DNA from: Sulfodiicoccus acidiphilus
Lineage (GTDB): Archaea; Thermoproteota; Thermoprotei_A; Sulfolobales; Sulfolobaceae
Length of the DNA stretch: 64,000 nucleotides
Assembly (NCBI RefSeq): GCF_003967175.1
Contig: NZ_AP018553.1
Coordinates: forward strand, 310,001-374,000
Reading direction: 5' to 3'
In this document: positions 1-64,000 of the stretch, piece by piece
Position numbering within the stretch: the first letter of the stretch is position 1
Layout of the letters: each line of letters opens with the position of its first letter
The notes under the pieces: model-generated
Database searches by the model: none
Seen by the model: only the letters and a program-made list of their open reading frames with translations
Told to the model about the DNA's origin: nothing
Made by a program: the position numbers and the translations under genes

Positions 1-3000
1 GTTTCGACGGTGAAGAAGGAGCCGGAGGGTGAAGACTTCCACATTCTACTCACGACCTCGAAGTACGCCATGCTGCATAGGGAGCTAGCTAACCACGACT
101 TCAGGATGATCTTCGTTGACGACGTTGACGCCGTCACTAAGTCTAGGAAGAGCACTTACATGCTCCTAGAGTTGGCGGGGTTTTCTAAGGACGAACTCTC
201 CTCATTGAGGGACGCGTCTAGGGAGGGAGATTCCCTGAAGGTTAGGGAGATAAGGGAGAGAGTCCTTAACGGGAAAGTAGTAATTCTGTCCTCGGCCAGC
301 GTCACAAGGGTGACACCAATAATAAGCTCGGCACTAGGATTGAGGCCTGGCGGTACAGCGATATACTCGAGGAACATAGTTGATACCTACATGGAGTTCC
401 CAAGCGATGTAGCGGTGGAGCTCAAGAAGGTATTGAGGACTCTCGGCACAGGAGGACTCGTGTACGTCTCTGTCGACAAGGGAATGGAGCTGGCAAAGCG
501 AATCCACGAGGAGCTCTCCGAGGAACTACGAGTTGGCCTAGTTAACTCCACGTCATCTAAGGCCGTGGAGCGGTTCAGGGGTGGTGAGCTTGATTACTTG
601 GTGGGAGTGGCCACCCACTACGGGCCTCTCGTGAGGGGATTGGACATGCCATCGAGAGTGAGGTACGCTATCTTTGTAGGTGTTCCGAAGTTCAAGTTCG
701 TATTGGGAGAGAAGATGCACCCTCTAGCGGCATTAAGATTGTTAGTAACTTTAGCAAGCGTGAAGAGGTTAACCGAACTCTACTCTTTAGTAGGGCAGAT
801 GAGGAAGAAGCTTAGGACGCTCTCACCCTCGGCCCTAGCGGTGGTCGCTAACGCTATACGCGAGGGTAAATTGGAAGACAAAGTCTTCGCTAGGGTGTAC
901 GATGTCGTTCAGAGGTCCTTGGAGGACAAGGAGACGCTACAGAGGATGATGGAAGCGGGAGGCTTTGTACTTCAGGATGGATTGTTGCTACTTCCAGACT
1001 ACGTCACCTACCTCCAGGCCAGTGCTAGGACCTCTAGGCTCCTCGGTGGTGGCCTTACCACCGGACTAAGCGTGGTACTAGTTGACGATTGGAGGTTGTT
1101 CTCGGCTTTCAAAAATAGGCTCTCATTCGTCCTCGACGACGTGATCTGGTATCCTTTGAACTTGGCAGAAGGCAAGGTTGGAGACAAAGAACTTGGGGAC
1201 CTCATGAGCAAGATCGACGAGGAGAGGAACGCGGGAGTACAGGACGAGTTGAAGCTCAGGACGGTCCTCTTCATCGTGGAGTCCCCCAACAAGGCCAGAA
1301 CTATTTCCAACCTCTTCGGTAAGCCCGCTGTGAGGGAGCTGAATGGACTGAGGGCCTACGAGGTTATGATAGGGGACGCACTAGTTACGGTGACCTACTC
1401 TGGTGGACACATTTACGATCTCACGACCCGGGAAGTGGACTTGCACGGAGTCAGAGTCGTGGACGATGGAGTCAACTTCGTCCCGCAGTACGACGCTATC
1501 CTAAGGTGTGGTAACGGTCACAGCTACGTGCCCTCCGATTCGGAGGGTTGTCCAGTGTGCAAGTCAACGCTCGTGTCTGTGGATAAGTTACAGGTCGTGA
1601 ACTCCCTCAGGAGGCTCTCGATGGAGGTGGACCAAGTGTTGATTGGGACGGACCCAGATACAGAGGGGGAGAAGATCGCCTGGGACGTTTACCTCAACTT
1701 GAGGCCCTTTAATACTAACATAATGAGGGCCGAATTTCACGAGGTAACTAGGAAGGCTGTTCTGTCGGCCCTGAGAAGCCCAAGACTCATGAACCTGAAC
1801 TTGGTTGCTTCACAGGTTGTGAGAAGAATAGAGGACAGGTGGATAGGCTTCGAGCTATCGCAGAGACTGTGGAGGGAGTTCTGGCCCCAGTACTGCAGGT
1901 CCCGCGGCTTCGAACAGTGCGGTGAAAACAGATGGCTTAGCGCAGGCAGGGTTCAAACACCCGTCTTGGGTTGGATCATAAGGAGATACAACGAATATCA
2001 GGACACCAAGGTAAGGGCATACGCCCTAGAGTTCGACGGCAAATTCCTGGTGATCGACAAGGCACCTGGAGTTAGGAAGAACTCACAACTCACGGTAAAG
2101 ATAGGTGAGGTAAGTGAGCACGTAGATATCTTCGGACCGCTTCCACCCTACACCACGGACTCTATGCTGACTGACGCCTTCAGATTCCTGAGACTAGGGG
2201 CTGGGGAGACCATGCGTCTCGCTCAGGAGCTCTTTGAGTTTGGTCTCATAACGTACCACAGAACAGACAGCACGAGGGTCTCCGACGTGGGGATCTCTGT
2301 AGCGAGGAACTACCTAACCGAACTGTTGAGTGAGGATGTGAGTAATGTATTTGAGCCTAAGACGTGGGGGGAGGGAGGAGCTCACGAGGCCATCAGACCC
2401 ACGAAGCCGGTGGACGTAGATCAGTTGAGGGTACTAGTAGAAGAGGGAACCATAACACTACCAAGGCCTTTGGAGTACGATCACTATCGTCTCTACCAGC
2501 TCATTTTCAGGAGATTCATTGGGAGTCAGGTCAAGCCAATAACTCTCGTGAAGCAAGAAGCCCCGTTCGAGGTTCACAGCAAGAATGGGCAACTTGTCAG
2601 TAGGGGGAGATTGGAGTTCATCGTAGATGTGAAGTACCCAGATCCTAGATTGTCTGGTAGGACGTTCTCTCCTCCTGTAAGAACCCAGCCTCCTCTCAAA
2701 CCTGGAGAATATGTAGCAAAGGTAACGAGGTCCTTCCTACGTAGTCAGGTGGAATTATATACCCAAGGGGACGTTATCACTGAGATGAAGTTGAAACAGG
2801 TGGGTAGGCCCAGTACCTACTCCACCATAATGGGTAAACTGTTGGAGAAGAGGTACGTCATGGAGAGTCGTTTCAGTAGGAGGCTGATTCCCTCTAGGCT
2901 AGGTGGCGAGGTCTACAACTTCTTGACCTCGAAGTATGGGGACTTCGTGTCTGAAGAAAGGACGCGGAAGTTACTGGAGCTTATGGACCAAGTCGAGGAG

Positions 3001-3066
3001 GCGAAAGTCGACTATAGAGATGTTTTGATGCAGTTATATTCTGAAATTAAGAACATTAGAGGGTGA
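1..3066 (+). CDS. rgy: Reverse gyrase, C-terminal part (cut by window edge)
   Basis: Reverse gyrase couples an SF2 helicase-like module to a type IA topoisomerase to introduce positive supercoils; it is a hallmark of hyperthermophiles. The frame is open to base 1, so the N-terminal zinc finger and first RecA-like lobe lie outside. Counting from base 10: a DDVD Walker-B-like box near residue 37, the Toprim start FIVESPNKA near 420, a zinc finger (CxxxH...CxxC) near 500, the Toprim metal site GTDPDTEGE near 545 and the catalytic tyrosine in ITYHRTDS near 746. All catalytic elements visible are intact. The stop codon is only a few bases ahead of the next gene, which suggests co-transcription. 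Which Sulfolobales paralogue (TopR1 or TopR2) this is cannot be decided here. Confidence 0.95.
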   Translation, partial: VSTVKKEPEGEDFHILLTTSKYAMLHRELANHDFRMIFVDDVDAVTKSRKSTYMLLELAGFSKDELSSLRDASREGDSLKVREIRERVLNGKVVILSSASVTRVTPIISSALGLRPGGTAIYSRNIVDTYMEFPSDVAVELKKVLRTLGTGGLVYVSVDKGMELAKRIHEELSEELRVGLVNSTSSKAVERFRGGELDYLVGVATHYGPLVRGLDMPSRVRYAIFVGVPKFKFVLGEKMHPLAALRLLVTLASVKRLTELYSLVGQMRKKLRTLSPSALAVVANAIREGKLEDKVFARVYDVVQRSLEDKETLQRMMEAGGFVLQDGLLLLPDYVTYLQASARTSRLLGGGLTTGLSVVLVDDWRLFSAFKNRLSFVLDDVIWYPLNLAEGKVGDKELGDLMSKIDEERNAGVQDELKLRTVLFIVESPNKARTISNLFGKPAVRELNGLRAYEVMIGDALVTVTYSGGHIYDLTTREVDLHGVRVVDDGVNFVPQYDAILRCGNGHSYVPSDSEGCPVCKSTLVSVDKLQVVNSLRRLSMEVDQVLIGTDPDTEGEKIAWDVYLNLRPFNTNIMRAEFHEVTRKAVLSALRSPRLMNLNLVASQVVRRIEDRWIGFELSQRLWREFWPQYCRSRGFEQCGENRWLSAGRVQTPVLGWIIRRYNEYQDTKVRAYALEFDGKFLVIDKAPGVRKNSQLTVKIGEVSEHVDIFGPLPPYTTDSMLTDAFRFLRLGAGETMRLAQELFEFGLITYHRTDSTRVSDVGISVARNYLTELLSEDVSNVFEPKTWGEGGAHEAIRPTKPVDVDQLRVLVEEGTITLPRPLEYDHYRLYQLIFRRFIGSQVKPITLVKQEAPFEVHSKNGQLVSRGRLEFIVDVKYPDPRLSGRTFSPPVRTQPPLKPGEYVAKVTRSFLRSQVELYTQGDVITEMKLKQVGRPSTYSTIMGKLLEKRYVMESRFSRRLIPSRLGGEVYNFLTSKYGDFVSEERTRKLLELMDQVEEAKVDYRDVLMQLYSEIKNIRG

Positions 3067-3099
3067 CCACAACTGCTAATCGCACTTGCTCACCTTAGG

Positions 3100-3933
3100 A
3101 TGCGTAACATGGTGAGGAAACACAACTTGGAGAAAGCAAGGAAGCTACTGAAGATATCCAAGGAGAAGGGCGCAAAACTAGTTGTCCTCCCTTCAATGTT
3201 TCCAGTGGGGAGTACCTTGGACCCGCAGGGAGTTAACGATAGACGAACGAGGAACATGGTGAAGAACTTGGCCGAGAGGATACCAGGCTCCCTAACTGAC
3301 TCCTTAGTGGACTTAGCCATGGAAGGGCAGATCCACTTGATAGCCGGTCCTATCCTAGAGCAAGCCGGACCAAAGATATTCCTCACGATGCTCTTCATTT
3401 CACCTCAGGGAGAAATAATAGGCAAGTACAGGAAGATCTATCCATCCGAGAGGGACGTCACTCTGGGTATCTCACCTGGAAGGGAACCTATAAATATGGT
3501 CCTTGACAAGAAGTACGGGATAATAGCGGAGGACGACCTATTCTCGCCCGAGATAAACAGGATCCTCACCCTTGGTGGGTCACAGCTCATGATCGTAACC
3601 ACGAGGAACGGTCCCGTCACCCGAAGCGAGATTGTGAAACACGTGGCCATAACCCGGTCCATCGAGAACGGTGTACCATACTTGGTGGTGGGAGGGGTTA
3701 TAGAAGACGATCAGGGTGATGTCGTAGCCTTCTCTCCAACCTTCGTCTCTACTCCCGACGCCCAAGTGTACAAGGAGATAGCGGGATACGAGGACGGTGT
3801 GATAACTGTGGAGTCCACCATGCTAACTCAATCACGGGAGAGTAAGTCGGGGTACCCTAGTGTGGAGAACACCGTTTCCATACTTTGTAAGAGCTTCAAG
3901 AAGATGAACTCAACCACCTACCACGGAAGGTGA
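3100..3933 (+). CDS. Nitrilase-fold (carbon-nitrogen hydrolase) protein, probable pseudoenzyme
   Basis: The fold of the carbon-nitrogen hydrolase superfamily is recognisable from the strand LVVLP near residue 28, the [10 protein letters not shown] segment and the [12 protein letters not shown] segment. In active members these carry the Glu-Lys-Cys triad (PE..., RK..., IC-D). Here the Lys is kept, but Glu is replaced by Ser (LPSMF) and Cys by Glu (AEDD), so hydrolase activity is unlikely. The first ATG is at 3100, but the nine in-frame codons before it, from a CTG at 3073, encode LLIALAHLR. That looks like the missing first beta strand of the fold, so the true start may be upstream and non-canonical. 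It directly follows reverse gyrase. The role is unknown; a structural or ligand-binding function is an inference. Confidence 0.75.
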
Positions 3934-3983
3934 GCTAGATGTACCTCCCCGTCACCATACCTAATCCCTTTCGCTGGGGCGTT

Positions 3984-4003
3984 TCCCTCCCGTAGCGGAG
4001 GGA
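3984..4003. other. 7-bp hairpin (TCCCTCC / GGAGGGA)
   Basis: A perfect 7-bp inverted repeat with a 6-base loop lies between the nitrilase-like gene and the TTG start of the winged-helix gene. It ends 8 bases before that start, so its 3' arm could mask the translation start of a leadered mRNA. It has no T tract and does not look like an archaeal terminator. Function is not established. Confidence 0.35.
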
Positions 4004-4010
4004 GTTAAGG

Positions 4011-4346
4011 TTGGCGGGGAGGGAGTCAAAGGAGGACAGGGAGTTCAGGAAGTTATTTAAGTACCTCTTCTACACCTCTAGAGGAGGGCAGACGAGGCTC
4101 GTGATTCTGAGGTCCCTCCTTAAAGAGGGGAAGAATGCCAATAAGATAGCGATGGAGTTAGGGCTCGACTATAAGACTGTTACCCATCATTTGGAGGTCT
4201 TGATGGATAACCACATAATCTGGAAGGAAGGCGAAGGGTACGCCTCACCTTACAGGATATCTAATTTAATTCTGCCCAAGCTCCACTTGTTAGACGAGCT
4301 AGAGAGGGAGTTATCTGCTAAAAAGGATAAAAGGAGTTTTAGCTAA
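4011..4346 (+). CDS. Winged helix-turn-helix (ArsR-like) DNA-binding protein
   Basis: A 111-residue protein consisting almost entirely of one winged-helix domain. Helix residues around TRLVILRSLLKEG (about 28-40) are followed by the recognition segment NKIAMELGLDYKTVTHHLE (about 43-61) and a wing ending near YRISNLI. This is the ArsR/Lrs14-like architecture that is abundant in Sulfolobales regulators. No metal-binding Cys pair is visible. The start is a TTG preceded by a small hairpin; no other in-frame start gives a complete domain. The next gene begins 12 bases downstream, so it is probably co-transcribed with the ESCRT-III-like gene. Target genes are unknown. Confidence 0.75.
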   Translation: MAGRESKEDREFRKLFKYLFYTSRGGQTRLVILRSLLKEGKNANKIAMELGLDYKTVTHHLEVLMDNHIIWKEGEGYASPYRISNLILPKLHLLDELERELSAKKDKRSFS

Positions 4347-4358
4347 GTAACACTTCCA

Positions 4359-4826
4359 ATGAGGGTTAAGGCCAGAAAGACATTGCCGGAGATATTAGTG
4401 GAACTTCGCCTACTGCGGAGAAAGTTGGAGTTGATGTCGCAGCGGTTGGCGGACAGAATTGACAGACTGCCCAAGGATGGACGACACGCACAAACCTACA
4501 GTAAGGAGGTGTCTCAACTCTCCAAGCTCCTCAGATCCATAGTGAGATTGGAGGTGGGACTAGAGTTATTGGAGGTGAGGTTGGAAACTGCCATGATGCT
4601 TGGCGCTATAACACAGTCTTTGAGGGAGGTGGTGAACTTCGTGAGTGGTGTGGGGAGCCAACTGGTGGCCATCCCGGAGATCTCCATGGGGCTCCAAGAG
4701 ATCCAAGAAGAACTCGGTTCATTGGGGCAACAGGGCGTTGCTCCCCCAGATCCTGCATTGTTGGAATCCGTAGAGAGGGTGACGGAGGAGAGATTGAGAA
4801 AGTATATAGGTTCTGGACTCCAATAG
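4359..4826 (+). CDS. ESCRT-III/Snf7-like protein (CdvB paralogue candidate)
   Basis: The protein is helical and charged. A first hairpin contains LELMSQRLADRIDRL (about 24-38). A second long helix follows, with a SIVRLEVGLELLEVRLETAM core (about 65-85) and then an EIQEEL segment. This resembles the ESCRT-III core of crenarchaeal CdvB proteins, which polymerise on membranes during division and vesicle release. At 155 residues it lacks the C-terminal winged-helix of full CdvB and resembles the shorter paralogues (CdvB1-3). No clear MIM2 motif for the Vps4/CdvC ATPase is visible. It sits between a wHTH regulator and a PhoU-like regulator, away from cdvA and cdvC. A generic coiled-coil protein is the alternative; the helix pattern favours ESCRT-III. 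Confidence 0.55.
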   Translation: MRVKARKTLPEILVELRLLRRKLELMSQRLADRIDRLPKDGRHAQTYSKEVSQLSKLLRSIVRLEVGLELLEVRLETAMMLGAITQSLREVVNFVSGVGSQLVAIPEISMGLQEIQEELGSLGQQGVAPPDPALLESVERVTEERLRKYIGSGLQ

Positions 4827-4862
4827 AGTGAATTATATAGTACTTCAGCACTACTATGAAAT

Positions 4863-5879
4863 GTGGAGAGGGACAGCGTCAGGAGGGTTCAGGTTACAGG
4901 GGGTTCCACTTTCATTGTTTCTCTTCCCAAGGATTGGGTTAAAGCTGTCCAGCTGAAGGCAGGGGACGAGGTAGCAGTGATCAGGAGACCAGACATGAAG
5001 TTACTCATAGTGCCCAAGACTAGGTACAGGTCCTCCGCCAATAGAATTACTATCAAATGTGGTAACGGAAATAGAGATATAGTGGTTAGGGACTTCGTCT
5101 CTTACTACATAGCGGGGCACTCCCTCATAACTCTTGTATGTCCAAACATGAGGAACGACGATAGGTCCTACGTGAAGGACCAGGTCAGGAGGAGGCTCCT
5201 TGGGGCTGAGGTCATAGAGGAGGATGCGGAAAAGTTCTCGGTCCAGTTCCTAGTGGGAGTGAGTGAGCTAAGCGTTTCTAAGACCATAGCTAGAACTTCT
5301 ACAATAAGCTATCACATGCTTAAGGATGCAGTGAGGGCTCTCTCCACTGGAGACGTCGACCTGGCTGGGGAAGTCTCTGCCAGGGACGACGAAGTGGACA
5401 GGTTCTACTTTTACGTTGCTAGACAGCTTTCCATGAGTAGCCTTAACCAGGAGATACTAGAGGAGGATGGATTCTCCATGTGGCACGTGATAAACATATA
5501 CGCCGTCGCTAGGTCCATAGAGAGGGTGGCAGATCACGCCACTAGGCTAGCCAACCTAGCCCAGGACGCCGTCAAGGGGGGACAGACGCTCGAGAAAGTC
5601 GTTAAAGTGGCTGACGCGGTCATCTCGGTGTACAGAGATTCTACACAAGCCTTTTCCAAGAAGGACCGAACCGCCTCACATGCGATTCTCTCGTCAATGG
5701 GGACTATGGCCTCGACTTTCAGGGAAGTGACGCAGGAAGCAGTTTCCGTTCCTGACGTCAAGTCCGCCACGGCCCTAGTGCTGGCCATGGAGTCTCTCCG
5801 CCGGGTATATAGATACTCAATAGATATTGCTGAGTCAACCGTGGACATGTTGGCTAAGGACGAGCCGTTAAGGTCCTGA
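4863..5879 (+). CDS. AbrB-PhoU domain phosphate-uptake regulator
   Basis: Residues 1-50 form a SpoVT/AbrB-type swapped-hairpin DNA-binding domain (GGSTFIVSLPKDWVK, then GDEVAVIRR and LLIVP). Residues from about 120 to 338 are helical with the repeated PhoU pattern (ARDDEVDRFYFYVARQL and RSIERVADHATRLANLA). PhoU domains bind metal clusters and report phosphate status; the fused AbrB head suggests a DNA-binding phosphate regulator, common in archaea. No pst transporter gene is beside it. The start is taken as GTG at 4863; an overlapping ATG at 4861 is in another frame. Its 3' end overlaps the convergent JAMM-like gene by 26 bp. Confidence 0.85.
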   Translation: MERDSVRRVQVTGGSTFIVSLPKDWVKAVQLKAGDEVAVIRRPDMKLLIVPKTRYRSSANRITIKCGNGNRDIVVRDFVSYYIAGHSLITLVCPNMRNDDRSYVKDQVRRRLLGAEVIEEDAEKFSVQFLVGVSELSVSKTIARTSTISYHMLKDAVRALSTGDVDLAGEVSARDDEVDRFYFYVARQLSMSSLNQEILEEDGFSMWHVINIYAVARSIERVADHATRLANLAQDAVKGGQTLEKVVKVADAVISVYRDSTQAFSKKDRTASHAILSSMGTMASTFREVTQEAVSVPDVKSATALVLAMESLRRVYRYSIDIAESTVDMLAKDEPLRS

Positions 5880-6516
5880 GGTTACCAACGTTTATGGACT
5901 CTATTGTCATAAGCTCCTCTAGAGTATTCGCCGAATCCACCGTCTTTGCCCTTCGTAGGAGCTCTGTTCTGTCCTCCTCAGTATACGGGCCTACCCTGTA
6001 AACGACGGTGACACAGCGGTCTGTCATAACAGCATCTATTAAGTAGCCCATTATGAAGGCCCTGTCCGCCGTCCTGAGGTCGGTGGATGAGAACAGGCAG
6101 ATGTTCGGGTGGGTGTGAGTCACCGCTAAACCTCTAGGATAGGGTACTGACACTTGGCTTTCTTCTCCTTCTAATATGAGATAGGTCCCATCCTCTAATA
6201 GAATGTTGATGAACTCTACGCTCGTGTCTCTGGTCTTCTGGGCATAGTTTAGACCACCCGTCCAGAGCATCTTAAGGTATAAAGGGACCGCTGTGTTAGG
6301 TATCTCCCAGTAAGGTCTACCTCCATCTCCCTCTCTCGCTAGCTCTACGGGAAACTCCCCTAACTCCTCAGGCCATTTCTTGACCACTAGTCTCTCACCG
6401 TCGAATCCTGGTGGTTCTCCAGTCAGCTCGTGGACGTCCTCAGCTAACTTGTACTCTGAAAGTAGCTTGGCAACTCTCCTACTGTACTCGTTGTCCTCAA
6501 GGCGCTGTTCCTTCAC
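5854..6516 (-). CDS. JAMM/MPN-like protein of the pyrimidine locus
   Basis: A 220-residue protein with a putative zinc-binding JAMM signature: HTHP followed after five residues by S-S-T-D (about residues 133-145), close to the family pattern HxHPx6Sx2D but one residue shorter in the loop. An upstream strand with acidic residues (VEFINILLEDG) could supply the JAMM glutamate. JAMM proteins are isopeptidases or nucleotide/DNA-repair related enzymes; substrate cannot be told. It overlaps pyrF by 20 bp, so it is translated with the pyrE-pyrF operon. The loop deviation leaves open that it is a non-catalytic relative. Confidence 0.5.
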   Translation of the reverse strand: MKEQRLEDNEYSRRVAKLLSEYKLAEDVHELTGEPPGFDGERLVVKKWPEELGEFPVELAREGDGGRPYWEIPNTAVPLYLKMLWTGGLNYAQKTRDTSVEFINILLEDGTYLILEGEESQVSVPYPRGLAVTHTHPNICLFSSTDLRTADRAFIMGYLIDAVMTDRCVTVVYRVGPYTEEDRTELLRRAKTVDSANTLEELMTIESINVGNLRTLTARP

Positions 6517-7150
6517 AACTCATCAGCTTCTCCTGGGCGTACGTCTTAATTTTCCTTAGGGCCTCCACTGGATCGGGGGAGGTATAGATTGTCCTTCCGA
6601 CGATCTCTACGTCCGCCCCCGCACATAACCCATCCCCTGGGGACGCTCCTTGCGCACCCACTCCGGGGGAGAGTATGAGCTTGTGGGGGAAGGCCTCCCT
6701 CACTCTCCTCAACACCCAAGGTCTGGTGGCTGGCCCCACTAAGCCCTCAGGGTCTACGGCCTCGGCCACCTTTAAGGCCGCCTCCAAGGTTGAGTCGTCC
6801 CACCCCTTATGAGACATGGATACGAGGAGGTAGAGGGACACTTTGTTCTCCTCCAGAGATCGTTTGAGCCCATCTAGGGCGCCATCTCGCCCTACCAATG
6901 CGTGTGCTATCACTCCACCGCAGAGGCCTCCCAATGCCTCCACTGTGGACACCATCGTCGATTCCACGTCCGCCAGTTTCAAGTCACATATCACGTTCTC
7001 CCAGCCTCTGACCAGTTCCCTTGTATTTGCTACTCCAACTCTCAAAAGTAAGGGTATACCGATCTTAACTCCCCACGCCTCACCCCTTAGTTCCTCAACG
7101 ACTTCTGGGCTGAGGGGAACATCTAGCGCAACGGCGTAATTAGGCCTCAA
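6497..7150 (-). CDS. pyrF: Orotidine 5'-phosphate decarboxylase
   Basis: This catalyses the last step of UMP synthesis (OMP to UMP). The 217-residue TIM barrel shows the N-terminal strand NYAVALDVPLS, the active-site motif CDLKLADVEST (family DxKxxDI.T) near residue 56 with catalytic Lys and Asp, the SPGVGAQG phosphate-binding loop and the IVGRTIY strand near the C-terminus. Length is normal for archaeal enzymes. It overlaps pyrE by 11 bp upstream and the JAMM-like gene by 20 bp downstream. It is divergent from pyrB, so one intergenic region controls both arms of the pathway. Confidence 0.95.
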   Translation of the reverse strand: MRPNYAVALDVPLSPEVVEELRGEAWGVKIGIPLLLRVGVANTRELVRGWENVICDLKLADVESTMVSTVEALGGLCGGVIAHALVGRDGALDGLKRSLEENKVSLYLLVSMSHKGWDDSTLEAALKVAEAVDPEGLVGPATRPWVLRRVREAFPHKLILSPGVGAQGASPGDGLCAGADVEIVGRTIYTSPDPVEALRKIKTYAQEKLMSCEGTAP

Positions 7151-7727
7151 CGTTACTCACCAAGTAGTCCTTTATGGCCGCCTCCTCCTGTGCCGTGAGG
7201 GCCCCGCTGTTTATAAGTTCGTTGAGAAGGTCAGATATGGTTGCTACAGCCAGGAGAGAGACGCCGTAGTTTTCCAGCCTCTTCCTGGCTCCCTCTTGTC
7301 TATCCACGAGGACTAGGGCAGCCCTAGGTTTACCTCCCTCCTTCGCCACTTCAACTATTGCCCTCTCCAATGAGGAACCAGTAGTTGCTACATCGTCCAC
7401 TATTAATGCATCCCGGCCTGAAACGTCTCCCTCCAACACCCTGTCAGTTCCGTGGCCTTTCTTCTCCAATCTCACGTATGCTAGAGGCGTTCCTGTTCTG
7501 CAGGCCATGAAGCTGGCTAGCGGAAGTCCTCCTGTGGCTACTCCAACTATAACGTCGACCTTGAGTGTCTGTGCCCTCTTAACTGCCGCGTCAACGAATT
7601 TCTCGAACTCTGGGTAGCTCGGAAACCTCCTCAAGTCCAAGTAGTAAGGGCTCATTTTCCCAGAGGTCAGAACGAAGTTCCCTATCAGCAACATCTTCCT
7701 GTCCAGGAGCACCTGTGCTAAACCCAT
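7140..7727 (-). CDS. pyrE: Orotate phosphoribosyltransferase
   Basis: This transfers phosphoribose from PRPP to orotate, giving OMP. The 195-residue protein has the PRPP loop ALIVDDVATTGSSL (about 107-120) with the paired acidic residues of the PRTase signature. The orotate-binding N-terminal segment is FVLTSGKMSPYYLDLR, and DVIVGVATGGLPLA is the PPi-binding region. It is the first gene of the minus-strand pyr operon, 68 bp from the divergent pyrB start; archaeal promoters for both must lie in this gap. Overlap with pyrF is 11 bp. Confidence 0.95.
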   Translation of the reverse strand: MGLAQVLLDRKMLLIGNFVLTSGKMSPYYLDLRRFPSYPEFEKFVDAAVKRAQTLKVDVIVGVATGGLPLASFMACRTGTPLAYVRLEKKGHGTDRVLEGDVSGRDALIVDDVATTGSSLERAIVEVAKEGGKPRAALVLVDRQEGARKRLENYGVSLLAVATISDLLNELINSGALTAQEEAAIKDYLVSNVEA

Positions 7728-7795
7728 GGAGGGTGTTCGGCCGTCAAACCAATAAAAGGATTTAATACGTAGTTAAGCGAGCTTGAGGAGGGCTA

Positions 7796-8686
7796 GTGAA
7801 AGGAAGGAGTTTGATATCGGCCTCCGAGTTAAGCAGGGCCGAGTACGAGGGCCTTTTCCAAGCGGCCTCGAATGTGAGACGTTCACAGGCCCTGAGCGGC
7901 AAGATAGTAGCGCTTGCCTTCTTCGAGCCCAGCACAAGGACTTACCTAAGTTTCGAGACTGCGGCGGAGAGATGTGGAGCTTCAGTTATAGGTTTCCAAT
8001 CAGAGACTTCGACGTCAGTTGCGAAGGGGGAGAACTTAGGAGACACTATCAGGATGCTAAGCTCTTACGCCGACCTAATAGTGATGAGACATAAACTCGA
8101 CGGGGCCGCTAAGTTCGCGTCCGCTATATCTAAGGTACCTGTCGTAAACGCTGGTGACGGGAAACATGAACACCCCACTCAATCTATTGTAGACCTCTAC
8201 TCTGTCTGGAGGAAGTTTGGGTCCATCGATGGTCTCACCTATGGGCTACTCGGCGACCTAAAGTATTCCAGGACTGTTAATAGCTTGCTCAGGGCCTTGG
8301 ACAAGTTCTCTCCTAGGAAGGTGTGCCTCGTTTCACCTCCACAGCTCAGGACAAGGCAAGAGATACTGGATGGGCTTAGGCTCAACTGGGAGGAGGTGTC
8401 TGATGTGTGGGAGATCTTGAGTGATCTAGATGTACTTTACGTTACGAGAATCCAACGGGAACGTTTCCCTGACGAGCTCGAGTACGCGAAGGTTAGGAAC
8501 AGTTACAGGGTAGATCTCAAGATGGTAGAAGCTATGAAGTGGAGCTCCGTGATCATGCATCCACTACCTCGCGTGAGCGAAATAGACAGGAAAGTGGATA
8601 AGGATAGAAGGGCCTACTACTTCCAGCAGGCGTCTTACGGCGTCGAGGTTAGGATGGCCCTACTTCTAGGGATCTTGGGTGAATGA
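7796..8686 (+). CDS. pyrB: Aspartate carbamoyltransferase, catalytic subunit
   Basis: This condenses carbamoyl phosphate with aspartate, the committed step of pyrimidine synthesis. Signature FFEPSTRTYLSFETA (about residues 43-57) is the carbamoyl-phosphate site (STRT). The HPTQSIVDLY segment and HPLPRVSEID near residue 255 complete the active site. Length, 296 residues, is normal. The GTG start at 7796 gives the expected N-terminus (KGRSLISASELSR). The gene overlaps pyrI by 8 bp, consistent with a catalytic/regulatory heteromer as in other Sulfolobales. Confidence 0.96.
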   Translation: MKGRSLISASELSRAEYEGLFQAASNVRRSQALSGKIVALAFFEPSTRTYLSFETAAERCGASVIGFQSETSTSVAKGENLGDTIRMLSSYADLIVMRHKLDGAAKFASAISKVPVVNAGDGKHEHPTQSIVDLYSVWRKFGSIDGLTYGLLGDLKYSRTVNSLLRALDKFSPRKVCLVSPPQLRTRQEILDGLRLNWEEVSDVWEILSDLDVLYVTRIQRERFPDELEYAKVRNSYRVDLKMVEAMKWSSVIMHPLPRVSEIDRKVDKDRRAYYFQQASYGVEVRMALLLGILGE

Positions 8687-9158
8687 AATGGAAGGAGAGC
8701 TCATTGTGAGGAAGATAAGGGAGGGGACGGTAATAGACCACATTCCTCGGGGGAAGGCCCTCCTCCTCCTGAGGTTAATGGGAATAAAGGGGGACGAGGG
8801 CTATAGGCTGGCGGTCGTATCTAACGTCGAGAGCAAGAAGATGGGCAAAAAGGACATCATAAAGGTGGAAGGGAAGGAGTTGAAGGGCGAGGAAGTTGAC
8901 CTCATCGCATTGGTCGCTCCCACCGTAACAATAAACATAGTAAGGAACTTCGAAGTGGTGGAGAAGAGGAAAATCTCTGTCCCTAAGATAGTTCGGGGAT
9001 TACTCAAGTGTCCTAATACTTCCTGCGTCAGCAACAACGATCCAGAGGCGGTGTCTGAGTTCTCGGTCAGGAGGGAATCTCCTCTACTCATTTCCTGCAG
9101 TTACTGCGAGTCCAGATTAAGTGGGGAAGACGTGGTGAAACAGCTCTCGGGTGATTGA
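8679..9158 (+). CDS. pyrI: Aspartate carbamoyltransferase, regulatory subunit
   Basis: The regulatory chain binds nucleotides and links catalytic trimers through a zinc domain. The N-terminal allosteric domain starts with LIVRKIREGTVIDHIPRGKA. The C-terminal zinc domain has four cysteines in the pattern CPNTSC ... CSYC (about 116-149). The start is taken as GTG at 8679, overlapping pyrB; an ATG three codons later (8688) is equally possible. It overlaps the next gene by 8 bp. Confidence 0.95.
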   Translation: MNEMEGELIVRKIREGTVIDHIPRGKALLLLRLMGIKGDEGYRLAVVSNVESKKMGKKDIIKVEGKELKGEEVDLIALVAPTVTINIVRNFEVVEKRKISVPKIVRGLLKCPNTSCVSNNDPEAVSEFSVRRESPLLISCSYCESRLSGEDVVKQLSGD

Positions 9159-9768
9159 GACGTCAGTAGTTCGCGCGGAGGTGCTCGAAGTTAAGGAAGC
9201 AGGAAAAGTGACTCGAATAACCGTGAGGTACCCATTCCGGCCGGAACCAGGCAACTTCGTCTCCTTGGTTAACCCCGGACAATGGGAATTCCCCCTCGCC
9301 GTAGGAGACTACTGGATGGGGCGAATGGAACTATACGTCTCGTCCAAGAGGCTGTCTCAGTGGATGAAGGGAAGGGAGGCAGTCCTGCTCAAAGGTCCGC
9401 TGGGGACGAGACTTCCTGCTATGAGGGAAGTACTAGCGTTCTCTACATCTGTTCATCTCTACGATCTGCTTTACCCCCTCAGGGAAGTAGTACGAGGTGG
9501 GGGCAAGGCGCGGTTGGTATGTGAGGACTGCGATACTGAGTTCGTAGACGAGGTCGATAGACCTGAGGGCGTGCTTGTATCCGTGCCGCCAGATAAGCTA
9601 ATGCGAATGGAGGTTCCCTTTCCTGCCTATGTTTACGTCAGGTGGGCGAATATGAACTGCATGTTGGGAGTGTGCGGTACATGTGTGGTTGGTGGGAGAC
9701 TGGCCTGCACCTCAGGACCCTTCTTGAAGGTGGAGAGTGTTGAGAGTCTCAGGGAAATGCTACCTTGA
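9151..9768 (+). CDS. pyrK: PyrK-like electron-transfer subunit of type 1S dihydroorotate dehydrogenase
   Basis: The 2Fe-2S domain of PyrK is clear at the C-terminus: CMLGVCGTC followed by a later Cys (LACTSG), about residues 171-188. The preceding ferredoxin-reductase-like part is short and lacks the usual FAD motif and the GGGIG nucleotide loop, so NAD use is unlikely. That agrees with the known type 1S dihydroorotate dehydrogenase of Sulfolobus solfataricus, a PyrD/PyrK enzyme that does not use NAD. The gene is translationally coupled on both sides (8-bp overlap with pyrI, 32-bp overlap with pyrC). It probably hands electrons from PyrD to an unidentified acceptor. Confidence 0.8.
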   Translation: MIETSVVRAEVLEVKEAGKVTRITVRYPFRPEPGNFVSLVNPGQWEFPLAVGDYWMGRMELYVSSKRLSQWMKGREAVLLKGPLGTRLPAMREVLAFSTSVHLYDLLYPLREVVRGGGKARLVCEDCDTEFVDEVDRPEGVLVSVPPDKLMRMEVPFPAYVYVRWANMNCMLGVCGTCVVGGRLACTSGPFLKVESVESLREMLP

Positions 9769-10882
9769 GGGTAGGGGTTTGGTGGAGGCGTGCATCGAGT
9801 TCGATAGGGTCATTAGGAAGGTGCGCTCTCACTGCGTTCCCGACCTCACACTGAGAAGCGACGAACTCCTGATGCCGGGCTCAGTGGACCTTCACGTTCA
9901 CGTGAGGGGTCTCGGGTTGAGCTACAAGGAGGACGTTTCGAGTGCGACCAGCGAGGCCGCGTACGGAGGGGTGACGCTAGTTGGTGACATGCCTAACACT
10001 CATCCCTACCTCAACACAGCGGAGGCGGTCCTTGAGAAGTTGAGGGAGATGGAGAGAAGTAGGATCGACTTCGTGGTCTACGCCGGCGTCGGGAGCGAAA
10101 CGAAGAAGCTAGATGCGATGCCCATCGCTGGTTATAAGGTCTTCCCAGAGGACTTAGAGAGGCCAGAGTTAGAGGACGTGCTCTCTTCCTCGAAACTCAA
10201 GATTCTACATCCAGAGGTTCCTAACTCGCTCCAGGGACAGAGGACCCTCAGGGCTCTCTGGCAAGAGCTGGCGTCCCTGAGGTTGGTAAGGGGCAGATTT
10301 CACGTCACCCACTGCACCTCTAAGGAGACAGTGGAACTAGCTCACGGCTCTGGATTCACTGCAGACCTGACTCCTCACCACCTATTACTCCACGAGTCGG
10401 ACTGTTGGGACAAGGTCAATCCTCCCTTGAGAGACGAGACAACAAGACGAGCCCTCTGGGACTCGCTCTGGGTGGCAGAGGCCGTTGTCAGTGATCACGC
10501 ACCTCATTTGCCGGAGGAGAAGAGGTGGCACTACGACATTTGTCCTCCTGGGATAGCCGCAATTTCCTTCACCACTCCTTTCATTTACTCCCTCGTATTT
10601 AGGGGGGTCCTGAGCGTGGATAGGGCGGTCCAACTGCTATCTAAGGGCCCCGCTACCATACTGGGGTTGAAGATGGGTGAGATCGCTGAGGGCTTCGCGG
10701 CCAACTTCACGGTTGTTAGGCGAGAATATTGGCGCTACTCCACTGCCTACACCAAGGCCTCTCACACCCCATTGGATGGCTATCCCTTGAATGCTAGAGT
10801 AACTATGACGTTCGTCCAAGGTAAGGTGGCCTTCGACGGTGGAGAAGTTTATCCCGTGAGAGGGGTGAACGCTATTGCCTGA
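9737..10882 (+). CDS. pyrC: Dihydroorotase
   Basis: This amidohydrolase cyclises carbamoyl aspartate to dihydroorotate. It has the HVHVRG metal motif near residue 54, a candidate carboxylated lysine in AGYKVFP (about 133), further metal histidines in LHPEV and HVTHCTS, and the SDHAPH motif near residue 254, with the Asp general base. Length of 381 residues is somewhat shorter than bacterial type I enzymes but normal for Sulfolobales. The start is GTG 9737 or TTG 9740 inside the pyrK 3' end; the 32-bp overlap suggests translational coupling. It overlaps pyrD by 8 bp. Confidence 0.93.
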   Translation: MLRVSGKCYLEGRGLVEACIEFDRVIRKVRSHCVPDLTLRSDELLMPGSVDLHVHVRGLGLSYKEDVSSATSEAAYGGVTLVGDMPNTHPYLNTAEAVLEKLREMERSRIDFVVYAGVGSETKKLDAMPIAGYKVFPEDLERPELEDVLSSSKLKILHPEVPNSLQGQRTLRALWQELASLRLVRGRFHVTHCTSKETVELAHGSGFTADLTPHHLLLHESDCWDKVNPPLRDETTRRALWDSLWVAEAVVSDHAPHLPEEKRWHYDICPPGIAAISFTTPFIYSLVFRGVLSVDRAVQLLSKGPATILGLKMGEIAEGFAANFTVVRREYWRYSTAYTKASHTPLDGYPLNARVTMTFVQGKVAFDGGEVYPVRGVNAIA

Positions 10883-11741
10883 GCTCGCAGGAGTTTCGTT
10901 CAGGGACCCCTTCGTTATCGCCTCTGGCATCGTTCCTAACCATCCGGAGTTGATTAGGCAGTTCTGCCACCTTTATGGTCCTGCTGGTGTGACTACCAAG
11001 AGCTTCACCTTGAATCCCCTAGACCCACATCCTCCCCCCACAGTGTTCAAGCTGGGAGATGGATGCTACATCAACGCCATAGGACTGTCTAACCCTGGAA
11101 GGGATGGCCTCAGGGAAATTAACGTTCCGTGCCGAGTTATATATAGCATCGCAGGCTCCTCTCCCGAGGAGTTCGGACAGCTGGCGTCCCTAGTGCCCAA
11201 GGGACATCTGGTGGAGTTGAACTTGAGTAGTCCTAACAGGAGGGGACTGGGGGAGTCCGTGGCACCAATGGTCAGGGAGATCGTCAGGGAAGTTGTAGGG
11301 GCGACCCAGAACCCTGTTCTAGTTAAGCTCGGTCCTTGGGATAACGTAATAGACCTAGCGGGGAGAGCCCTTGAAGCTGGGGCCAAGGGGCTCACGTTAA
11401 TCAACACAGTCAAGGGAATGGCAATAGATGTTTACGAACGACGGCCGATCTTAACCTACACTACTGGTGGAGTGTCAGGCAAATGCATACACCACTTGGC
11501 CGTGAGGATAGTCGCCCAAGTTTTCAAGGAGTATCAGGCCGACGTGATAGGGGTAGGGGGAGTTTACAGTTGGGAAGACGCGGCGGAGCTCATGTTAGCT
11601 GGGGCTAAGTTAGTGGGTGTAGGAACAGCTATAATAGACAGAGGACCAAGAGTGTTGACCCAGATAAGGGAGGGCTTCGGTAAGTTCTTGGATAAGAAAG
11701 GGATTAATGCCACCGAGCTCGTTGGTGCAGGAGTCAGGTGA
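10875..11741 (+). CDS. pyrD: Dihydroorotate dehydrogenase, catalytic subunit (type 1S)
   Basis: This FMN-binding TIM barrel oxidises dihydroorotate to orotate. Motifs are VELNLSSPNRRG (about 114-125), LVKLGPWDN, LTLINTVKGMA and the C-terminal phosphate loops IGVGGVYSW and VGVGTAII. Class 1A/1B enzymes have Cys as base in the NLSCPN motif. Here it is Ser (NLSSPN), as expected for the Sulfolobus type 1S enzyme. The TTG start overlaps pyrC by 8 bp. It is probably partnered with the short PyrK two genes upstream. Confidence 0.93.
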   Translation: MPELAGVSFRDPFVIASGIVPNHPELIRQFCHLYGPAGVTTKSFTLNPLDPHPPPTVFKLGDGCYINAIGLSNPGRDGLREINVPCRVIYSIAGSSPEEFGQLASLVPKGHLVELNLSSPNRRGLGESVAPMVREIVREVVGATQNPVLVKLGPWDNVIDLAGRALEAGAKGLTLINTVKGMAIDVYERRPILTYTTGGVSGKCIHHLAVRIVAQVFKEYQADVIGVGGVYSWEDAAELMLAGAKLVGVGTAIIDRGPRVLTQIREGFGKFLDKKGINATELVGAGVR

Positions 11742-11744
11742 ATC

Positions 11745-12050
11745 ATGCCCAAGAGGATAGAAATGAAGGGAAGGGACCTAGAGGGATTGGTCTTTCTAGG
11801 CAAATTGAAGTCAGTTAACGTTGAGTACTGTGACGAGAAGAAGAAGTACGCTCGCGTGGTGGGGGTTCTCCTCGATGGGGATGAAGTGAGCACAGAGTGC
11901 ATACCCATAAGGGCGGCCGGGAAGATCTCCACCGTGATAAAACACTACCTACGATTGGGTGTGGGCAAGTACATACTCACCGAAGCTTCAGGGAACCTCA
12001 GACACACGGACACTGAGCCGGAGGAAGACGACTCCCAGCCTTCAGGGTGA
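11745..12050 (+). CDS. Small unknown protein at the end of the pyr operon
   Basis: A 101-residue protein that I do not recognise. It starts three bases after the pyrD stop, so it is probably the last gene of the pyr transcript. The N-terminal two thirds is mixed beta/alpha with a KYARVVGVLLDGDEVS strand pair; the last 15 residues are acidic and probably disordered (TEPEEDDSQPSG). It has one or two cysteines and no membrane segment or known motif. Its position suggests a link to pyrimidine or nucleotide metabolism, which is only inference. Confidence 0.6.
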   Translation: MPKRIEMKGRDLEGLVFLGKLKSVNVEYCDEKKKYARVVGVLLDGDEVSTECIPIRAAGKISTVIKHYLRLGVGKYILTEASGNLRHTDTEPEEDDSQPSG

Positions 12051-12089
12051 AAACGGTCCTTATATTCCAAACCTCCTAGGAACCCGTCG

Positions 12090-12704
12090 ATGGGATTGGA
12101 CATAGGGCAGGCCTTGGTAGTTGCCGTGAAGCTATTCGCTATCATGGACCCCTTCTCTGTCATACCGTACATACTGGGGATATACACCACTTACCAAGAG
12201 AGTTCGCAGGAGAAGGTGAGCTGGAACTACCTTGTCAACAAGATAAGTATCGTGATAATTGTGATCCTCCTCATTTTCTCGATCCTGGGTAGGGCCATCT
12301 TAGATTTCCTAGGACTAAGTCCAGCTGCCCTGGAGATAGGAGGAGGTATAATCTTGGTTTACTTGGGGATAGATACCATGGGGGGCTTCGGTCAACTCAG
12401 GTTCCTTTCCAGGAACATAGAGGAGGCCATAGTGACTCCGATAGCAACTCCGCTCATAGTTGGACCTGGAACCCTCACCGCACTAGTTACTTTGTCTGTT
12501 GGTCACTCCATACTTCTCCTCATAGTGGGGAGCATGGTCGCAGCGCTACTGACCTACCTCACTCTCCTCTCTGCTCCACTTCTGGTTAAGGTGTTGGGAA
12601 AGACTGGAACCATCGCGGCAGGCAGGTTCACCGCGATAATCATTGCGGCTTTCGGGGTGCAACTGATCTTGGGCGGACTCACTCTTTTGGGCTTGATCTC
12701 CTGA
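12090..12704 (+). CDS. MarC-family (UPF0056) integral membrane protein
   Basis: A 204-residue protein with six predicted hydrophobic segments. Family signatures are [17 protein letters not shown] near the N-terminus and the repeat-like [15 protein letters not shown] near residue 120, both typical of MarC/YchE proteins. Transport of small neutral molecules has been suggested for the family, but substrates are not established. It follows the pyr genes by 40 bp on the same strand and precedes a clear new promoter at 12741. No sign of truncation. Confidence 0.85.
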
Positions 12705-12735
12705 GTATTACTCATAGTGATGTGGAACCGCTCTG

Positions 12736-12749
12736 AAAAATTTTTAACG
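12736..12749 (+). promoter_or_regulatory. BRE/TATA promoter of the Lrp-family gene
   Basis: The A-rich stretch followed by TTTTTAACG is a strong BRE/TATA signal. Its centre lies about 25 bases before the GTG at 12769 but only 19 before the TTG at 12763. This favours a leaderless mRNA starting at GTG 12769. Confidence 0.6.
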
Positions 12750-12768
12750 GATCCGCGGTTAGTTGTTC

Positions 12769-13236
12769 GTGTCGTCGAAGAAGAGAGTCGAACTAGACGA
12801 CGTGGATAAGAAGTTAATGATAGAGTTGTTGAGGGACGCTAGGACTAGTCTCAGGCGGTTGGCGGAAGAGATGAACGTCTCCCCAGCCACCCTCCACAAC
12901 AGGATGAACAGGCTCATTCAGGAAGGGGTAGTGAGGGGTTTCGTGGCGCTCTTGGACTACACCAAGCTGGGCTACACTCTGACTAGCATAATAATGGTTA
13001 AGGTCGACGGTAAACACATCGTGGAGTTCGAGAAGGAAGTCGCCAACTCCCCTAACGTCGTCTCCGTCTACGACGTGGTGGGGGACTACGACGTCATATT
13101 AATAGCGAAGTTCAGGGACACCGAGGAACTGGACACCTTCCTCAAACAACTCCTCAAGAACCCACGAGTTGAGAGGACGTTCACGAGCATAGTGCTTAAC
13201 ACCGTGAAGGAGGACCCGAGAGTCAGAATAATTTAG
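12769..13236 (+). CDS. Lrp/AsnC family transcription regulator
   Basis: N-terminal helix-turn-helix ([20 protein letters not shown], about 22-41) followed by an AsnC/RAM ligand-binding domain ([11 protein letters not shown] ... [16 protein letters not shown] ... [13 protein letters not shown]). The domain order and length (about 155 residues) are those of archaeal Lrp regulators, which form octamers and sense amino acids. Start choice follows the TATA distance. It has its own promoter and converges with the m5C methyltransferase, with a 14-bp overlap. The regulon cannot be inferred. Confidence 0.9.
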
Positions 13237-14152
13237 ATACTTCCTTGGCGACAGCCCGTGCCACGGGCACTGGGACCGACTCCCCAACCTGGTTGAACTG
13301 TTCGTCGAGCGAGCCCAGAAAGACGTGATCGTCAGGGTATCCCATGAGTCTAGCCTGCTCCCTCACTGTGAGCCACCTGTCCCGGAAAGGGTGAATGAAC
13401 CTGGAGTTTCCCAACACAGTGGGAGCTGGCTTAGATGGGTCCAACCTGAGGTAGAGAGGTATCTTCCTTGCGCTCCCCTCGAACATAGTGAGGTAACCTC
13501 CGTACCCTAGTCTCGAGATCTTCCTCAACTTCGCCTCTGTTACCTCCCTCACCTCGTGATTTGGCACCTTCCCTTCCTTACCATCTAAGTCTCCTATACT
13601 CTCCCACACACTAGGGTGAAGGGTCACCTTTGGAGGGTCTAGCCTCGCGTTAGAGATGAAGATCCTCACTCTCTTAGAAGGGTTTCCAAGTTCTAGGGCA
13701 CTGAGTACGTTGAAGTGGATTTCGTATCCTACCCTAGCGAACTCCGCCCTGAGTGCCTCGCGAAGCTCCACCGATTCCACCAGAGCAGGTACGTTCTCCA
13801 TCACGAAGACTCTCGGGTTGAGCTCCCCCACTAGTCTGACAAACTCCAGCGTCAGTAGGCCTCTCTCGTCACTGTAGAGCCTTTCTATAGGGTTCTTCCT
13901 TCTAGTAGGGTTGGCGGCCGTGAATGGCTCACAGGGTGGACTACCGATGAGGATGTCCACCTCACCTACCAGTTTAGAGATCAGGGACCCGTCGACTTCT
14001 CTAATATCTTCTTCCAACACCTGCGCTTCGGGGAAGTTAAGGCTGTAAGTCCTCGCAGCAGCGTGATTAAGCTCCACACCTAAGGCTGGACTAAGTCCCA
14101 CCTCTGCGAATCCCCTGGAGAACCCGCCTCCTCCCGAGAAGAGATCAACCAA
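13223..14152 (-). CDS. DNA (cytosine-5) methyltransferase, divergent
   Basis: The AdoMet motif [13 protein letters not shown] (1-15), the catalytic SPPCEPF loop with Cys (about 72), the ENV motif ([11 protein letters not shown]) and the C-terminal [13 protein letters not shown] show the m5C methylase fold. Several family positions differ: motif IV has E instead of Q after PPC, motif VIII has S where Q is usual (NPSKRVRIF) and motif X has VGESVP where GNAVP is usual. At 309 residues the target-recognition region is short. No restriction gene is adjacent. The start overlaps the 3' end of tfe by 8 bp, making it the last gene of a general transcription/translation operon. It could modify DNA or, like Dnmt2, an RNA. 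Confidence 0.8.
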
Positions 14153-14669
14153 AGTTGGACTTGGTCTCGACGTTTATTTCCTCCTCGAGTTGCCTTATCT
14201 TCCTCTCTATAACTTCCCTTACCCTCTCCACCTCGTAATAAACGAGGGAGGTCCCACACCTGGGACACTTGAACTCGTTCTCAAAGGCCTCGTCGAAGAT
14301 ATACCTGCTCCCGTCCTCGGGACAGATGTAGAAGGTGTTGTTGGTCTCGAACTCCAGTCTCATTTTCAGTTTCTGCACCATCTCCCTCTTTCTGTTCAGT
14401 AGTATCTCGTTTACCTGATCCGTGTTGGCCCTCCAGTAGTAGAGATACCATCCAGTTTCCCTATCTCTAGTTCTCTTGTACCTCACTAACCCGTGGTCCG
14501 CAAGCATATAGAGCGTCCTTCTGACGTTGTTCACCTTCACGTTAAGCATCCTAGCTATCTCGTCGTCAGTTAGCTCGGACTTCCCCTTCAACAAGATCTC
14601 TAACACTGGCAGTACTTCGTCTCCTAACATGGTGACCGCTAGCTCCTTCAACAATTCCTCAGCTTCCAA
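14145..14669 (-). CDS. tfe: Transcription initiation factor TFE (alpha subunit)
   Basis: TFE stimulates promoter opening with RNA polymerase, TBP and TFB. The N-terminal extended winged helix (about 1-90, [20 protein letters not shown]) is followed by a charged linker helix and a C-terminal zinc ribbon with Cys residues in [10 protein letters not shown] and KCPRCGTSL (about 114-140). Length of 174 residues is normal. The gene overlaps trm56 by 11 bp upstream and the m5C methyltransferase by 8 bp downstream. The TFE-beta partner is not in this window. Confidence 0.95.
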
Positions 14670-15204
14670 CCCTCACCACCCTCTTACCCGCCCTCTGCGG
14701 AAGTATCCTCAATTTGGCATCGCTATACTGTATATCTAGTTCCTCTCCCATATATATCCTATCCAAGAAGATTGCCACGCTTGCGACTTCAGAGTGGGGT
14801 TGATGCCCTATCGCCACGTTGTAGTCCACGTTCCTGAAGTACCAGCCCTCTACCTTCTCTGCCCCCACTATAAGGAGAAGGGGAGACTGGGACCTCAATT
14901 CACCCACCTTCGAGTTCAATCCCTCCCCATACATGGTCAAGTGTATCGCTCTTCCTCCGTTCCTCCTCCAATCCTCCACGAACTTCCTTCCGTTCTTGAC
15001 GCTCTGAACCACGAAGTCCCTCCTTCCCCAGAGTTCCTTCACCTTCTCCACCGACTTAAATACCGACTCATCATTTCCCTCCATAATGAACCCTGAGGCA
15101 CCTAGAGCCCTAGCTACGAGTGCCACGTGAGTGGTAACTCGTTTGTCCCTGTTGGGCCTGTGGCCCAACCTCAGCACGTACACTTCGGGGTTCAACTCAA
15201 CCAC
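14659..15204 (-). CDS. trm56: tRNA (cytidine-56-2'-O)-methyltransferase
   Basis: Archaeal Trm56 is a SPOUT-class AdoMet enzyme that methylates C56 in the T loop of tRNA. It is recognised by the N-terminal [20 protein letters not shown], the central HLTMYGE motif and [15 protein letters not shown], which forms part of the trefoil knot, then [20 protein letters not shown]. 181 residues is the normal size. It overlaps hflX by 8 bp and tfe by 11 bp, in a five-gene operon of general gene-expression functions. Confidence 0.9.
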
Positions 15205-16258
15205 TTACGATCTTTGACAGGGTATCAATTAGGACACCCAAGTTGGTACCGTTAGCTGCTGAGACTGGAACCACGTCCACCACAGGCGAGTATATCCTCT
15301 TAGTTTCCTTCAGCGCTACCTCCCTTAACCTCCTAGCTTCAGGGGGGTTCAACTTGTCCGCCTTGTTTAACGCTACGATCAGGGGCTTCCCAGATATCCC
15401 TATATCTCGGAACACGGAGAGAGAGCCGGTTAGACTCTCAATCATTCTCCTTTCGCCCATGGCGGAGTCCACTACCAACAACTCAACGTCTGCTAAGGCC
15501 GCCTCTGACAATGTCACGTGGAACGCCTCAACGATCTGCGGTGGTATTCCCCTAATGAAGCCGACCGTGTCTATGAGCAGGGCCTTCCTATTCCCTAGCT
15601 CTACAGCAGTCCGCTTGGGAGATATGGTTGTGAACATACTGGAGTCGACCTTCTGGCTTCCCCCAGTAAGCCTGTTGAAGAGGGAGGTCTTTCCCGCGTT
15701 AGTGTAACCCACGATCGCTACCTGGGGTAATCCCATCTCCCTCCTCTTGAGGATGGTGGCCCTCTGAGCTTCCCTCATCTCCTCCAACTTCCTCTTGAGC
15801 TTCACCATCCTTCTAGAGTAGAGCTTTATCGCAGCCTCCACACCATAGGTTCCTGCTCCCAACGGCCCCTGTTGTTCTCCTGCTTTGGCCCTAGTGAAGT
15901 AGTCCCTCAATATAGGGAGCCTGTACTTCAGTGAGGCCAACTCGATCTGCATCTTGGCCTCGGCCGATCCTGCGTGGAGGTCGAAGACCTCGAGGAGAAG
16001 GAGCACCTTGTCCAAGACCTTTATTCCCATCAACTCTCGACTGAGGTTCATCAGTTGTCTCGGTCTAGTCTGAGCGAAAACTAACAGGGCTTCCACGCCC
16101 TTTTCCTTCACTTCCTGGAGCATCGATTCGCTTATGTAGTAATTGGGATTCGGCCTCCTCGGCGTCGGTCTGTGCTCCACCACTTCGTACCCTGCAGTTT
16201 CTGCCAGGGCTAATCCTTCGTCCATCTCTTCCCGTTGATAGAAGAGGATCGCCCTCAC
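15197..16258 (-). CDS. hflX: Ribosome-associated GTPase HflX
   Basis: HflX binds the large ribosomal subunit and splits or rescues stalled ribosomes. The N-terminal HflX domain ends in a long helical hairpin (KLKRKLEEMREAQRA). The G domain starts near residue 180 with the P-loop VGYTNAGKTS; switch II is DTVGFIRGIP, G4 is ALNKADKL and G5 is PVSAANG. All GTPase motifs are intact. Length of 353 residues agrees with Sulfolobales homologues. It overlaps mbf1 by 4 bp and trm56 by 8 bp. Confidence 0.95.
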   Translation of the reverse strand: MRAILFYQREEMDEGLALAETAGYEVVEHRPTPRRPNPNYYISESMLQEVKEKGVEALLVFAQTRPRQLMNLSRELMGIKVLDKVLLLLEVFDLHAGSAEAKMQIELASLKYRLPILRDYFTRAKAGEQQGPLGAGTYGVEAAIKLYSRRMVKLKRKLEEMREAQRATILKRREMGLPQVAIVGYTNAGKTSLFNRLTGGSQKVDSSMFTTISPKRTAVELGNRKALLIDTVGFIRGIPPQIVEAFHVTLSEAALADVELLVVDSAMGERRMIESLTGSLSVFRDIGISGKPLIVALNKADKLNPPEARRLREVALKETKRIYSPVVDVVPVSAANGTNLGVLIDTLSKIVSG

Positions 16259-16752
16259 TTCCTCCCCTCCCTTACGTTGGCAACATCTCCCAACGTGATG
16301 TCCATGTCCACCTCCTCTTCAACACCCTCTCCAACTTCTGTCGGCACGAGCAGCTTCACCCCAAGTAACTTCTCTAGTTGCCTCGCTTGGTCTATGGTAG
16401 GTTTGAGTCGCCCCGACTCAAACCTCTTCACCACGTTCTCAGAAACCTTAAGTCTCTTAGCCAGCCCCAGGGTGTCCATCTTTAACCTCTCCCTGGCCTC
16501 TTTAATGATCTTGCTGTAATCCTCGACCACTTCCAGTTCCTCTGGGCTAACTTTCTTGGGTCTCGAATTAACCCTGGGTTTCGCCTTCCTCTCCACCTTG
16601 ATTTCCTTCCTCTCCACGATCGGCGGACTGCCCTGTTTCCTATAACACCTCTCGCATAAAGTGAGTAATCCCCCCTCTATCTCCACCGTGTAGCTCTTGC
16701 CCACTATGGCAGAGCCGCACATCTCACAGTATTCTCCATCGCCGTTGCCCAT
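16255..16752 (-). CDS. mbf1: Multiprotein bridging factor 1 homologue (zinc ribbon + HTH)
   Basis: Archaeal MBF1 joins a N-terminal zinc ribbon (CEMCGSAI ... CERCYRK, with two CxxC pairs) to a Cro/C1-type helix-turn-helix (LGLAKRLKVSENVVKRFESG, about residues 105-124 of the protein) through a basic linker. In Sulfolobus it has been associated with translation as well as transcription. The ATG at 16752 places the zinc ribbon right at the N-terminus, as in homologues; an upstream TTG at 16779 is less likely. It is the first gene of the mbf1-hflX-trm56-tfe-methyltransferase operon. Confidence 0.93.
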   Translation of the reverse strand: MGNGDGEYCEMCGSAIVGKSYTVEIEGGLLTLCERCYRKQGSPPIVERKEIKVERKAKPRVNSRPKKVSPEELEVVEDYSKIIKEARERLKMDTLGLAKRLKVSENVVKRFESGRLKPTIDQARQLEKLLGVKLLVPTEVGEGVEEEVDMDITLGDVANVREGRK

Positions 16753-16821
16753 GGTACCACGGCATATATGTGATGCCAAACGTTATTAGCCTAACTGCAT
16801 AAAGAGTTTGCTGAGTCTAGG

Positions 16822-17997
16822 TTGTCGGAGGAAGTAGATATTCCCAATGAGAACGTAGGCGAGGAAAAGGAACAGTTGCTGAGAGTTATGGAGGAGAAGG
16901 TGAGGTCGCTCCAAACTGAAGTGGAGATGTTGAGGAAGGAACTCAACTACTACAAGTCCGAGATGGACAAGCTCCTCAGTCCGCCACTCATCGAGGCCAC
17001 AGTCCTTGACACGTTAGAGGACGGTAGGGTGGTGGTGAGGAGCTCCTCTGGACCCAACTTGGTCGTTAATGCGCTAAGAGAAGTGATAGTGGGGAAACTA
17101 AAGCCTGGCACTCCTGTGGCCCTGAATCAGAGGGCGTCCGCCATAGTCGAAGTTCTACCGACCAGGGAAGAGCCGGTGGTGAGGGGAATGGAGGTTGAGG
17201 AGAAGCCAAACGTAAGGTACACAGACATCGGTGGGCTTGAAGAGCAGATCGGGCAGATTAGGGAGGTGGTGGAGCTCCCCCTCACTAGGCCTGAACTATT
17301 TAGGGAGATAGGCGTTGATCCTCCGAAGGGAGTTCTCCTTTACGGGCCACCTGGGACTGGGAAGACCATGTTGGCCAAGGCGGTGGCCACGGAGAGCGGT
17401 GCCGCCTTCATTCACGTGATTGCATCTGAGTTCGCACAGAAGTTCGTGGGAGAGGGGGCTAAGATAGTCAGGGAGGTGTTCGAGTTGGCGCGCAAGAGGG
17501 CGCCAGCAATTCTTTTCATTGACGAGATAGACGCCATAGCTTCCAAGAGAATAGACGTGGGAACAAGTGGAGAGAGGGAAATACAGAGGACCCTCATGCA
17601 ACTGCTTGCCGAGATCGATGGCTTCAAGCCTCTCGAGAACGTGAGGATACTCACTGCTACCAATAGGATAGACGTTTTAGATCCAGCGCTACTGCGACCT
17701 GGAAGGTTCGACAGGTTGATAGAGGTACCTCTCCCTGACGCTGCGGGGAGGGAGAAGATATATTCGATCTACTTAGGCAGAATGAAGGTAAAGGGAGAAG
17801 TTGACGTGAAGGGGCTGGCAGCGGAGTCGGAGGGACTCAGTGGTGCAGACATAAAGAACGTATGTGTCGAGGCGGCCTACGTCGCGATCAGGGAGGGAAG
17901 GGCTTACGTCACGAATCAGGACGTCTTCAAGGCCCTCAAGGCAGTTCTGAACAAGAGGGAAGCTAAGGTCAAGGAGAGGACCGAGAAGTTCATCTGA
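16822..17997 (+). CDS. pan: Proteasome-activating nucleotidase PAN
   Basis: AAA+ unfoldase that feeds proteins to the 20S proteasome. An N-terminal coiled coil (about 12-55) is followed by an OB domain, the P-loop GPPGTGKT near residue 174, Walker [10 protein letters not shown] near 230, sensor [20 protein letters not shown] and the C-terminal four-helix domain. The start is a TTG. The last residues are TEKFI. A typical PAN ends in a HbYX tail (hydrophobic-Tyr-any) that opens the 20S gate; here Phe replaces Tyr and Lys precedes it. It is followed by a PUA gene and a PAC2-family proteasome chaperone gene. Confidence 0.95.
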
Positions 17998-18006
17998 GGG
18001 CTCAAG

Positions 18007-18480
18007 TTGAGGAGTGAGGATCTACGCTACCTCGTCGACGTCCTACGCTACCAGTTCGGGGAGGAAGTCGCTGAAGTGCTATCCAAGGCCCTCCACGAGT
18101 CCACTGTGTGGAGGTCACCCTCAACCGAGAGGATTAGGAATGTCTACTTGAATGGAAAATTGCTCTTGGTTCTGAGGGCTCAGGACAACCTATTTTCCTT
18201 AACTCCCCTCTCTGGGGAATTGTTGGCGGCGTCCCTACCTTGGCCTAAGCTGAGAGTCGTAGTAAGGGAGGACGTAGCGAAGTTCATTGCGGAGGGAAGG
18301 GACGTGTTCTGCAGGCACGTTGTGGAGGTCGACAGATCGCTCAGAGGAGGAGACGAGGCAGTGGCCGTAAGCGAGACTGGCAAGTTGTTGGCGGTAGGAA
18401 GAATGAACGTGTCTGGAGAGGAAGTGAGATCTTATAAAAGGGGAGTGGCACTATCTGTGAGGAGAGGATACGCACGATGA
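18007..18480 (+). CDS. PUA-domain RNA-binding protein
   Basis: A 157-residue protein whose C-terminal half (about 78-155) is a PUA domain: LRVVVREDVAKFIAEGRDVF, then HVVEVDRSLRGGDEAVAVSETGKLLAVGRM. PUA domains bind structured RNA in tRNA-modifying enzymes. The N-terminal half resembles the pre-PUA region of archaeosine transglycosylase-type proteins. The arcTGT encoded just downstream on the other strand ends without a PUA domain, so this may be its detached RNA-binding part or a TgtA2-like remnant. TTG start; it overlaps the next gene by 4 bp. Confidence 0.7.
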   Translation: MRSEDLRYLVDVLRYQFGEEVAEVLSKALHESTVWRSPSTERIRNVYLNGKLLLVLRAQDNLFSLTPLSGELLAASLPWPKLRVVVREDVAKFIAEGRDVFCRHVVEVDRSLRGGDEAVAVSETGKLLAVGRMNVSGEEVRSYKRGVALSVRRGYAR

Positions 18481-19202
18481 GCGTCAGAGTGATCCTTAAG
18501 GACGCGGAAGAGTCACAACTAGAAGGCAAGTACTTCATAACTGGCTTCAGGACGTTAGGGGAAACTGGCTACCTAGCGGCCAGGTATTTGGTCACCGCGA
18601 AGAGGATGAAACGTATCGGGTTCGTAGTTACCAAGTATCAAAGGGACGTCGCATTCCTAGACGACTACGGCCTGGCCACGCCTTACGAGATATTCTACGA
18701 CGATCAAGATCAGGTCATAGTACTCCTCAACCACCTCCTCCCCTTCGAGAGGGAGTGGAGCCCGTTCGCCTTAGCGGTGACGAAGTGGCTCAAGAGGATA
18801 TCTCCCAAGGAAGTGTTCCTAATTGGGGGGCTCGACAAGAGGTACAAGAACGATCAGACCGACGTTAGATGGCTCAGTACGAGCAAGAGCACAGTGAAGT
18901 TAGACTTTCCCAACATCGAGAAGCAGTTATTAATGGTGGGACCACTGGCCCTACTCACGGTCTACGCGGAGATAATGGACGTTCCGGCCACCGTGATACT
19001 GCCCTTCGCCGACAGGGATAGGGCGGATCCCCAAGCGGCGGCAGTCGCCATAGAGGTGCTCAAGAAGGTGATCGGTATAAGCGTCGACGTTAATCAGTTG
19101 TACGAAGACGCCAGGAAGATACAAGAGGAGTTGCGGAGGCAGATGGAGCTGATGCAGAACGAGCTCTCAAAGTTCAGGAGCGGAGACAGAGTCTACATGT
19201 AG
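18477..19202 (+). CDS. PAC2-family proteasome assembly chaperone homologue (PbaA-like)
   Basis: The 241-residue protein has the PAC2 fold pattern: an N-terminal FITGFRTLGETGYLAARYLV, a central EVFLIGGLDKR segment and a conserved LLMVGPLALLTVYAEIMDVP region, followed by a coiled-coil tail. Archaeal PbaA/PbaB proteins of this family assist assembly of the 20S proteasome or bind its surface. The last three residues are VYM, a HbYX-type tail that could dock in the pockets between alpha subunits. Its position just after pan and PUA supports a proteasome role. The 3' end overlaps arcTGT by 36 bp in convergent orientation. Confidence 0.8.
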   Translation: MSVRVILKDAEESQLEGKYFITGFRTLGETGYLAARYLVTAKRMKRIGFVVTKYQRDVAFLDDYGLATPYEIFYDDQDQVIVLLNHLLPFEREWSPFALAVTKWLKRISPKEVFLIGGLDKRYKNDQTDVRWLSTSKSTVKLDFPNIEKQLLMVGPLALLTVYAEIMDVPATVILPFADRDRADPQAAAVAIEVLKKVIGISVDVNQLYEDARKIQEELRRQMELMQNELSKFRSGDRVYM

Positions 19203-20627
19203 AAGTTCCCTCAAGGGAGGATCGCACTTCACACTTACCTTAATTGGTCTGTTTCTCCTCAAGAACTCCTTTAGGGAGTTCCTCATGTCCTCTAAAACCT
19301 CTGGGTCGAGATCCCCAGGTTCCTCGAATTGAGAGAGGGGGTAGGCCTCCGACGCGTTGGCAGGGACAATACCGAAAAAGGGAGTAATAACGTACGTGTT
19401 GTCCACTCCCAAGCTTCTCACGAACGGCCTGCTCAATAGGTTGTAGCAAACCAATGTAACTTCCCCCTCAGTCTTCCACTCGTCCATCCTCCTCTTATGT
19501 CTCACCACCTCGGGACGAAACAACGAGTCCCCGTTGAACAAAAACAAGCCCCGCGGCTCTCCCTTAGTTCTAGGATCGTACCTCTCGAGGTAGTCCACTA
19601 GGTTCCTAAACTCCCTGAACGCTGAGTATAGAGCTGGGTGGGACATGACCTTCTGTTGAACGTACTCAAAGAGCCTACCCTCTTGCACCGCAACCCTAGT
19701 CTCCGCGACCTCCTCCCTTATCTTGTAGAGGTTGTGGAGAGCGAGGAGTCTGCTCCTCTCCTCCGACTCCATCAACTCCTTTGCAGTGTGGGAGGAACAT
19801 ATTGGACACGAGCAGGGAAGCTCTCGGAGGTCCTCCACTCTGTATACCCTCTCCCGGGTCATGTACCTTCCGTCCCTAGCGTAGAGGACGTAAGATGCGG
19901 AGTCGAAGCTGTCTACACCCAACGCGACCGCCAACGGAATTAGGTGTGGTACACCTCCCCCGAAGAGGTGAAACGGCTTCCCCCTACTCACAGAGGTCTT
20001 GGCCGCGACCACCATCCTCACCAGGGTCCTGTAGTCGTACCCCTCCATCAATGGCGTCGGGCTCCCAAGGGCTAACATTTTGAACTCCTCCTTGGAGTCC
20101 GCTGCCAACGCAGAGGTCCTCACTAGGTCGAGGAAAGTACCTCCCTGTATTGGGTGGGCCCAGATCGCGGTTGAGTTGGCGATTAGTCCCCTGATCTCTT
20201 CTGCTCTCCTGTTAGTCTCCTCCACTGAACGTATGGCCTCGTGTCTATCTGAGGTATCTCCGGTTGGAAGGTCCAGAAAGACCGCTATGTCTGGTGATAT
20301 CTGGAGTTCGTACTCCACCACTTCTCTATTCGTGGCTTCTATGCCACCGTACTGAAGTACTTGGTAAGCGCCAGAATCAGTCATCACTACGCCGTCGAAG
20401 TTCAAGAATTCGTGCACCTTCTGCTTCACTCCGCGCTTCATGAGGAAGTAGCTGTTAGTTATGAGGTTGGAGAACCCTACCCTACTTATGTCGGTAACCC
20501 CGAGTTCTCTCCTGAACGGGTTCACTACTGGAAAGAAGGCCGGGGTGAGGAGTCTCCCATGCGCGGTGTCCAGCCTACCTACTCTCCCCGCTAGGTCCTC
20601 TTCAATTGCTTCGAAGTCACCTATCAT
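19167..20627 (-). CDS. tgtA: Archaeosine tRNA-guanine transglycosylase (arcTGT)
   Basis: This exchanges guanine-15 in the D loop of tRNA for preQ0 on the way to archaeosine. It has the catalytic aspartates in MTDSGAYQVLQYGG (about 85-98) and VFLDLPTGD (about 125-133). The zinc site is CSCPICSSH near residue 275. At 486 residues it is about 100 shorter than euryarchaeal TgtA; the missing part corresponds to the C-terminal PUA domain. Crenarchaea are known for split arcTGT/PUA arrangements. It overlaps the SmAP gene upstream by 4 bp. Confidence 0.93.
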   Translation of the reverse strand: MIGDFEAIEEDLAGRVGRLDTAHGRLLTPAFFPVVNPFRRELGVTDISRVGFSNLITNSYFLMKRGVKQKVHEFLNFDGVVMTDSGAYQVLQYGGIEATNREVVEYELQISPDIAVFLDLPTGDTSDRHEAIRSVEETNRRAEEIRGLIANSTAIWAHPIQGGTFLDLVRTSALAADSKEEFKMLALGSPTPLMEGYDYRTLVRMVVAAKTSVSRGKPFHLFGGGVPHLIPLAVALGVDSFDSASYVLYARDGRYMTRERVYRVEDLRELPCSCPICSSHTAKELMESEERSRLLALHNLYKIREEVAETRVAVQEGRLFEYVQQKVMSHPALYSAFREFRNLVDYLERYDPRTKGEPRGLFLFNGDSLFRPEVVRHKRRMDEWKTEGEVTLVCYNLLSRPFVRSLGVDNTYVITPFFGIVPANASEAYPLSQFEEPGDLDPEVLEDMRNSLKEFLRRNRPIKVSVKCDPPLRELLHVDSVSAPEL

Positions 20628-21073
20628 TTCCGCGAACCTTGACTTCCTCCCTGTTTCTTGTTCATGTAGTCCTTGAAAACGTCGCTTATCCTCTGAGCTA
20701 GGGGTCCGTTTCCCTCCACTCCAGCTTCAGATACCTTTATCTTATCCATGACCGTGACCACCTGGGCCCCCTCGTACACCTTGATATCCCCTGGTCTGAG
20801 GGAGAGATTCTTCTCAAGCATGTCAGCGAACTCTCTCACATCGAAGGTGGGAGAAGACTTGACTAGGACCTCCGAAACTACGGTACCGTTGATTATCACC
20901 CTACTGTAGTAGTTGTTCTGATCGTCCCTCGCCTCCGTCAGACTCAGCATCAGGGACCCAGAGTCGAACGAGCTCAGGACGCCTGTGTAGCTCCTGCCCG
21001 AGACGAGTTTCACTGTGACCTGCTTGTCGACTAGCGCGTTGAGGTCAGTTACGATTCTCCTCGCCGAACTCAC
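20624..21073 (-). CDS. Sm-like protein with C-terminal extension (SmAP3 type)
   Basis: Residues 1-75 form an Sm fold: Sm1 motif region DKQVTVKLVSGRSYTGVLSSFDSGSLMLSL and Sm2 region SRVIINGTVVSEV. The additional C-terminal domain of about 70 residues (FADMLEKNLSLRPGDIKVYEG...) is that of crenarchaeal SmAP3 proteins, which form higher-order heptamer assemblies. The GTG start gives a proper N-terminus (SSARRIVTDL). It overlaps arcTGT by 4 bp, so tRNA modification and RNA binding are co-expressed. The RNA ligands are unknown. Confidence 0.88.
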   Translation of the reverse strand: MSSARRIVTDLNALVDKQVTVKLVSGRSYTGVLSSFDSGSLMLSLTEARDDQNNYYSRVIINGTVVSEVLVKSSPTFDVREFADMLEKNLSLRPGDIKVYEGAQVVTVMDKIKVSEAGVEGNGPLAQRISDVFKDYMNKKQGGSQGSRK

Positions 21074-21131
21074 GACTACTCAACCGGGAAAAAGTTATAA
21101 TGCGTCGCTTAAATAAGCTCGTCGAGATAAG

Positions 21132-21512
21132 TTGAGTGTCTCACAACAGGGCTCGTTGAAGCTGAGTGGGGCAGTAGTGGACAAGAAACCAGGACAGATA
21201 CCTGGTGCGTGGATAGCCAGAGTTGAGAGCCAAGGAACTACAGTAGAGTTGGACGTTCTCAGGGAGTTCGACCTCTTCCGCGAGGGGTCGAAGGTCGTGG
21301 TCGAACTTTCTAAGAGTAGGCCAGACTTCAGTGCAGAAGACTTCTGCGCACACGGCTACCTCTTCTCAGAAAAAGAGAACAACGGCAAAAGGGTCACCCT
21401 CCTCTCTCTATACGGTCTAATAGTCAGATTCACTACGGACGATGGTCTGATATCCTCAGGCAAGTTCTCTATGATGGATCACGTCTACCTATGTGTGAGG
21501 CCCTCCGCTTGA
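21132..21512 (+). CDS. rpo8: DNA-directed RNA polymerase subunit Rpo8 (RpoG)
   Basis: The crenarchaeal counterpart of eukaryotic RPB8, a surface OB-fold subunit of RNA polymerase. The match to Sulfolobus Rpo8 rests on the conserved DFCAHGYLF segment near residue 72, the LSLYGLIVRF strand near 95 and the C-terminal MDHVYLCVRP. Length of 126 residues is normal. Start is TTG at 21132; a TATA-like AAAGTTATAA at 21091-21100 would give a leader of about 10 bases. It is divergent from the SmAP gene. Confidence 0.85.
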   Translation: MSVSQQGSLKLSGAVVDKKPGQIPGAWIARVESQGTTVELDVLREFDLFREGSKVVVELSKSRPDFSAEDFCAHGYLFSEKENNGKRVTLLSLYGLIVRFTTDDGLISSGKFSMMDHVYLCVRPSA

Positions 21513-21557
21513 CTGTCACAGGGGAGACTCGAAAACACGAAGATCAACTACACTTTT

Positions 21558-22142
21558 TCAGCGGAAAAACGATTCCTGCACACCTGCGTTACTTATTACA
21601 AGGACGTCGACACCGTCTCCCGATAGGACGTCCCTTTCTATAGAGGCCTTAACGCTCTTCAACGCTAAGTTCTTTCCCTCCTCTATCGACATCTCCTTTC
21701 TGAACTCCGTCTCCAAGACGCCTATTGCGACCTTGGCTCCAGAACCCACTGCGGCGAAGTTGTCCTCTATCAGTGAGCCTAACGGATCCAATATAAATAA
21801 TTGCGGGCCGTGGGCGTCGACTCCGCCGAAGATAGTCTCGGAGATGAAAGGTGTGTACTTGTACTGGTAAAGGAGAGTTGAGAGGAGCTTTGCAGCCGCC
21901 TTCACTGAGATAGATGAACCATTGTAGAGTTCGTAGTACTTCATTTCGACCTCCATTATCCTCTCGAGGGCTTGGAGGTCCCCGAACAGTCCTACTCCCG
22001 CTATCCCGAAGCGTCCCAACTTATTGACCTTCTTGGCTGCCTTGCTTATTACGTAACCCCCGTAACTCAACCTCCTCTCTGCGGCGAGAACTACCGCGTC
22101 CTTCAGGGCCATTCCGACCGCAGTTGCAGGTAACTCCTCCAT
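21558..22142 (-). CDS. psmB: 20S proteasome beta subunit, lacking the catalytic threonine
   Basis: The N-terminus [20 protein letters not shown] aligns with the mature start of active beta subunits (TTTVGITLKDAV), but the Thr1 position is Ala. Glu17 and Lys33 equivalents (AAERR and the KK pair in SKAAKKV) are kept, as is the [10 protein letters not shown] segment near the C-terminus. So the subunit should assemble into the beta ring but not cleave peptides unless mixed with an active paralogue. Sulfolobales encode two beta subunits; this would be the inactive one and the active one must lie elsewhere. The propeptide is very short. A TATA motif is not obvious. Confidence 0.92.
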
Positions 22143-22390
22143 AACTAATCTAAGCTACCTACTGTTGTTGTGGTTATAAAAATCGCCGTAGATTTCTCCT
22201 ACTGAAAGGGGCCTCGAGGAATCATACTACTCCTCACCCAGTTATCCTGTCGTTTTAGCGACGTCGACCCCTTAGATCGTTCTCGGACTAGGGCCACGAA
22301 AACTGAAAGCCTTGCCCTTCCAGTTGGACGATAATTGAAATATCCCTCTATCTTGATTTTCGATCCTATGGTGACTAACAATGTTAGCGA

Positions 22391-23641
22391 TCACCCCTCC
22401 TCTAAGTAGTGGAAGAGGTAGGCGGCTATCCAGAGGAGGGCGCCCGCTAGACCGAAGTCGGCGTAGAAACCTACGTAGTGGGATAGATAGCCCGAGGCGA
22501 GGGATCCCACGAACAGCGCCGAGCCTGTCATGGTGCTGTAGACTCCTAGTCCTCTCCCGTGACTTCTTTCGCCCACTACCTTGAATACCAACGTGTTGGA
22601 TGAGGCGTAGTAGATCGCGAACGCTACACCCGCGGCGAGGGGATAGAGTGTCACCCCGGCTATTAGGACGGGAAGTCCAGCTGCTGCCATTGTCACCATT
22701 GCCAATCCGACATAGGAGGCACCTCTCAATATTAGGGAGAGGGAAGCGGCCTTCTGTTCCCCCAACCTCTCCACCGCCCAGCCTGTTCTAGCGAAGCTGA
22801 GACTTTGCACCGTCATCCCCACCGTAACCACGGCCAGGACCTCAGCTTTGCTCAGTCCCCTCTGGTACAGGGAAACGGGGTAAACAGTGTTGAAGAGTCC
22901 ACTAGATAAGTAGAAAAGGAATATAGCTATGTAGAGAAGTGGAACGAAGTTAATCGGTTTGGTCCTCAGTCTGGAAAGCCTGAACATCTTGAAGTGACTA
23001 GGGTCTGGTAAGTGCAGAAAGAAGAGAGGGAACATCTTGAGTCTGGTCAGGAAGGACTCTTTGTGGTGCACTAGGGCCACTCTCTCTAACCTGACTTGCG
23101 GCCTTGGCAGTAGTCTGAAACCCGCTACCGTGGACCCCAACACCACGGCCCCCAGCCCTTGGACTATGTAGGGTACCCTCAAGTACAGTACCCCCACCGA
23201 CGAGACCAGGAGACCTGTAAGGACTCCCAGAGAGGAAAGCATAGATAACTTCGAGAATCCAGCCGCCCACTTGGGCTTCTCGTGAGTTTCCATTACGAGC
23301 AAGTTGAAAGGGGTGTTGGGTGCTACCGTCACGAACGTTATTGTGCCGTAGAGGGCGGCAAGGGCTGGTATGGAGTTCACGAAGGGGAACGTCACTAGCG
23401 ACGCAGCGGTAGCCCCGTAACTGAGAAGGACGATCTTCCTTCTGTCGAACCTGTCCGCAGCCATCCCCCAGACAAGGGCCGCTGGGATTGTAGCGAAGTT
23501 ACCCAATGTTATAACGTAGGCCACGTCAATGGCGTTCCCCCCGAGTCCGAGGACTTCCAACGTCACCAGGGTGGAGAGGGGTCCCAAGGCCACGTTAAGG
23601 GGAAACGTCATCCACATCCATCCAGCTGTCGTCCTCTTCAT
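22391..23641 (-). CDS. MFS transporter
   Basis: A 416-residue protein with about twelve hydrophobic segments. The cytoplasmic loop motif between TM2 and TM3 is recognisable as WGMAADRFDRRKIVLLS (about 60-76). A long central loop with basic residues separates two six-helix halves. The substrate is unknown. The start ATG at 23641 lies about 40 bases after a TATA-like TTTTTAAAAC. It is separated from the DUF35 gene by 46 bp, same strand. The 248-bp stretch between it and psmB shows no gene. Confidence 0.85.
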   Translation of the reverse strand: MKRTTAGWMWMTFPLNVALGPLSTLVTLEVLGLGGNAIDVAYVITLGNFATIPAALVWGMAADRFDRRKIVLLSYGATAASLVTFPFVNSIPALAALYGTITFVTVAPNTPFNLLVMETHEKPKWAAGFSKLSMLSSLGVLTGLLVSSVGVLYLRVPYIVQGLGAVVLGSTVAGFRLLPRPQVRLERVALVHHKESFLTRLKMFPLFFLHLPDPSHFKMFRLSRLRTKPINFVPLLYIAIFLFYLSSGLFNTVYPVSLYQRGLSKAEVLAVVTVGMTVQSLSFARTGWAVERLGEQKAASLSLILRGASYVGLAMVTMAAAGLPVLIAGVTLYPLAAGVAFAIYYASSNTLVFKVVGERSHGRGLGVYSTMTGSALFVGSLASGYLSHYVGFYADFGLAGALLWIAAYLFHYLEEG

Positions 23642-23687
23642 AAGCCGTGCACGGAGTGCGTGCTTGTCCCTACGTTCGTTTTAAAAA

Positions 23688-24062
23688 CTACCCCTCGCCA
23701 TTTAGGGAGACGAAGATTGGAACTACTCCGTCCCCGACCTTCCTGAACTCCGCCGACACTGGTGAGTCGAAGTCCACCTTGCCTTCCACGTTTCCATAGA
23801 CCCTGAATCCCTCCTCCATCTCCACCACTGCGTACACGTAATCTCTACCGTCCTTGGTTCTAAACCACGTGTAAGAGAACACCTTTCCTCTCCCCGAGCT
23901 CCTGCGGATCTCTAGTACCGAACTTCCGCAAGATGGGCACGTCACCCGAGGGTAGTAGAATCTGTGACCACACTTTCCACACTCTAGGAAGGGCAAACTC
24001 CCTTCCTCCATCGACTTAGTGTACTCCAGCTTCAGGGAATTAAGGGTCCAGGCCACTAGCAA
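23688..24062 (-). CDS. DUF35 OB-fold / zinc-ribbon protein (acyl-CoA associated)
   Basis: A 124-residue protein with a rubredoxin-like zinc ribbon (CGKCGHRFYYPRVTCPSCGSS, in two CxxC knuckles near residues 28-48) followed by an OB fold (GKVFSYTWFRTKDGRDYVYAVVE ... VYGNVEGKV). DUF35 proteins are usually partners of archaeal thiolases or HMG-CoA synthase and bind CoA through the OB domain. No thiolase is adjacent; the nearest one is at 58.8 kb. Start TTG at 24062 with a TTAAAG TATA motif about 28 bases upstream. Confidence 0.8.
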   Translation of the reverse strand: MLVAWTLNSLKLEYTKSMEEGSLPFLECGKCGHRFYYPRVTCPSCGSSVLEIRRSSGRGKVFSYTWFRTKDGRDYVYAVVEMEEGFRVYGNVEGKVDFDSPVSAEFRKVGDGVVPIFVSLNGEG

Positions 24063-24267
24063 CTTCAGTAATAGAGCTTTAATTGCGTTGCGTTTCCGAA
24101 GGGAAAAGAGTCTCGCCCTTCCATTGAGAGTCTAAAAACCTAAACCACTATTAACTTCCCTACGCCTGATCTGTGAGTGATCAACCAGAGATCTCCTTCG
24201 AAAGATGCCCTCGAGGGAACTGTAAGTAGGGGGTGTAAAAGCTGATGCAGTCACGCCACGAGTAGAC

Positions 24268-24308
24268 ACCCCAGCCGATGAACCAGAGGCGAACCCTTAG
24301 GGAGGAAG
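24268..24308 (+). mobile_element. Degraded IS200/IS605-type right end
   Basis: The order GATGAACC, GAGGCGAACCC, TTAGGGAGG and AAGTCGC follows the right ends at 39597-39649 and 52280-52318 (GATGA..., GGAACCC, hairpin, GGGGAGGAAGTCAG), but most of the hairpin is gone. No transposase fragment remains. It suggests an old insertion just before the sulfur-oxidation cluster. Confidence 0.4.
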
Positions 24309-24424
24309 TCGCAGCGACTTAACTCTTCTTCTGTCCATTTCCAAAGCAGAACTCACCTATCTCTTAAATAAAACTTACATTACCACATGTCTTCAAAGGA
24401 AATAAATGTAAGTTATTAGCAAAG

Positions 24425-24437
24425 AGTTTAAATTTTC
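24425..24437 (+). promoter_or_regulatory. TATA promoter of dsrE3A-tusA
   Basis: GAGTTTAAATTTT is a strong archaeal TATA element, centred about 28 bases before the ATG at 24459. Transcription is therefore expected to start at or next to the start codon. Confidence 0.6.
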
Positions 24438-24458
24438 GTTTTAGTAGTCCATTCTACC

Positions 24459-24932
24459 ATGACTCAGAAAACTGACGTCGGGGTATCTCAAACCCCCAAA
24501 GAAGAGAAGAAGAAGCTCTCGATCATAGTGTTCTCTGGAACGATGGATAGGTTGATGCCAGTTGGAATACTCGCTTCAGGAGCGGCTTCGTCGGGCTACG
24601 AGGTTAACTTGTTCTTCACGTTTTGGGGCCTACAGGCCATAACCAAGAAGTCTCTCCAGTCTGCGGGTCCCCAGCAGGGGCCTAAAGTCGACGTCAACTA
24701 CCAGGAGTTCGGGCAGATGATGGCTCAGAGGATGGTGGAGATGAAGTACCCGTCTTGGCAACAGCTACTCAGGGAAGCTAAGGAAGTGGGAGAGGTCAAG
24801 GTGTTCGCTTGCTCTACAAGCATGGGGTTCTTCAACATAAACAGGGAAGACCTAGCTGACTTCGTGGACGACGTAGTAGGCGTTGCCACCTTCCTAGATA
24901 GGGCCCAGGGAGGGGAAACACTGTTCATCTGA
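24459..24932 (+). CDS. dsrE3A: DsrE3A-type sulfurtransferase
   Basis: Cytoplasmic sulfur carrier that receives or delivers sulfane sulfur (thiosulfonate form in Metallosphaera) in the sHdr pathway. The DsrE fold is shown by LSIIVFSGTMDRLMPVGILA and the GYEVNLFFTFWGL strand. The sulfur-binding Cys is Cys118 in VFACSTSMGFF, the DsrE3A-type position. The 157-residue size and a charged N-terminal extension agree with Sulfolobales homologues. tusA begins 30 bases downstream, and the hdr genes follow, so the two carriers probably pass sulfur to the Hdr-like complex. Confidence 0.9.
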   Translation: MTQKTDVGVSQTPKEEKKKLSIIVFSGTMDRLMPVGILASGAASSGYEVNLFFTFWGLQAITKKSLQSAGPQQGPKVDVNYQEFGQMMAQRMVEMKYPSWQQLLREAKEVGEVKVFACSTSMGFFNINREDLADFVDDVVGVATFLDRAQGGETLFI

Positions 24933-24961
24933 GGTGAGCAGTTACGTCCCAGTCGTTCAGG

Positions 24962-25186
24962 GTGACCAAGACCCTAGACGCCAGGGGGATGTACTGCCCT
25001 GGGCCAGTAATGGAGACCGCTAAGGCCATGAAACAACTCAACGTGGGAGACGTCCTAGAGATCTTGGCCACAGACCCCGCCGCCAAACCCGACATAGAGG
25101 CGTGGGCCAGGAGGACTGGGAACCAAGTCCTCGAGGTCCAGCAGCAGGGGGAGGCGGTGAGGATCCTCGTGAGGAAACTCAAGTGA
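24962..25186 (+). CDS. tusA: TusA sulfur carrier
   Basis: A 74-residue TusA-family protein. The hallmark CPGP motif with the sulfur-binding Cys12 is in RGMYCPGPVMETAKAM, followed by the GDVLEILATDPAA strand and a C-terminal VRILVRKL strand. TusA exchanges sulfur with DsrE3A and, in sHdr organisms, delivers it to the complex. GTG start; same operon as dsrE3A. Full length, no oddities. Confidence 0.95.
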   Translation: MTKTLDARGMYCPGPVMETAKAMKQLNVGDVLEILATDPAAKPDIEAWARRTGNQVLEVQQQGEAVRILVRKLK

Positions 25187-25217
25187 GCCCACGGAAAAAT
25201 TCTTTTTTATAATAAAA

Positions 25218-25226
25218 TTTATATAA
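25218..25226 (+). promoter_or_regulatory. TATA promoter of hdrC1
   Basis: TTTATATAA inside a long AT-rich stretch (25197-25227) lies about 35 bases before the TTG start at 25257, giving a predicted leader of roughly ten bases. It separates hdrC1 from the dsrE3A-tusA transcript. Confidence 0.55.
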
Positions 25227-25256
25227 GCCTAGCTCGAAGTATGGCCAGGTGGTGGT

Positions 25257-26093
25257 TTGGTTCAACTGAGGCTCCCCCCGCTCACCGACGATCCTAGGTT
25301 CTTGGACATGTCCTACGAGGAACAGGGAGCGGTGGAGGAGGAGCGCAGGAACCTCGATTCTCTCCCCCCAGAGGAGAGAGAGGTCGCCCTAAAGTATTGG
25401 AGGGAGGTGAAGTCCGACTTCAGGTTCGACGAGTACCTGAGGGGATGCCTGAACTGCGGCGTCTGCACTTCAGCATGTCCAGCGGCCAAGTTCTACGACT
25501 TCGGACCTAGGGAAATGATACAGTACATGATGAGGGACGAGGCCGATAAGATATACGAGTTCGTCAACAAGAAGGTGTGGGCCTGCGTTCAGTGCTACTC
25601 CTGTTCCATGAGGTGTCCCTTCAACAACGAGATCGCCGGGCTCATAATGGTGCTCCGGGAATACGCCGTCAAGATGGGCCTCAAGTCGGCCAAGGAGATA
25701 CTGGCCCCCTATAGGAGGATCCTTTACGTAGTCATGACCACGGGAAACCAGGTTACCCCAAACATGATACAGCCAGAGACCTTCCCTGACTGGGGGCCAC
25801 AGGCGGTAGAGGAGGCCAAGAACATGGACCTCTACAGGAAGGCCGTCCCTGTAGACCTCCTCCAGAGGTCTGACATAGGTTGGCACGCCTCCCTTCAGAC
25901 TGCAGTGGAGCTCATGACAATAATGATAGAATCAGGCGTCCTAGACTCCATAAGGAACGTGGACCAGGACCTCTACGACATGATAATGGACATATACGAC
26001 GAGAGGAGCCAGCAGCTCAGGGAGATAAAGGAGAAGTACGAGAGGGGAGAACTCAACGAGGACGAGCTTCCCGATAGTTGGCTAGATCTTTAA
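25257..26093 (+). CDS. hdrC1: sHdr complex iron-sulfur subunit HdrC1
   Basis: Heterodisulfide-reductase-like subunit with two [4Fe-4S] motifs: CLNCGVCTSACP (about residues 63-74) and CVQCYSCSMRCP (about 110-121). The rest is helical. In sulfur oxidisers the sHdr complex (C1, B1, A, C2, B2) oxidises carrier-bound sulfur in the cytoplasm to sulfite. 278 residues; the long acidic N- and C-termini are usual for this subfamily. TTG start at 25257 supported by promoter distance and absence of another frame-compatible start. The gene has its own promoter and a separate promoter precedes hdrB1. Confidence 0.9.
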   Translation: MVQLRLPPLTDDPRFLDMSYEEQGAVEEERRNLDSLPPEEREVALKYWREVKSDFRFDEYLRGCLNCGVCTSACPAAKFYDFGPREMIQYMMRDEADKIYEFVNKKVWACVQCYSCSMRCPFNNEIAGLIMVLREYAVKMGLKSAKEILAPYRRILYVVMTTGNQVTPNMIQPETFPDWGPQAVEEAKNMDLYRKAVPVDLLQRSDIGWHASLQTAVELMTIMIESGVLDSIRNVDQDLYDMIMDIYDERSQQLREIKEKYERGELNEDELPDSWLDL

Positions 26094-26170
26094 CTAAAAA
26101 TTTGTGAAACTTCCAATATCCTCGCGAGTTGTGAGAGGTTTTATGAGTTGACGGGAATTTATTCATAAAA

Positions 26171-26180
26171 ATTTTTAAAT
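26171..26180 (+). promoter_or_regulatory. TATA promoter of hdrB1-A-hyp-C2-B2
   Basis: ATTTTTAAAT, centred about 38 bases before the ATG at 26214, within the AT-rich 120-base gap after hdrC1. It predicts a leader of about ten bases. Confidence 0.55.
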
Positions 26181-26213
26181 GCTACTGCCGCTAAGTATCC
26201 TCGTAATGGTAAC

Positions 26214-27533
26214 ATGATGTCCCAGGAGAGGAAAATAGAAGAGGAGCTCAAGGATGCCTTCCCGTACTCGGATCAGGTGAACTGGGAGGAGGTGTACCAG
26301 AGGGTCATATACAGGTACAGTACCCCCCACGGAGTCCAGCATGTGAAGGAGGAGCTGCACCGCCTGGAGGACAGGGGGGAATTAATTGTCCACCACATAA
26401 GGCCCTACAACCAACCAACGGAGTACCAGACCATAAACGGCGAGCCCAAGAAGATACCTACTACCAAGCTCTGGCACCATAAGTCCTGTGGGCAGTGCGG
26501 TCACATCCCGGGCTATCCTACCTCCGTGTTTTGGATAATGAACAAGTTGGAGACCGACTACGTTGACGAGCCACACCAGACCTCGTGCACAGGGTGGAAC
26601 TATCACGCCTCGGGCGCCTCGAATCCAGTCGCCCTAGCAGGGGTTTTCGCTAGGAACTTCTGGAGGAGCTACGAGATAGACTACTTCCCCTTGATCCACT
26701 GCGGCACGTCCTTCGGCCACTACAAGGAGATAAGGAACATGCTCGTCCTTCACAAGGAAGTCAGGGAGAAGCTCAGGCCCATAATGAGGAAGCTCGACAT
26801 GGACATAGTAGTACCAGAGGAGATAGTCCACTACAGCGAGTGGATGTTCGTGAAGAGTAAGGAAGCCGCGAGACAGAGGAAGTACGATCTCTCCTCAATC
26901 AAGGCCGCTGTTCACACCCCTTGTCACGTGTATAAGCTAGTTCCTGACGATACGATATACGACCCCTCAGTCTTCCAAGGGAGGAGGCCAGCGGCGCCCA
27001 CTGGCACTGTGATAAACATGGGTGCCAAGATAGTAGATTACTCCACCTGGTGGGACTGTTGCGGTTTCGGGTTCAGGCACATCCTCACCGAGAGGGAGTT
27101 CACGAGGTCCTTCGCGCTCTTCAAGAAGGTTATTCCAGCCGTCGAGGAAGGCCATGCGGACGTCTTCGTGACCTCCGACACGGGGTGTGTGACGACCTTG
27201 GACAAGAGCCAGTGGGCCGGGAAGGCTCACGGCCTCAACTACAACCTCCCCGTTCTCGCCGACGCCCAGTTCGTCGCCTTGGCCATGGGTGCAGATCCCT
27301 ACACTATAGGACAGATCCATTGGCACGCCACGGACGTGGAGGGCTTCCTCAGGAAGGTGGGAGTTCCGGTAGACGAGTACAAGGAGAAGTTCAACCAATA
27401 CCTGCAAGATCTCAAGGAAGGGAAGGCGGATCCCAATTACCTCTATAGGCCGCACAGGAAGATAGACTACTACCTGGCCCTTCCAGACAGGGTGAAGTGG
27501 CTTAAGGGAGGAAAGCAGGAGGGATCCAGTTGA
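26214..27533 (+). CDS. hdrB1: sHdr complex subunit HdrB1
   Basis: A 439-residue B-type subunit with two cysteine-rich (CCG-type) regions: SCGQCGHIPGYP and TSCTGWNYHASG ... HCGTSFGH in the N-terminal half, and HTPCHVYK ... WWDCCGFGFRH ... TSDTGCVT in the second half. In methanogen HdrB such motifs hold non-cubane clusters at the disulfide site. The B1 form has a degenerate first motif compared with HdrB2. Start: ATG at 26214, directly followed by a second ATG. The stop overlaps the hdrA start by 4 bp. Confidence 0.9.
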   Translation: MMSQERKIEEELKDAFPYSDQVNWEEVYQRVIYRYSTPHGVQHVKEELHRLEDRGELIVHHIRPYNQPTEYQTINGEPKKIPTTKLWHHKSCGQCGHIPGYPTSVFWIMNKLETDYVDEPHQTSCTGWNYHASGASNPVALAGVFARNFWRSYEIDYFPLIHCGTSFGHYKEIRNMLVLHKEVREKLRPIMRKLDMDIVVPEEIVHYSEWMFVKSKEAARQRKYDLSSIKAAVHTPCHVYKLVPDDTIYDPSVFQGRRPAAPTGTVINMGAKIVDYSTWWDCCGFGFRHILTEREFTRSFALFKKVIPAVEEGHADVFVTSDTGCVTTLDKSQWAGKAHGLNYNLPVLADAQFVALAMGADPYTIGQIHWHATDVEGFLRKVGVPVDEYKEKFNQYLQDLKEGKADPNYLYRPHRKIDYYLALPDRVKWLKGGKQEGSS

Positions 27534-28612
27534 AGAAGGTGTTGGTTGTAGGAGGAGGCCCTGCTGGACTAAGCGCCACGAAGGAGCTCGCCAGCATGGG
27601 GATCGAGGTTTTGCTGGTGGAGAAGGACCCACAACTGGGAGGAACCCCGAAGAAGTTGCACTACAGCCTACTCTTCCCAGAGCTTAGACCGGCCTCCCAA
27701 GTCATAGATCCGCTCGTAAAGTCCGCGACCGAGAACGGTAACGTCAAGGTGAGGCTCAACAGCATAGTGGAGGCAGCGAACCAATCTGAGTCTGGCTTCG
27801 AAGTGAAGGTGTCGGAGAAGGGTGGTAGATCGTCCACGGAGAAGGTGGACGCCGTGATCGCGGCCTCAGGTTTCGAACACTTCGACTCCAGAAGGAAGTA
27901 CGAGTACGGCTACGGCATAATTCCCAACATCTACCAAATATCGGACATTGAGAAGATGCTCTCCGAGAACAACTTAGTGACCTCCACAGGGAAGGTTCCC
28001 AAGAGGATAGCAATTCTCCTCTGCGTCGGTTCGAGGGACGCTACGGTGGGGAACACCTACTGTTCGAGGGTATGCTGCGCAGTATCCATCAAGCAGGCCA
28101 TGGAGATAAAGCAGAGGATACCCGACGCCGTGGTACACATCTACTACATGGACATAAGGACGTACGGACTCATGGAGGACAAGTTATACTGGAGGTCTCA
28201 GCTCGACTACAGGGTCGGCTACATAAGGGGGAGGATATCTGAGTTCATGAGGGGACCCAACGACACCGTTGTCATAAAGGGCGAAGACACAATGAACCTC
28301 AACAGGGCGCTGGTAGTACCTTACGACATGGTGATCTTGGCCAACGGGATGGAGCTTGGGCTAGGTTCCAAACAGGTGGCCAAGGTATTGGGTCTGGAGG
28401 TGGAGGAGCACGGCTTCGTGAAGCCTGCGGACCCAGACTCCATGCCGGTAGTGTCCACAAGGAAGGGAGTGTTCTTGGCGGGCGCCTTAACTGGGCCGAA
28501 GACTATATCCGACTCGATCATGGAGGGGCAGGCCGCAGCCATGAAGACCTTCCAGTACGTGACGAGCGGGTTGTGGGAGACCCCAGTCAAGGTGGAGGTG
28601 GCCCAGCATTAG
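27530..28612 (+). CDS. hdrA: sHdr complex flavoprotein HdrA
   Basis: FAD-binding core of the sHdr complex. The dinucleotide motif VVGGGPAGLSATKEL (about 5-19) is followed by an acidic end of strand two (LLVEKDP), and an iron-sulfur region CVGSRDATVGNTYCSRVCC (about 164-182). A second flavin motif is at GVFLAGALTGPKTISDSIMEGQAA. It is the short HdrA of sulfur oxidisers (360 residues), lacking the ferredoxin-like C-terminus of methanogens. TTG start overlapping hdrB1. Confidence 0.93.
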   Translation: MKKVLVVGGGPAGLSATKELASMGIEVLLVEKDPQLGGTPKKLHYSLLFPELRPASQVIDPLVKSATENGNVKVRLNSIVEAANQSESGFEVKVSEKGGRSSTEKVDAVIAASGFEHFDSRRKYEYGYGIIPNIYQISDIEKMLSENNLVTSTGKVPKRIAILLCVGSRDATVGNTYCSRVCCAVSIKQAMEIKQRIPDAVVHIYYMDIRTYGLMEDKLYWRSQLDYRVGYIRGRISEFMRGPNDTVVIKGEDTMNLNRALVVPYDMVILANGMELGLGSKQVAKVLGLEVEEHGFVKPADPDSMPVVSTRKGVFLAGALTGPKTISDSIMEGQAAAMKTFQYVTSGLWETPVKVEVAQH

Positions 28613-28652
28613 GTACCTAAACGTCGAGAGTGTAACGGAGATCTACAAGGCC

Positions 28653-29321
28653 ATGGTGGGGAGGGACCCGCGCAACAGTTCCAGGGACCCTAGGGATTCC
28701 TTGAGGGCGATACTGGACGCGGCTGAGCTGAAGGGAAGCTTCCTCAGGACCACGAGGCTTACCTCCCTAGAGGAGGGGAGAAGGGCACTGAACTCAGTCT
28801 TCTACACAAGGAAGTACTCTAGGTCCCTAACCGAGGACAGTCTCCATCAGTTCAGGGAGTGTCTAGACCGGCTGAGGAGCTCCGAGTCCCTCAGTGAGGC
28901 CGCTAAGGCTTCCTCTTGTCTCTCCTTCTCTAGAAAGGAAGATGCAGTGGACTTCTCCAGGGAGGTGCTGCACTTCGTTGCCCCCCAAAGGTTTCCCCTG
29001 TGGACTAGGTGGATATGGAACCCTGAGAGGGGAACAGGTGCACTGACGTATGTCCTCAGGGATGGCGTCAAGCCAGGTCAGGATCCAGCAGAGGTGTTAG
29101 GGGAGCTCCGTCAAGTGCTAGATACCTTCGGACTCCAGACTGGGGACTTCGTTCCCACCGCGGTCTTCACGGTGTACTCCTACGTGCGATACTTGGACTA
29201 CACCACTCTCCTCGCCATAGACAAGAAGGTCGCCGGGCTCCTCCCCACCCACCTAGGTACCACAGCGATGGTGATGGGCCTCAAGGACTTCCTGAGGGTG
29301 AGAGTCAGTGCCAATCCCTGA
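28653..29321 (+). CDS. Hyp protein of the sHdr cluster
   Basis: A 222-residue protein between hdrA and hdrC2, in the place of the conserved gene called hyp in sHdr loci of bacteria and archaea. It is mainly helical, without Cys-rich motifs (one Cys near 76 and one near 89), and no membrane segments. The reading frame continues upstream of the ATG without a stop through codons for RYLNVESVTEIYKA back to an ATT at 28609 that overlaps the hdrA stop. A rare ATT start coupled to hdrA is therefore possible. It overlaps hdrC2 by 14 bp. Function is not known. Confidence 0.75.
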
Positions 29322-30000
29322 ATTGGAGAAGCCCATAATAAAGGGCCTCATATCCAAGGACAAGGCCTTCATAGACGGCGTCGAAGTAGACGGGACTTGG
29401 AACACTTTCATAGTGGAGAGGACCCAGACCGGTTACGATCAGAGCATCTGGGACGAGGTCGCGTCCACATTGGAGGGTGTTACCATAAGCGCTTGCTGGC
29501 AGTGTGGCACCTGCACTAGCGGGTGCACGATGAGGGAGTACGATCCCCAATTCGGGCCGAGGAAGTTCATCGATCTGGCAAGGAAGGGCGACAGACAGGC
29601 CCTAGTGGAGCTCCAGGACAGCCTCTGGAGGTGCGTATCGTGCCAGAAGTGCACCCACAGGTGCCCTAAGGGGGTGATGGTGGAGGAGGTGGTGCACGCC
29701 ATACATCACAACCTGCTCAGGCACGGGCTAGTGAAGAAGGACCCTGGAACTAAGTTCGACGAACTGTTCCTCGAAACTGTAATGAGGAACGGCGGGAGGA
29801 TAACGGAGCTGACGCTCGGTGCAGCCTCGGCCAAGGCGGGGTTCGTCACCCTCAGCGTCAAGGACCTGATCAAGATGGGAGGGACGTTGCTCAGATCTGG
29901 GCTGGTGAAGGACCTGATAAAGCCCAGCAGGGTCAAGAAATGGGAGAAGGTGAAGGGCGTCCTCGAGGAGGCCATGAAGGAGGAGGTGAGGCTGGAGTGA
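29308..30000 (+). CDS. hdrC2: sHdr complex iron-sulfur subunit HdrC2
   Basis: A 230-residue C-type subunit with two [4Fe-4S] sites: [11 protein letters not shown] (about 63-73) and [12 protein letters not shown] (about 110-121). The C-terminal part is a set of helices with hydrophobic patches (LIKMGGTLL), possibly for contact with the partner B2 or the membrane. GTG start inside the hyp 3' end; the stop overlaps hdrB2 by 4 bp, so C2 and B2 are translationally coupled. Confidence 0.92.
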
Positions 30001-30923
30001 GTGGAGACGACGGGAAGAACGTGTACGGAAAGGCCGTACTGTATCCAGGCTGCTCGCTCGATGGGCTCGGGAAGTCCTACGACGTCTCCTTGAGGCTGGT
30101 AACGGAGGACCTGGGAGTTCCCTACGAGAAGGTGGAGGACTACAACTGTTGCGGCGCGTTGGAGGTGAAGAACGTCAACACCATGCTCGGGCTCCTACTT
30201 CCAGCTAGGAACCTGTCCCTAGCTCAGTCCATGGGAGCCAACACGGTTGTGTCTGCCTGTCCCGGCTGTCACTACTCCCTCTCAAGGGCCCACTACTACG
30301 TCAATAGGTACGGGAAGGTGGCAGATAAGGTTAACGAGAAACTCAAGAAGATGGACGAGGTTCCGTACGAGGGTAAGCTGACAATGGCACATGCCGTGGA
30401 ATACATATACAACGCAGCTGGAGTGGAGGAAGTGAAGAAGAGGGTGAGGAGACCCCTCACTGGCCTGAGGGTGGCCCCTTACTACGGCTGCCTCTACGCT
30501 AGGCCCAAACAGTTCCTAGGGACGGGTTACTCTCCCCTCAAGGACGATCCAGAGAGGCCTTACTTCATGGACGAGCTGCTCAGGGCCGTGGGGGCCGAGG
30601 TTGTGCAGTTCGAGGCTAAGACCACCTGTTGCGGAGGGCCTCACGTCTATTCCGACGCGGAGGTGGCGATGCATTTGGAAGCGAGGATACTCAAGGAGGC
30701 GAGGAGGAACGGCGCTGAGCTCTTGGTGACCGACTGTCCCCTGGGACATGTGGCCATAGAGACCAACATGGATAAGATAGCGAAGAAGTACGGGGAGGAG
30801 CTCAGGACCCCCCTTGCGTACTTCACGCAGCTCTTGGCGTTCGCCTTCGGCCACTCTCCAGGCGAGGTGCTCCTCACGGCTAACCTCACGGATCCCATGG
30901 CCGTCCTCAGGAGGTTCTTGTAG
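29997..30923 (+). CDS. hdrB2: sHdr complex subunit HdrB2
   Basis: Full B-type subunit with both cysteine motifs: YPGCSLDG ... YNCCGALEV ... SACPGCHYS, and YYGCLYARP ... TTCCGGPHV ... VTDCPLGH. These match the CX(n)CCGX(n)CXXC pattern of the non-cubane cluster binding sites. The GTG at 29997, overlapping the hdrC2 stop, gives a N-terminus ([17 protein letters not shown]) like that of homologues; the upstream in-frame ATG at 29940 lies inside hdrC2 and encodes low-complexity sequence. Last gene of the hdrB1-A-hyp-C2-B2 transcript. Confidence 0.93.
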
Positions 30924-30925
30924 AG

Positions 30926-30949
30926 AAGATTTTTTACTTTTTAATTAAA
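30926..30949 (+). promoter_or_regulatory. TATA-rich promoter of lbpA-lpl(AB)
   Basis: An AT-rich block between hdrB2 and lbpA containing ATTTTTTAC and TTTTTAATTAAAC. The first is about 23 bases before the GTG at 30953, so the carrier-ligase pair can be transcribed on its own. Confidence 0.5.
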
Positions 30950-30952
30950 CTG

Positions 30953-31411
30953 GTGGCCGAGAACATGGTAGTCGAGTCCAACTGCGAGGTCCCCGAGGAC
31001 CTCTATTACTACATAGAGGGAAAGAACACGGTGTGGGGGAAACTTGAAGGGGACGTCATGACCGTTGGCATAACTGACGTCGCTCAGACCATGGCGGGGA
31101 AGCTAGTCAAGGTGAGGCTGAAGAAGAAGGGAGTGAAGGTGGACAGGGGTAGACCAGTAGCTACCATGGAGAGCGGGAAGTGGGCCGGTGCAGTTCCTTC
31201 ACCAGTTAGCGGCGAGATAGTCGAGGTCAACGAGGAAGTGGAGAAGTCGCCGTCGCTGGTGAACCAAGACCCTTACGGAAAGGGATGGCTAGTCAAGTTG
31301 AAGGTGTTGAACAGGGAAGAGCTTAAGCAGCTCTACACCTCCTCTGTCGCAGTGGACAAGGTGAGGGGGCTCATACAGTCTGAGAAGATACAGTGTAAGA
31401 GGGTGACGTAG
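30953..31411 (+). CDS. lbpA: Lipoate-binding protein LbpA (GcvH-like)
   Basis: A GcvH-fold lipoyl carrier dedicated to the sHdr sulfur-oxidation pathway. The lipoyl hairpin has Lys76 in VATMESGKWAG, the expected modification site. The flanking sequence ITDVAQTMAGKLVKVRL and PSPVSGEIVEVN is typical for the H-protein barrel. 152 residues. GTG start; the stop overlaps the ligase start. No glycine-cleavage genes are nearby, consistent with a specialised role. Confidence 0.93.
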   Translation: MAENMVVESNCEVPEDLYYYIEGKNTVWGKLEGDVMTVGITDVAQTMAGKLVKVRLKKKGVKVDRGRPVATMESGKWAGAVPSPVSGEIVEVNEEVEKSPSLVNQDPYGKGWLVKLKVLNREELKQLYTSSVAVDKVRGLIQSEKIQCKRVT

Positions 31412-32502
31412 TGAACTGGAGATTCGTCTCTCTCCCGCCTCAAGACGGTCCCCACATGATCACCTCCTTTGTAGCCGTGGCCGACTACGTTTCCAAGGGA
31501 GGGAAAAACACGTTCTTGACCTTCACGACCTCGGAGCCCTTCGTAAATGTAGGAGTTCACCAGGAGATCTGGCTCGAGGTGGACATGGACTTCGTGAGGA
31601 GGAGGGGTCTCACCGTGGTTCGTAGGGACTTGGGCGGCGGGACAGTGGTCATAACGGACGGGGAACAGGACTTCTTCGTCGTAGTCAACGCTGAAGAAGC
31701 CCCAGCGGCGCCCTCCAAGCTATACCAACGCTACTTGGCGCCGGTGGTGGAGGCCCTCAGGTCCTACGGCCTCAACGCCACCCTGAGGGATCAGGACATA
31801 GTGGTGAACGGGAGGAAGATAAGTGGTAACGGCGCCATGACTCGCGGGAACGCCGTAGTCGTAGCGGGAAACGTCCTTATGAGGCTCGACTTGGACGTGA
31901 TCGCTGGGGCGATTAGGGTTCCCAGCGAGAAGTTCAGGGACAAGATGGCTAAGGACATGTCCCAGTGGCTTACGAGCCTCGAGAGGGAGCTCGGCTATCT
32001 CCCCACAAGGGAGGACCTGGTGTCTAGGTTGAAGAGGGCGTTCGAGGAGGCGGGCGTGAGATTCGAGGACTCCCCCCTCACCTTGGAGGAGGTGGAGGAG
32101 TGGAACCGGCTCGCCGAGGATAAGCGGGCGGAGAGCTGGACCTTCTATAGGGACAACAGACACCCCTCGTTGAGGACCGAGAGGTGCGTGAAGATATCTT
32201 CCGCTGCAGTGCTGTGCCACGTGGACCACAAGGGGAGGAAACTCGTCAGGCTGACAGCTAGGATAGTGGACGGTAAGCTGGACGAGGTTTCGATCTCTGG
32301 CGATTTCTTCGTGATGTCCCCCCAAGGTTTCCTCGACTCCCTAGAGGACTCCCTGAGGGGAGTGGACGTGAAGGACGTTTCCAAGGCCGTCTCCGACGCC
32401 TTCAGCAAGTACTCGCCCAAGGCCTTCGGACTCGAGGAGGCCGACGTGCAGGTCGCCTTCCAGAAGCTACTTCAGTCTCCCGAGGTCAGGGAGGTGACTT
32501 AG
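31411..32502 (+). CDS. Lipoate-protein ligase of the sHdr system, fused LplA-LplB domains
   Basis: A ligase that activates lipoate and attaches it to LbpA. The N-terminal LplA-like catalytic domain has the RRDLGGGTVV lipoyl-AMP loop (about residues 70-80) and the catalytic lysine in VVNGRKISGNG (about 130-140). From about residue 250 a LplB-like accessory domain follows in the same chain (sLpl(AB) architecture). GTG start overlapping lbpA by one base. No lipoyl synthase is next to it. The final bases overlap a small ORF on the other strand. Confidence 0.9.
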   Translation: MNWRFVSLPPQDGPHMITSFVAVADYVSKGGKNTFLTFTTSEPFVNVGVHQEIWLEVDMDFVRRRGLTVVRRDLGGGTVVITDGEQDFFVVVNAEEAPAAPSKLYQRYLAPVVEALRSYGLNATLRDQDIVVNGRKISGNGAMTRGNAVVVAGNVLMRLDLDVIAGAIRVPSEKFRDKMAKDMSQWLTSLERELGYLPTREDLVSRLKRAFEEAGVRFEDSPLTLEEVEEWNRLAEDKRAESWTFYRDNRHPSLRTERCVKISSAAVLCHVDHKGRKLVRLTARIVDGKLDEVSISGDFFVMSPQGFLDSLEDSLRGVDVKDVSKAVSDAFSKYSPKAFGLEEADVQVAFQKLLQSPEVREVT

Positions 32503-32584
32503 CTCGACAACTCTTGAGGCAGTCCTCGAGGTCGAGGTAACTCCAGCTGTCCCGGGGTTTCAGGCACATCTCGAGGCAGTTCAT
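32486..32584 (-). CDS. Twin-CX3C microprotein (32 residues)
   Basis: A short reading frame antisense to the lpl(AB) end and the following gap. It encodes MNCLEMCLKPRDSW then SYLDLEDCLKSCRAKSPP: two CxxxC motifs (residues 3-7 and 22-26) each at the start of a probable helix, separated by a basic-aromatic linker. The pattern suggests a helical hairpin that binds a metal or forms two disulfides, like CX3C small carrier proteins. The ATG at 32584 is back to back with the plus-strand gene at 32587. A weak TATA-like CATATTA lies about 25 bases upstream. Not covered by any longer gene, and amino acid composition is protein-like. Alternative: chance ORF. Confidence 0.5.
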   Translation of the reverse strand: MNCLEMCLKPRDSWSYLDLEDCLKSCRAKSPP

Positions 32585-32586
32585 AG

Positions 32587-33033
32587 TTGAATTTCCACGA
32601 GGACGGTAATATGGTTTCTCTAGACGAACTGGAGGTGCTGGGGAGGCTCAAGGTAGGGGAAAGGGAGCTCGAGGTGGTGAGTGCACCTAGCCCCCTCGAC
32701 TCGAGGTCCTGGCCGGAGGTCAGGGAGAAGCTACTGACTTGGAGACCACAGGTAGTCGCTGACGTATTGGAGCTGAACGGCTTAGCCTGCCCGGTGGTGG
32801 GAAATCGAGTGATCCTCCTAGACGAGGAGACCTCCGCCGTCCTCAGGGAGTTGTTGTCCCTGTTCCACCCCAGGGCTCCTCCCGACGTTTTCGCCAGTGC
32901 CGTAGTTGGGAACGTCCTCAACGAGATGGAGAGGCAGGTAGGGAGGGCCTTCACTAACGAGGAGAGGGTCTCGGTCACGTTGAAGCTAGTCATGAGCCTC
33001 TCGCTTTTGGTGGACCTCGGGGTGATCCGTTGA
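32587..33033 (+). CDS. Unknown protein downstream of the lipoate ligase
   Basis: A 148-residue protein that I do not recognise. TTG at 32587 or ATG at 32611 may be the start; the second leaves room for a promoter of the minus-strand microprotein. It is helical with a central LNGLACPVVGNRVILLDEETS segment and one Cys (about residue 67). It has no membrane segment. It overlaps the OsmC gene by 4 bp, so the two are co-translated, and both probably belong to the sulfur locus. A role in sulfur or lipoyl handling is inference from position only. Confidence 0.65.
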   Translation: MNFHEDGNMVSLDELEVLGRLKVGERELEVVSAPSPLDSRSWPEVREKLLTWRPQVVADVLELNGLACPVVGNRVILLDEETSAVLRELLSLFHPRAPPDVFASAVVGNVLNEMERQVGRAFTNEERVSVTLKLVMSLSLLVDLGVIR

Positions 33034-33446
33034 CCACGATAACGTTCGCGGCCGAGGCCAAACTCGAGGAAGAGAAGGTCAGGGTCTACGTGAAGGACTC
33101 CGAACTAGTGGTGGGAACCATAGGTTCCGACTACCCCACCCCAGAGGAGTTGCTACTCTCTGCGGCCCTCTCCTGTCTCCTCCTAACCCTCCTCTACGTG
33201 GCCAGGGAGATGGAGGTCCACCTGGAGGAGGTGGATGGGTACATAGAGGGCGACCTCGACCCTGCAGGATTCAACGGAGGGGCAGTACCTCCAGGTGTGC
33301 TCGAGGTGAGGTACTTCGTGAAGGTGAGAAGCTCCGATCCCCGAGTTAGCGACGTACTTAACGCCTCAGAAAGGAGGTGCCCCCTCAAGGACACGCTCAC
33401 TAGGTCGGTTAGAGTGAGGGTCAACTGGCAGCTAGTCCACACTTAG
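33030..33446 (+). CDS. OsmC-family protein
   Basis: A 138-residue OsmC-fold protein. Family features are the TPEELLLSAALSCLLLTLLYVARE helix with the first reactive Cys (about residue 49) and the second Cys in RRCPLKDTL near the C-terminus. OsmC proteins reduce organic peroxides or handle persulfides through these two cysteines. In this sulfur-oxidation context a persulfide or sulfane-sulfur role is plausible but not shown. TTG start overlapping the preceding unknown gene by 4 bp. Confidence 0.8.
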   Translation: MTTITFAAEAKLEEEKVRVYVKDSELVVGTIGSDYPTPEELLLSAALSCLLLTLLYVAREMEVHLEEVDGYIEGDLDPAGFNGGAVPPGVLEVRYFVKVRSSDPRVSDVLNASERRCPLKDTLTRSVRVRVNWQLVHT

Positions 33447-33466
33447 GGGGCGTTTAGGCTCGAGGG

Positions 33467-33858
33467 TCACCTCAAGGCCACGATCAGTCTATCCCTCAAC
33501 TTGGAGCTCAGCAGGACAGTGAACTTCTGTCCAGCCAAGGCCGATGCGACGGGGGAGGAGCTAGGGGCCACTATGACGGCCTCCGCCCCCACTGAGACGA
33601 ACTTCACCACGTTCGATGGATCCTTCACCAGCCCGAGTGGTATGGTTTTAACTGTCCTGACCCTCATCCTGTCCACCAAAGTCTCCACTATGGGTTCCTC
33701 CACCATTTCCCTCAGCTTGCTCCTGAGGTCGTCCTCCTCGTAGCCCCCCTGTCTCCCCCCGTGAGAAGTGACGTTAGCGAGGAGTTTCGACCCCCAGCGT
33801 CCACGGCCGCCAAGTGGACTAGGGCCGCGGATCTACTCGAGAGGGTCAGCATCAGCAC
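33467..33858 (-). pseudogene. UspA-like gene with a frameshift
   Basis: A long frame from the left encodes, in minus direction, WGSKLLANVTSHGG ... EEPIVETLVDRMRVRTVKT ... VVKFVSVGAEAVIVAPSSSP ... KFTVLLSS, the pattern of a universal-stress-type domain. The expected N-terminal part (SSRSAALVHLAAVDAGG) is present in another frame starting at GTG 33858 or ATG 33852. The two join at a run of five Gs near 33792, so a single-base slip separates them. Either the gene is broken or the sequence has an indel error. If repaired it is about 130 residues. Confidence 0.5.
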
Positions 33859-33950
33859 TACCTGATAGCAGTTTCTCTAGAAGGAATTAAATCTTTTCTC
33901 CTAGTATTCCAGAGTTGAACGCCGGAAGCAACTTTGGTATGACCGAAAGT

Positions 33951-33973
33951 CTTTTTATACATGTTTGACATGT
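33951..33973 (+). promoter_or_regulatory. TATA box and palindromic operator of the RHH gene
   Basis: CTTTTTATAC is a TATA box centred about 25 bases before the ATG at 33981. Abutting it is ACATGTTTGACATGT (33959-33973), two ACATGT arms with a 3-base spacer. It lies between TATA and start of a leaderless transcript, the usual place for an archaeal repressor site. Autoregulation by the RHH protein is an inference. Confidence 0.55.
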
Positions 33974-33980
33974 CTTACTT

Positions 33981-34448
33981 ATGTCACAGGAAAGTCCGGA
34001 CGAGAACAGGCCCAAGACGATCAGGGGGATAGACCCGGACCTCTACGACAGAGCCCTAGCCCTGTCTAGGCAGACGGGAAAAACGGTAGGACAGGTAATA
34101 AACGATGCCCTGAGCAACCTACTCAACGCCCTAGATTCCACCGCCGACAAAGTTCAAGAGGTAGGTAGGGCATTCGTCGAGGGAGTCCAGGAGGGGAGGG
34201 GCGAGCTCACCGTGATATCTAACGTCGAGGAGATAGAGGTCACGAGGGAAGAGCTCGCCTCCCTGGGGAGGCAAGTGGTGTTCAGGAGCGTGAAGAGGCT
34301 AGTTCTAGGCGAGGACGTGGACAGGGAAACCTTCGAGAAGTACGTGAACTCGATAGTCCAGGTGGAGGAGTTAGTGGTCAGGAACAAGTCCCTCCCGAAG
34401 CTCACTGTACTGCAGAGGTGCAGGTTCGTGAAGAGGATCACCAACTAG
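33981..34448 (+). CDS. Ribbon-helix-helix domain protein
   Basis: Residues about 10-48 form a RHH (CopG/MetJ-like) DNA-binding unit: the strand KTIRGIDPDLYDRALA, a helix, and the turn GKTVGQVINDALSNLLNAL. The remaining 100 residues are an uncharacterised helical/beta extension with a VVFRSVKRLVLGEDVD repeat-like segment, possibly for oligomerisation or ligand binding. No antitoxin partner gene is beside it; the next gene is a DsbA-like oxidoreductase 40 bases downstream. Own promoter with a palindrome. Confidence 0.75.
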   Translation: MSQESPDENRPKTIRGIDPDLYDRALALSRQTGKTVGQVINDALSNLLNALDSTADKVQEVGRAFVEGVQEGRGELTVISNVEEIEVTREELASLGRQVVFRSVKRLVLGEDVDRETFEKYVNSIVQVEELVVRNKSLPKLTVLQRCRFVKRITN

Positions 34449-34487
34449 CGCGGAAAAAACTTAATCCAGGGAGAATAAGTTTGACAT

Positions 34488-35156
34488 ATGCTGAAGGTAA
34501 CGTTCTTCCACGACGTGATATGCCCGTTCTGCTACGTGACTTCGAAGAGGTTGAGGAGGGTCGTCCCCGAGTTCAAGGTGGAGGTAGTGCACAAGTCGTT
34601 CTCCATAATATCTTCCCTAGAGGACCTCAAGTTCGTCGCCCCGGACGAGGAGAGCGTGAGGGAGTTCTTCAAGAGCGAGTTCTCGATATTGAAAAGGTTC
34701 ATGCCAGACTACGAGGAGGGGAAAGTGATATCCAAGGGGAACCTGGGCTACGTCTGGTCCATGCCCCCACTTATGGCGTGTAAGGCGGCAGAGTTTCAGA
34801 GGGGTTCGGAGGGCTACTGGGAGTACTTCGACAGGGCCCAGGACGCCTTCTTCTTGGAGGGGCAGAACGTGGCAGACGAGGAGGTCCTCCTCTCCATCGC
34901 CAAGTCGCTGAACTTCGACGTGGAGAGGTTCAGGGAGGACATGGGGGCCAAGAAGACGAAGCTCGCCGTGATCTCCGACGAGGAGGAGGCGAGGGCAATG
35001 GGGATCCGAGGTGTGCCGGCACTCATAATAAACGACCAGTGGATAGTGAGGGGAGTCCCAACAGAGGAGAAGCTCAGGGACGTGTTCTCGGACATAGAGG
35101 CCCACGGCGAGCCCAGGAAGGTGAGGCTGAAAGCCTACTGGGAGAAGGACGACTGA
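34488..35156 (+). CDS. DsbA/FrnE-family thiol oxidoreductase
   Basis: A 222-residue thioredoxin-fold protein with the CPFC redox motif at residues 12-15 and the cis-proline loop RGVPALIIN near residue 172, typical of the FrnE/DsbA (2-hydroxychromene-2-carboxylate isomerase-like) family. No signal peptide, so it acts in the cytoplasm on thiols or disulfides. The ATG at 34488 is leaderless; the bases just before it include GTTTGACAT, also present in the palindrome of the RHH gene promoter. Nearby redox genes suggest a stress-response set. Confidence 0.85.
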   Translation: MLKVTFFHDVICPFCYVTSKRLRRVVPEFKVEVVHKSFSIISSLEDLKFVAPDEESVREFFKSEFSILKRFMPDYEEGKVISKGNLGYVWSMPPLMACKAAEFQRGSEGYWEYFDRAQDAFFLEGQNVADEEVLLSIAKSLNFDVERFREDMGAKKTKLAVISDEEEARAMGIRGVPALIINDQWIVRGVPTEEKLRDVFSDIEAHGEPRKVRLKAYWEKDD

Positions 35157-35159
35157 GCG

Positions 35160-35210
35160 ATGATGAAGTGGGAAGAGTACGACGGATGAGTTCCCCAAAG
35201 CTCACTCTGA
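35160..35210 (+). ncRNA. Possible C/D box sRNA (weak)
   Basis: ATGATGA at 35160-35166 is a perfect C box and CTGA at 35207-35210 a perfect D box, 51 bases apart as in archaeal methylation guide RNAs. A C'-like GGATGA is at 35184-35189, but no D' box is present and the terminal stem is poor. It lies between the DsbA-like gene and the ferritin-VIT gene. Confidence 0.2.
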
Positions 35211-35240
35211 GCCACACGTCGTCGCAGTATCTTAGAGAAA

Positions 35241-35250
35241 TAGTTAAATA
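35241..35250 (+). promoter_or_regulatory. TATA promoter of the ferritin-VIT gene
   Basis: TAGTTAAATA, centred about 28 bases before the ATG at 35273, predicts a leaderless transcript. Confidence 0.5.
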
Positions 35251-35272
35251 GTAGTAATTCTAAATAAGTATC

Positions 35273-36340
35273 ATGTCCTTCGACGACGAGATCAGGAGGA
35301 ACTACAGAGACGAACTGCTGGGGGAGGCGACCTACAGGACCCTCTCCCGTGGGGAGAGGAACGAGAGAATGAGGAGACTTCTCCACGAGATAGCAGAGGC
35401 CGAGGCCGGCCACGCCGAGCTCTGGTCCCAGATGGCGGCGGCAAGGGGGGTGGCGTTGAAGGGTCTCGGGTTCTTGGACGAACTGAAGGTGAGGTCGCTC
35501 TCAGTCCTGAGGAGAGTGGTCGGCCTAGCGGTGACGGTGAAGATACTGGAGGCGGGGGAGGAGGAGGACATGGAGAAGTACTACGGCCTCCTCAGGGACC
35601 AGAGGTTCACGGAAGAGGAGAGGGATGTCCTGAAGAGGATACTGGAGGACGAGGTGGTGCACGAGGAGCTACTCACGTCCGAAGAATTCAAGGTCGAGAA
35701 CGTGAGAGACGCGGTCTACGGAGTGAGCGACGGCCTCATAGAGGTGTTGGCGGCGGTGTCTGGGCTGGCCGGGTTCATCTCGGCCCCTCAGCTAGTGGCC
35801 CTAGGAGGCCTCATAGTGGGGCTCTCAGGCACCCTGTCCATGTCAGTCGGGGCCTATCTATCCACGAAGTCAGAGAGGGAAACGGCGGAGGCGGAGAGGA
35901 GGAAGGCAGAGATGCAGTCTGTCCTAGACAGGGACGCCCTTCAGGAGAGGGTGAAGCAACAGCTCGTCGACCGTGGCCTGGACCCAGCCAAAGCGGCGAG
36001 GGCCTCTAGAGAATTGAGGGACGTGGCCGAGGATGTGGTGGCGCCTCAGGACCCTGGAGATCCGCTCAGGAGTGCCGGCGTCACAGCGGCCTCGTACGTG
36101 GTGGGAGCGATGGTGCCCGTGCTGGCTTTCCTCCTCGGGTTGGGAGGGCTCGTAGGTCTCGTAACGTCTTACGTCGTCACGGGGATGGCCACGATGGTGG
36201 TGGGGTCCCTTATAGGGGTGGTCAGCGAGGTGAACCCGCTCAGGAAGGGTGCGGAGATGAGCGCGATGGCCCTGGGGGCCGCCCTGGCCACCCACGTCGT
36301 GGGCCTCTTGGCCCAGACCTACCTGCACGTGGCCATTTAG
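35273..36340 (+). CDS. Ferritin-like domain fused to VIT1/CCC1-type metal transporter
   Basis: Residues 1-135 form a rubrerythrin/ferritin-like four-helix domain with metal-ligand patterns: E18 (GEATYR), E44xxH47 (EAEAGHAEL) and a second ExxH near residue 125 (EDEVVHEEL). From about 140 to 355 is a VIT1/CCC1 membrane domain: YGVSDGLIEVLAAVSGLAG, a cytoplasmic basic-acidic helical hairpin (about 195-255) and three further membrane helices (GAMVPVLAFLLGLGG; VTGMATMVVGSLIGV; GAALATHVVGLLAQTY). It should export or store Fe(II) or Mn(II), with the soluble domain sensing or oxidising iron. The 3' end overlaps the convergent unknown gene by 4 bp. Confidence 0.88.
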   Translation: MSFDDEIRRNYRDELLGEATYRTLSRGERNERMRRLLHEIAEAEAGHAELWSQMAAARGVALKGLGFLDELKVRSLSVLRRVVGLAVTVKILEAGEEEDMEKYYGLLRDQRFTEEERDVLKRILEDEVVHEELLTSEEFKVENVRDAVYGVSDGLIEVLAAVSGLAGFISAPQLVALGGLIVGLSGTLSMSVGAYLSTKSERETAEAERRKAEMQSVLDRDALQERVKQQLVDRGLDPAKAARASRELRDVAEDVVAPQDPGDPLRSAGVTAASYVVGAMVPVLAFLLGLGGLVGLVTSYVVTGMATMVVGSLIGVVSEVNPLRKGAEMSAMALGAALATHVVGLLAQTYLHVAI

Positions 36341-36915
36341 GGTTTCACCCCCCTCACTATCCACGTCCTTCTGACCACCTCGACCTTCCTCACCTGGAAC
36401 CTCCACGCGAGGGCGGAGGTTAGCACTACTGGGTCTAACCCCCCCTCTGAGGGTTGCCTGGTCATCGCCACCACTTCTCCGCCTCTCTTCAAGGCCCTGT
36501 GGACCTCCGAAACTACCTCGTGTTCCGCCACCTCTCCCAACACTGCTCCGTCGGCCCACCCCTCCCTCACTGGCAGGGGTAGGAAAGACCTCACCTGATC
36601 CCCTAGCCCCTCCACTGGCGGCTCGCTCCAGAGCACCACCCCTCCCCCTGGGGCAGGCCAGCCCACCTGTATGACCCTGCCGCGCAGCCCGTGAGGGGGG
36701 AAGTCGGGAGGAGGGGAGGGTTCCACGTCCACAACGTGGGAAACCTTGTTCAGGGCCAAGAGCTCTCCCGCCGCGCACCTCCTGACCAGGAGAAGGTGAG
36801 GGGAAAGTCGAGAGAGTCTATCCATCCTCCTGAACCTCCACTCCTCCCCGTCCAGCGAGTCGGCCATCCACGGCGCGCATAGTTCCCCTTCCTTTGACAC
36901 TAAAGCCAAGAGCAA
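36337..36915 (-). CDS. Unknown protein, possibly a degenerate methyltransferase-like fold
   Basis: A 192-residue protein with high GC content. I do not recognise it. The second half resembles a class I methyltransferase end (EVVSEVHRALKRGGEVVAMTRQ looks like the helix D to strand 5 region), but no glycine-rich AdoMet loop is present. The first half is rich in basic and hydrophobic residues. It stands alone on the minus strand behind a perfect inverted repeat, suggesting specific regulation. Confidence 0.5.
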   Translation of the reverse strand: MLLALVSKEGELCAPWMADSLDGEEWRFRRMDRLSRLSPHLLLVRRCAAGELLALNKVSHVVDVEPSPPPDFPPHGLRGRVIQVGWPAPGGGVVLWSEPPVEGLGDQVRSFLPLPVREGWADGAVLGEVAEHEVVSEVHRALKRGGEVVAMTRQPSEGGLDPVVLTSALAWRFQVRKVEVVRRTWIVRGVKP

Positions 36916-36923
36916 CGGCGAGG

Positions 36924-36947
36924 AAATATGTATCCTCCTACATATTT
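36924..36947 (-). promoter_or_regulatory. Perfect 9-bp inverted repeat over the promoter of the unknown gene
   Basis: AAATATGTA (36924-36932) and TACATATTT (36939-36947) with a 6-base spacer, 9 bases upstream of the minus-strand start at 36915. The distal arm is where the TATA element is expected. A dimeric repressor bound here would block TBP. Confidence 0.55.
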
Positions 36948-37243
36948 CTTACGATCGTCCGTTAACTCGTCTCCCGTTCTTCCTCGCACCTTCGTTCTCA
37001 TCTTCGTGTTCCTCCGCGATCGAACCTAGAAACTCGGCCCTCGCCCACCCCCTAGGTGGTGGGACTCCCTGGAGCTAAATGGTGAGTTGAAGGACGAGTT
37101 TCCCGTCGACCTTTTGCCTGTAGTCGAGGAATGCGGAGCACACCTCCGTCCCCTGACCTTGAAGTGAGCCTCCAAGTCCCTTTCGAGGATTTCGGCCCCT
37201 CAATCGGAGCGGAGTTTTTTACCTAGCTAACGTAAACCCTCGA
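36948..37243. other. Intergenic region before the broken MFS gene
   Basis: No gene or stable structure recognised. The last 40 bases contain a TTTTTTACC TATA-like element, about 25 bases before the MFS ATG at 37244, so this gene was once expressed from here. Confidence 0.4.
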
Positions 37244-38367
37244 ATGCGTTCGGCTCGGGCGGTCTTCGTACTTGTACCGTTCCTCCTATCGGCCTACGCC
37301 CTCTACTCCATAACCTTCGTCCTAGGGGACCTCGCCACAGCCCTCCACACTACGATAGAGGGGATCACGTTGGCGGTCACCTTGTCCTGGGTGGGAGGAG
37401 CCGTTGGGGGACTCGCGTTCGGGGTCCTAGCGGACAGGTGGAGCAGGAAAGGAGCTCTACTGATCGCCATCCTACTCTTCTCCGTGGCCACGACCCTCAC
37501 GTATTTGGTGAGGGACCTACCTGAGCTCTACGCCCTCTGGTTCCTGGTGGGGTTCGGCGTGAACGGAGAGAACGGGATATCCTACGTAATTCTGGCCGAG
37601 GCCAGTTTCACCTCCCTCAGGGGACTCAACGGGGGCCTCGTACAGGGGACCTACGACTTGGGGGTACTCCTCGGCGCCCTCACGGCCTCTCTAGTTGGAG
37701 GGTGGAGGGAAGTCTTCCTCGTCGCTGGGCTAGCCGGCCTCCTCGGGGTTCCGTTCTGGGTTGGTGTAGAGTCGACTCACCGGAGGTCGAAGAGGGTGCC
37801 CCTGACCTCCATATTCAGGGGAGGGCTCTTGAGGCTCACAGTCGTCGGGTCAGCTCTCTCCCTATCCTCGCTTCTGCTAGTCGTCGCCCTGTTCTCCTTG
37901 GCGCCAACGATCCTCTCCACCGAGCGCGGGTACTATTCGGCCATAGTTGTGGGTGCGCTGCTCTCCACAGTGGCGTACGCCTTGGCAGGGTACGCGTCCG
38001 ATCTGTGGGGAGGAGGAGGGTGGCGATAGTGTTGGCGGCGGCTGCGGTGGCCACATCTATCGCGTTCTCCCTCGCAGCTCTCTCCCCTCCCGCACCTCTC
38101 TGGTCTTACCCTCAGACTTACGCCGTCCTGGCCTCCTACGTCACTTCCTCGTTCTTCGCCTTCTACGGGGTTTGGATGGGGGAGCTCTATCCCGCAGAGG
38201 TGAGGGCAACTGGGACCAACTTCGACCTCTTAGTGGGGAGGCTGGTGGGAGGTTCCTTGGGCCCGCTCATAGTGGTGGCCCTCCCCTTCTCCCTGGGGAT
38301 CTCGCTAGGCGTGGTTATGACCGTGAGCTCGATAGTGGCGGTGGCCTCGGCCGTGCTGATTAGGTGA
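37244..38367 (+). pseudogene. MFS transporter with a frameshift
   Basis: Twelve-helix MFS transporter split in two frames. The first frame (37244-38029) covers TM1-8, with the loop motif FGVLADRWSRKGALL near residue 65. It ends in WGGGGWR after the slip. The second frame resumes as WGRRRVAIVLAAAAV, the repeated MFS loop motif, and runs to 38367 (TM9-12). The shift lies in a purine-rich GGGGAGGAGGAGGG run near 38008-38023. A sequencing slip in this run or a real recent inactivation are both possible. The transposon at 38.4 kb follows directly. Confidence 0.75.
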
Positions 38368-38472
38368 AAGTTTGTCTTACAAAAGTTGGGGGTTAAGGGG
38401 GCGAAAAGCCTCGCCTTTCACGGCGGGGGTGGATAGCCCCCTTATATTTATACTTTTTTCGAAATTCTTTTA

Positions 38473-39649
<1,177 letters not shown>

Positions 39650-39887
39650 TCCTTATCGTTCCGCGTTCGATCGCGATCGAGCGTGGTGACTCGGCCCTTG
39701 ACGGCCGGTTTCATGGCACCTAAATCGCGGGACTCCTCAGAGATCAACGGCCTAGGGCCCGCGTCTCGACCGCCGCTCCCACACTCTCTGGCACAGCCTA
39801 CGTTTGGTGTGGGAGATCATCTTTTGTCAATAAAAATACAATATAAATCAATACGAACAGATTTCTTTCAACACGAAAGGGATTCAG
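39650..39887. other. Non-coding region with palindrome and long hairpin
   Basis: Contains the 14-bp perfect palindrome TCGATCGCGATCGA (39667-39680) and a 9-bp inverted repeat CTCCCACAC (39776-39784) / GTGTGGGAG (39807-39815), which is followed by a T-rich stretch. A continuous reading frame crosses it but has no recognisable protein features and includes element sequence, so I do not call a gene. Confidence 0.4.
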
Positions 39888-40095
39888 CCCATTTGAAGAG
39901 AAGGGGACTTTCCTCCGTGAAGTCCATTGAGGGAGAACGCGGTCGCCCCTCCCTCGTTTTCGTCGAACCCCCGATCGATCTGGGGGAGGGGCGTCGTTGG
40001 CGCCAACCAGGGAAATTTAGACGGAGGGGTGGAGGGGGCTACACCCCCGTGAAGGGCGAGGGTTTCCGCCCCCTCAACCCTCGTTAAGGTAAGGT
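39888..40095 (-). mobile_element. Truncated MITE-like element, inverted copy
   Basis: Read on the minus strand, this starts with the left-end stem (40085 down to 40030: GAGGGTTGAGGGGGCGGAAA ... GCCCCCTC). It continues through a block matching the element at 62426-62769, including CAACGACGC, CCTCCCCCAG, and GAAAGTCCCC followed by TCTTCAAATGGG. The match stops near 39888, so the right end is lost. No reading frame. It lies just upstream of aconitase. Confidence 0.65.
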
Positions 40096-40122
40096 TAAAT
40101 CGGCTAGAGCCTACTCTACCCC

Positions 40123-42648
40123 ATGGAGATCCGCAAGACGAAGCTCAGGACACCGAGGGGAGATGTCGTGGTCTACCCCCTCTCTCAGCTCGAGGAGAGG
40201 GGCTACGACGTCTCGAAACTTCCGTATTCCGTGAGGGTCCTAGTGGAGAACGCCCTTAGGAACTGGGACGGGAGTACTGTGACGGACGACGACCTGGAGG
40301 CCGTGGCCTCGTGGAGGCCCGGGAGGGACTTCGCTTTCAAACCCTCCAGGGTCGTTATGCAAGACTACACTGGTGTGCCTCTTCTCGTCGACCTCGCAGC
40401 CATGAGGGACAAGGTGGCCCAGATGGGAGGCGACCCACGCTCCGTGAACCCACTCATCCAGTCGGACCTCGTGGTGGACCACTCCGTTCAGGTCGACTTC
40501 TTCGGCACGCCCCAGGCTCTCGAGCTCAACATGAGGAGGGAGTTCGAAAGGAACGAGGAGAGGTACAGGTTCCTCAAGTGGAGCCAGGAGTCCTTCAGGA
40601 ACTTAAGAATAGTCCCCCCAGGACACGGAATAGTGCACCAGGTGAACTTGGAGTACCTAACCCCCGTGGTCGACGTGAGGGAGTTCAAGGGGGAGCTCAC
40701 CGCTTTCCCCGACACCCTCATAGGCACAGACTCCCACACCACCATGATAAACGGGGCGGGAGTCCTAGGCTGGGGAGTGGGTGGGCTAGAGGCCGAGGCG
40801 GTGATGCTCGGCGAGCCCTACTACATGCCCGTCCCAGAGGTGGTGGGGGTGAGGCTCACGGGGGAGGTCAGGGAGGGTGTAACGCCGACCGACGTGGTCC
40901 TCTTCGTCACGGAGAGGCTGAGGAAGTTGGGAGTGGTCGGGAAGTTCGTGGAGTTCTTCGGTCCCTCCTTGGGTAAGCTCTCTGTCCAGGACAGGGCCAC
41001 TGTTGCCAACATGGCCCCAGAGTACGGGTCCACCGTGGGTTACTTCCCGATCGACGAAGCCACGTTGGCCTACCTGAGGGGGACGGCCAGGGACGCCTGG
41101 CTCGTCGAGGCCTACGCCAGGGCCGCTGGGCTGTTCTACGCGAACGAGCCTAGGTACAGCCAGGTGGTGGAGCTAGATCTAGGCCAAGTGGAGCCGTCCG
41201 TAGCTGGCCCGAGGAACCCAGACGAGAGGGTCCCACTCACTAAGGCCAAGGAGGTGATCTCCTCCCTGACCGACTCCAAGGCGGGGAGGACCGTGAGGGA
41301 CGGAGCAGTGGCCATAGCTGCGATAACGTCCTGCACCAACACCTCTAACCCAACCGTTGTGATAGGGGCTGGACTGCTTGCCAAGAGGGCGGTCGAGCTG
41401 GGACTCAAGGTCCCACCTTACGTAAAGACGAGCCTCGCCCCCGGCTCCAAGGCCGTGACGGAGTACCTCAGGAAGACGGGCCTACTTTCTTATTTAGAGA
41501 AACTGGGGTTCAACGTGGTGGGCTACGGGTGCACCACTTGCATAGGCAACGCCGGGCCACTAGTGCCTGAAGTGGAACTGGACGTGAGGGAATCCAAGGT
41601 GGACGTGTTCGCAGTGATAAGCGGGAACAGGAACTTCGAGGGGAGGATAAACCCCCACCTCAGGGGGACCTTCCTCACCTCACCTCCCTTGGTGGTCGCT
41701 TACGCCCTCGCCGGGAGGATGGACCTGGACCTGACGTCGGAGCCTCTGGGGGAGGCGGGAGGAAAGAAGGTCTACCTGAGGGACCTATGGCCCTCGCTGG
41801 AGGAGCTGGGGAAGTACGTGGCCCAGACTATGGACCCGGAGCTCTACAGGCAGCAGTACGCCGACGTCTTCGAGGGAGACGCGAACTGGGAGGCGCTAGA
41901 CGTCAGGGGAGGGCTCACCTACGACTGGGGGGAGAGCACATACGTGAGGCAGCCTCCGTGGCTGGACATGGAGCCCGCCCTGGACGTCAGGGGAGCTAGG
42001 ATCCTCCTCCTCCTGGGGGACAAGGTCACCACCGACCACATATCCCCGGCTGGCCCAATCACCCCAGACTCCCCCGCCGGGAAGTACTTGACCTCCCGAG
42101 GTGTGAGGGAACTCAACACCTTCGGTGCGAGGAGGGGGAACCACGAGGTGATGTGGAGGGGAGGGTTCTGGAACCCGAAGCTCAGGAACTTCCTCGTCGA
42201 GAGGGAGGGAGGCTACACCAGGCACTTCCCCGACGGTGAAGTGATGTCCGTGTACGACGCCGCCGTCAAGTACGCGTCAGAGGGAGTGCCGCTAGTGATC
42301 TTCGCCGGGGCACAGTACGGCTCGGGGAGCTCCAGGGACTGGGCCGCCAAGGTGACGAGGCTCCTGGGGGTGAGGGCAGTGTTGGCCAAGAGCTTCGAGC
42401 GCATACACAGGAGCAACCTCGTGGCCATGGGTGTGCTCCCGGTGGAAGTGCAAGACTGGAGGGAGCTGAAGTTGAGGGGAGACGAAGTAGTGGACCTCGA
42501 CGTCGAGTTGAAGGTCCACGGAAAGGTGAGGGTGACCTTGGACGGCTCCCGCCAGTTCGAGGGGAGGTTGAGGGTGGACTTGCCCCAGGAGCTGGAGTAC
42601 GTGAAGAGCGGGAACGTCCTGAGGTACGTCCTCCGTAAGCTTGTGTAG
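40123..42648 (+). CDS. acn: Aconitate hydratase
   Basis: This isomerises citrate to isocitrate in the TCA cycle. The AcnA/IRP-type layout is complete over 841 residues: N-terminal GIVHQVNLEYL and LIGTDSHTTMINGAGVLGWGVGG; the first cluster cysteine in AITSCTNTSNP (about 404); the other two in GYGCTTCIGNAGP (about 470-482); and the swivel domain GAQYGSGSSRDWAAKV near residue 727. ATG start with a TTAAGG/TTAAAT element about 30 bases upstream. Stands alone as a transcription unit after an inverted MITE. Confidence 0.96.
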   Translation: MEIRKTKLRTPRGDVVVYPLSQLEERGYDVSKLPYSVRVLVENALRNWDGSTVTDDDLEAVASWRPGRDFAFKPSRVVMQDYTGVPLLVDLAAMRDKVAQMGGDPRSVNPLIQSDLVVDHSVQVDFFGTPQALELNMRREFERNEERYRFLKWSQESFRNLRIVPPGHGIVHQVNLEYLTPVVDVREFKGELTAFPDTLIGTDSHTTMINGAGVLGWGVGGLEAEAVMLGEPYYMPVPEVVGVRLTGEVREGVTPTDVVLFVTERLRKLGVVGKFVEFFGPSLGKLSVQDRATVANMAPEYGSTVGYFPIDEATLAYLRGTARDAWLVEAYARAAGLFYANEPRYSQVVELDLGQVEPSVAGPRNPDERVPLTKAKEVISSLTDSKAGRTVRDGAVAIAAITSCTNTSNPTVVIGAGLLAKRAVELGLKVPPYVKTSLAPGSKAVTEYLRKTGLLSYLEKLGFNVVGYGCTTCIGNAGPLVPEVELDVRESKVDVFAVISGNRNFEGRINPHLRGTFLTSPPLVVAYALAGRMDLDLTSEPLGEAGGKKVYLRDLWPSLEELGKYVAQTMDPELYRQQYADVFEGDANWEALDVRGGLTYDWGESTYVRQPPWLDMEPALDVRGARILLLLGDKVTTDHISPAGPITPDSPAGKYLTSRGVRELNTFGARRGNHEVMWRGGFWNPKLRNFLVEREGGYTRHFPDGEVMSVYDAAVKYASEGVPLVIFAGAQYGSGSSRDWAAKVTRLLGVRAVLAKSFERIHRSNLVAMGVLPVEVQDWRELKLRGDEVVDLDVELKVHGKVRVTLDGSRQFEGRLRVDLPQELEYVKSGNVLRYVLRKLV

Positions 42649-42674
42649 ACTATTGTCTACTTTTATGTACACAT

Positions 42675-42684
42675 CTTTTTAAGT
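42675..42684 (+). promoter_or_regulatory. TATA promoter of slaA-slaB
   Basis: CTTTTTAAGT, centred about 29 bases before the GTG start at 42709, preceded by the AT-rich region after acn. Expected to be strong, as S-layer genes are among the most expressed. Confidence 0.6.
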
Positions 42685-42708
42685 GTTCTAGAGTTCACCC
42701 TGAACTCA

Positions 42709-45700
42709 GTGAAAAGTGAGATGTCGTACGAGAAGCCTCTTGGCTTAGCCCTGCTCGCGCTTTTCCTCGCGAGCTTGGTAGTAGTACTTCCAATAGCCTC
42801 TCAAACCAGCTCGGCGGCGAACGGAGCCTCCATAGCGGCCAACGTTCAATACCTCTCGCCTGGACAGGTGGTGTTGATAGCGATAACTGACCCAGGCCTG
42901 GTGAGCACGTTCAAGGTGGTGAGCAACGGAGTCGTAAACGACACAGGACTCGGGAACGCCACAGAGTACATACTCAACAACACGGTGATTAGGACATCGT
43001 CCGGTTCGGAGACTCTGTATCAGGTGGGAGCCAGAGAGAACAACGTAATATTCGTGAAGGGTACCAACACCTTCTGGATCTTCATCACCAACACCAGTGC
43101 CAGTGAGACGCTAAACGGTCTAACCTTCAGTGTGTCCCCTTCGACTTCTGGAACTACCGTCACTGTTAATGGCAAGAGCTACGTGAACCCCTACCTGGTG
43201 AGTCCAACGAGCAGTGTGAGTAACTTGTGGTATATGTTACCGACTACAATAGGCCCTGTTCTGTACACCCACGGCCCCGGTACAACCCCAACTCAGGTTG
43301 CCGCTGGATCGACTGTCCCTGTCCTCAACGTCAATTCGTTCGTAGATGCTAGTGGGAGCTTCAACTTGCTTTACAGTCCCATCGAAGGGGGGACAGCCCA
43401 AATAACGTTGAACGCCTTCCCCTCAGAGAGCGTCAATCTCGTCTCCTCCGAGAGCAGCGTGCCTCTCAACTCAACTTGGCTTGCCACGTTTTACGACCCT
43501 GGAGCTCAGGTAGATCCGTTGCAGGGGATAACTTACGTAAATTCGAGCTACACCTTTAATCCTAAACTATACGCCCTAGACGTTAACGTTACCTACTCCG
43601 GGGTCATCTTAGGAGGAGACATCCCCGTCAACATAAGCAGCGATTCACCGCTGCCTTCGACCTTCAACTCACTCTTCGGCGTAACCCCCGCTCTCAACGC
43701 CCAGGTGTACAACGGTACTTTCATGGTCTACTTGGATTCTGCACCTACCAATTCCAAATACGCCCTCCTCCCTTCATCTTTCCCAACCAGTATCTCCAAC
43801 TACGAATACAGGCTGGCCTCAGCCCTGACTGGAACTCAGTACTCTACCCTGATATCTGGTCATCTCTTCTCTCAGGCTACTCCAATTAATATAACTGTGA
43901 GCGACGCGTTGGCAATGGACTCCTCTGCCAGGGTAGTGGGCGCCATAATGCCTACCACAATCAAGGAGATACCTGTCAGCCTAGTGAAGGCTGGAAACAT
44001 AACACTCGACGCCTTCGACAACATAAGCAACTTCAGCGAGTCAATCAGCCTGCCTGTCACGGTGAGCGTAGTCTACATATCTAACGGTTCACCGGTGTTG
44101 ACTTCTTCAGGAACTCCACTTTCACCGTTTACTGCTACACTTTCAGAGACCAGCGCGGGAAGCGGGGTCTTCCAGGAGCCTCTCAACGTCACCTTGGGGA
44201 CTTCTGCTTCCGTCACTGAGACGTCGTCCAACACCGTCCTAGTTACCTTAACGCCCTCAGAGGTGTCCAAGGTCAAGATACAGGCATCTGCGAATGTGGA
44301 CTTCGGCGACTTCTTCTACTTCGGCTACAGCAGTACGAGCTACAGCGAACCGATAACTGTAGCTGCCACCAGTCTGGTTCCAGTCCTTCCAACGACGCTA
44401 ACCGTCTCCAACTCCACCACCCTCTACGCAGTGAACTACTCCGAGCCGAACCTGCCCCACAACGTGAACGGCTTCACTGAACTGACTGTGAACAACCAAC
44501 AACTGCTCTACAATGGAGAGCCCGTAGCCAACTTCGTCGTGACGGTGACTATACCAGGCACAGCACCGAAGACCCTGTATCTAAACGACTTGGGCTACTC
44601 CTTCCTTTTGTCCTCCAACGACGTCTTCACGGTGAGGGTCAGTGAGAGCCAGTTACTTTCCGCCCTGGGAGTGAATTACCTACCCTCTGGGACTACAATA
44701 CAGTTCGGAGTCTACGACATGATAACGCCGGTTCCAGCTAACGTCACATACTCGCTAACAGTAGTGCCTGTGAAGACGCTGGTGATGGTTCCAACTTCAT
44801 CGGCCTTCTCCGCGTCTGGCACAGCTTACCTCCCTGGAGTGTCCGGCTCGTCGGATCAGCACACTATATACGTGATGGTACAGGACACAGCCTACGCTGC
44901 GACGAACCCAGCTTCGATACTCTCTCCCACCGCTAACATATACTTGAAGCTGGCCAATGGACAGTATTACACGTTCCCCTCTGGGAACAATTACATGGCG
45001 ATATCGCTCACCGAAACCGCTCCCGATTCGGGCAACTTCACCGGTACTATCACGTACTACTACGAAAACGGCGAGATTGTCTTGGATGGTAACGACATAC
45101 CCGCGAACCAGATGATAGGCGCGACTCTGACTGTGGCCTACACTTCTCCAGCCTCCCACTCCTCGTCTAACGCCACTGTCTCGTTCTCCACGGCTTCCAT
45201 GGCTATCACTACGAGCGTCGCTTCTGCCAACCCCGGAGCACCCCTGAACGTCACTGTGTGGGCGCCTGGCTTGGTGGCCTCGCACACCCAGAACGTCAGT
45301 CCCAGCAACGTCTTGTTCGCCAACTTCACGGCTTGGAACGGCATGGGCTCAACCGGAGTAGTTACGGTCAACGGATACCCGCTGAGCCTCAAGGAGATGT
45401 CGACTGGCAGTCCGTACTTCACTGCCTTGGTCTACTTGGGTAACACCACCGCCTCGGCTACTGACCACGGAAATGCGCTCACCACGAACTTGAATGACTA
45501 CACTGTAGCTCCAGGCACGACGGTTTACTTCTACTCGATCAACTACTTCAGCACGCTCAGTACTGCCAGTTCCGGCGTTACCCCCAGCTACCACAGCGCA
45601 GACGTTTCTGTCAACGTAGTCAAGCCTTCCGTGTCGATAGTGAACCCGAGTCCCGCTTCTCCCTTCGCAACCCTAAACATATCTGTGAGTTACTCCCTGT

Positions 45701-46851
45701 TCCCGTTGTTCAAAGAGCCGTCGGTGGGGAGCACTGGTGCGGTCTCTAACGTCCAGCCACTTCTGGACTTACTGGCCTACGTACAGGCGGCCAACTCTGG
45801 ACAACTGTTGAAGTTCCCTGCCACCTTCAGCTACTACTACGTCAACTCCACCACCTTCTACGTAACCATACCCATGACTTTGTGGAGTGGTAGTCCGGGA
45901 GTCTACGCACCGAACGCCCTCAACGTCAACGCCACGGACTCCGTCACAGTAACCAGCTACGTCTACTCCTTCACGCAAACTGTCGTTGGAAATCAGGGAA
46001 TAGTGAGCAGCGTAGCTTCGCTCACCTTACAGACGAGTTCACCTCTTGCAATCAACGCCATGGTCCCACCCGTGATAGAGGAGTTCTACTCCACCACCAA
46101 CATAACAGAGTCGTCAGTCCACGTAGCGCCCTTCCCCAACACGAGCGGCGGAATATTGGTGAACGTCACCGTGTGGGCGCCAGACGCGGTGAACAACCCC
46201 TTCGTGGGGAACAACGGCAAGTCCTTCGAGGTCACTGTGACTAACCCCGCCACGGGCGTGTCGACCCAGTTGCCTGTAACTGAAATAGGGAGCAGCGCCT
46301 ACTACAGCGGTACTCTCAGGGTCGTCCTTCAGTCCGACTACTCCAGCTACGCCGGTCAGACAGGCGTGGTCTCAGTGGCTCCAGGTCAGGTCAACAAGAT
46401 ATCTGTAAAGGTGGACGTCACCACTGGAACCGCGTACGTTAACAACGTCCAGACTCAGTTCGTAATGAGCGGGAGCAGCTACTTCTACGTCGGTACTGTC
46501 GTGGCCAAACCTACCATAGTTGCTGGGCAAGTGATCAACGAGTCCACGGGGCAACCTGTCACTGAATTGCTGACCGGACACACCTACCTGATCAACTTCC
46601 AGGTGAAGAACACGGGCAATGTCAACGCCACGATCTACGCCATAATAGAGATCGAGGTGAACGGAACTACGGTCATAACTCCAGCAGTCATTAGTACGAC
46701 CTTGGCGCCAGGCCAGACCGCCACCGTCGGAACGGTCTGGACGCCTGTGGCACCTGGGACCTACAACGCGACCGTGATACTTTACCAGAACCCGCAGTTG
46801 TCCATACCTTACGTACCAGGGACTGAGACCTTGACCCTGACTGTAAGCTAA
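42709..46851 (+). CDS. slaA: S-layer outer lattice protein SlaA
   Basis: A 1380-residue secreted protein. The N-terminus is a signal peptide (KPLGLALLALFLASLVVVLPIA, written here as about residues 9-30) followed by Ser/Thr/Asn-rich beta-sandwich domains. The sequence has many N-x-S/T glycosylation sequons and very few lysines or cysteines after the signal, as in Sulfolobales SlaA. Downstream slaB encodes the membrane stalk. GTG start at 42709. The last domain (QVKNTGNVNATIYAIIEI ... GQTATVGTVWTP) is a CARDB-like beta sandwich. SlaA diverges fast between species; identification rests on size, composition and the slaB neighbour. Confidence 0.9.
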   Translation: MKSEMSYEKPLGLALLALFLASLVVVLPIASQTSSAANGASIAANVQYLSPGQVVLIAITDPGLVSTFKVVSNGVVNDTGLGNATEYILNNTVIRTSSGSETLYQVGARENNVIFVKGTNTFWIFITNTSASETLNGLTFSVSPSTSGTTVTVNGKSYVNPYLVSPTSSVSNLWYMLPTTIGPVLYTHGPGTTPTQVAAGSTVPVLNVNSFVDASGSFNLLYSPIEGGTAQITLNAFPSESVNLVSSESSVPLNSTWLATFYDPGAQVDPLQGITYVNSSYTFNPKLYALDVNVTYSGVILGGDIPVNISSDSPLPSTFNSLFGVTPALNAQVYNGTFMVYLDSAPTNSKYALLPSSFPTSISNYEYRLASALTGTQYSTLISGHLFSQATPINITVSDALAMDSSARVVGAIMPTTIKEIPVSLVKAGNITLDAFDNISNFSESISLPVTVSVVYISNGSPVLTSSGTPLSPFTATLSETSAGSGVFQEPLNVTLGTSASVTETSSNTVLVTLTPSEVSKVKIQASANVDFGDFFYFGYSSTSYSEPITVAATSLVPVLPTTLTVSNSTTLYAVNYSEPNLPHNVNGFTELTVNNQQLLYNGEPVANFVVTVTIPGTAPKTLYLNDLGYSFLLSSNDVFTVRVSESQLLSALGVNYLPSGTTIQFGVYDMITPVPANVTYSLTVVPVKTLVMVPTSSAFSASGTAYLPGVSGSSDQHTIYVMVQDTAYAATNPASILSPTANIYLKLANGQYYTFPSGNNYMAISLTETAPDSGNFTGTITYYYENGEIVLDGNDIPANQMIGATLTVAYTSPASHSSSNATVSFSTASMAITTSVASANPGAPLNVTVWAPGLVASHTQNVSPSNVLFANFTAWNGMGSTGVVTVNGYPLSLKEMSTGSPYFTALVYLGNTTASATDHGNALTTNLNDYTVAPGTTVYFYSINYFSTLSTASSGVTPSYHSADVSVNVVKPSVSIVNPSPASPFATLNISVSYSLFPLFKEPSVGSTGAVSNVQPLLDLLAYVQAANSGQLLKFPATFSYYYVNSTTFYVTIPMTLWSGSPGVYAPNALNVNATDSVTVTSYVYSFTQTVVGNQGIVSSVASLTLQTSSPLAINAMVPPVIEEFYSTTNITESSVHVAPFPNTSGGILVNVTVWAPDAVNNPFVGNNGKSFEVTVTNPATGVSTQLPVTEIGSSAYYSGTLRVVLQSDYSSYAGQTGVVSVAPGQVNKISVKVDVTTGTAYVNNVQTQFVMSGSSYFYVGTVVAKPTIVAGQVINESTGQPVTELLTGHTYLINFQVKNTGNVNATIYAIIEIEVNGTTVITPAVISTTLAPGQTATVGTVWTPVAPGTYNATVILYQNPQLSIPYVPGTETLTLTVS

Positions 46852-46890
46852 GGTAATTTTTTTATGTTTCTTCATACGTGAGGTGAAAGC

Positions 46891-48174
46891 ATGAATTACT
46901 TGAAAATCATCTCGGCTATACTCGTTGCTTCTATCTTCCTAGTGTTGCCGGTGGGGGCCGCGACCACGGCCATAACCGTGACTGTGAACCACCCAGTCAT
47001 TCACCCAGGGGAGACCCTGGTGGTGAGCGGGACCACCTCTCCTAACGTGGAGGTGGGAATAACGGTATACAACCCCAACGGGAAGCCTGTGGCGAGCACA
47101 GTGACGAACTCCACGTCGTCAGGCATATACACGGCTGCAGTGGTGACTTTCCCATCTCAGGCTAACACGTTGTTCCCTTACGGTACCTACAAGGTTGACG
47201 TCGGTACCAGCACGGGATTCACTAACTCCACCACCTTCCAGTTCTCCCCCGTCACCTATCCCTTAGTGGTCCAGGTGGAGAACCCTGTCGGAATACCTGT
47301 GGTTGGAGCCACAGTCAGCGTGGACGGCATGACCGCGACGACTAACGCCTCCGGGGAGGCTACCTTCCAACTCCTAGCTGGAACCTACACAGTCACTGCG
47401 TCGGCTGCCGGCTACGTAACCTCCACCGAGACGGTCACGATACCTACCACTCAAGTGCCGTTCGTGATAACGCTTCAGACTCAGGCGCTCAAGATAACGG
47501 TGAACTCCATATCCGTGACCATCAACGGTACCACCACGACAGCCCCTATAGTAGCTCAGCAGGGGTTCGTGACTTTGCCTGGAGGGGTGTCTGCCAGCGC
47601 CAACGTAACAGTCACCTACCAGGGAGCTACCACCACGATGGCCACTGTCTCCGCGACCCTGAACGGTGCGCCCGTCACAGTGACTACCACGGCCACTGGT
47701 TACGAGGTGTCGTTCTCGCTTCCCAACACCGACGAGCTAGCGGTACTCACGATCACTGCTAACATGTCTGGTTCCTCTGCCACCTACACCATGCCCATGA
47801 CAGTCATATACAACCCACAGGCCGCGTTGTCCTCTCTAAGTAGCGAGGTCAGTTCGTTGAGCACCGAGGTGTCCACTCTCAGCACGGAGTTGAGTACTCT
47901 CGAGACGGAGCTAGGTAGCAACGTAAGCGCCCTCAACGCAGACATATCCTCTCTGAACTCCGGACTCCACTCCCTGACAGCGTCCTTGTCGACCCTGAAC
48001 TCCACGGTCACGAGTCTGTCCAGTCAGGTGAGCACCTTGCAGACAGAGTACTCTGCCGTTCACTCCCAAGTCAGTTCCATATCCACGATAGTTTACGCAG
48101 GTCTGGCAGTAGGCGTCATAGCCATAGTGATAGCCATAGTGGCCCTCGCCCTCATATCTAGGAAGATAAGGTAA
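46891..48174 (+). CDS. slaB: S-layer membrane anchor protein SlaB
   Basis: A 427-residue protein with signal peptide (YLKIISAILVASIFLVLPVG), Ig-like beta domains (about 25-305, with NASGEATFQLLAGTYTVTAS resembling a carboxypeptidase-regulatory-like fold), a Ser/Leu heptad coiled coil (about 310-395, SSLSTEVSTLSTELSTL) and one C-terminal transmembrane helix (about 400-424) ending in SRKIR. This is the SlaB stalk that anchors SlaA in the membrane. A Shine-Dalgarno-like GAGGTGA lies 7 bases before the ATG, consistent with translation from a slaA-slaB mRNA. T-rich sequence after the stop (48174-48183) is a likely terminator. Confidence 0.93.
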   Translation: MNYLKIISAILVASIFLVLPVGAATTAITVTVNHPVIHPGETLVVSGTTSPNVEVGITVYNPNGKPVASTVTNSTSSGIYTAAVVTFPSQANTLFPYGTYKVDVGTSTGFTNSTTFQFSPVTYPLVVQVENPVGIPVVGATVSVDGMTATTNASGEATFQLLAGTYTVTASAAGYVTSTETVTIPTTQVPFVITLQTQALKITVNSISVTINGTTTTAPIVAQQGFVTLPGGVSASANVTVTYQGATTTMATVSATLNGAPVTVTTTATGYEVSFSLPNTDELAVLTITANMSGSSATYTMPMTVIYNPQAALSSLSSEVSSLSTEVSTLSTELSTLETELGSNVSALNADISSLNSGLHSLTASLSTLNSTVTSLSSQVSTLQTEYSAVHSQVSSISTIVYAGLAVGVIAIVIAIVALALISRKIR

Positions 48175-48185
48175 TTTTTTTTTAA
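48173..48185 (+). terminator. T-rich terminator after slaB
   Basis: A run of ten T with no hairpin directly behind the slaB stop codon, the usual form of archaeal termination signals. Confidence 0.5.
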
Positions 48186-49011
48186 ATCTCCTTGTTTAAT
48201 TCGTTTAAATTAAAGTGTGTCCGCTATTGCTAACACATCTAGATAAACTGTTAAGTTTATATACCTTTGATAAAAATCTTCCTAAATAAATAACGGGACA
48301 ATGTGCTCTCGAGTAAGCCCAAGAGCCGAAGGTTGAATGCAAATTCATGAAAAATCAATTAAGCCCAGATCAAGAGTAGCCCAACGGAACTATGGACTAC
48401 TTCCAGAACCGCTCTTGGATCTCCAGCAATTAGAGGATCGGCCGAGGAGTCGAGGTCCCACCCCGTAAGCGAACTCCTCAACTTCGCTGTCTCCTCCCTG
48501 CCACCCCGCCTTTCGCTAGGACGAAGGAAGTTCTCCGGGAAGCTGAGGTTTCACCATAAGATGACGGACATCTTTGTGGTTAAGGTCTTCAGTTAAATTA
48601 GTTTTTGTGTTTTCGCTGACATCGACAACAAATCCTCCCCAGCCTGGTCCAAGGTCTTGACTGAGGGAGGAGCGCCAGCTTCTCCCCCTCGCATCCCTAC
48701 AGAGATTAGGGCTCACGTTGCGAAAGTCCCCCGCTCTATGCGGGTAGTGTTTACCCATGGCGTAACTTATCATTGCTTTTAATCACCTTATAATTATAAC
48801 TAACACATATCAAGTCAGGAAACCGAGAGTACGAATTCATGGTAAGAAATAGACCGTGTTCAACAATCTCATGTCTCTAGATAAGCTGAATTCTCCACCG
48901 ATATATGAAAGGTTCACCTATCCATCATGTAGTCCTACATGAGGGATCTTGTATTAATAACTATAACTTCCTTGGAGAATTGAATCAAATAGTCCTTGGC
49001 CAGCTGAGCGC
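48186..49011. other. Long non-coding stretch after slaB
   Basis: About 825 bases without a credible gene. Notable are AT-rich TATA-like sequences around 48250-48270, a GC-rich block (48430-48540) and another (48630-48760) that resemble IS200/IS605-type structured ends in base composition but have no clear hairpin family match, and a near-perfect inverted repeat TCATGTAG-TC-CTACATGA at 48925-48942. The base composition drops after 48780. It is probably a graveyard of elements. Confidence 0.4.
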
Positions 49012-49566
49012 TCATCTGTCTCCAAACCTATACTTATATGTCTCAGTCTTACTCCTCAAATTTTCCACTAGCATTTTAGTCTCGAAACTAGGGCTCTCCC
49101 CTCGCATGGCCTCCTCAGCCAAGGATAGGAACTCCTTCGCTTTTAAATACCTGTCCTTGTCGTCGTAGGCTACGGCGTTCTGTAAATACATCATACCTAC
49201 CGTAACCAAACGTCTAATGCGATCCTCGCCCTTAGCAAACTTAAGTGACGCCTCAAAACCCTTGATCATCTTTTGATCAATCGGTTTCCCGCTCTCAGGC
49301 GAGATCTTAACACTCGTTCTCCTCATGAACTGGGATTTAAGACCTCGACTCTGAATGTATCTGTTAAAGTATGTCGAAGAGATTACAAATGTCATGAGTG
49401 GGATTATTGTGCCTAGATAGTTGGCCAAGCTCGGATTATGTAGTAGGAAGACGGGCATATAGTACGATATCGCAATTGCCACACCGGTGGGCAACCCGAT
49501 AAATAGGAGTGCTAGCCCAAGCCAACTGGGGAAGGATAGCCTGTCTCTTCCTGTCTCTTTACCCAT
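49012..49566 (-). CDS. Small membrane protein with cytoplasmic helical domain
   Basis: A 184-residue protein. Two transmembrane segments near the N-terminus (WLGLALLFIGLPTGVAIAIS and NYLGTIIPLMTFVISS) are followed by a soluble helical domain of about 110 residues with TPR-like pairs (MMYLQNAVAYDDKDRYLKAK and EFLSLAEEAMRGES). I do not recognise the family. AT-rich, stands alone in the accessory island. ATG start at 49566. Confidence 0.6.
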   Translation of the reverse strand: MGKETGRDRLSFPSWLGLALLFIGLPTGVAIAISYYMPVFLLHNPSLANYLGTIIPLMTFVISSTYFNRYIQSRGLKSQFMRRTSVKISPESGKPIDQKMIKGFEASLKFAKGEDRIRRLVTVGMMYLQNAVAYDDKDRYLKAKEFLSLAEEAMRGESPSFETKMLVENLRSKTETYKYRFGDR

Positions 49567-50131
49567 GAAAACATTACCGACTTTTTCCCAAATAACTTTA
49601 CCAATGCCTTCCTTTACTTAATCTAGGACATCGTTATCATTGAAATTCACGGAACCGTTATAACGGATCGCCTGAATCACCCTACTTCAAGGCACTCGAT
49701 TATGAGCTTTGGTTACCGAACTTTATTTATGTCAACATCCTGCCCACTTTTCAAGAGTCCTTCGTTCTTCCTCACTACTTACTTTAACCGGGGAGTTAAT
49801 TGACAGGCAACTTCCCAAGGTTGTAAACTCCTTGTTGTAGAGTAGGGGAGTGTTGTCATACCATCTTATTCAATAATCAACAGTAAAATGTTAGGATATG
49901 GCCAAAGTTATTCCATTATGATAATTACACTACTACATCTAGGAATATGGAGATACACAATTCAATAAACGTTCACTATCTAGGATGATGAGACTTGACA
50001 AGATGGGACTCACGGGATCCCTAGATTGCTCCGCAACTCTCCGTATAGACATATTTTATCGATTAAATAATGAAAATTCTTAACCAACGATGTTCGACAA
50101 TGATAAGGAGATCAATTCAGTAACCAAAATG
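49567..50131. other. AT-rich non-coding region
   Basis: 565 bases between two minus-strand genes, with no gene, RNA or repeat that I can support. AT-rich stretches near 49590 and 50060 would serve as promoter for the gene at 49566 and as end of the ATPase transcript. Confidence 0.4.
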
Positions 50132-51445
50132 TCAGACCTCTGTAACCTCTACCGACTGAGGGAGATCCAGAAGGGCAAGGAACAGGGATATGGGCACCAT
50201 GTTATCCTGTATCTCCTCCCTGGAAAGGAAAACTATATCTTTCACTTTTCCAATGAACTTCCTCACGTTTTTACCATATTTCACCTCAAAACCCTTGTAC
50301 CTCTCTCCTTCCCTAACCACGACGTCCACTTCCCCATTTCGCTTTATATAGAACGTAGGATAGATCCGGGAGAGATGGGATACTACCGCTGCCTCGGCCA
50401 GCCTCTTTTGGTCTGGGACTTGAGTCATCACCCAACTGGAGAAAGCCCTGTACACGAAGGGATCGATGAAGTAGAATTTCCTCTCCTTCCTGGGAACAGG
50501 TTCCCCGCTGTTAGGGTCCATGGCCATCACCGACTTAAGGAGGAAGAGCTTATCCATGAGCTCAAGGTAACTAATGGTTGTCCTCACGGTCCCTATCCCC
50601 TCCTTAGATAAGGTGTGGTAACTGAACTCGCTGGAGGTCCTGTTTATCACGCCCTTAACAGCTGCCTTAAAGAGGGTCTCGCTCCTCCTCAACTTGTTTA
50701 GATCTAAGGTTATGCTCGAGATGAAATCTTGAAAGGTGTTCATGTTTACCTTTCCTGTTCTCAGGTAATCCCTTACCGAATTGGGAAAACCGCCTGTGTC
50801 CAAGTAGATCTCAAATAGGTTTTTCACCGTAGATCTGTACTCCACGAAATCCATCGCGTTACTAGCGTGATCCAAATCCCCTCTGGGAAGCTTAACGCCC
50901 ATGACTTCCACGAAACGGGAGAAGGGTAACGGGTACATTATGAGAGTCCTCCCCTTTCCCCTCCTTCCTGGAAAGCTCTCCACCTCACCTTTTGCCCTCA
51001 TCGACAATGAACCGGAGAGCACCAGGACGTCGTTCCTGAACTCTCCCCTATCTATTCTATACTTGATGGTCCTAAACCACTCTCTGGGGAAAGTGACCTC
51101 ATCCAATATCACATATGCAGACTTGATCCTGTTCCTCTCCCTGAGTTTCATGTATTCTCCCAGCACCTGATCTAATTCCTTATAGTCGGATAGCATATCA
51201 CAGGAGAAGTAGAAGATCGACTTAGGATCCTCCTTCTCCAACAATCTCTTCACTAAGAGAACGAGAGTTGTACTTTTCCCCACCTGCCTGGGACCGAAGA
51301 TCAGGTTCAGCGAGGAGGGTTCCAAAGAGATCTTATCCAGGACGTCTGGGACCCACTTCACCTCTGCTTCATACCATCTTCTATAGATCTCGTTCTCCAA
51401 GATCAGTTCTTTGGATATCCACCATGGGTTCTGCTCCTCAATCAT
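50132..51445 (-). CDS. AAA_14/DUF4143-type ATPase
   Basis: A 437-residue P-loop protein. Walker A is FGPRQVGKSTT near residue 50, Walker B is YVILDEVTF near 113, and a SGSLSMRAKG segment serves as sensor. The C-terminal DUF4143-like region ends with DVVVREGERYKGFEVKYGK, a D...ExK pattern of the PD-(D/E)XK nuclease fold. This architecture is common in archaeal mobile or defence-linked loci, but the role is undefined. AT-rich, flanked by an IS remnant. The start codon is 3 bases from a duplicated promoter repeat. Confidence 0.85.
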   Translation of the reverse strand: MIEEQNPWWISKELILENEIYRRWYEAEVKWVPDVLDKISLEPSSLNLIFGPRQVGKSTTLVLLVKRLLEKEDPKSIFYFSCDMLSDYKELDQVLGEYMKLRERNRIKSAYVILDEVTFPREWFRTIKYRIDRGEFRNDVLVLSGSLSMRAKGEVESFPGRRGKGRTLIMYPLPFSRFVEVMGVKLPRGDLDHASNAMDFVEYRSTVKNLFEIYLDTGGFPNSVRDYLRTGKVNMNTFQDFISSITLDLNKLRRSETLFKAAVKGVINRTSSEFSYHTLSKEGIGTVRTTISYLELMDKLFLLKSVMAMDPNSGEPVPRKERKFYFIDPFVYRAFSSWVMTQVPDQKRLAEAAVVSHLSRIYPTFYIKRNGEVDVVVREGERYKGFEVKYGKNVRKFIGKVKDIVFLSREEIQDNMVPISLFLALLDLPQSVEVTEV

Positions 51446-51447
51446 AT

Positions 51448-51511
51448 TGTGTACTCTCGATAAACAAGAGTTTAAAAACTCTGTGTACTCTCGATAAACA
51501 AGAGTTTAAAA
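51448..51511 (-). repeat. Tandem duplicated promoter/operator upstream of the ATPase gene
   Basis: Two identical 30-base copies (51448-51477 and 51482-51511), 34 bases apart. Each contains the inverted repeat ACTCT-N8-AGAGT. On the minus strand the proximal copy supplies a TATA-like TTTTTAAACT about 30 bases before the ATG at 51445, itself inside the palindrome GAGTTTTTAAACTC. The arrangement suggests two binding sites for one regulator, spaced about three helical turns apart. Confidence 0.7.
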
Positions 51512-51701
51512 GAGAGAAGTTGGCCTAGAAAGCTTCTTCACCCTATGCGTCTCACCCAAATGAGTTGACTGAGTAGTGAAGGAGATGGTCAAAATAACTG
51601 TGAAAACTCGGTTCCCATATACCTAGAATCTTCATTCGTCCCATTTCCCTAGGGTTCATCCTAATATATACCTGAGATTTAGTCTAATTGATGTTCTTGG
51701 T

Positions 51702-52318
51702 ATGGCTATAGATAAGACTAACAAGAGCAGGATCTTATCTCCTCAAAGAGACTATCTTTGGAGGAAATAACATGGGTGAATACGATGCTTATGAGGAACT
51801 TTCATGTGAAAGAAGGATACTGTTTAATAGGTTGCAAAAGAGGTTTGTTCACTTATACAGAACCCTATCAAGTAAGATGGTCGAAGAGCTACACAATTTA
51901 GGTGTTTCAACTATATACGTAGGCTACCCCTACAACATCGGTCAGGATAAGGGTAACAAGTTTACCGTAAACGTTTGGTCATACCGTAAGTTAATTCGAG
52001 CAATAGAACTCAAGGCTCAAGAGTACGGTATGAAAGTCTATGAAGTAATTGAGTACAACACATCTAGGCTATGCGCTCACCACGACGTAGAAGTTAAGAG
52101 GCAACCAAGAGGCGTAGTCCACTGTCCTTTCGGACATAAACTACACAGCGATCTGAACGGTGCACTAAACATTCGGAAGAAAGCTGTAAACAAAATAGTA
52201 ACTGCAGTGAAAAACCGCTTTCCTTCATTGTAGACCATAACGGAGTAGCTCCCGTAAAGGGGTGTAACCCTTGAGACCTCAGGAGAACCCTCGCCCTTCA
52301 GGGCGGGGAGGAGGTCAG
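51702..52318 (+). mobile_element. IS200/IS605-type element remnant (5'-truncated tnpB plus right end)
   Basis: A tnpB 3' fragment followed by an intact right-end hairpin CCCTCGCCCT-TC-AGGGCGGGG and GGAGGTCAG (52288-52318). No left end could be found upstream. Another tnpB-like piece (AIDKTNKSRILSPQRD) runs from 51702 and stops just before the fragment. Confidence 0.65.
51772..52233 (+). pseudogene. tnpB: TnpB C-terminal fragment
   Basis: 153 residues covering the C-terminal half of a TnpB/OrfB of Sulfolobus IS200/IS605-group elements. The segment VSTIYVGYPYNIGQDKGNKF corresponds to the RuvC-II region but shows G-Y in place of the usual catalytic Glu. The zinc knuckle shows RLCAHHDVEV and HCPFGHKLHSDLNGALNIRK, where RuvC-III Asp is present. 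The RuvC-I part is absent. So the product cannot be an active nuclease, unless this subfamily uses other residues. Confidence 0.75.
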
Positions 52319-52698
52319 TAGATTAAGAGGTGTGATATAACCCCGTCAGAAGCCGTATCGATACCCAAGGTATACCTGTCCAACGTCGTGGACCACGACG
52401 GGAGGTCGTAAGGGGATTCCGAGACCTCGAATAGCACTTAGGGTCGAGGGGATCGGCTACGAGGAAATTGGCACCCCGCAAGCGGAGTGAAGGTGTTACA
52501 ACTTTGAACACCTAAAAGGCAGCTCACCTCCCACTTCAGTCCTCCCTGGCTACCCCGATCTAGGTAGTCTCGTTGGAAAGCTGGTACCAGGGCCCCATCC
52601 ATGGTTAGTCTGTGGGTTCCAAACTTAACGCGGACCTCTCAAACTCGAACGGAGTTCCACTGGCGGAGTGGAACGTCCTTTCGAATGGAAAGAATTGT
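52319..52698. other. Non-coding region with hairpin
   Basis: About 380 bases with no credible gene. A perfect 8-bp hairpin GTTCCACT / AGTGGAAC with a 5-base loop is at 52654-52674, 25 bases beyond the stop of the minus-strand gene at 52699. GC-rich segments at 52470-52500 resemble element ends, not resolved. Confidence 0.4.
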
Positions 52699-53004
52699 TC
52701 ACCTCTCTGGAACCTTCTCTAGTACCTCTTCCCCTATCCTCGGCTCGCCGGTGATCACCAAGTCGTCTCCCCTATCGTAGTACTTATCTATGAGTTCGGC
52801 CAGCTTGTAAGTTGACGCGGTTGCCATGTCCACGACCTCACCCCCGGACAACCTGTCGTCCTCGTACACCACCAGTATGGTGTTTCTGTAGTACATTATC
52901 CTGTACCCGGCCACCACCTTCCCGTCCTCCACTTTCTTGTATATCATGACGGTGAGTTGTGGTTCGGTGAGCCCATGTCTCGTCCACTCGACGTGCTTTA
53001 TCAA
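52699..53004 (-). CDS. Unknown 101-residue protein, coupled to xdhC
   Basis: I do not recognise the family. Predicted as an antiparallel beta sheet (LTVMIYKKVEDGKVVAGYRIMYY, then TILVVYEDD) with a helix (TYKLAELIDKYYD) at the end. No Cys or membrane segment. TTG start overlapping the XdhC-like gene by 4 bp, so translated as a unit with it. Confidence 0.6.
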   Translation of the reverse strand: MIKHVEWTRHGLTEPQLTVMIYKKVEDGKVVAGYRIMYYRNTILVVYEDDRLSGGEVVDMATASTYKLAELIDKYYDRGDDLVITGEPRIGEEVLEKVPER

Positions 53005-53576
53005 AGTGAGCCCACCACCGATCCTATGTCCTTCAGTTGGGAGAGAGGCCTGCCGGTTCCTCCCCTCTCCGCCGCCAACGCCTCAGCCACTATGCTCAGC
53101 GCGATCTCCCTCTCGTTCGACGCACCTAGGTCCAGCCCAGCGGGCAACCTCAGTCTCGCCAGTTGCTCCCTCGTGAGCCCGGCCTGGAGCAGTCTCCTCA
53201 GAATGACCTGAGCCCTCCTTACGCTCATCACCACCGCCACTTCCTTCGCCCCACCGAAGACCGACTTCATTACTGCCCACGTGTCGTAGACGTGTCTAGT
53301 GGCCACGACAGAGTAGGCTCCCCTCACGACTTCGTCCTCCACTTCGAAGGTAGTTCCCCTTATCACTACGTCGGCGTGGTAAGTTCCCTCCTGGGCGAAC
53401 GGGTCCACCACCGTCACGTGGAAGCCGACCTCCTTGGCGAACCTAGCGACGAACGGGGCTACGCTTATGGAGGATCCCTTGCACTTCGAAGCGTCCACCG
53501 TGACCCTATTGGCGTCACACACTACCGGCTCCTCCATCTCCGCCTCCGCGCTGGAGGAGAAAACGACCATCCTCAT
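53001..53576 (-). CDS. XdhC/CoxI-family protein
   Basis: The C-terminal Rossmann part is recognised by LPAGLDLGASNEREIALSIVAEALAAERG near the end, the typical XdhC signature, and a central VVDPF/DVVIRG strand-loop. XdhC-like proteins deliver or sulfurate the molybdenum cofactor for hydroxylases such as xanthine or CO dehydrogenase. No such enzyme is in the window. The ATG at 53576 is preferred because CTTTTTATCC is 26 bases upstream on this strand; an upstream start at 53615 would lie on the TATA box. Confidence 0.75.
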   Translation of the reverse strand: MRMVVFSSSAEAEMEEPVVCDANRVTVDASKCKGSSISVAPFVARFAKEVGFHVTVVDPFAQEGTYHADVVIRGTTFEVEDEVVRGAYSVVATRHVYDTWAVMKSVFGGAKEVAVVMSVRRAQVILRRLLQAGLTREQLARLRLPAGLDLGASNEREIALSIVAEALAAERGGTGRPLSQLKDIGSVVGSL

Positions 53577-53612
53577 AGGCCACACTAGCGAACTCGGATA
53601 AAAAGTGTTGAA

Positions 53613-53621
53613 CATTTAACC
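53613..53621 (+). promoter_or_regulatory. TATA promoter of gnaD
   Basis: CATTTAACC about 26 bases before the ATG at 53643. The opposing XdhC promoter occupies the adjacent bases, so the two divergent genes share a 67-base control region. Confidence 0.5.
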
Positions 53622-53642
53622 TCTGACGTTACAACTCGGCCC

Positions 53643-54824
53643 ATGAAGATAAAGGAAGTAGAACCCATAGTCCTCTCGGGGAAGGAGGGAGGCTCCGCCA
53701 CTTGGGCGTCTGTGGCCATCCTGGTGAGGGTGGTGACAGCTAACGGCGAGGTGGGCTACGGGGAGGCCGTCCCCACGGCCAGGCCCCTGCAAGTGGTTTC
53801 CGCAGTCAAGCAAGTGGCCAGGTCCTACGTGGGTAGAGAGGTGGAGGAGGTGGAGAGGAACAGTTGGGAGTGGCACAGACAGGACTTCTACCTAGCTAGG
53901 TCGTTCGAGTCCACGACGGCTGCCAGCGCGGTAGACATAGCAAGTTGGGACGTCCTAGGTAAGGAGCTCGGAGCTCCAGTACACAAGCTCTTGGGTGGTC
54001 CGTTCAGGAGGAAGGTGAGGAACTACGCCAACGGTTGGTATCCTGACTGCGTGACACCCGAGGACTTCGCCTCTAAGGCCAAGGAGGTGGTGAGGATGGG
54101 GTACACGGCCCTCAAGTTCGACCCCTTCGGGGAGTACTACGATTACCTCGACGAGAGGGGCCTCAGGCAGGCCGTGGAGAGGGTGAGGGCGGTGAGGGAG
54201 GCAGTGGGGGACGACGTGGAGATACTGGTGGAACACCACGGTAGGTTCAACCCAAACTCCGCCGTGATGGCGGCCAGGGCACTCGAGCCCTTCAATCCGC
54301 TCTTCATGGAGGAGCCCGTCCACCCAGAGAACGTGGAGGGGATGAGGAAGTACAGGGCGAGCACGACCGTGAGGGTTGCCCTGGGGGAGAGGATACTGAG
54401 CCTGACGGAGGCCTTGGACTACCTCTCCCAGGGACTAGTGGACTTCCTCCAGATCGACTTGACCAACGTGGGTGGCGTGACGCAGGCGGTGAAGGTGAGC
54501 CACCTCGCCGAGGCTTTCGGGGTGGAGATGGCCTACCACAACGCCTTCGGTCCGGTGCAGAACGCGGTCACCTTGCAGCTCGACGCTGTAGTCCCTAACT
54601 TCTTGGTACAGGAGAGCTTCTACGACTGGTTCCCGCAGTGGAAGAGGGACTTGATTTACGACTCTACCCCAGTGAGGGAGGGACACAGCACCGTGCCGGA
54701 CTCCCCAGGAATAGGGGTGAAGGTTAACGAGAAGCTGGTGGAGGATCTAAGAGTCGAGCCCAGGGAGGTGGAGTTCACAGAGGAGCCCAAGTGGGTGGTG
54801 AAGGGTACTTGGAGGGGCTGGTGA
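53643..54824 (+). CDS. gnaD: D-gluconate/D-galactonate dehydratase
   Basis: Enolase-superfamily enzyme that dehydrates gluconate (and galactonate) to the 2-keto-3-deoxy acid in the branched Entner-Doudoroff pathway. It closely follows the Sulfolobus enzyme: [20 protein letters not shown] at the start, [11 protein letters not shown] with the catalytic Lys region, VEHHGRFN and MEEPV for metal and acid ligands, and the conserved [13 protein letters not shown]-like end ([14 protein letters not shown]). 393 residues, complete. KDG aldolase and kinase are not adjacent. Confidence 0.9.
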
Positions 54825-54842
54825 GACCAGCCCACGGTGAGC

Positions 54843-56432
54843 TCACTGGATCATCTTCCTGAGCTCCTTCTTGTCCACCTTGTGGGTAGACGTCTTGGGC
54901 ATGGAGTCCACGAAAACGAACCTGTCCGGCATCCACCACTTCTGTATCCTCCCCTGCTCGACTAACCTAGCCAGGTGGTCGCGTATGACTCGTTCGTTCA
55001 CCTCACCTGACTTCACGACGAAGGCCACAGGCCTCTGCCCCCACTTCTGGTCTGGCACCCCCACCACCGCCACTTCGCCCACACCTGGACACTCGCTTAT
55101 GGCGCTCTCCAGCAGCAACGTGGGAATGAACTCTCCTCCGCTCTTTATCGAGTCGGACTCCCTGTCCACTATTGTGACGTAGCCGTACTGATCCATGGTG
55201 GCGAGATCGCCAGTGTGGAGCCACCCGCCCCTCCAGAGCCTCTCCGTCCTCTCTGGGTCCTTGTAGTACTCCTTCGTCAGCCAGGGCGCCCTAACCACGA
55301 CCTCCCCTACCGTCTTGCCATCGTGGGGTACATCATTCATGTTCTCGTCCACCACCCTGAGCTCCACCAGAGGTACGGGGGTGCCGGCGGAGATGGAGCA
55401 CCTGAACTTGGTCTCCTCGTCTGCGTCCTTCAGCTCTGCGTTGTAGACGCCTATGGTGAGGACAGGGCAGGTCTCGGATAGACCGTACCCTCCCACTGTG
55501 GTGATCCCCATCTCCTTTGCCTTCGCTGCGAGTCCCCGAGGGAGCGCCATGCCTCCTATCGTGATCCTCATCCCCTTGAGGTATTGGGCATACTCCTTCA
55601 CTCCAGGGTGGTTAAGTATCATGTAAAGGATCGTAGGAACCATGGCCGAGTAAGTGACGCCCTCTCTCTTAATGAGCTCCAATATCCTCGGCACCTCGTA
55701 CTTCCCCGGAAGGACGTACTTGGAACCCACCGTCACGGCCACGTATGGCATCCCCCACGCGTGGACGTGGAACATGGGGACCAATATCATGTATACGTCC
55801 CTTTGGGTCAGCGCCAGTGGGTCGCTCCTCCCGGCCAGGGCCACAGACTGCGCGTGCAGCACCAGTTGCCTGTGGGTGAACCACACCCCCTTCGGCATAC
55901 CCGTGGTTCCAGAAGTGTAGAACATGGTGGCCCTGGTCTCCTCCGGTAGCTCTGGGAAGTCGTACTTCGGACCCGAAAGTAGGTCAGAGTATTGGTGAGC
56001 CTCAAGTGACGTCCTGGCCTTTCCATCGTCGCTGTACACTATCCACCCCTTCACGAAGGAGAAGGCGTCCTTGAACTTCTCTATCAAAGGTAGGAACTCG
56101 TCCCTCACTATTACGTAGCTGTCGTCGGCGTGTTTCATGGTGTAGAGCACCACCTCCGGCGGGTACCTCACGTTCACCGTGTGGAGGGTGGCCCCCATCA
56201 TGGGTACGGCGAAGTAGAGCTCCATGTACCTCATTGTGTCCCAGTCTATCACAGCCACCACGTCACCTTGTCTCACTCCCACGTCGTGGAGGCCTTGGGC
56301 GAGCCTAGCCACCCTCTCCCTGAACTGAGAGAGTGTGTACCGCTCGTCCTTGTACACCACCTCGGTGTTGGGGTTCCTGGAGACCGCTGAATCGAGGAGG
56401 GACTTGATGTTCAACTGGTAATCGTACGCCAT
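54843..56432 (-). CDS. Acyl-CoA synthetase (AMP-forming)
   Basis: ANL-superfamily ligase that activates a fatty or other carboxylic acid with ATP and CoA. Motifs are the phosphate loop MFYTSGTTGMPKG (about 165-177), VGGYGLSETCP (A5), HTGDLATMDQYGYV (A7) and the catalytic lysine in KTSTHKVDKKEL near the C-terminus. The ATG at 56432 is preferred: a GTTTAAAAT TATA motif on this strand lies about 25 bases upstream, and the frame upstream of it (LIIKHFKPSSL...) has promoter-like base content. 529 residues. It is divergent from the beta-oxidation genes that follow. Confidence 0.9.
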   Translation of the reverse strand: MAYDYQLNIKSLLDSAVSRNPNTEVVYKDERYTLSQFRERVARLAQGLHDVGVRQGDVVAVIDWDTMRYMELYFAVPMMGATLHTVNVRYPPEVVLYTMKHADDSYVIVRDEFLPLIEKFKDAFSFVKGWIVYSDDGKARTSLEAHQYSDLLSGPKYDFPELPEETRATMFYTSGTTGMPKGVWFTHRQLVLHAQSVALAGRSDPLALTQRDVYMILVPMFHVHAWGMPYVAVTVGSKYVLPGKYEVPRILELIKREGVTYSAMVPTILYMILNHPGVKEYAQYLKGMRITIGGMALPRGLAAKAKEMGITTVGGYGLSETCPVLTIGVYNAELKDADEETKFRCSISAGTPVPLVELRVVDENMNDVPHDGKTVGEVVVRAPWLTKEYYKDPERTERLWRGGWLHTGDLATMDQYGYVTIVDRESDSIKSGGEFIPTLLLESAISECPGVGEVAVVGVPDQKWGQRPVAFVVKSGEVNERVIRDHLARLVEQGRIQKWWMPDRFVFVDSMPKTSTHKVDKKELRKMIQ

Positions 56433-56452
56433 GCGGCGCTTTAGTGAGCTGG

Positions 56453-56461
56453 GTTTAAAAT
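56453..56461 (-). promoter_or_regulatory. TATA promoter of the acyl-CoA synthetase gene
   Basis: On the minus strand ATTTTAAAC, centred 25 bases before the ATG at 56432. It decides the start codon. Confidence 0.5.
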
Positions 56462-56579
56462 GTTTGATTATGAGCAATTTCCTCGCTTCTCTCCTTCGTC
56501 TCTTCCTCGCTTAAACTACTTTGAGCTGGGATAGAGAGTTTAACCTCGGCTTCCGTTCCACTGAGGTGGACTCTCCGAT

Positions 56580-56590
56580 AAAGTTAAAGT
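56580..56590 (+). promoter_or_regulatory. TATA promoter of the beta-oxidation operon
   Basis: TAAAGTTAAAG about 27 bases before the ATG at 56612. A short inverted repeat TCCAC-TGAG-GTGGA lies just upstream (about 56557-56570) and may be an operator. Confidence 0.5.
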
Positions 56591-56611
56591 GTATGGCCGT
56601 GAGCTCCCACT

Positions 56612-56932
56612 ATGAACGTCGTTGTTTTGGTGGACAGTCTGTTGCGTAGGACTTATCCGACAGACTTAGTTGCCCAGGTCGGGGGAGAGAAGGTCTTTCA
56701 GTTCCTCACGGAGGATCCCTTCTACATCTCCTTGAGGAGGGAGGGGGTGAGCGTAGTGAGGGGCAGGGCGCCGACGGCAGACGTGGAGGTGGAGGGGCCG
56801 TCGTCGGTCGTCGAGGACGTCGTCCAGGGTAAGGTCAGCCCCGTCGACGCGGTGCTCAGCGGGGCCCTGAAGGTTAGGGGTGACCTCGCGGCCGCGGGTA
56901 GGCTAGCCTCAGTGGTGAGGAGGGTGATGTGA
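56612..56932 (+). CDS. SCP2 sterol-carrier-like protein
   Basis: A 106-residue protein with the SCP2 fold pattern in its second half: ADVEVEGPSSVVEDVVQGKVSPVDAVLSGALKVRGDLAAAGRLA. SCP2 domains bind lipids or acyl-CoA. It is the first gene of the plus-strand acyl-CoA operon and overlaps the next gene by 4 bp. Possibly an acyl-CoA carrier for the enzymes downstream. Confidence 0.75.
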   Translation: MNVVVLVDSLLRRTYPTDLVAQVGGEKVFQFLTEDPFYISLRREGVSVVRGRAPTADVEVEGPSSVVEDVVQGKVSPVDAVLSGALKVRGDLAAAGRLASVVRRVM

Positions 56933-58842
56933 TGAAGGTCGTGGTGGTAGGGGCTGGGGAGATGGGCCACGGCATAGCTGAGGTCTTCGCAATCGCCGGC
57001 CACTCCGTCGGAATGGTCGACGTTAAGCGGGAGTTCCTAGAGAAGGGATTGGGGAGGATAAGGGAGAGTCTGTCAAAGCTGGAGGAGAAGGGCAGACTCA
57101 AGGAACCCTCCTCGGTCGTTGTGGCCAGGATCTCGACGTCCACCGACCTGGAGGCTGCTGTGAGAGACGCGGACTTCGTGGTTGAGGCGGTTCCCGAGGT
57201 GGTGGATCTCAAGAGGGACGTGTTCAGGAGGCTCGACTCGTCGACGAGGCCCGACGCTATTCTGGCCTCCAACACGTCGAACATAAGGATCACCACCTTG
57301 GCGGAGGCCACCTCTCACCCGGAGAGGGTGGTGGGAATGCACTTCTTCAACCCCGCAGTTGTGATGCAGTTGGTCGAGGTAATAAGGGGAGAGAGGACTA
57401 GCGAAGACGCGGTTCAGAGGACGGTTGAAGTGACGAAGAACATAGGAAAGGTCCCAGTAGTGGTGAGGAAGGACGTGCCAGGGTTCATAGTTAACAGGAT
57501 AAACGCTGCTGAGACACTCTTCTTCTGCCTCCTCGTCCAGAGGGGGATCAATGTCCAGGACGTGGACTCCACGGCCCGGGCCCAGGGACTACCCATGGGT
57601 CCATACGAGCTCATGGACTTCGTTGGGATAGACGTGGCCTACCACTCGCTGGAGTACTTCGCTAAGGAGGTCTCGCCAGATTACGGGCAATGCACTGTCC
57701 TCAGGGACATGGTGAACTCTGGCTCACTCGGGAAGAAGAGCGGTAGGGGCTTCTACGACTGGTCCAAGGGAAGGCCGGAGGTGAGGGGGAACCCAGGTAC
57801 GTTGGATTTAGCAGACGTCATCGCGATAGAGATAAACGAGGCGGTGAAGCTCGTCGAGATGGGGGTGGCCTCTCCCCAGGACGTGGAGACCGCAGTGAAG
57901 TTGGGGATGAACAGACCCTTCGGTCCGATCTCGGCGGCCAAGGCCTTCAGGAGCTCCGAGGTGGCCGAGAGGTTGGAGAGGATATCTAGAGAGCTCAACT
58001 CTACCGTGTTCTCCCCCGCCCAATCCATAAGGGAGGGCAGGATGAGGGACGTCCTTGAGGGGAGGGTGCAACAACCCACCACCGACGCCGTGAGACTGGA
58101 GAGGATGGGTAAGGTGGCGTTGCTGAAGATCAACAGGCCAAGGCTGAACCTCATAAACGGAGAGGTCATAGAGGCGCTGGACAGGGCGATCGAGCAGCTC
58201 TGGAGCGACCAGTCCGTGACGGTGGTTCTGGTGACCGGTGAGGGAGAGAACACCTCCGCCGGCGCCGAGCTCTCCTCTTTCTTCAGGGACCCGTTCCAAT
58301 TCCTGGAGTTCGGGAGGAAGGGAGAGAGGACGTTCAGGAAGCTATCCGAGATTCCAAAGGTGACCGTGGCCCTGATGAAGGGCTACGTGCTTGGAGGAGG
58401 GTTAGAGCTTTCCCTGGCCTGCGACATAAGGCTGGCCACAGAGGACGCGCAGGTGGGTTTCCCCGAGGTCGGACTTGGCCTAGTGCCGGGGTGGGGAGGC
58501 ACGCAGAGGCTGGCGAGACTGATCGGTGCCAGCAGGGCCCTCTTCTACGTCCTCACGACAGAGAGGATGAGTGGCAAACAGGCGGCGGAGATGGGCTTGG
58601 TGAACAGGATCGTGAAGGACGAGGAGGAGGCCCTCAAGTTCGCTTCGGAGTTGTCGGATCGCGTGGCCCCGGTGGCTGCCGCCCTAGCCAAGAGGTTGAT
58701 AAACAAGGCCGCCGAAGTTCCGTCCGACGTTGGCCTCGAGATGGAGTCCTTCGCCTCCGGGGTGCTCTTCGGCACCGAGGACCTCAAGGAGGGGATCTCG
58801 GCCTTCATGCAGAAGAGGAAACCTCAGTTCAAGGGGAGGTAA
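56929..58842 (+). CDS. 3-hydroxyacyl-CoA dehydrogenase / enoyl-CoA hydratase fusion
   Basis: Bifunctional protein. Residues 1-290: NAD-dependent 3-hydroxyacyl-CoA dehydrogenase with GAGEMGHGIAEVFAIAG and the conserved HFFNPAVVMQLVEVI plus GFIVNRI motifs. Residues about 400-637: crotonase domain with GENTSAGAELSSF oxyanion loop and FPEVGLGLVPGWGGTQRL containing the catalytic Glu region. It has the layout of the crotonyl-CoA hydratase/(S)-3-hydroxybutyryl-CoA dehydrogenase of the 3-hydroxypropionate/4-hydroxybutyrate cycle of Metallosphaera. The adjacent acyl-CoA dehydrogenases point equally to beta-oxidation. GTG 56929 or ATG 56932 may be the start. Confidence 0.93.
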   Translation: MMKVVVVGAGEMGHGIAEVFAIAGHSVGMVDVKREFLEKGLGRIRESLSKLEEKGRLKEPSSVVVARISTSTDLEAAVRDADFVVEAVPEVVDLKRDVFRRLDSSTRPDAILASNTSNIRITTLAEATSHPERVVGMHFFNPAVVMQLVEVIRGERTSEDAVQRTVEVTKNIGKVPVVVRKDVPGFIVNRINAAETLFFCLLVQRGINVQDVDSTARAQGLPMGPYELMDFVGIDVAYHSLEYFAKEVSPDYGQCTVLRDMVNSGSLGKKSGRGFYDWSKGRPEVRGNPGTLDLADVIAIEINEAVKLVEMGVASPQDVETAVKLGMNRPFGPISAAKAFRSSEVAERLERISRELNSTVFSPAQSIREGRMRDVLEGRVQQPTTDAVRLERMGKVALLKINRPRLNLINGEVIEALDRAIEQLWSDQSVTVVLVTGEGENTSAGAELSSFFRDPFQFLEFGRKGERTFRKLSEIPKVTVALMKGYVLGGGLELSLACDIRLATEDAQVGFPEVGLGLVPGWGGTQRLARLIGASRALFYVLTTERMSGKQAAEMGLVNRIVKDEEEALKFASELSDRVAPVAAALAKRLINKAAEVPSDVGLEMESFASGVLFGTEDLKEGISAFMQKRKPQFKGR

Positions 58843-60024
58843 GTGGACGTTTACGTGGTGGACTTCCTCAGGACCGCCTACTCGAGGTCCAGGCCCAACC
58901 AACCGGAGAGGGACGTGTTCAACTCCATCAGGATGGACGAGGCCATGGCGGAGCTCATAAAGGCCTCCCTCAGGAGGACTAGCGTGGACCCCAAGGACGT
59001 TGGCGACGTGATAGTTGGGTGCGCGCTGCAGGTGGGGGAGAATTGGAGCTTCGGTGGAAGGCACCCAGTACTCCTGGCAGGACTACCTCCAGAAGTGCCG
59101 AGCTTCGCCCTCGATAGACAGTGCGCCTCATCCATGAACGCTGTGTCCGTGGGGGCAATGGAGATAGCCACAGGTAACTCGGACGTGGTGCTAGCGGGTG
59201 GGTACGAACACATGACTCACGTCCCCATGGTGAACAACCCACACTTCGAGCCCAACTACAGGCTGTTGACTAGGCCAGAGTACCTCAAGTATCAGATGAG
59301 CTCAGGATACGTCATGGGACTAACGGCGGAGAACCTTGCTCAAGAGAGCGGGATAAGTAGGGAGGAAATGGACAGGTTCTCCCTAAGGAGCCACAGGCTA
59401 GCCCACAAGTACACCGAGGAGGGGTGGTTCAGGGAGGAGATCCTGCCCCTCGAGGTGGAGCACGAGGGGAAGCTGATAAAGGTTGACAGGGACCAGAGCA
59501 TAAGGCCCGACACAAGCGTGGAGAAGCTGGCCGAGCTTCAACCCGCGTTCAAGCCAGGAGGGGTGATCACTGCGGGCAACTCCGCTCCATACAACGCGGG
59601 GGCGTCGCTGGTCATGTTGGCCTCGGAGGCCAAGGTCAACCAGTACGGCCTCAAGCCCCTGGCCAGAATCAGGGCGACGGCCTGGGCGGGGGTTCCTCCT
59701 CACGTCATGGGCAAGGGGCCTGTTCCGGCCAGCAGGAAGGCCCTGCAGAGGGCCGGGTTGAAGGTGGACGACGTGGACTTCTGGGAGATCAACGAGGCGT
59801 TCGCGGTGGTAGTGCTTTACGCTCTGAGGGAGCTCAACGTTCCAGAGGAGAGGGTGAACGTCCACGGCGGCGCAATCGCCATAGGCCACCCACTGGGAGC
59901 CACCGGAGCGAGGCTGGTGGGGACGCTGTCTAGAACCCTCCACGAAAGGAAAGGTGGGACGGGGGTGGCGACGCTGTGCGTGGGTGGAGGACAGGGTTTC
60001 TCCATCGTTCTTGAGGGGGTGTGA
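58843..60024 (+). CDS. Acetyl-CoA C-acetyltransferase (thiolase)
   Basis: A 393-residue degradative-type thiolase with all three catalytic elements: the acyl-accepting Cys in DRQCASSMNAV (about 90), the His in AIAIGHPLGATGAR (about 350) and the second Cys in TLCVGGGQG (about 380). It cleaves 3-ketoacyl-CoA or runs in the acetoacetyl-CoA direction. GTG start directly following the fusion gene stop; it has the DUF35-lacking arrangement (a DUF35 gene is 35 kb away). Confidence 0.94.
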   Translation: MDVYVVDFLRTAYSRSRPNQPERDVFNSIRMDEAMAELIKASLRRTSVDPKDVGDVIVGCALQVGENWSFGGRHPVLLAGLPPEVPSFALDRQCASSMNAVSVGAMEIATGNSDVVLAGGYEHMTHVPMVNNPHFEPNYRLLTRPEYLKYQMSSGYVMGLTAENLAQESGISREEMDRFSLRSHRLAHKYTEEGWFREEILPLEVEHEGKLIKVDRDQSIRPDTSVEKLAELQPAFKPGGVITAGNSAPYNAGASLVMLASEAKVNQYGLKPLARIRATAWAGVPPHVMGKGPVPASRKALQRAGLKVDDVDFWEINEAFAVVVLYALRELNVPEERVNVHGGAIAIGHPLGATGARLVGTLSRTLHERKGGTGVATLCVGGGQGFSIVLEGV

Positions 60025-60027
60025 CGT

Positions 60028-61128
60028 GTGATACCCGAGAACTTGGACGAACTCAGGAGCAAGGCGAGGGAGTTCGCGATCCGCGAGTTCACGGAGGACA
60101 GGATCAGGAAGTACGAGGAAGAGGAGAAGTACCCGGAGGAGATAAGGAGGAAAGCGTTCGAGGCCGGCTTCCTTAACATGAACGATCCGTGGGGGATGTT
60201 GGTGGCCATGGAGGAGTTCTGCAGGGTCGATCCAGGGCTTGGGATATCGGCTCTAAGTGCAGCCTTCGGTTCCGAGGTAATCATGCTCTTCGGTAGCGAC
60301 TACCTGAAGAGGAAGTACCTAGAACCGGTGCTAAGGGGGGAGAAGATAAGTGGGTTCGCTGTCACCGAACCGTCGGCGGGAAGTGACGTCGCTGGTATAA
60401 AGAGCAGGTTGGAGAGGAGAGGTAAGGGGTGGATCCTGAACGGAGAAAAGATATTCATCACCAACGGGACCGTGGCCGACCACTTCTACGTCCTCGCCAG
60501 GAGTTCTCCACCTCCCTCCCCTGAGAAGAGACATCACGGGATGACGATGGTGGTGGTGGAGTCCTCGTGGCCTGGGTTCGAGGCAACCCAGATGAAGGGT
60601 AAGTTGGGCATGAGGGCAACCAGCACAGCTCACATAAAGTTTCACGACGTAGAGGTCCCAGAGGAGAACGTCATAGGGGAGGAGGGGAAGGGATTCTACT
60701 ACGTCATGACGTTCTTCGACATAAGTAGGATACACGTCGCCACGCAAGCCCTCGGGATAGCCCAGGGTGCACTCGACTCCTTCGTGGAGTACGTGGTGAG
60801 CAACGGCCTAGGGAACAGGGAGAGCTACCAGTTCGCCATAGCAGAAGCTGCCACTAGGGTCCACGCCGCGAGGCTCCTCACCTACGACGCGGCGGATAGG
60901 TTGTTCAGGTTCTCCCCCGATCCCGTGAGGACAAGCATGGCCAAGTATTTCGCGGGAGAAACTGCAGTTCACGTCACAGACTTGGCGCTTAGGTACACTG
61001 GGCTTAGGGGCCTGACCAGTAGACTCGAAAAGTTCTACAGGGATGCCAAGATCGAGGAGATCTGGGAGGGAACTAACGAGGTCGAGAAGCTCGTGATATC
61101 TAGGATGCTTCTGAAGGGGAAGAGGTGA
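60028..61128 (+). CDS. Acyl-CoA dehydrogenase, complete member of an unequal pair
   Basis: A 366-residue FAD enzyme that oxidises acyl-CoA to enoyl-CoA. Motifs FAVTEPSAGSDV (FAD/substrate, about 110-121), KIFITNGTVAD, KLGMRATSTA and the C-terminal IEEIWEGTNEVEKL, which holds the catalytic Glu in the usual EGT position. GTG start. It overlaps the next acyl-CoA dehydrogenase gene by 4 bp. No ETF genes in the window. Confidence 0.93.
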   Translation: MIPENLDELRSKAREFAIREFTEDRIRKYEEEEKYPEEIRRKAFEAGFLNMNDPWGMLVAMEEFCRVDPGLGISALSAAFGSEVIMLFGSDYLKRKYLEPVLRGEKISGFAVTEPSAGSDVAGIKSRLERRGKGWILNGEKIFITNGTVADHFYVLARSSPPPSPEKRHHGMTMVVVESSWPGFEATQMKGKLGMRATSTAHIKFHDVEVPEENVIGEEGKGFYYVMTFFDISRIHVATQALGIAQGALDSFVEYVVSNGLGNRESYQFAIAEAATRVHAARLLTYDAADRLFRFSPDPVRTSMAKYFAGETAVHVTDLALRYTGLRGLTSRLEKFYRDAKIEEIWEGTNEVEKLVISRMLLKGKR

Positions 61129-62162
61129 TCGAGACGTTCACGGAAGATCAGTTACTTCTGAGGAGCACGGCCAAGGAGTTCGCAGAGAGAGAACTCTCCC
61201 ATAGGGCGGAAAGGGTGGAGGCCGAGGGGGTGGACGCCGAGCTCAGGGAGAAGTTGGCCTCGGCAGGTTTCCTAGGTGCAACCGTCCCCTCCAAGTACGG
61301 AGGGGCGGAGCTCGACAGCGTAGGGTTCATGTTGGCGTTGCAGGAAATGGCCAAGGTGTCCCCCACTACCGCGCTCTTCGTCCTCATACAGAACTTCGCG
61401 GGGAGGGCGCTGGCCACGGCCAAGTTGGGAGATTCGTTTCTCCCCGACGTAGTGTCTGGGAAGTTAGTCGCTACGGTGTCGCTCGAGGACGCCCTAGGAC
61501 AAGGGGAACCCCTGAGGGTCGAAGGAGATAGGGTGAGGGGAGAGAGGAACTACCTCCTGCTACCGAAAGCGGACGTGGTGTTAGTCCAGGGACCAAAGCT
61601 GTTGATAGCGTTAACGGAGGGGATCCGAGAGGTGAAGAGGGAAGTTAGCCTGGGCTTCAGGGGTCTGGGGCTCTCGAAGGTTGTGGTTGACTCTCCTCTG
61701 AGGACCTTCACGGAGGTGGATGGAGACTTCCTGGGAAACCTGCTCTACGGAGCTTCGCTGGAAGTTGCCGCTATAGCCCTCGGGATGGCACAGGGTGCGC
61801 TGCAGAGGGCGATCGACTACGCGAGGTCTAGGAGGGCGTTCAATGCCCTGCTCGCGGAGTTTCAGCCCCTGGCCTTCGAGTTACTTCAGTACGATTCGGA
61901 AGTGAGGGCGATTGAGAGGTTCGTCTACTCAGTTGAGAAGGACTCGATCGAGGCCGGGGAGGCCAAGCTCATGGCCTTGGACCTAGCCCGGAGGACGGCC
62001 AGGATGTCGCTACAAGTCCACGGAGGGTACGGCTACTTTGAGTACACAGGAGTGGAGAAGTTCTACAGGGACTCCGCCGCCTTGGAATCGCTGACCACCC
62101 ACTACCTCGGGGAAAGGGCCAGGTTAGCCAACTCGTTACTTGGGGTGGAGCCCAAGTACTGA
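61125..62162 (+). CDS. Acyl-CoA dehydrogenase-like protein, degenerate partner
   Basis: A 345-residue homologue of the upstream gene with the same fold: AGFLGATVPSKYGGAELDSVG at the N-terminus and LQVHGGYGYFEYTGVEKFYRD near the C-terminus. The TEPxAGSD motif is missing (LVATVSLEDALGQGEP instead), and the middle beta domain is shortened. The EGT catalytic site is replaced by LESLTT, although a Glu may align. Translationally coupled (GTG start, 4-bp overlap) to the complete enzyme, it probably forms a heteromer, as known for paired acyl-CoA dehydrogenases in actinobacterial steroid degradation. Confidence 0.85.
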   Translation: MIETFTEDQLLLRSTAKEFAERELSHRAERVEAEGVDAELREKLASAGFLGATVPSKYGGAELDSVGFMLALQEMAKVSPTTALFVLIQNFAGRALATAKLGDSFLPDVVSGKLVATVSLEDALGQGEPLRVEGDRVRGERNYLLLPKADVVLVQGPKLLIALTEGIREVKREVSLGFRGLGLSKVVVDSPLRTFTEVDGDFLGNLLYGASLEVAAIALGMAQGALQRAIDYARSRRAFNALLAEFQPLAFELLQYDSEVRAIERFVYSVEKDSIEAGEAKLMALDLARRTARMSLQVHGGYGYFEYTGVEKFYRDSAALESLTTHYLGERARLANSLLGVEPKY

Positions 62163-62425
62163 CAAGGCTTAAATGCGAAGAGGTCGTCGTCAAGTTTTTC
62201 CTGTTCGCTTTGGTTTTGGATAGCTGAGGGCCCGCTAAGGCAAAGACAATTACGTGACGAGATCCAGAGAAGATTTCCTCAAGTCGAGGGGAAACTTTGG
62301 AAGTGACGTTTCTGGTCTCCATCCTATTTCCTAGCAACGAGCGGACAAGTAACGCTTGAGGTGTAAAAGAGTGGAGAGTCAATGAAAAGAATAACACCAT
62401 TCCACTCCCATTCAAATACGAGATT
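62163..62425. other. Intergenic region at the end of the operon
   Basis: No gene seen. A TATA-like sequence and short T run just after the last acyl-CoA dehydrogenase (62165-62200) may terminate the operon. Base composition changes to AT-rich toward the element at 62426. Confidence 0.4.
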
Positions 62426-62769
62426 TACAAAGTCGGGGGTTGAGGGGGCGGAAAGCCTCGCCCTTCACGGGGGTGAACAGCCCCCTTGTATTTAAATACT
62501 TCTTTGTGAAATTTCTCTTAGTGGTACTAACGACGCTCCTCCCCAGCTCGAAAGAGGGCTTAACGGGACTGTGGGAGGAGCAACCATCGTCTCTCTTCTC
62601 CTTAAGGGACTAGAGCTTTGCGATGAAAGTCCCCTCCTCTTCAAATGGGAGTGGACCTCTGATCCACTCGACTGCCCACCAAACGAGAGATGTAAACCCG
62701 AACCGATGGTGGGAACGACGATCCCTCTGGGAGGGAACCATCGCCCTTCCAGGGCGGTGAGAAAGTCAG
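62426..62769 (+). mobile_element. MITE-like non-autonomous IS200/IS605-type element, complete copy
   Basis: 344 bases with the left-end stem (62432-62487: GGGGGTTGAGGGGGCGGAAA ... CAGCCCCC), a non-coding middle, a stub of the tnpB 3' end (CTCGACTGCCC, GAGAGATGTAAACCCGAA at 62665-62704) and the right-end hairpin CCATCGCCCT / AGGGCGGTGA with GAAAGTCAG (62738-62769). It is a deletion derivative of the element at 38380 and shares its middle with the truncated copy at 39888-40095. The flank following the right end, a possible guide, is CCAACGAGAGAAGTAG. Confidence 0.75.
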
Positions 62770-62789
62770 CCAACGAGAGAAGTAGGAGA

Positions 62790-63528
62790 TAAACTCCTCA
62801 AAGTAATGCAAGTTGGAGCGAAAGTGTAAAACGCATTGCTGACGTTGAGAACAATGCGGAAAAGAAGGAAATAAAACAACACCTACGATACTCAACAAAT
62901 GTTGAAAGATCTGAAAATAGACTGAAGGGACAAGTTTGCTCCAAAGTATTAACAAATTGTGAACAACTAGCTACGGTATAACATCAACGCCCTTCACGAA
63001 CTGAATAAGATGACGAAAGTGGGAAACTCAGTTATAAGAAGATCACAAAGATCATCAAAAACCAATGGGGTCTCGAAGTTGAGGAGATATACTAATTACT
63101 TTAAAAAAGAAAGGATAAAAGTACTCTTCATAGACCATTAGAAGGGGATATAAAAGGAGTGACAATAAAGAGAAATACTACTGGCTGGTACGCAATATTT
63201 CAGGTGAAGGTAGAAAAAGAAGCCTCTTGAAAAGACTGGGAAAGTGGTTGGAATAGACCTAGGGGTAGAGAAACTGATAACTACTTCTGACGGAACAGAC
63301 TAGAGAATTCGAAGTCCTTTGATAAGGTTGAGGAGAGGATAAAGGTTTTGCGAAAGTCATTATCTAGGAAGAAGAAAGGTTCGAGAAACTGTGAGAAGGT
63401 CGAGGAAAAACTATCCAAACATCACGAAAATGTGAAGAATTTGACGAATGATTACGTAAACAAGGTGACTTTGTAGCTAGCAGAGCAATACGATGAGATC
63501 TACGTTGAAGATTTAACTTCAAGGGGGG
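62790..63528 (+). pseudogene. tnpB: TnpB gene, heavily decayed
   Basis: Stops and shifts in all frames, but pieces of a TnpB are readable: GVTIKRNTTGWYAIFQVKVEKE (63160-63225), KTGKVVGIDLGVEKLITTSD with the RuvC-I Asp (63236-63296), ERIKVLRKSLSRKKKGSRN (63333-63390), LSKHHENVKNLTNDYVNKV and LAEQYDEIYVEDL with the RuvC-II Glu (63475-63515). It belongs to a different TnpB subfamily from those at 38.5 and 51.8 kb. The frame is cut at 63520 by a left-end-like sequence, so the zinc finger and RuvC-III are gone. Confidence 0.7.
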
Positions 63529-63812
63529 TCAAGGGGACGGAAGTCCCCTTCAGCGAGGACGGATGCCCCCCTCGTAGAAACGTTTTGTGATAAAAACCCC
63601 AGTGTTTCCCAGACCTAACTGAAAGAGCTGGGTCGCACCCTAGGGGCTGGGGGAACTCACGCCCGTGGAGAGGAAACCCTCCGCGATCCCCCTTCCGTAC
63701 TGTTCACAGAAAGGTTCCACTGAACCTCCGCTACGGACGGGGATCGAGGTCCCTCCGGGAAGCAGGAAATCCCCACCGGGAGATGCCCCGTCCGCGAGGG
63801 CGGGGTAGTTCA
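63520..63812 (+). mobile_element. Second ORF-less element with left- and right-end structures
   Basis: The left part AAGGGGGGTCAAGGGGACGG ... GGATGCCCCCCT (63520-63572) folds like the left ends at 38380 and 62426. The right part ends with the hairpin CCCCGTCC-GCGA-GGGCGGGG followed by TAGTTCAC (63785-63812), a right-end type different from GTCAG. Between are GC-rich arms (GGAAGCAGGAA, CCCCACCGGG) without a reading frame. It interrupts the decayed tnpB. The flank is GGCTAGGTCAATCCTC. Confidence 0.55.
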
Positions 63813-64000
63813 CGGCTAGGTCAATCCTCTATTACCATCCCCGTGACGACCTTCATCGGACGTCAACTCTAAAACGATCGAAAATCCTTAGTTTTTGAAG
63901 GTCAGGAGGGGAAGTCAGGGGACTAAGAGGTTTCTGGGTAGAAGGCGACGGACCTATCTTGCGGATGTGCGTCACAGATCGAGGACCTCTCCTTCCATCC

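Follow-up and report, generated by a model that had tools for sequence, protein, structure and literature searches.

Gene content of the microprotein locus

The region analyzed, referred to below as the window, was a 64-kb stretch of a Sulfodiicoccus acidiphilus genome of 2,353,189 bp in one contig; the G+C content of the window was 54%, and a value of 52% is given for Sulfodiicoccus (PMC8551704). At positions 32486-32584 on the minus strand, the window contained an open reading frame for a microprotein of 32 amino acids, with its ATG start at 32584 and its stop at 32486, whose translation is MNCLEMCLKPRDSWSYLDLEDCLKSCRAKSPP. The frame was as claimed in the original prediction and had two CX3C motifs with 14 residues between them (C7 to C22): the first, residues C3 to C7, was encoded at 32564-32578 and the second, residues C22 to C26, at 32507-32521, both on the minus strand. 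Where the cysteines are numbered by their order (C1, C2, C3, and C4), these ordinals denote residues C3, C7, C22, and C26 of the window protein, respectively. The pattern C-x3-C-x(10-18)-C-x3-C occurred once in the six frames of the window, in the microprotein. The motif by itself was only mildly unusual, since first-order Markov randomizations gave a mean of 0.2 such motifs per window and at most 1; it is conservation, not the motif, that puts this frame far above chance.

The convergent neighbor of the microprotein gene was the lipoate-protein ligase gene lpl (31411-32502, plus strand; Pfam LplA-B_cat), which was preceded by a gene for a GcvH/lipoate-binding protein (30953-31411, plus strand; Pfam GCV_H). 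The microprotein frame had been described as antisense to the 3' end of lpl. This holds for a short convergent overlap of the two tails (17 nt, 32486-32502), whereas the other 82 nt of the gene were intergenic, between lpl and a divergent gene at 32611, and in most other genera the two genes lay well apart. The divergent gene (32611-33033, plus strand) encoded an orphan protein of 140 amino acids, counted from an assumed ATG, with a TTG at 32587 as a possible alternative start. It was followed by a gene for an OsmC-family protein (33030-33446, plus strand; Pfam OsmC, E = 3.3e-17), which has two conserved cysteines among its ortholog sequences and is a putative peroxidase. Farther downstream, the segment 34488-36340 held a gene for a DsbA-like thiol oxidoreductase (34488-35156, plus strand; Pfam DSBA) and one for a rubrerythrin-VIT1 fusion, giving this part of the window an oxidative-stress flavor.

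The ATG-to-ATG spacer between the microprotein gene and the divergent orphan gene was only 26 bp in Sulfodiicoccus. Upstream of the microprotein start, many genera had a GGTG(A) ribosome-binding-like motif, and the divergent spacers contained a conserved A/T-rich element, AAAA(A/G)(A/G)TTTTTTC, which may be a shared promoter or operator. Neither was present at the Sulfodiicoccus locus, and leaderless transcription is therefore likely there, given also the short spacer. A candidate TATA-like element, CATATTA (32607-32613, minus strand), about 25 nt upstream of the ATG, would suit such a transcript.

Conservation and gene order in the Sulfolobaceae

A single-sequence search found relatives of the microprotein in many Sulfolobaceae, and a profile was then built from these. 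The profile identified one ortholog each in 30 of the 31 genomes of these thermoacidophilic Sulfolobaceae, with E values of 1e-10 to 1e-22 for nearly all. No convincing homolog was found in the rest of the class (229 genomes searched in all), where two chance-like matches had E values of 0.007 to 0.009, and a profile search of a phylum sample gave no further homologs. The single-sequence search also pointed to a possible second genomic copy at 1155845-1155931 (E = 0.1), which was taken as chance, as the profile at E = 0.01 misses the region. The only Sulfolobaceae genome without the microprotein was G007 (91% complete), at whose locus, when read, the twin-CX3C frame was absent. The orthologs were mostly 38 to 45 amino acids long, compared with 32 in the window. 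That of genome G016, which we take to be S. acidocaldarius, had 44 amino acids, began with MEQQTSNEECVKDCL..., and lay at 298473-298601 on the minus strand; one study of that species lists 95 putative small genes (PMC12817955). No significant Pfam match was obtained over 21 family members, and the window protein matched no family in NCBIfam or the PDB.

The nucleotide differences among the orthologs were those of a protein under purifying selection. By the Nei-Gojobori method, dN/dS was 0.06 to 0.14 in every within-genus pair for which both rates were non-zero and finite, the other pairs including two without nonsynonymous change and some that were saturated at synonymous sites. Summed over pairs, which are not fully independent, the differences at codon positions 1, 2, and 3 numbered 64, 40, and 220, so that 220 of the 324 were at the third position (binomial p of about 1e-36). 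Between the window gene and that of the sister species (G001), dN/dS was 0.14, and the 26 differences located outside lpl fell 7/4/15 on the three codon positions; the substitution pattern is thus not explained by the lpl frame. The microprotein is almost certainly a real conserved gene. The original prediction, which held that the frame was a genuine microprotein and not chance antisense, and which would have given way to loss of the CX3C motifs in relatives or to a pattern due to the lpl frame or drift, was refuted on neither count: both motifs were kept in 23 of the 30 orthologs, and the third-position excess extended beyond lpl.

Gene order around the microprotein was also conserved. The divergent orphan gene and OsmC were paired at 29 of the 30 microprotein loci; the exception was G011, in which the microprotein gene lay beside gcvH and the orphan gene about 10 kb off. 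In nearly all genomes, gcvH and lpl were within about 3.7 kb of the microprotein gene, on either side. A second orphan family, of about 110 amino acids, was found downstream of OsmC in 27 genomes, directly after it in most; in most of these genomes its gene was located at about +0.9 to +1.3 kb relative to the microprotein gene, farther out in Aramenus, and it was not found at the two Sulfodiicoccus-group loci. In addition, a CBS-domain gene followed the microprotein gene on the same strand in 16 genomes, and a DsbA-like protein was encoded in the neighborhood in 10.

The divergent orphan family, a constant neighbor, was confined to the Sulfolobaceae and present in all 31 of their genomes. Its window member had no Pfam or NCBIfam match; the AlphaFold2 model (pLDDT 92) places the C-terminal half in the order beta-beta-beta-alpha-alpha-alpha. 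Weak Foldseek matches to this model included ThcOx and McbBCD, with a probability of at most 0.30. A reading of the orphan as a PqqD/RRE-like recognition protein for a ribosomally synthesized peptide was not accepted, hhalign giving 0.4% against real PqqD proteins. The orphan protein can act without the microprotein, because G007 has its gene and lacks the microprotein gene. The arrangement in G007 was unusual, with the orphan gene after two Fe-S/CCG-type genes that by eye resemble LutA/LutB (contig L084, 5742-8189).

Cysteine pattern and predicted fold

The genus names used here for relatives (Sulfurisphaera, Stygiolobus, Saccharolobus, and Acidianus) are presumed. The typical ortholog pattern was ...EDPCxxECFKPxxxWKFxDISECLxxCxxxxxxKP; outside Sulfodiicoccus, the first CX3C motif followed an N-terminal stretch of at most about 15 residues, and the loop was longer in Saccharolobus- and Sulfolobus-like genera. 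Residues C7 (in the first motif), W14, and C22 (in the second) were invariant in the alignments. The seven orthologs without both motifs (Sulfurisphaera/Stygiolobus-like genomes and G011) had a two-cysteine form, in which the outer C1 and C4 were both missing and C2 and C3 were retained. At the C4 site, the Sulfurisphaera/Stygiolobus-like genomes had a histidine; G011 did not. In an HdrB2 tree the seven genomes formed one clade with moderate support (80/63), which does not support two independent co-losses.

The AlphaFold2 model, built from a 26-row alignment (pLDDT 69, pTM 0.34), predicts helices at residues 3-8 and 19-28, each holding one CX3C motif; we have moderate confidence in this two-helix arrangement, which makes the helical hairpin proposed for the microprotein plausible. 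Foldseek returned no match to the model. Paired loss of exactly C1 and C4 is what a hairpin stapled by C1-C4 and C2-C3 disulfides would be expected to show, although it was a single event, and we infer that connectivity, with C1-C4 as the outer and C2-C3 as the inner bond.

Candidate roles and comparison with known systems

Among the possible roles, we favor a redox partner, followed by a purely structural subunit and then a zinc-binding hairpin. Under the favored reading, which as a whole mechanism is tentative and falls a little short of an even chance, the cytosolic microprotein (32 amino acids here and mostly 38 to 45 elsewhere) would fold as a helical hairpin, with a CX3C motif in each helix and the two disulfides as staples, and would serve as a small thiol/disulfide partner (a reductant, an oxidation target, or a redox-switched adaptor) of the orphan protein and the OsmC peroxidase. 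Electrons would enter the module from lipoyl-GcvH, the product of the neighboring lipoate ligase. This reading is favored because the microprotein gene is surrounded by genes for OsmC and for a lipoyl carrier with its ligase, because a thiol peroxidase of the Ohr/OsmC family is known to receive electrons from lipoylated proteins (PMC5962072), and because intracellular disulfides are widely used in Sulfolobus (PMC3177088). The redox role and the OsmC/lipoyl partnership are both drawn indirectly, the partnership from gene order only, and synteny with OsmC, the orphan gene, and gcvH would be no proof of interaction. Counting against the proposal, the co-loss of C1 and C4 was a single event, the change of C4 to histidine might be tolerated by a metal site, the AlphaFold2 model is of moderate confidence, and G007 has the orphan gene but no microprotein.

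A purely structural role, in which the microprotein would belong to a complex as a small subunit alongside OsmC, the orphan protein, and the 110-amino-acid protein and its cysteines would only stabilize the fold, is a possibility that we hold to be distinctly lower. Strict synteny suits this role, structural disulfides are common in the group (PMC3177088), and the two-cysteine orthologs are conserved equally well. The microprotein is, however, transcribed divergently and not inside the operon, and further thiol-redox genes occur in its neighborhood.

Somewhat less probable again is a Cys4 zinc-binding hairpin, in which the two CX3C motifs would hold a metal and the protein would act in the orphan/OsmC module as a structural adaptor. 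Conservation of all four cysteines in 23 genomes and the abundance of cysteine metalloproteins in Sulfolobus (PMC3177088) are in keeping with a metal site, and the histidine at C4 in Sulfurisphaera/Stygiolobus-like genomes retains a possible ligand. Against it, C1 and C4 are missing in seven genomes, one of which (G011) lacks the histidine, and no match to a zinc-finger family was found above threshold.

The original prediction had placed the microprotein at a sulfur locus as a thiol or metal carrier coupled to sulfur oxidation. That it is a thiol or metal protein is supported; the coupling to sHdr was rejected on synteny. In the window, the sHdr genes led directly into gcvH and lpl (25257-32502), a junction that occurred in the two Sulfodiicoccus-group genomes and no others; in both of them the microprotein gene adjoins the sHdr genes, and every Sulfolobaceae genome searched had sHdr. 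Across species, however, the sHdr HdrB2 gene adjoined the microprotein gene only in Sulfodiicoccus and was about 10 to 500 kb away elsewhere (where both were on one contig), so that only in this genus is the setting a sulfur locus; the constant partners were instead the orphan gene and OsmC, with gcvH and lpl near. Furthermore, G007 has sHdr without the microprotein, and Sulfodiicoccus grows heterotrophically, with elemental sulfur acting as an inhibitor (PMC8551704). A role as thiol or sulfur carrier for the sHdr complex is thus very improbable, and so the locus marks the microprotein as a small redox-type protein without a name, not as a part of sulfur oxidation. Finally, the possibility that the frame arose antisense by chance and owes its conservation to lpl or intergenic drift alone might have been suggested by the shortness of the frame and its 17-nt overlap with the end of lpl, but is already refuted by orthologs in 30 of 31 genomes with differing gene contexts and by a dN/dS of about 0.1.

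To return to the redox-partner reading, its most specific form is that the microprotein is a dedicated redox relay of a Sulfolobaceae-specific lipoyl-protein/OsmC peroxide-defense module, an archaeal non-thioredoxin stapled-hairpin thiol carrier with the orphan neighbor as its docking partner; in this full form we regard the proposal as unlikely. Should its redox partners prove to be OsmC and lipoyl proteins, the microprotein would represent a minimal archaeal thiol carrier of a non-thioredoxin kind. Whatever its role, it belongs to a conserved family of proteins of about 40 residues that matched no entry of the curated family libraries searched, an addition to what is known of a much-studied group of archaea, and its presence in the genetically tractable genera Sulfolobus and Saccharolobus makes the role directly testable.

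Several known systems resemble the microprotein or its setting. In the mitochondrial intermembrane space, small Tim proteins act as a chaperone in hexameric form, with about 11 to 16 residues between their CX3C motifs, a range within which the spacing of the microprotein falls. They (Tim8/9/10/13, PF02953) share with it the twin CX3C motif (PMC7050145) and, going by its predicted structure, two helices with a CX3C in each. Unlike them, the microprotein is half as large and resides in an archaeal cytosol that has no such import system. The PF02953 profile matched nothing over the cut-off across 31 genomes and nothing at the microprotein locus, one of 21 members of the microprotein family reaching an E value of 0.098, and homology with the small Tims was rejected on the lack of profile similarity at the locus. 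CHCH proteins such as NDUFS5 showed a weak local similarity to the second CX3C helix that was not significant (E = 0.12); these proteins are mitochondrial and have a twin CX9C motif.

In described bacterial systems, an Ohr/OsmC peroxidase is reduced by lipoylated proteins, a likeness to the OsmC, GcvH, and lipoate ligase genes around the microprotein; the difference is that a microprotein is not among the components described in the available text of PMC5962072. Plant alpha-hairpinins are of similar length, adopt a helix-loop-helix fold, and carry the 4C motif CX3C-X4-20-CX3C (PMC11591084), a pattern that 23 of the 30 microprotein orthologs also have. The hairpinins are secreted antimicrobial peptides with a signal peptide, for which the microprotein has no room: as read from the sequences, at most about 15 non-hydrophobic residues precede the motif. 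The hairpinins also have two disulfides, for which the joint loss of C1 and C4 is an indirect pointer in the microprotein. No sequence relationship between the two was found. The twin-CX3C hairpin, a feature of mitochondrial small Tims and plant hairpinins, appears to have a further, independent instance in the microprotein.
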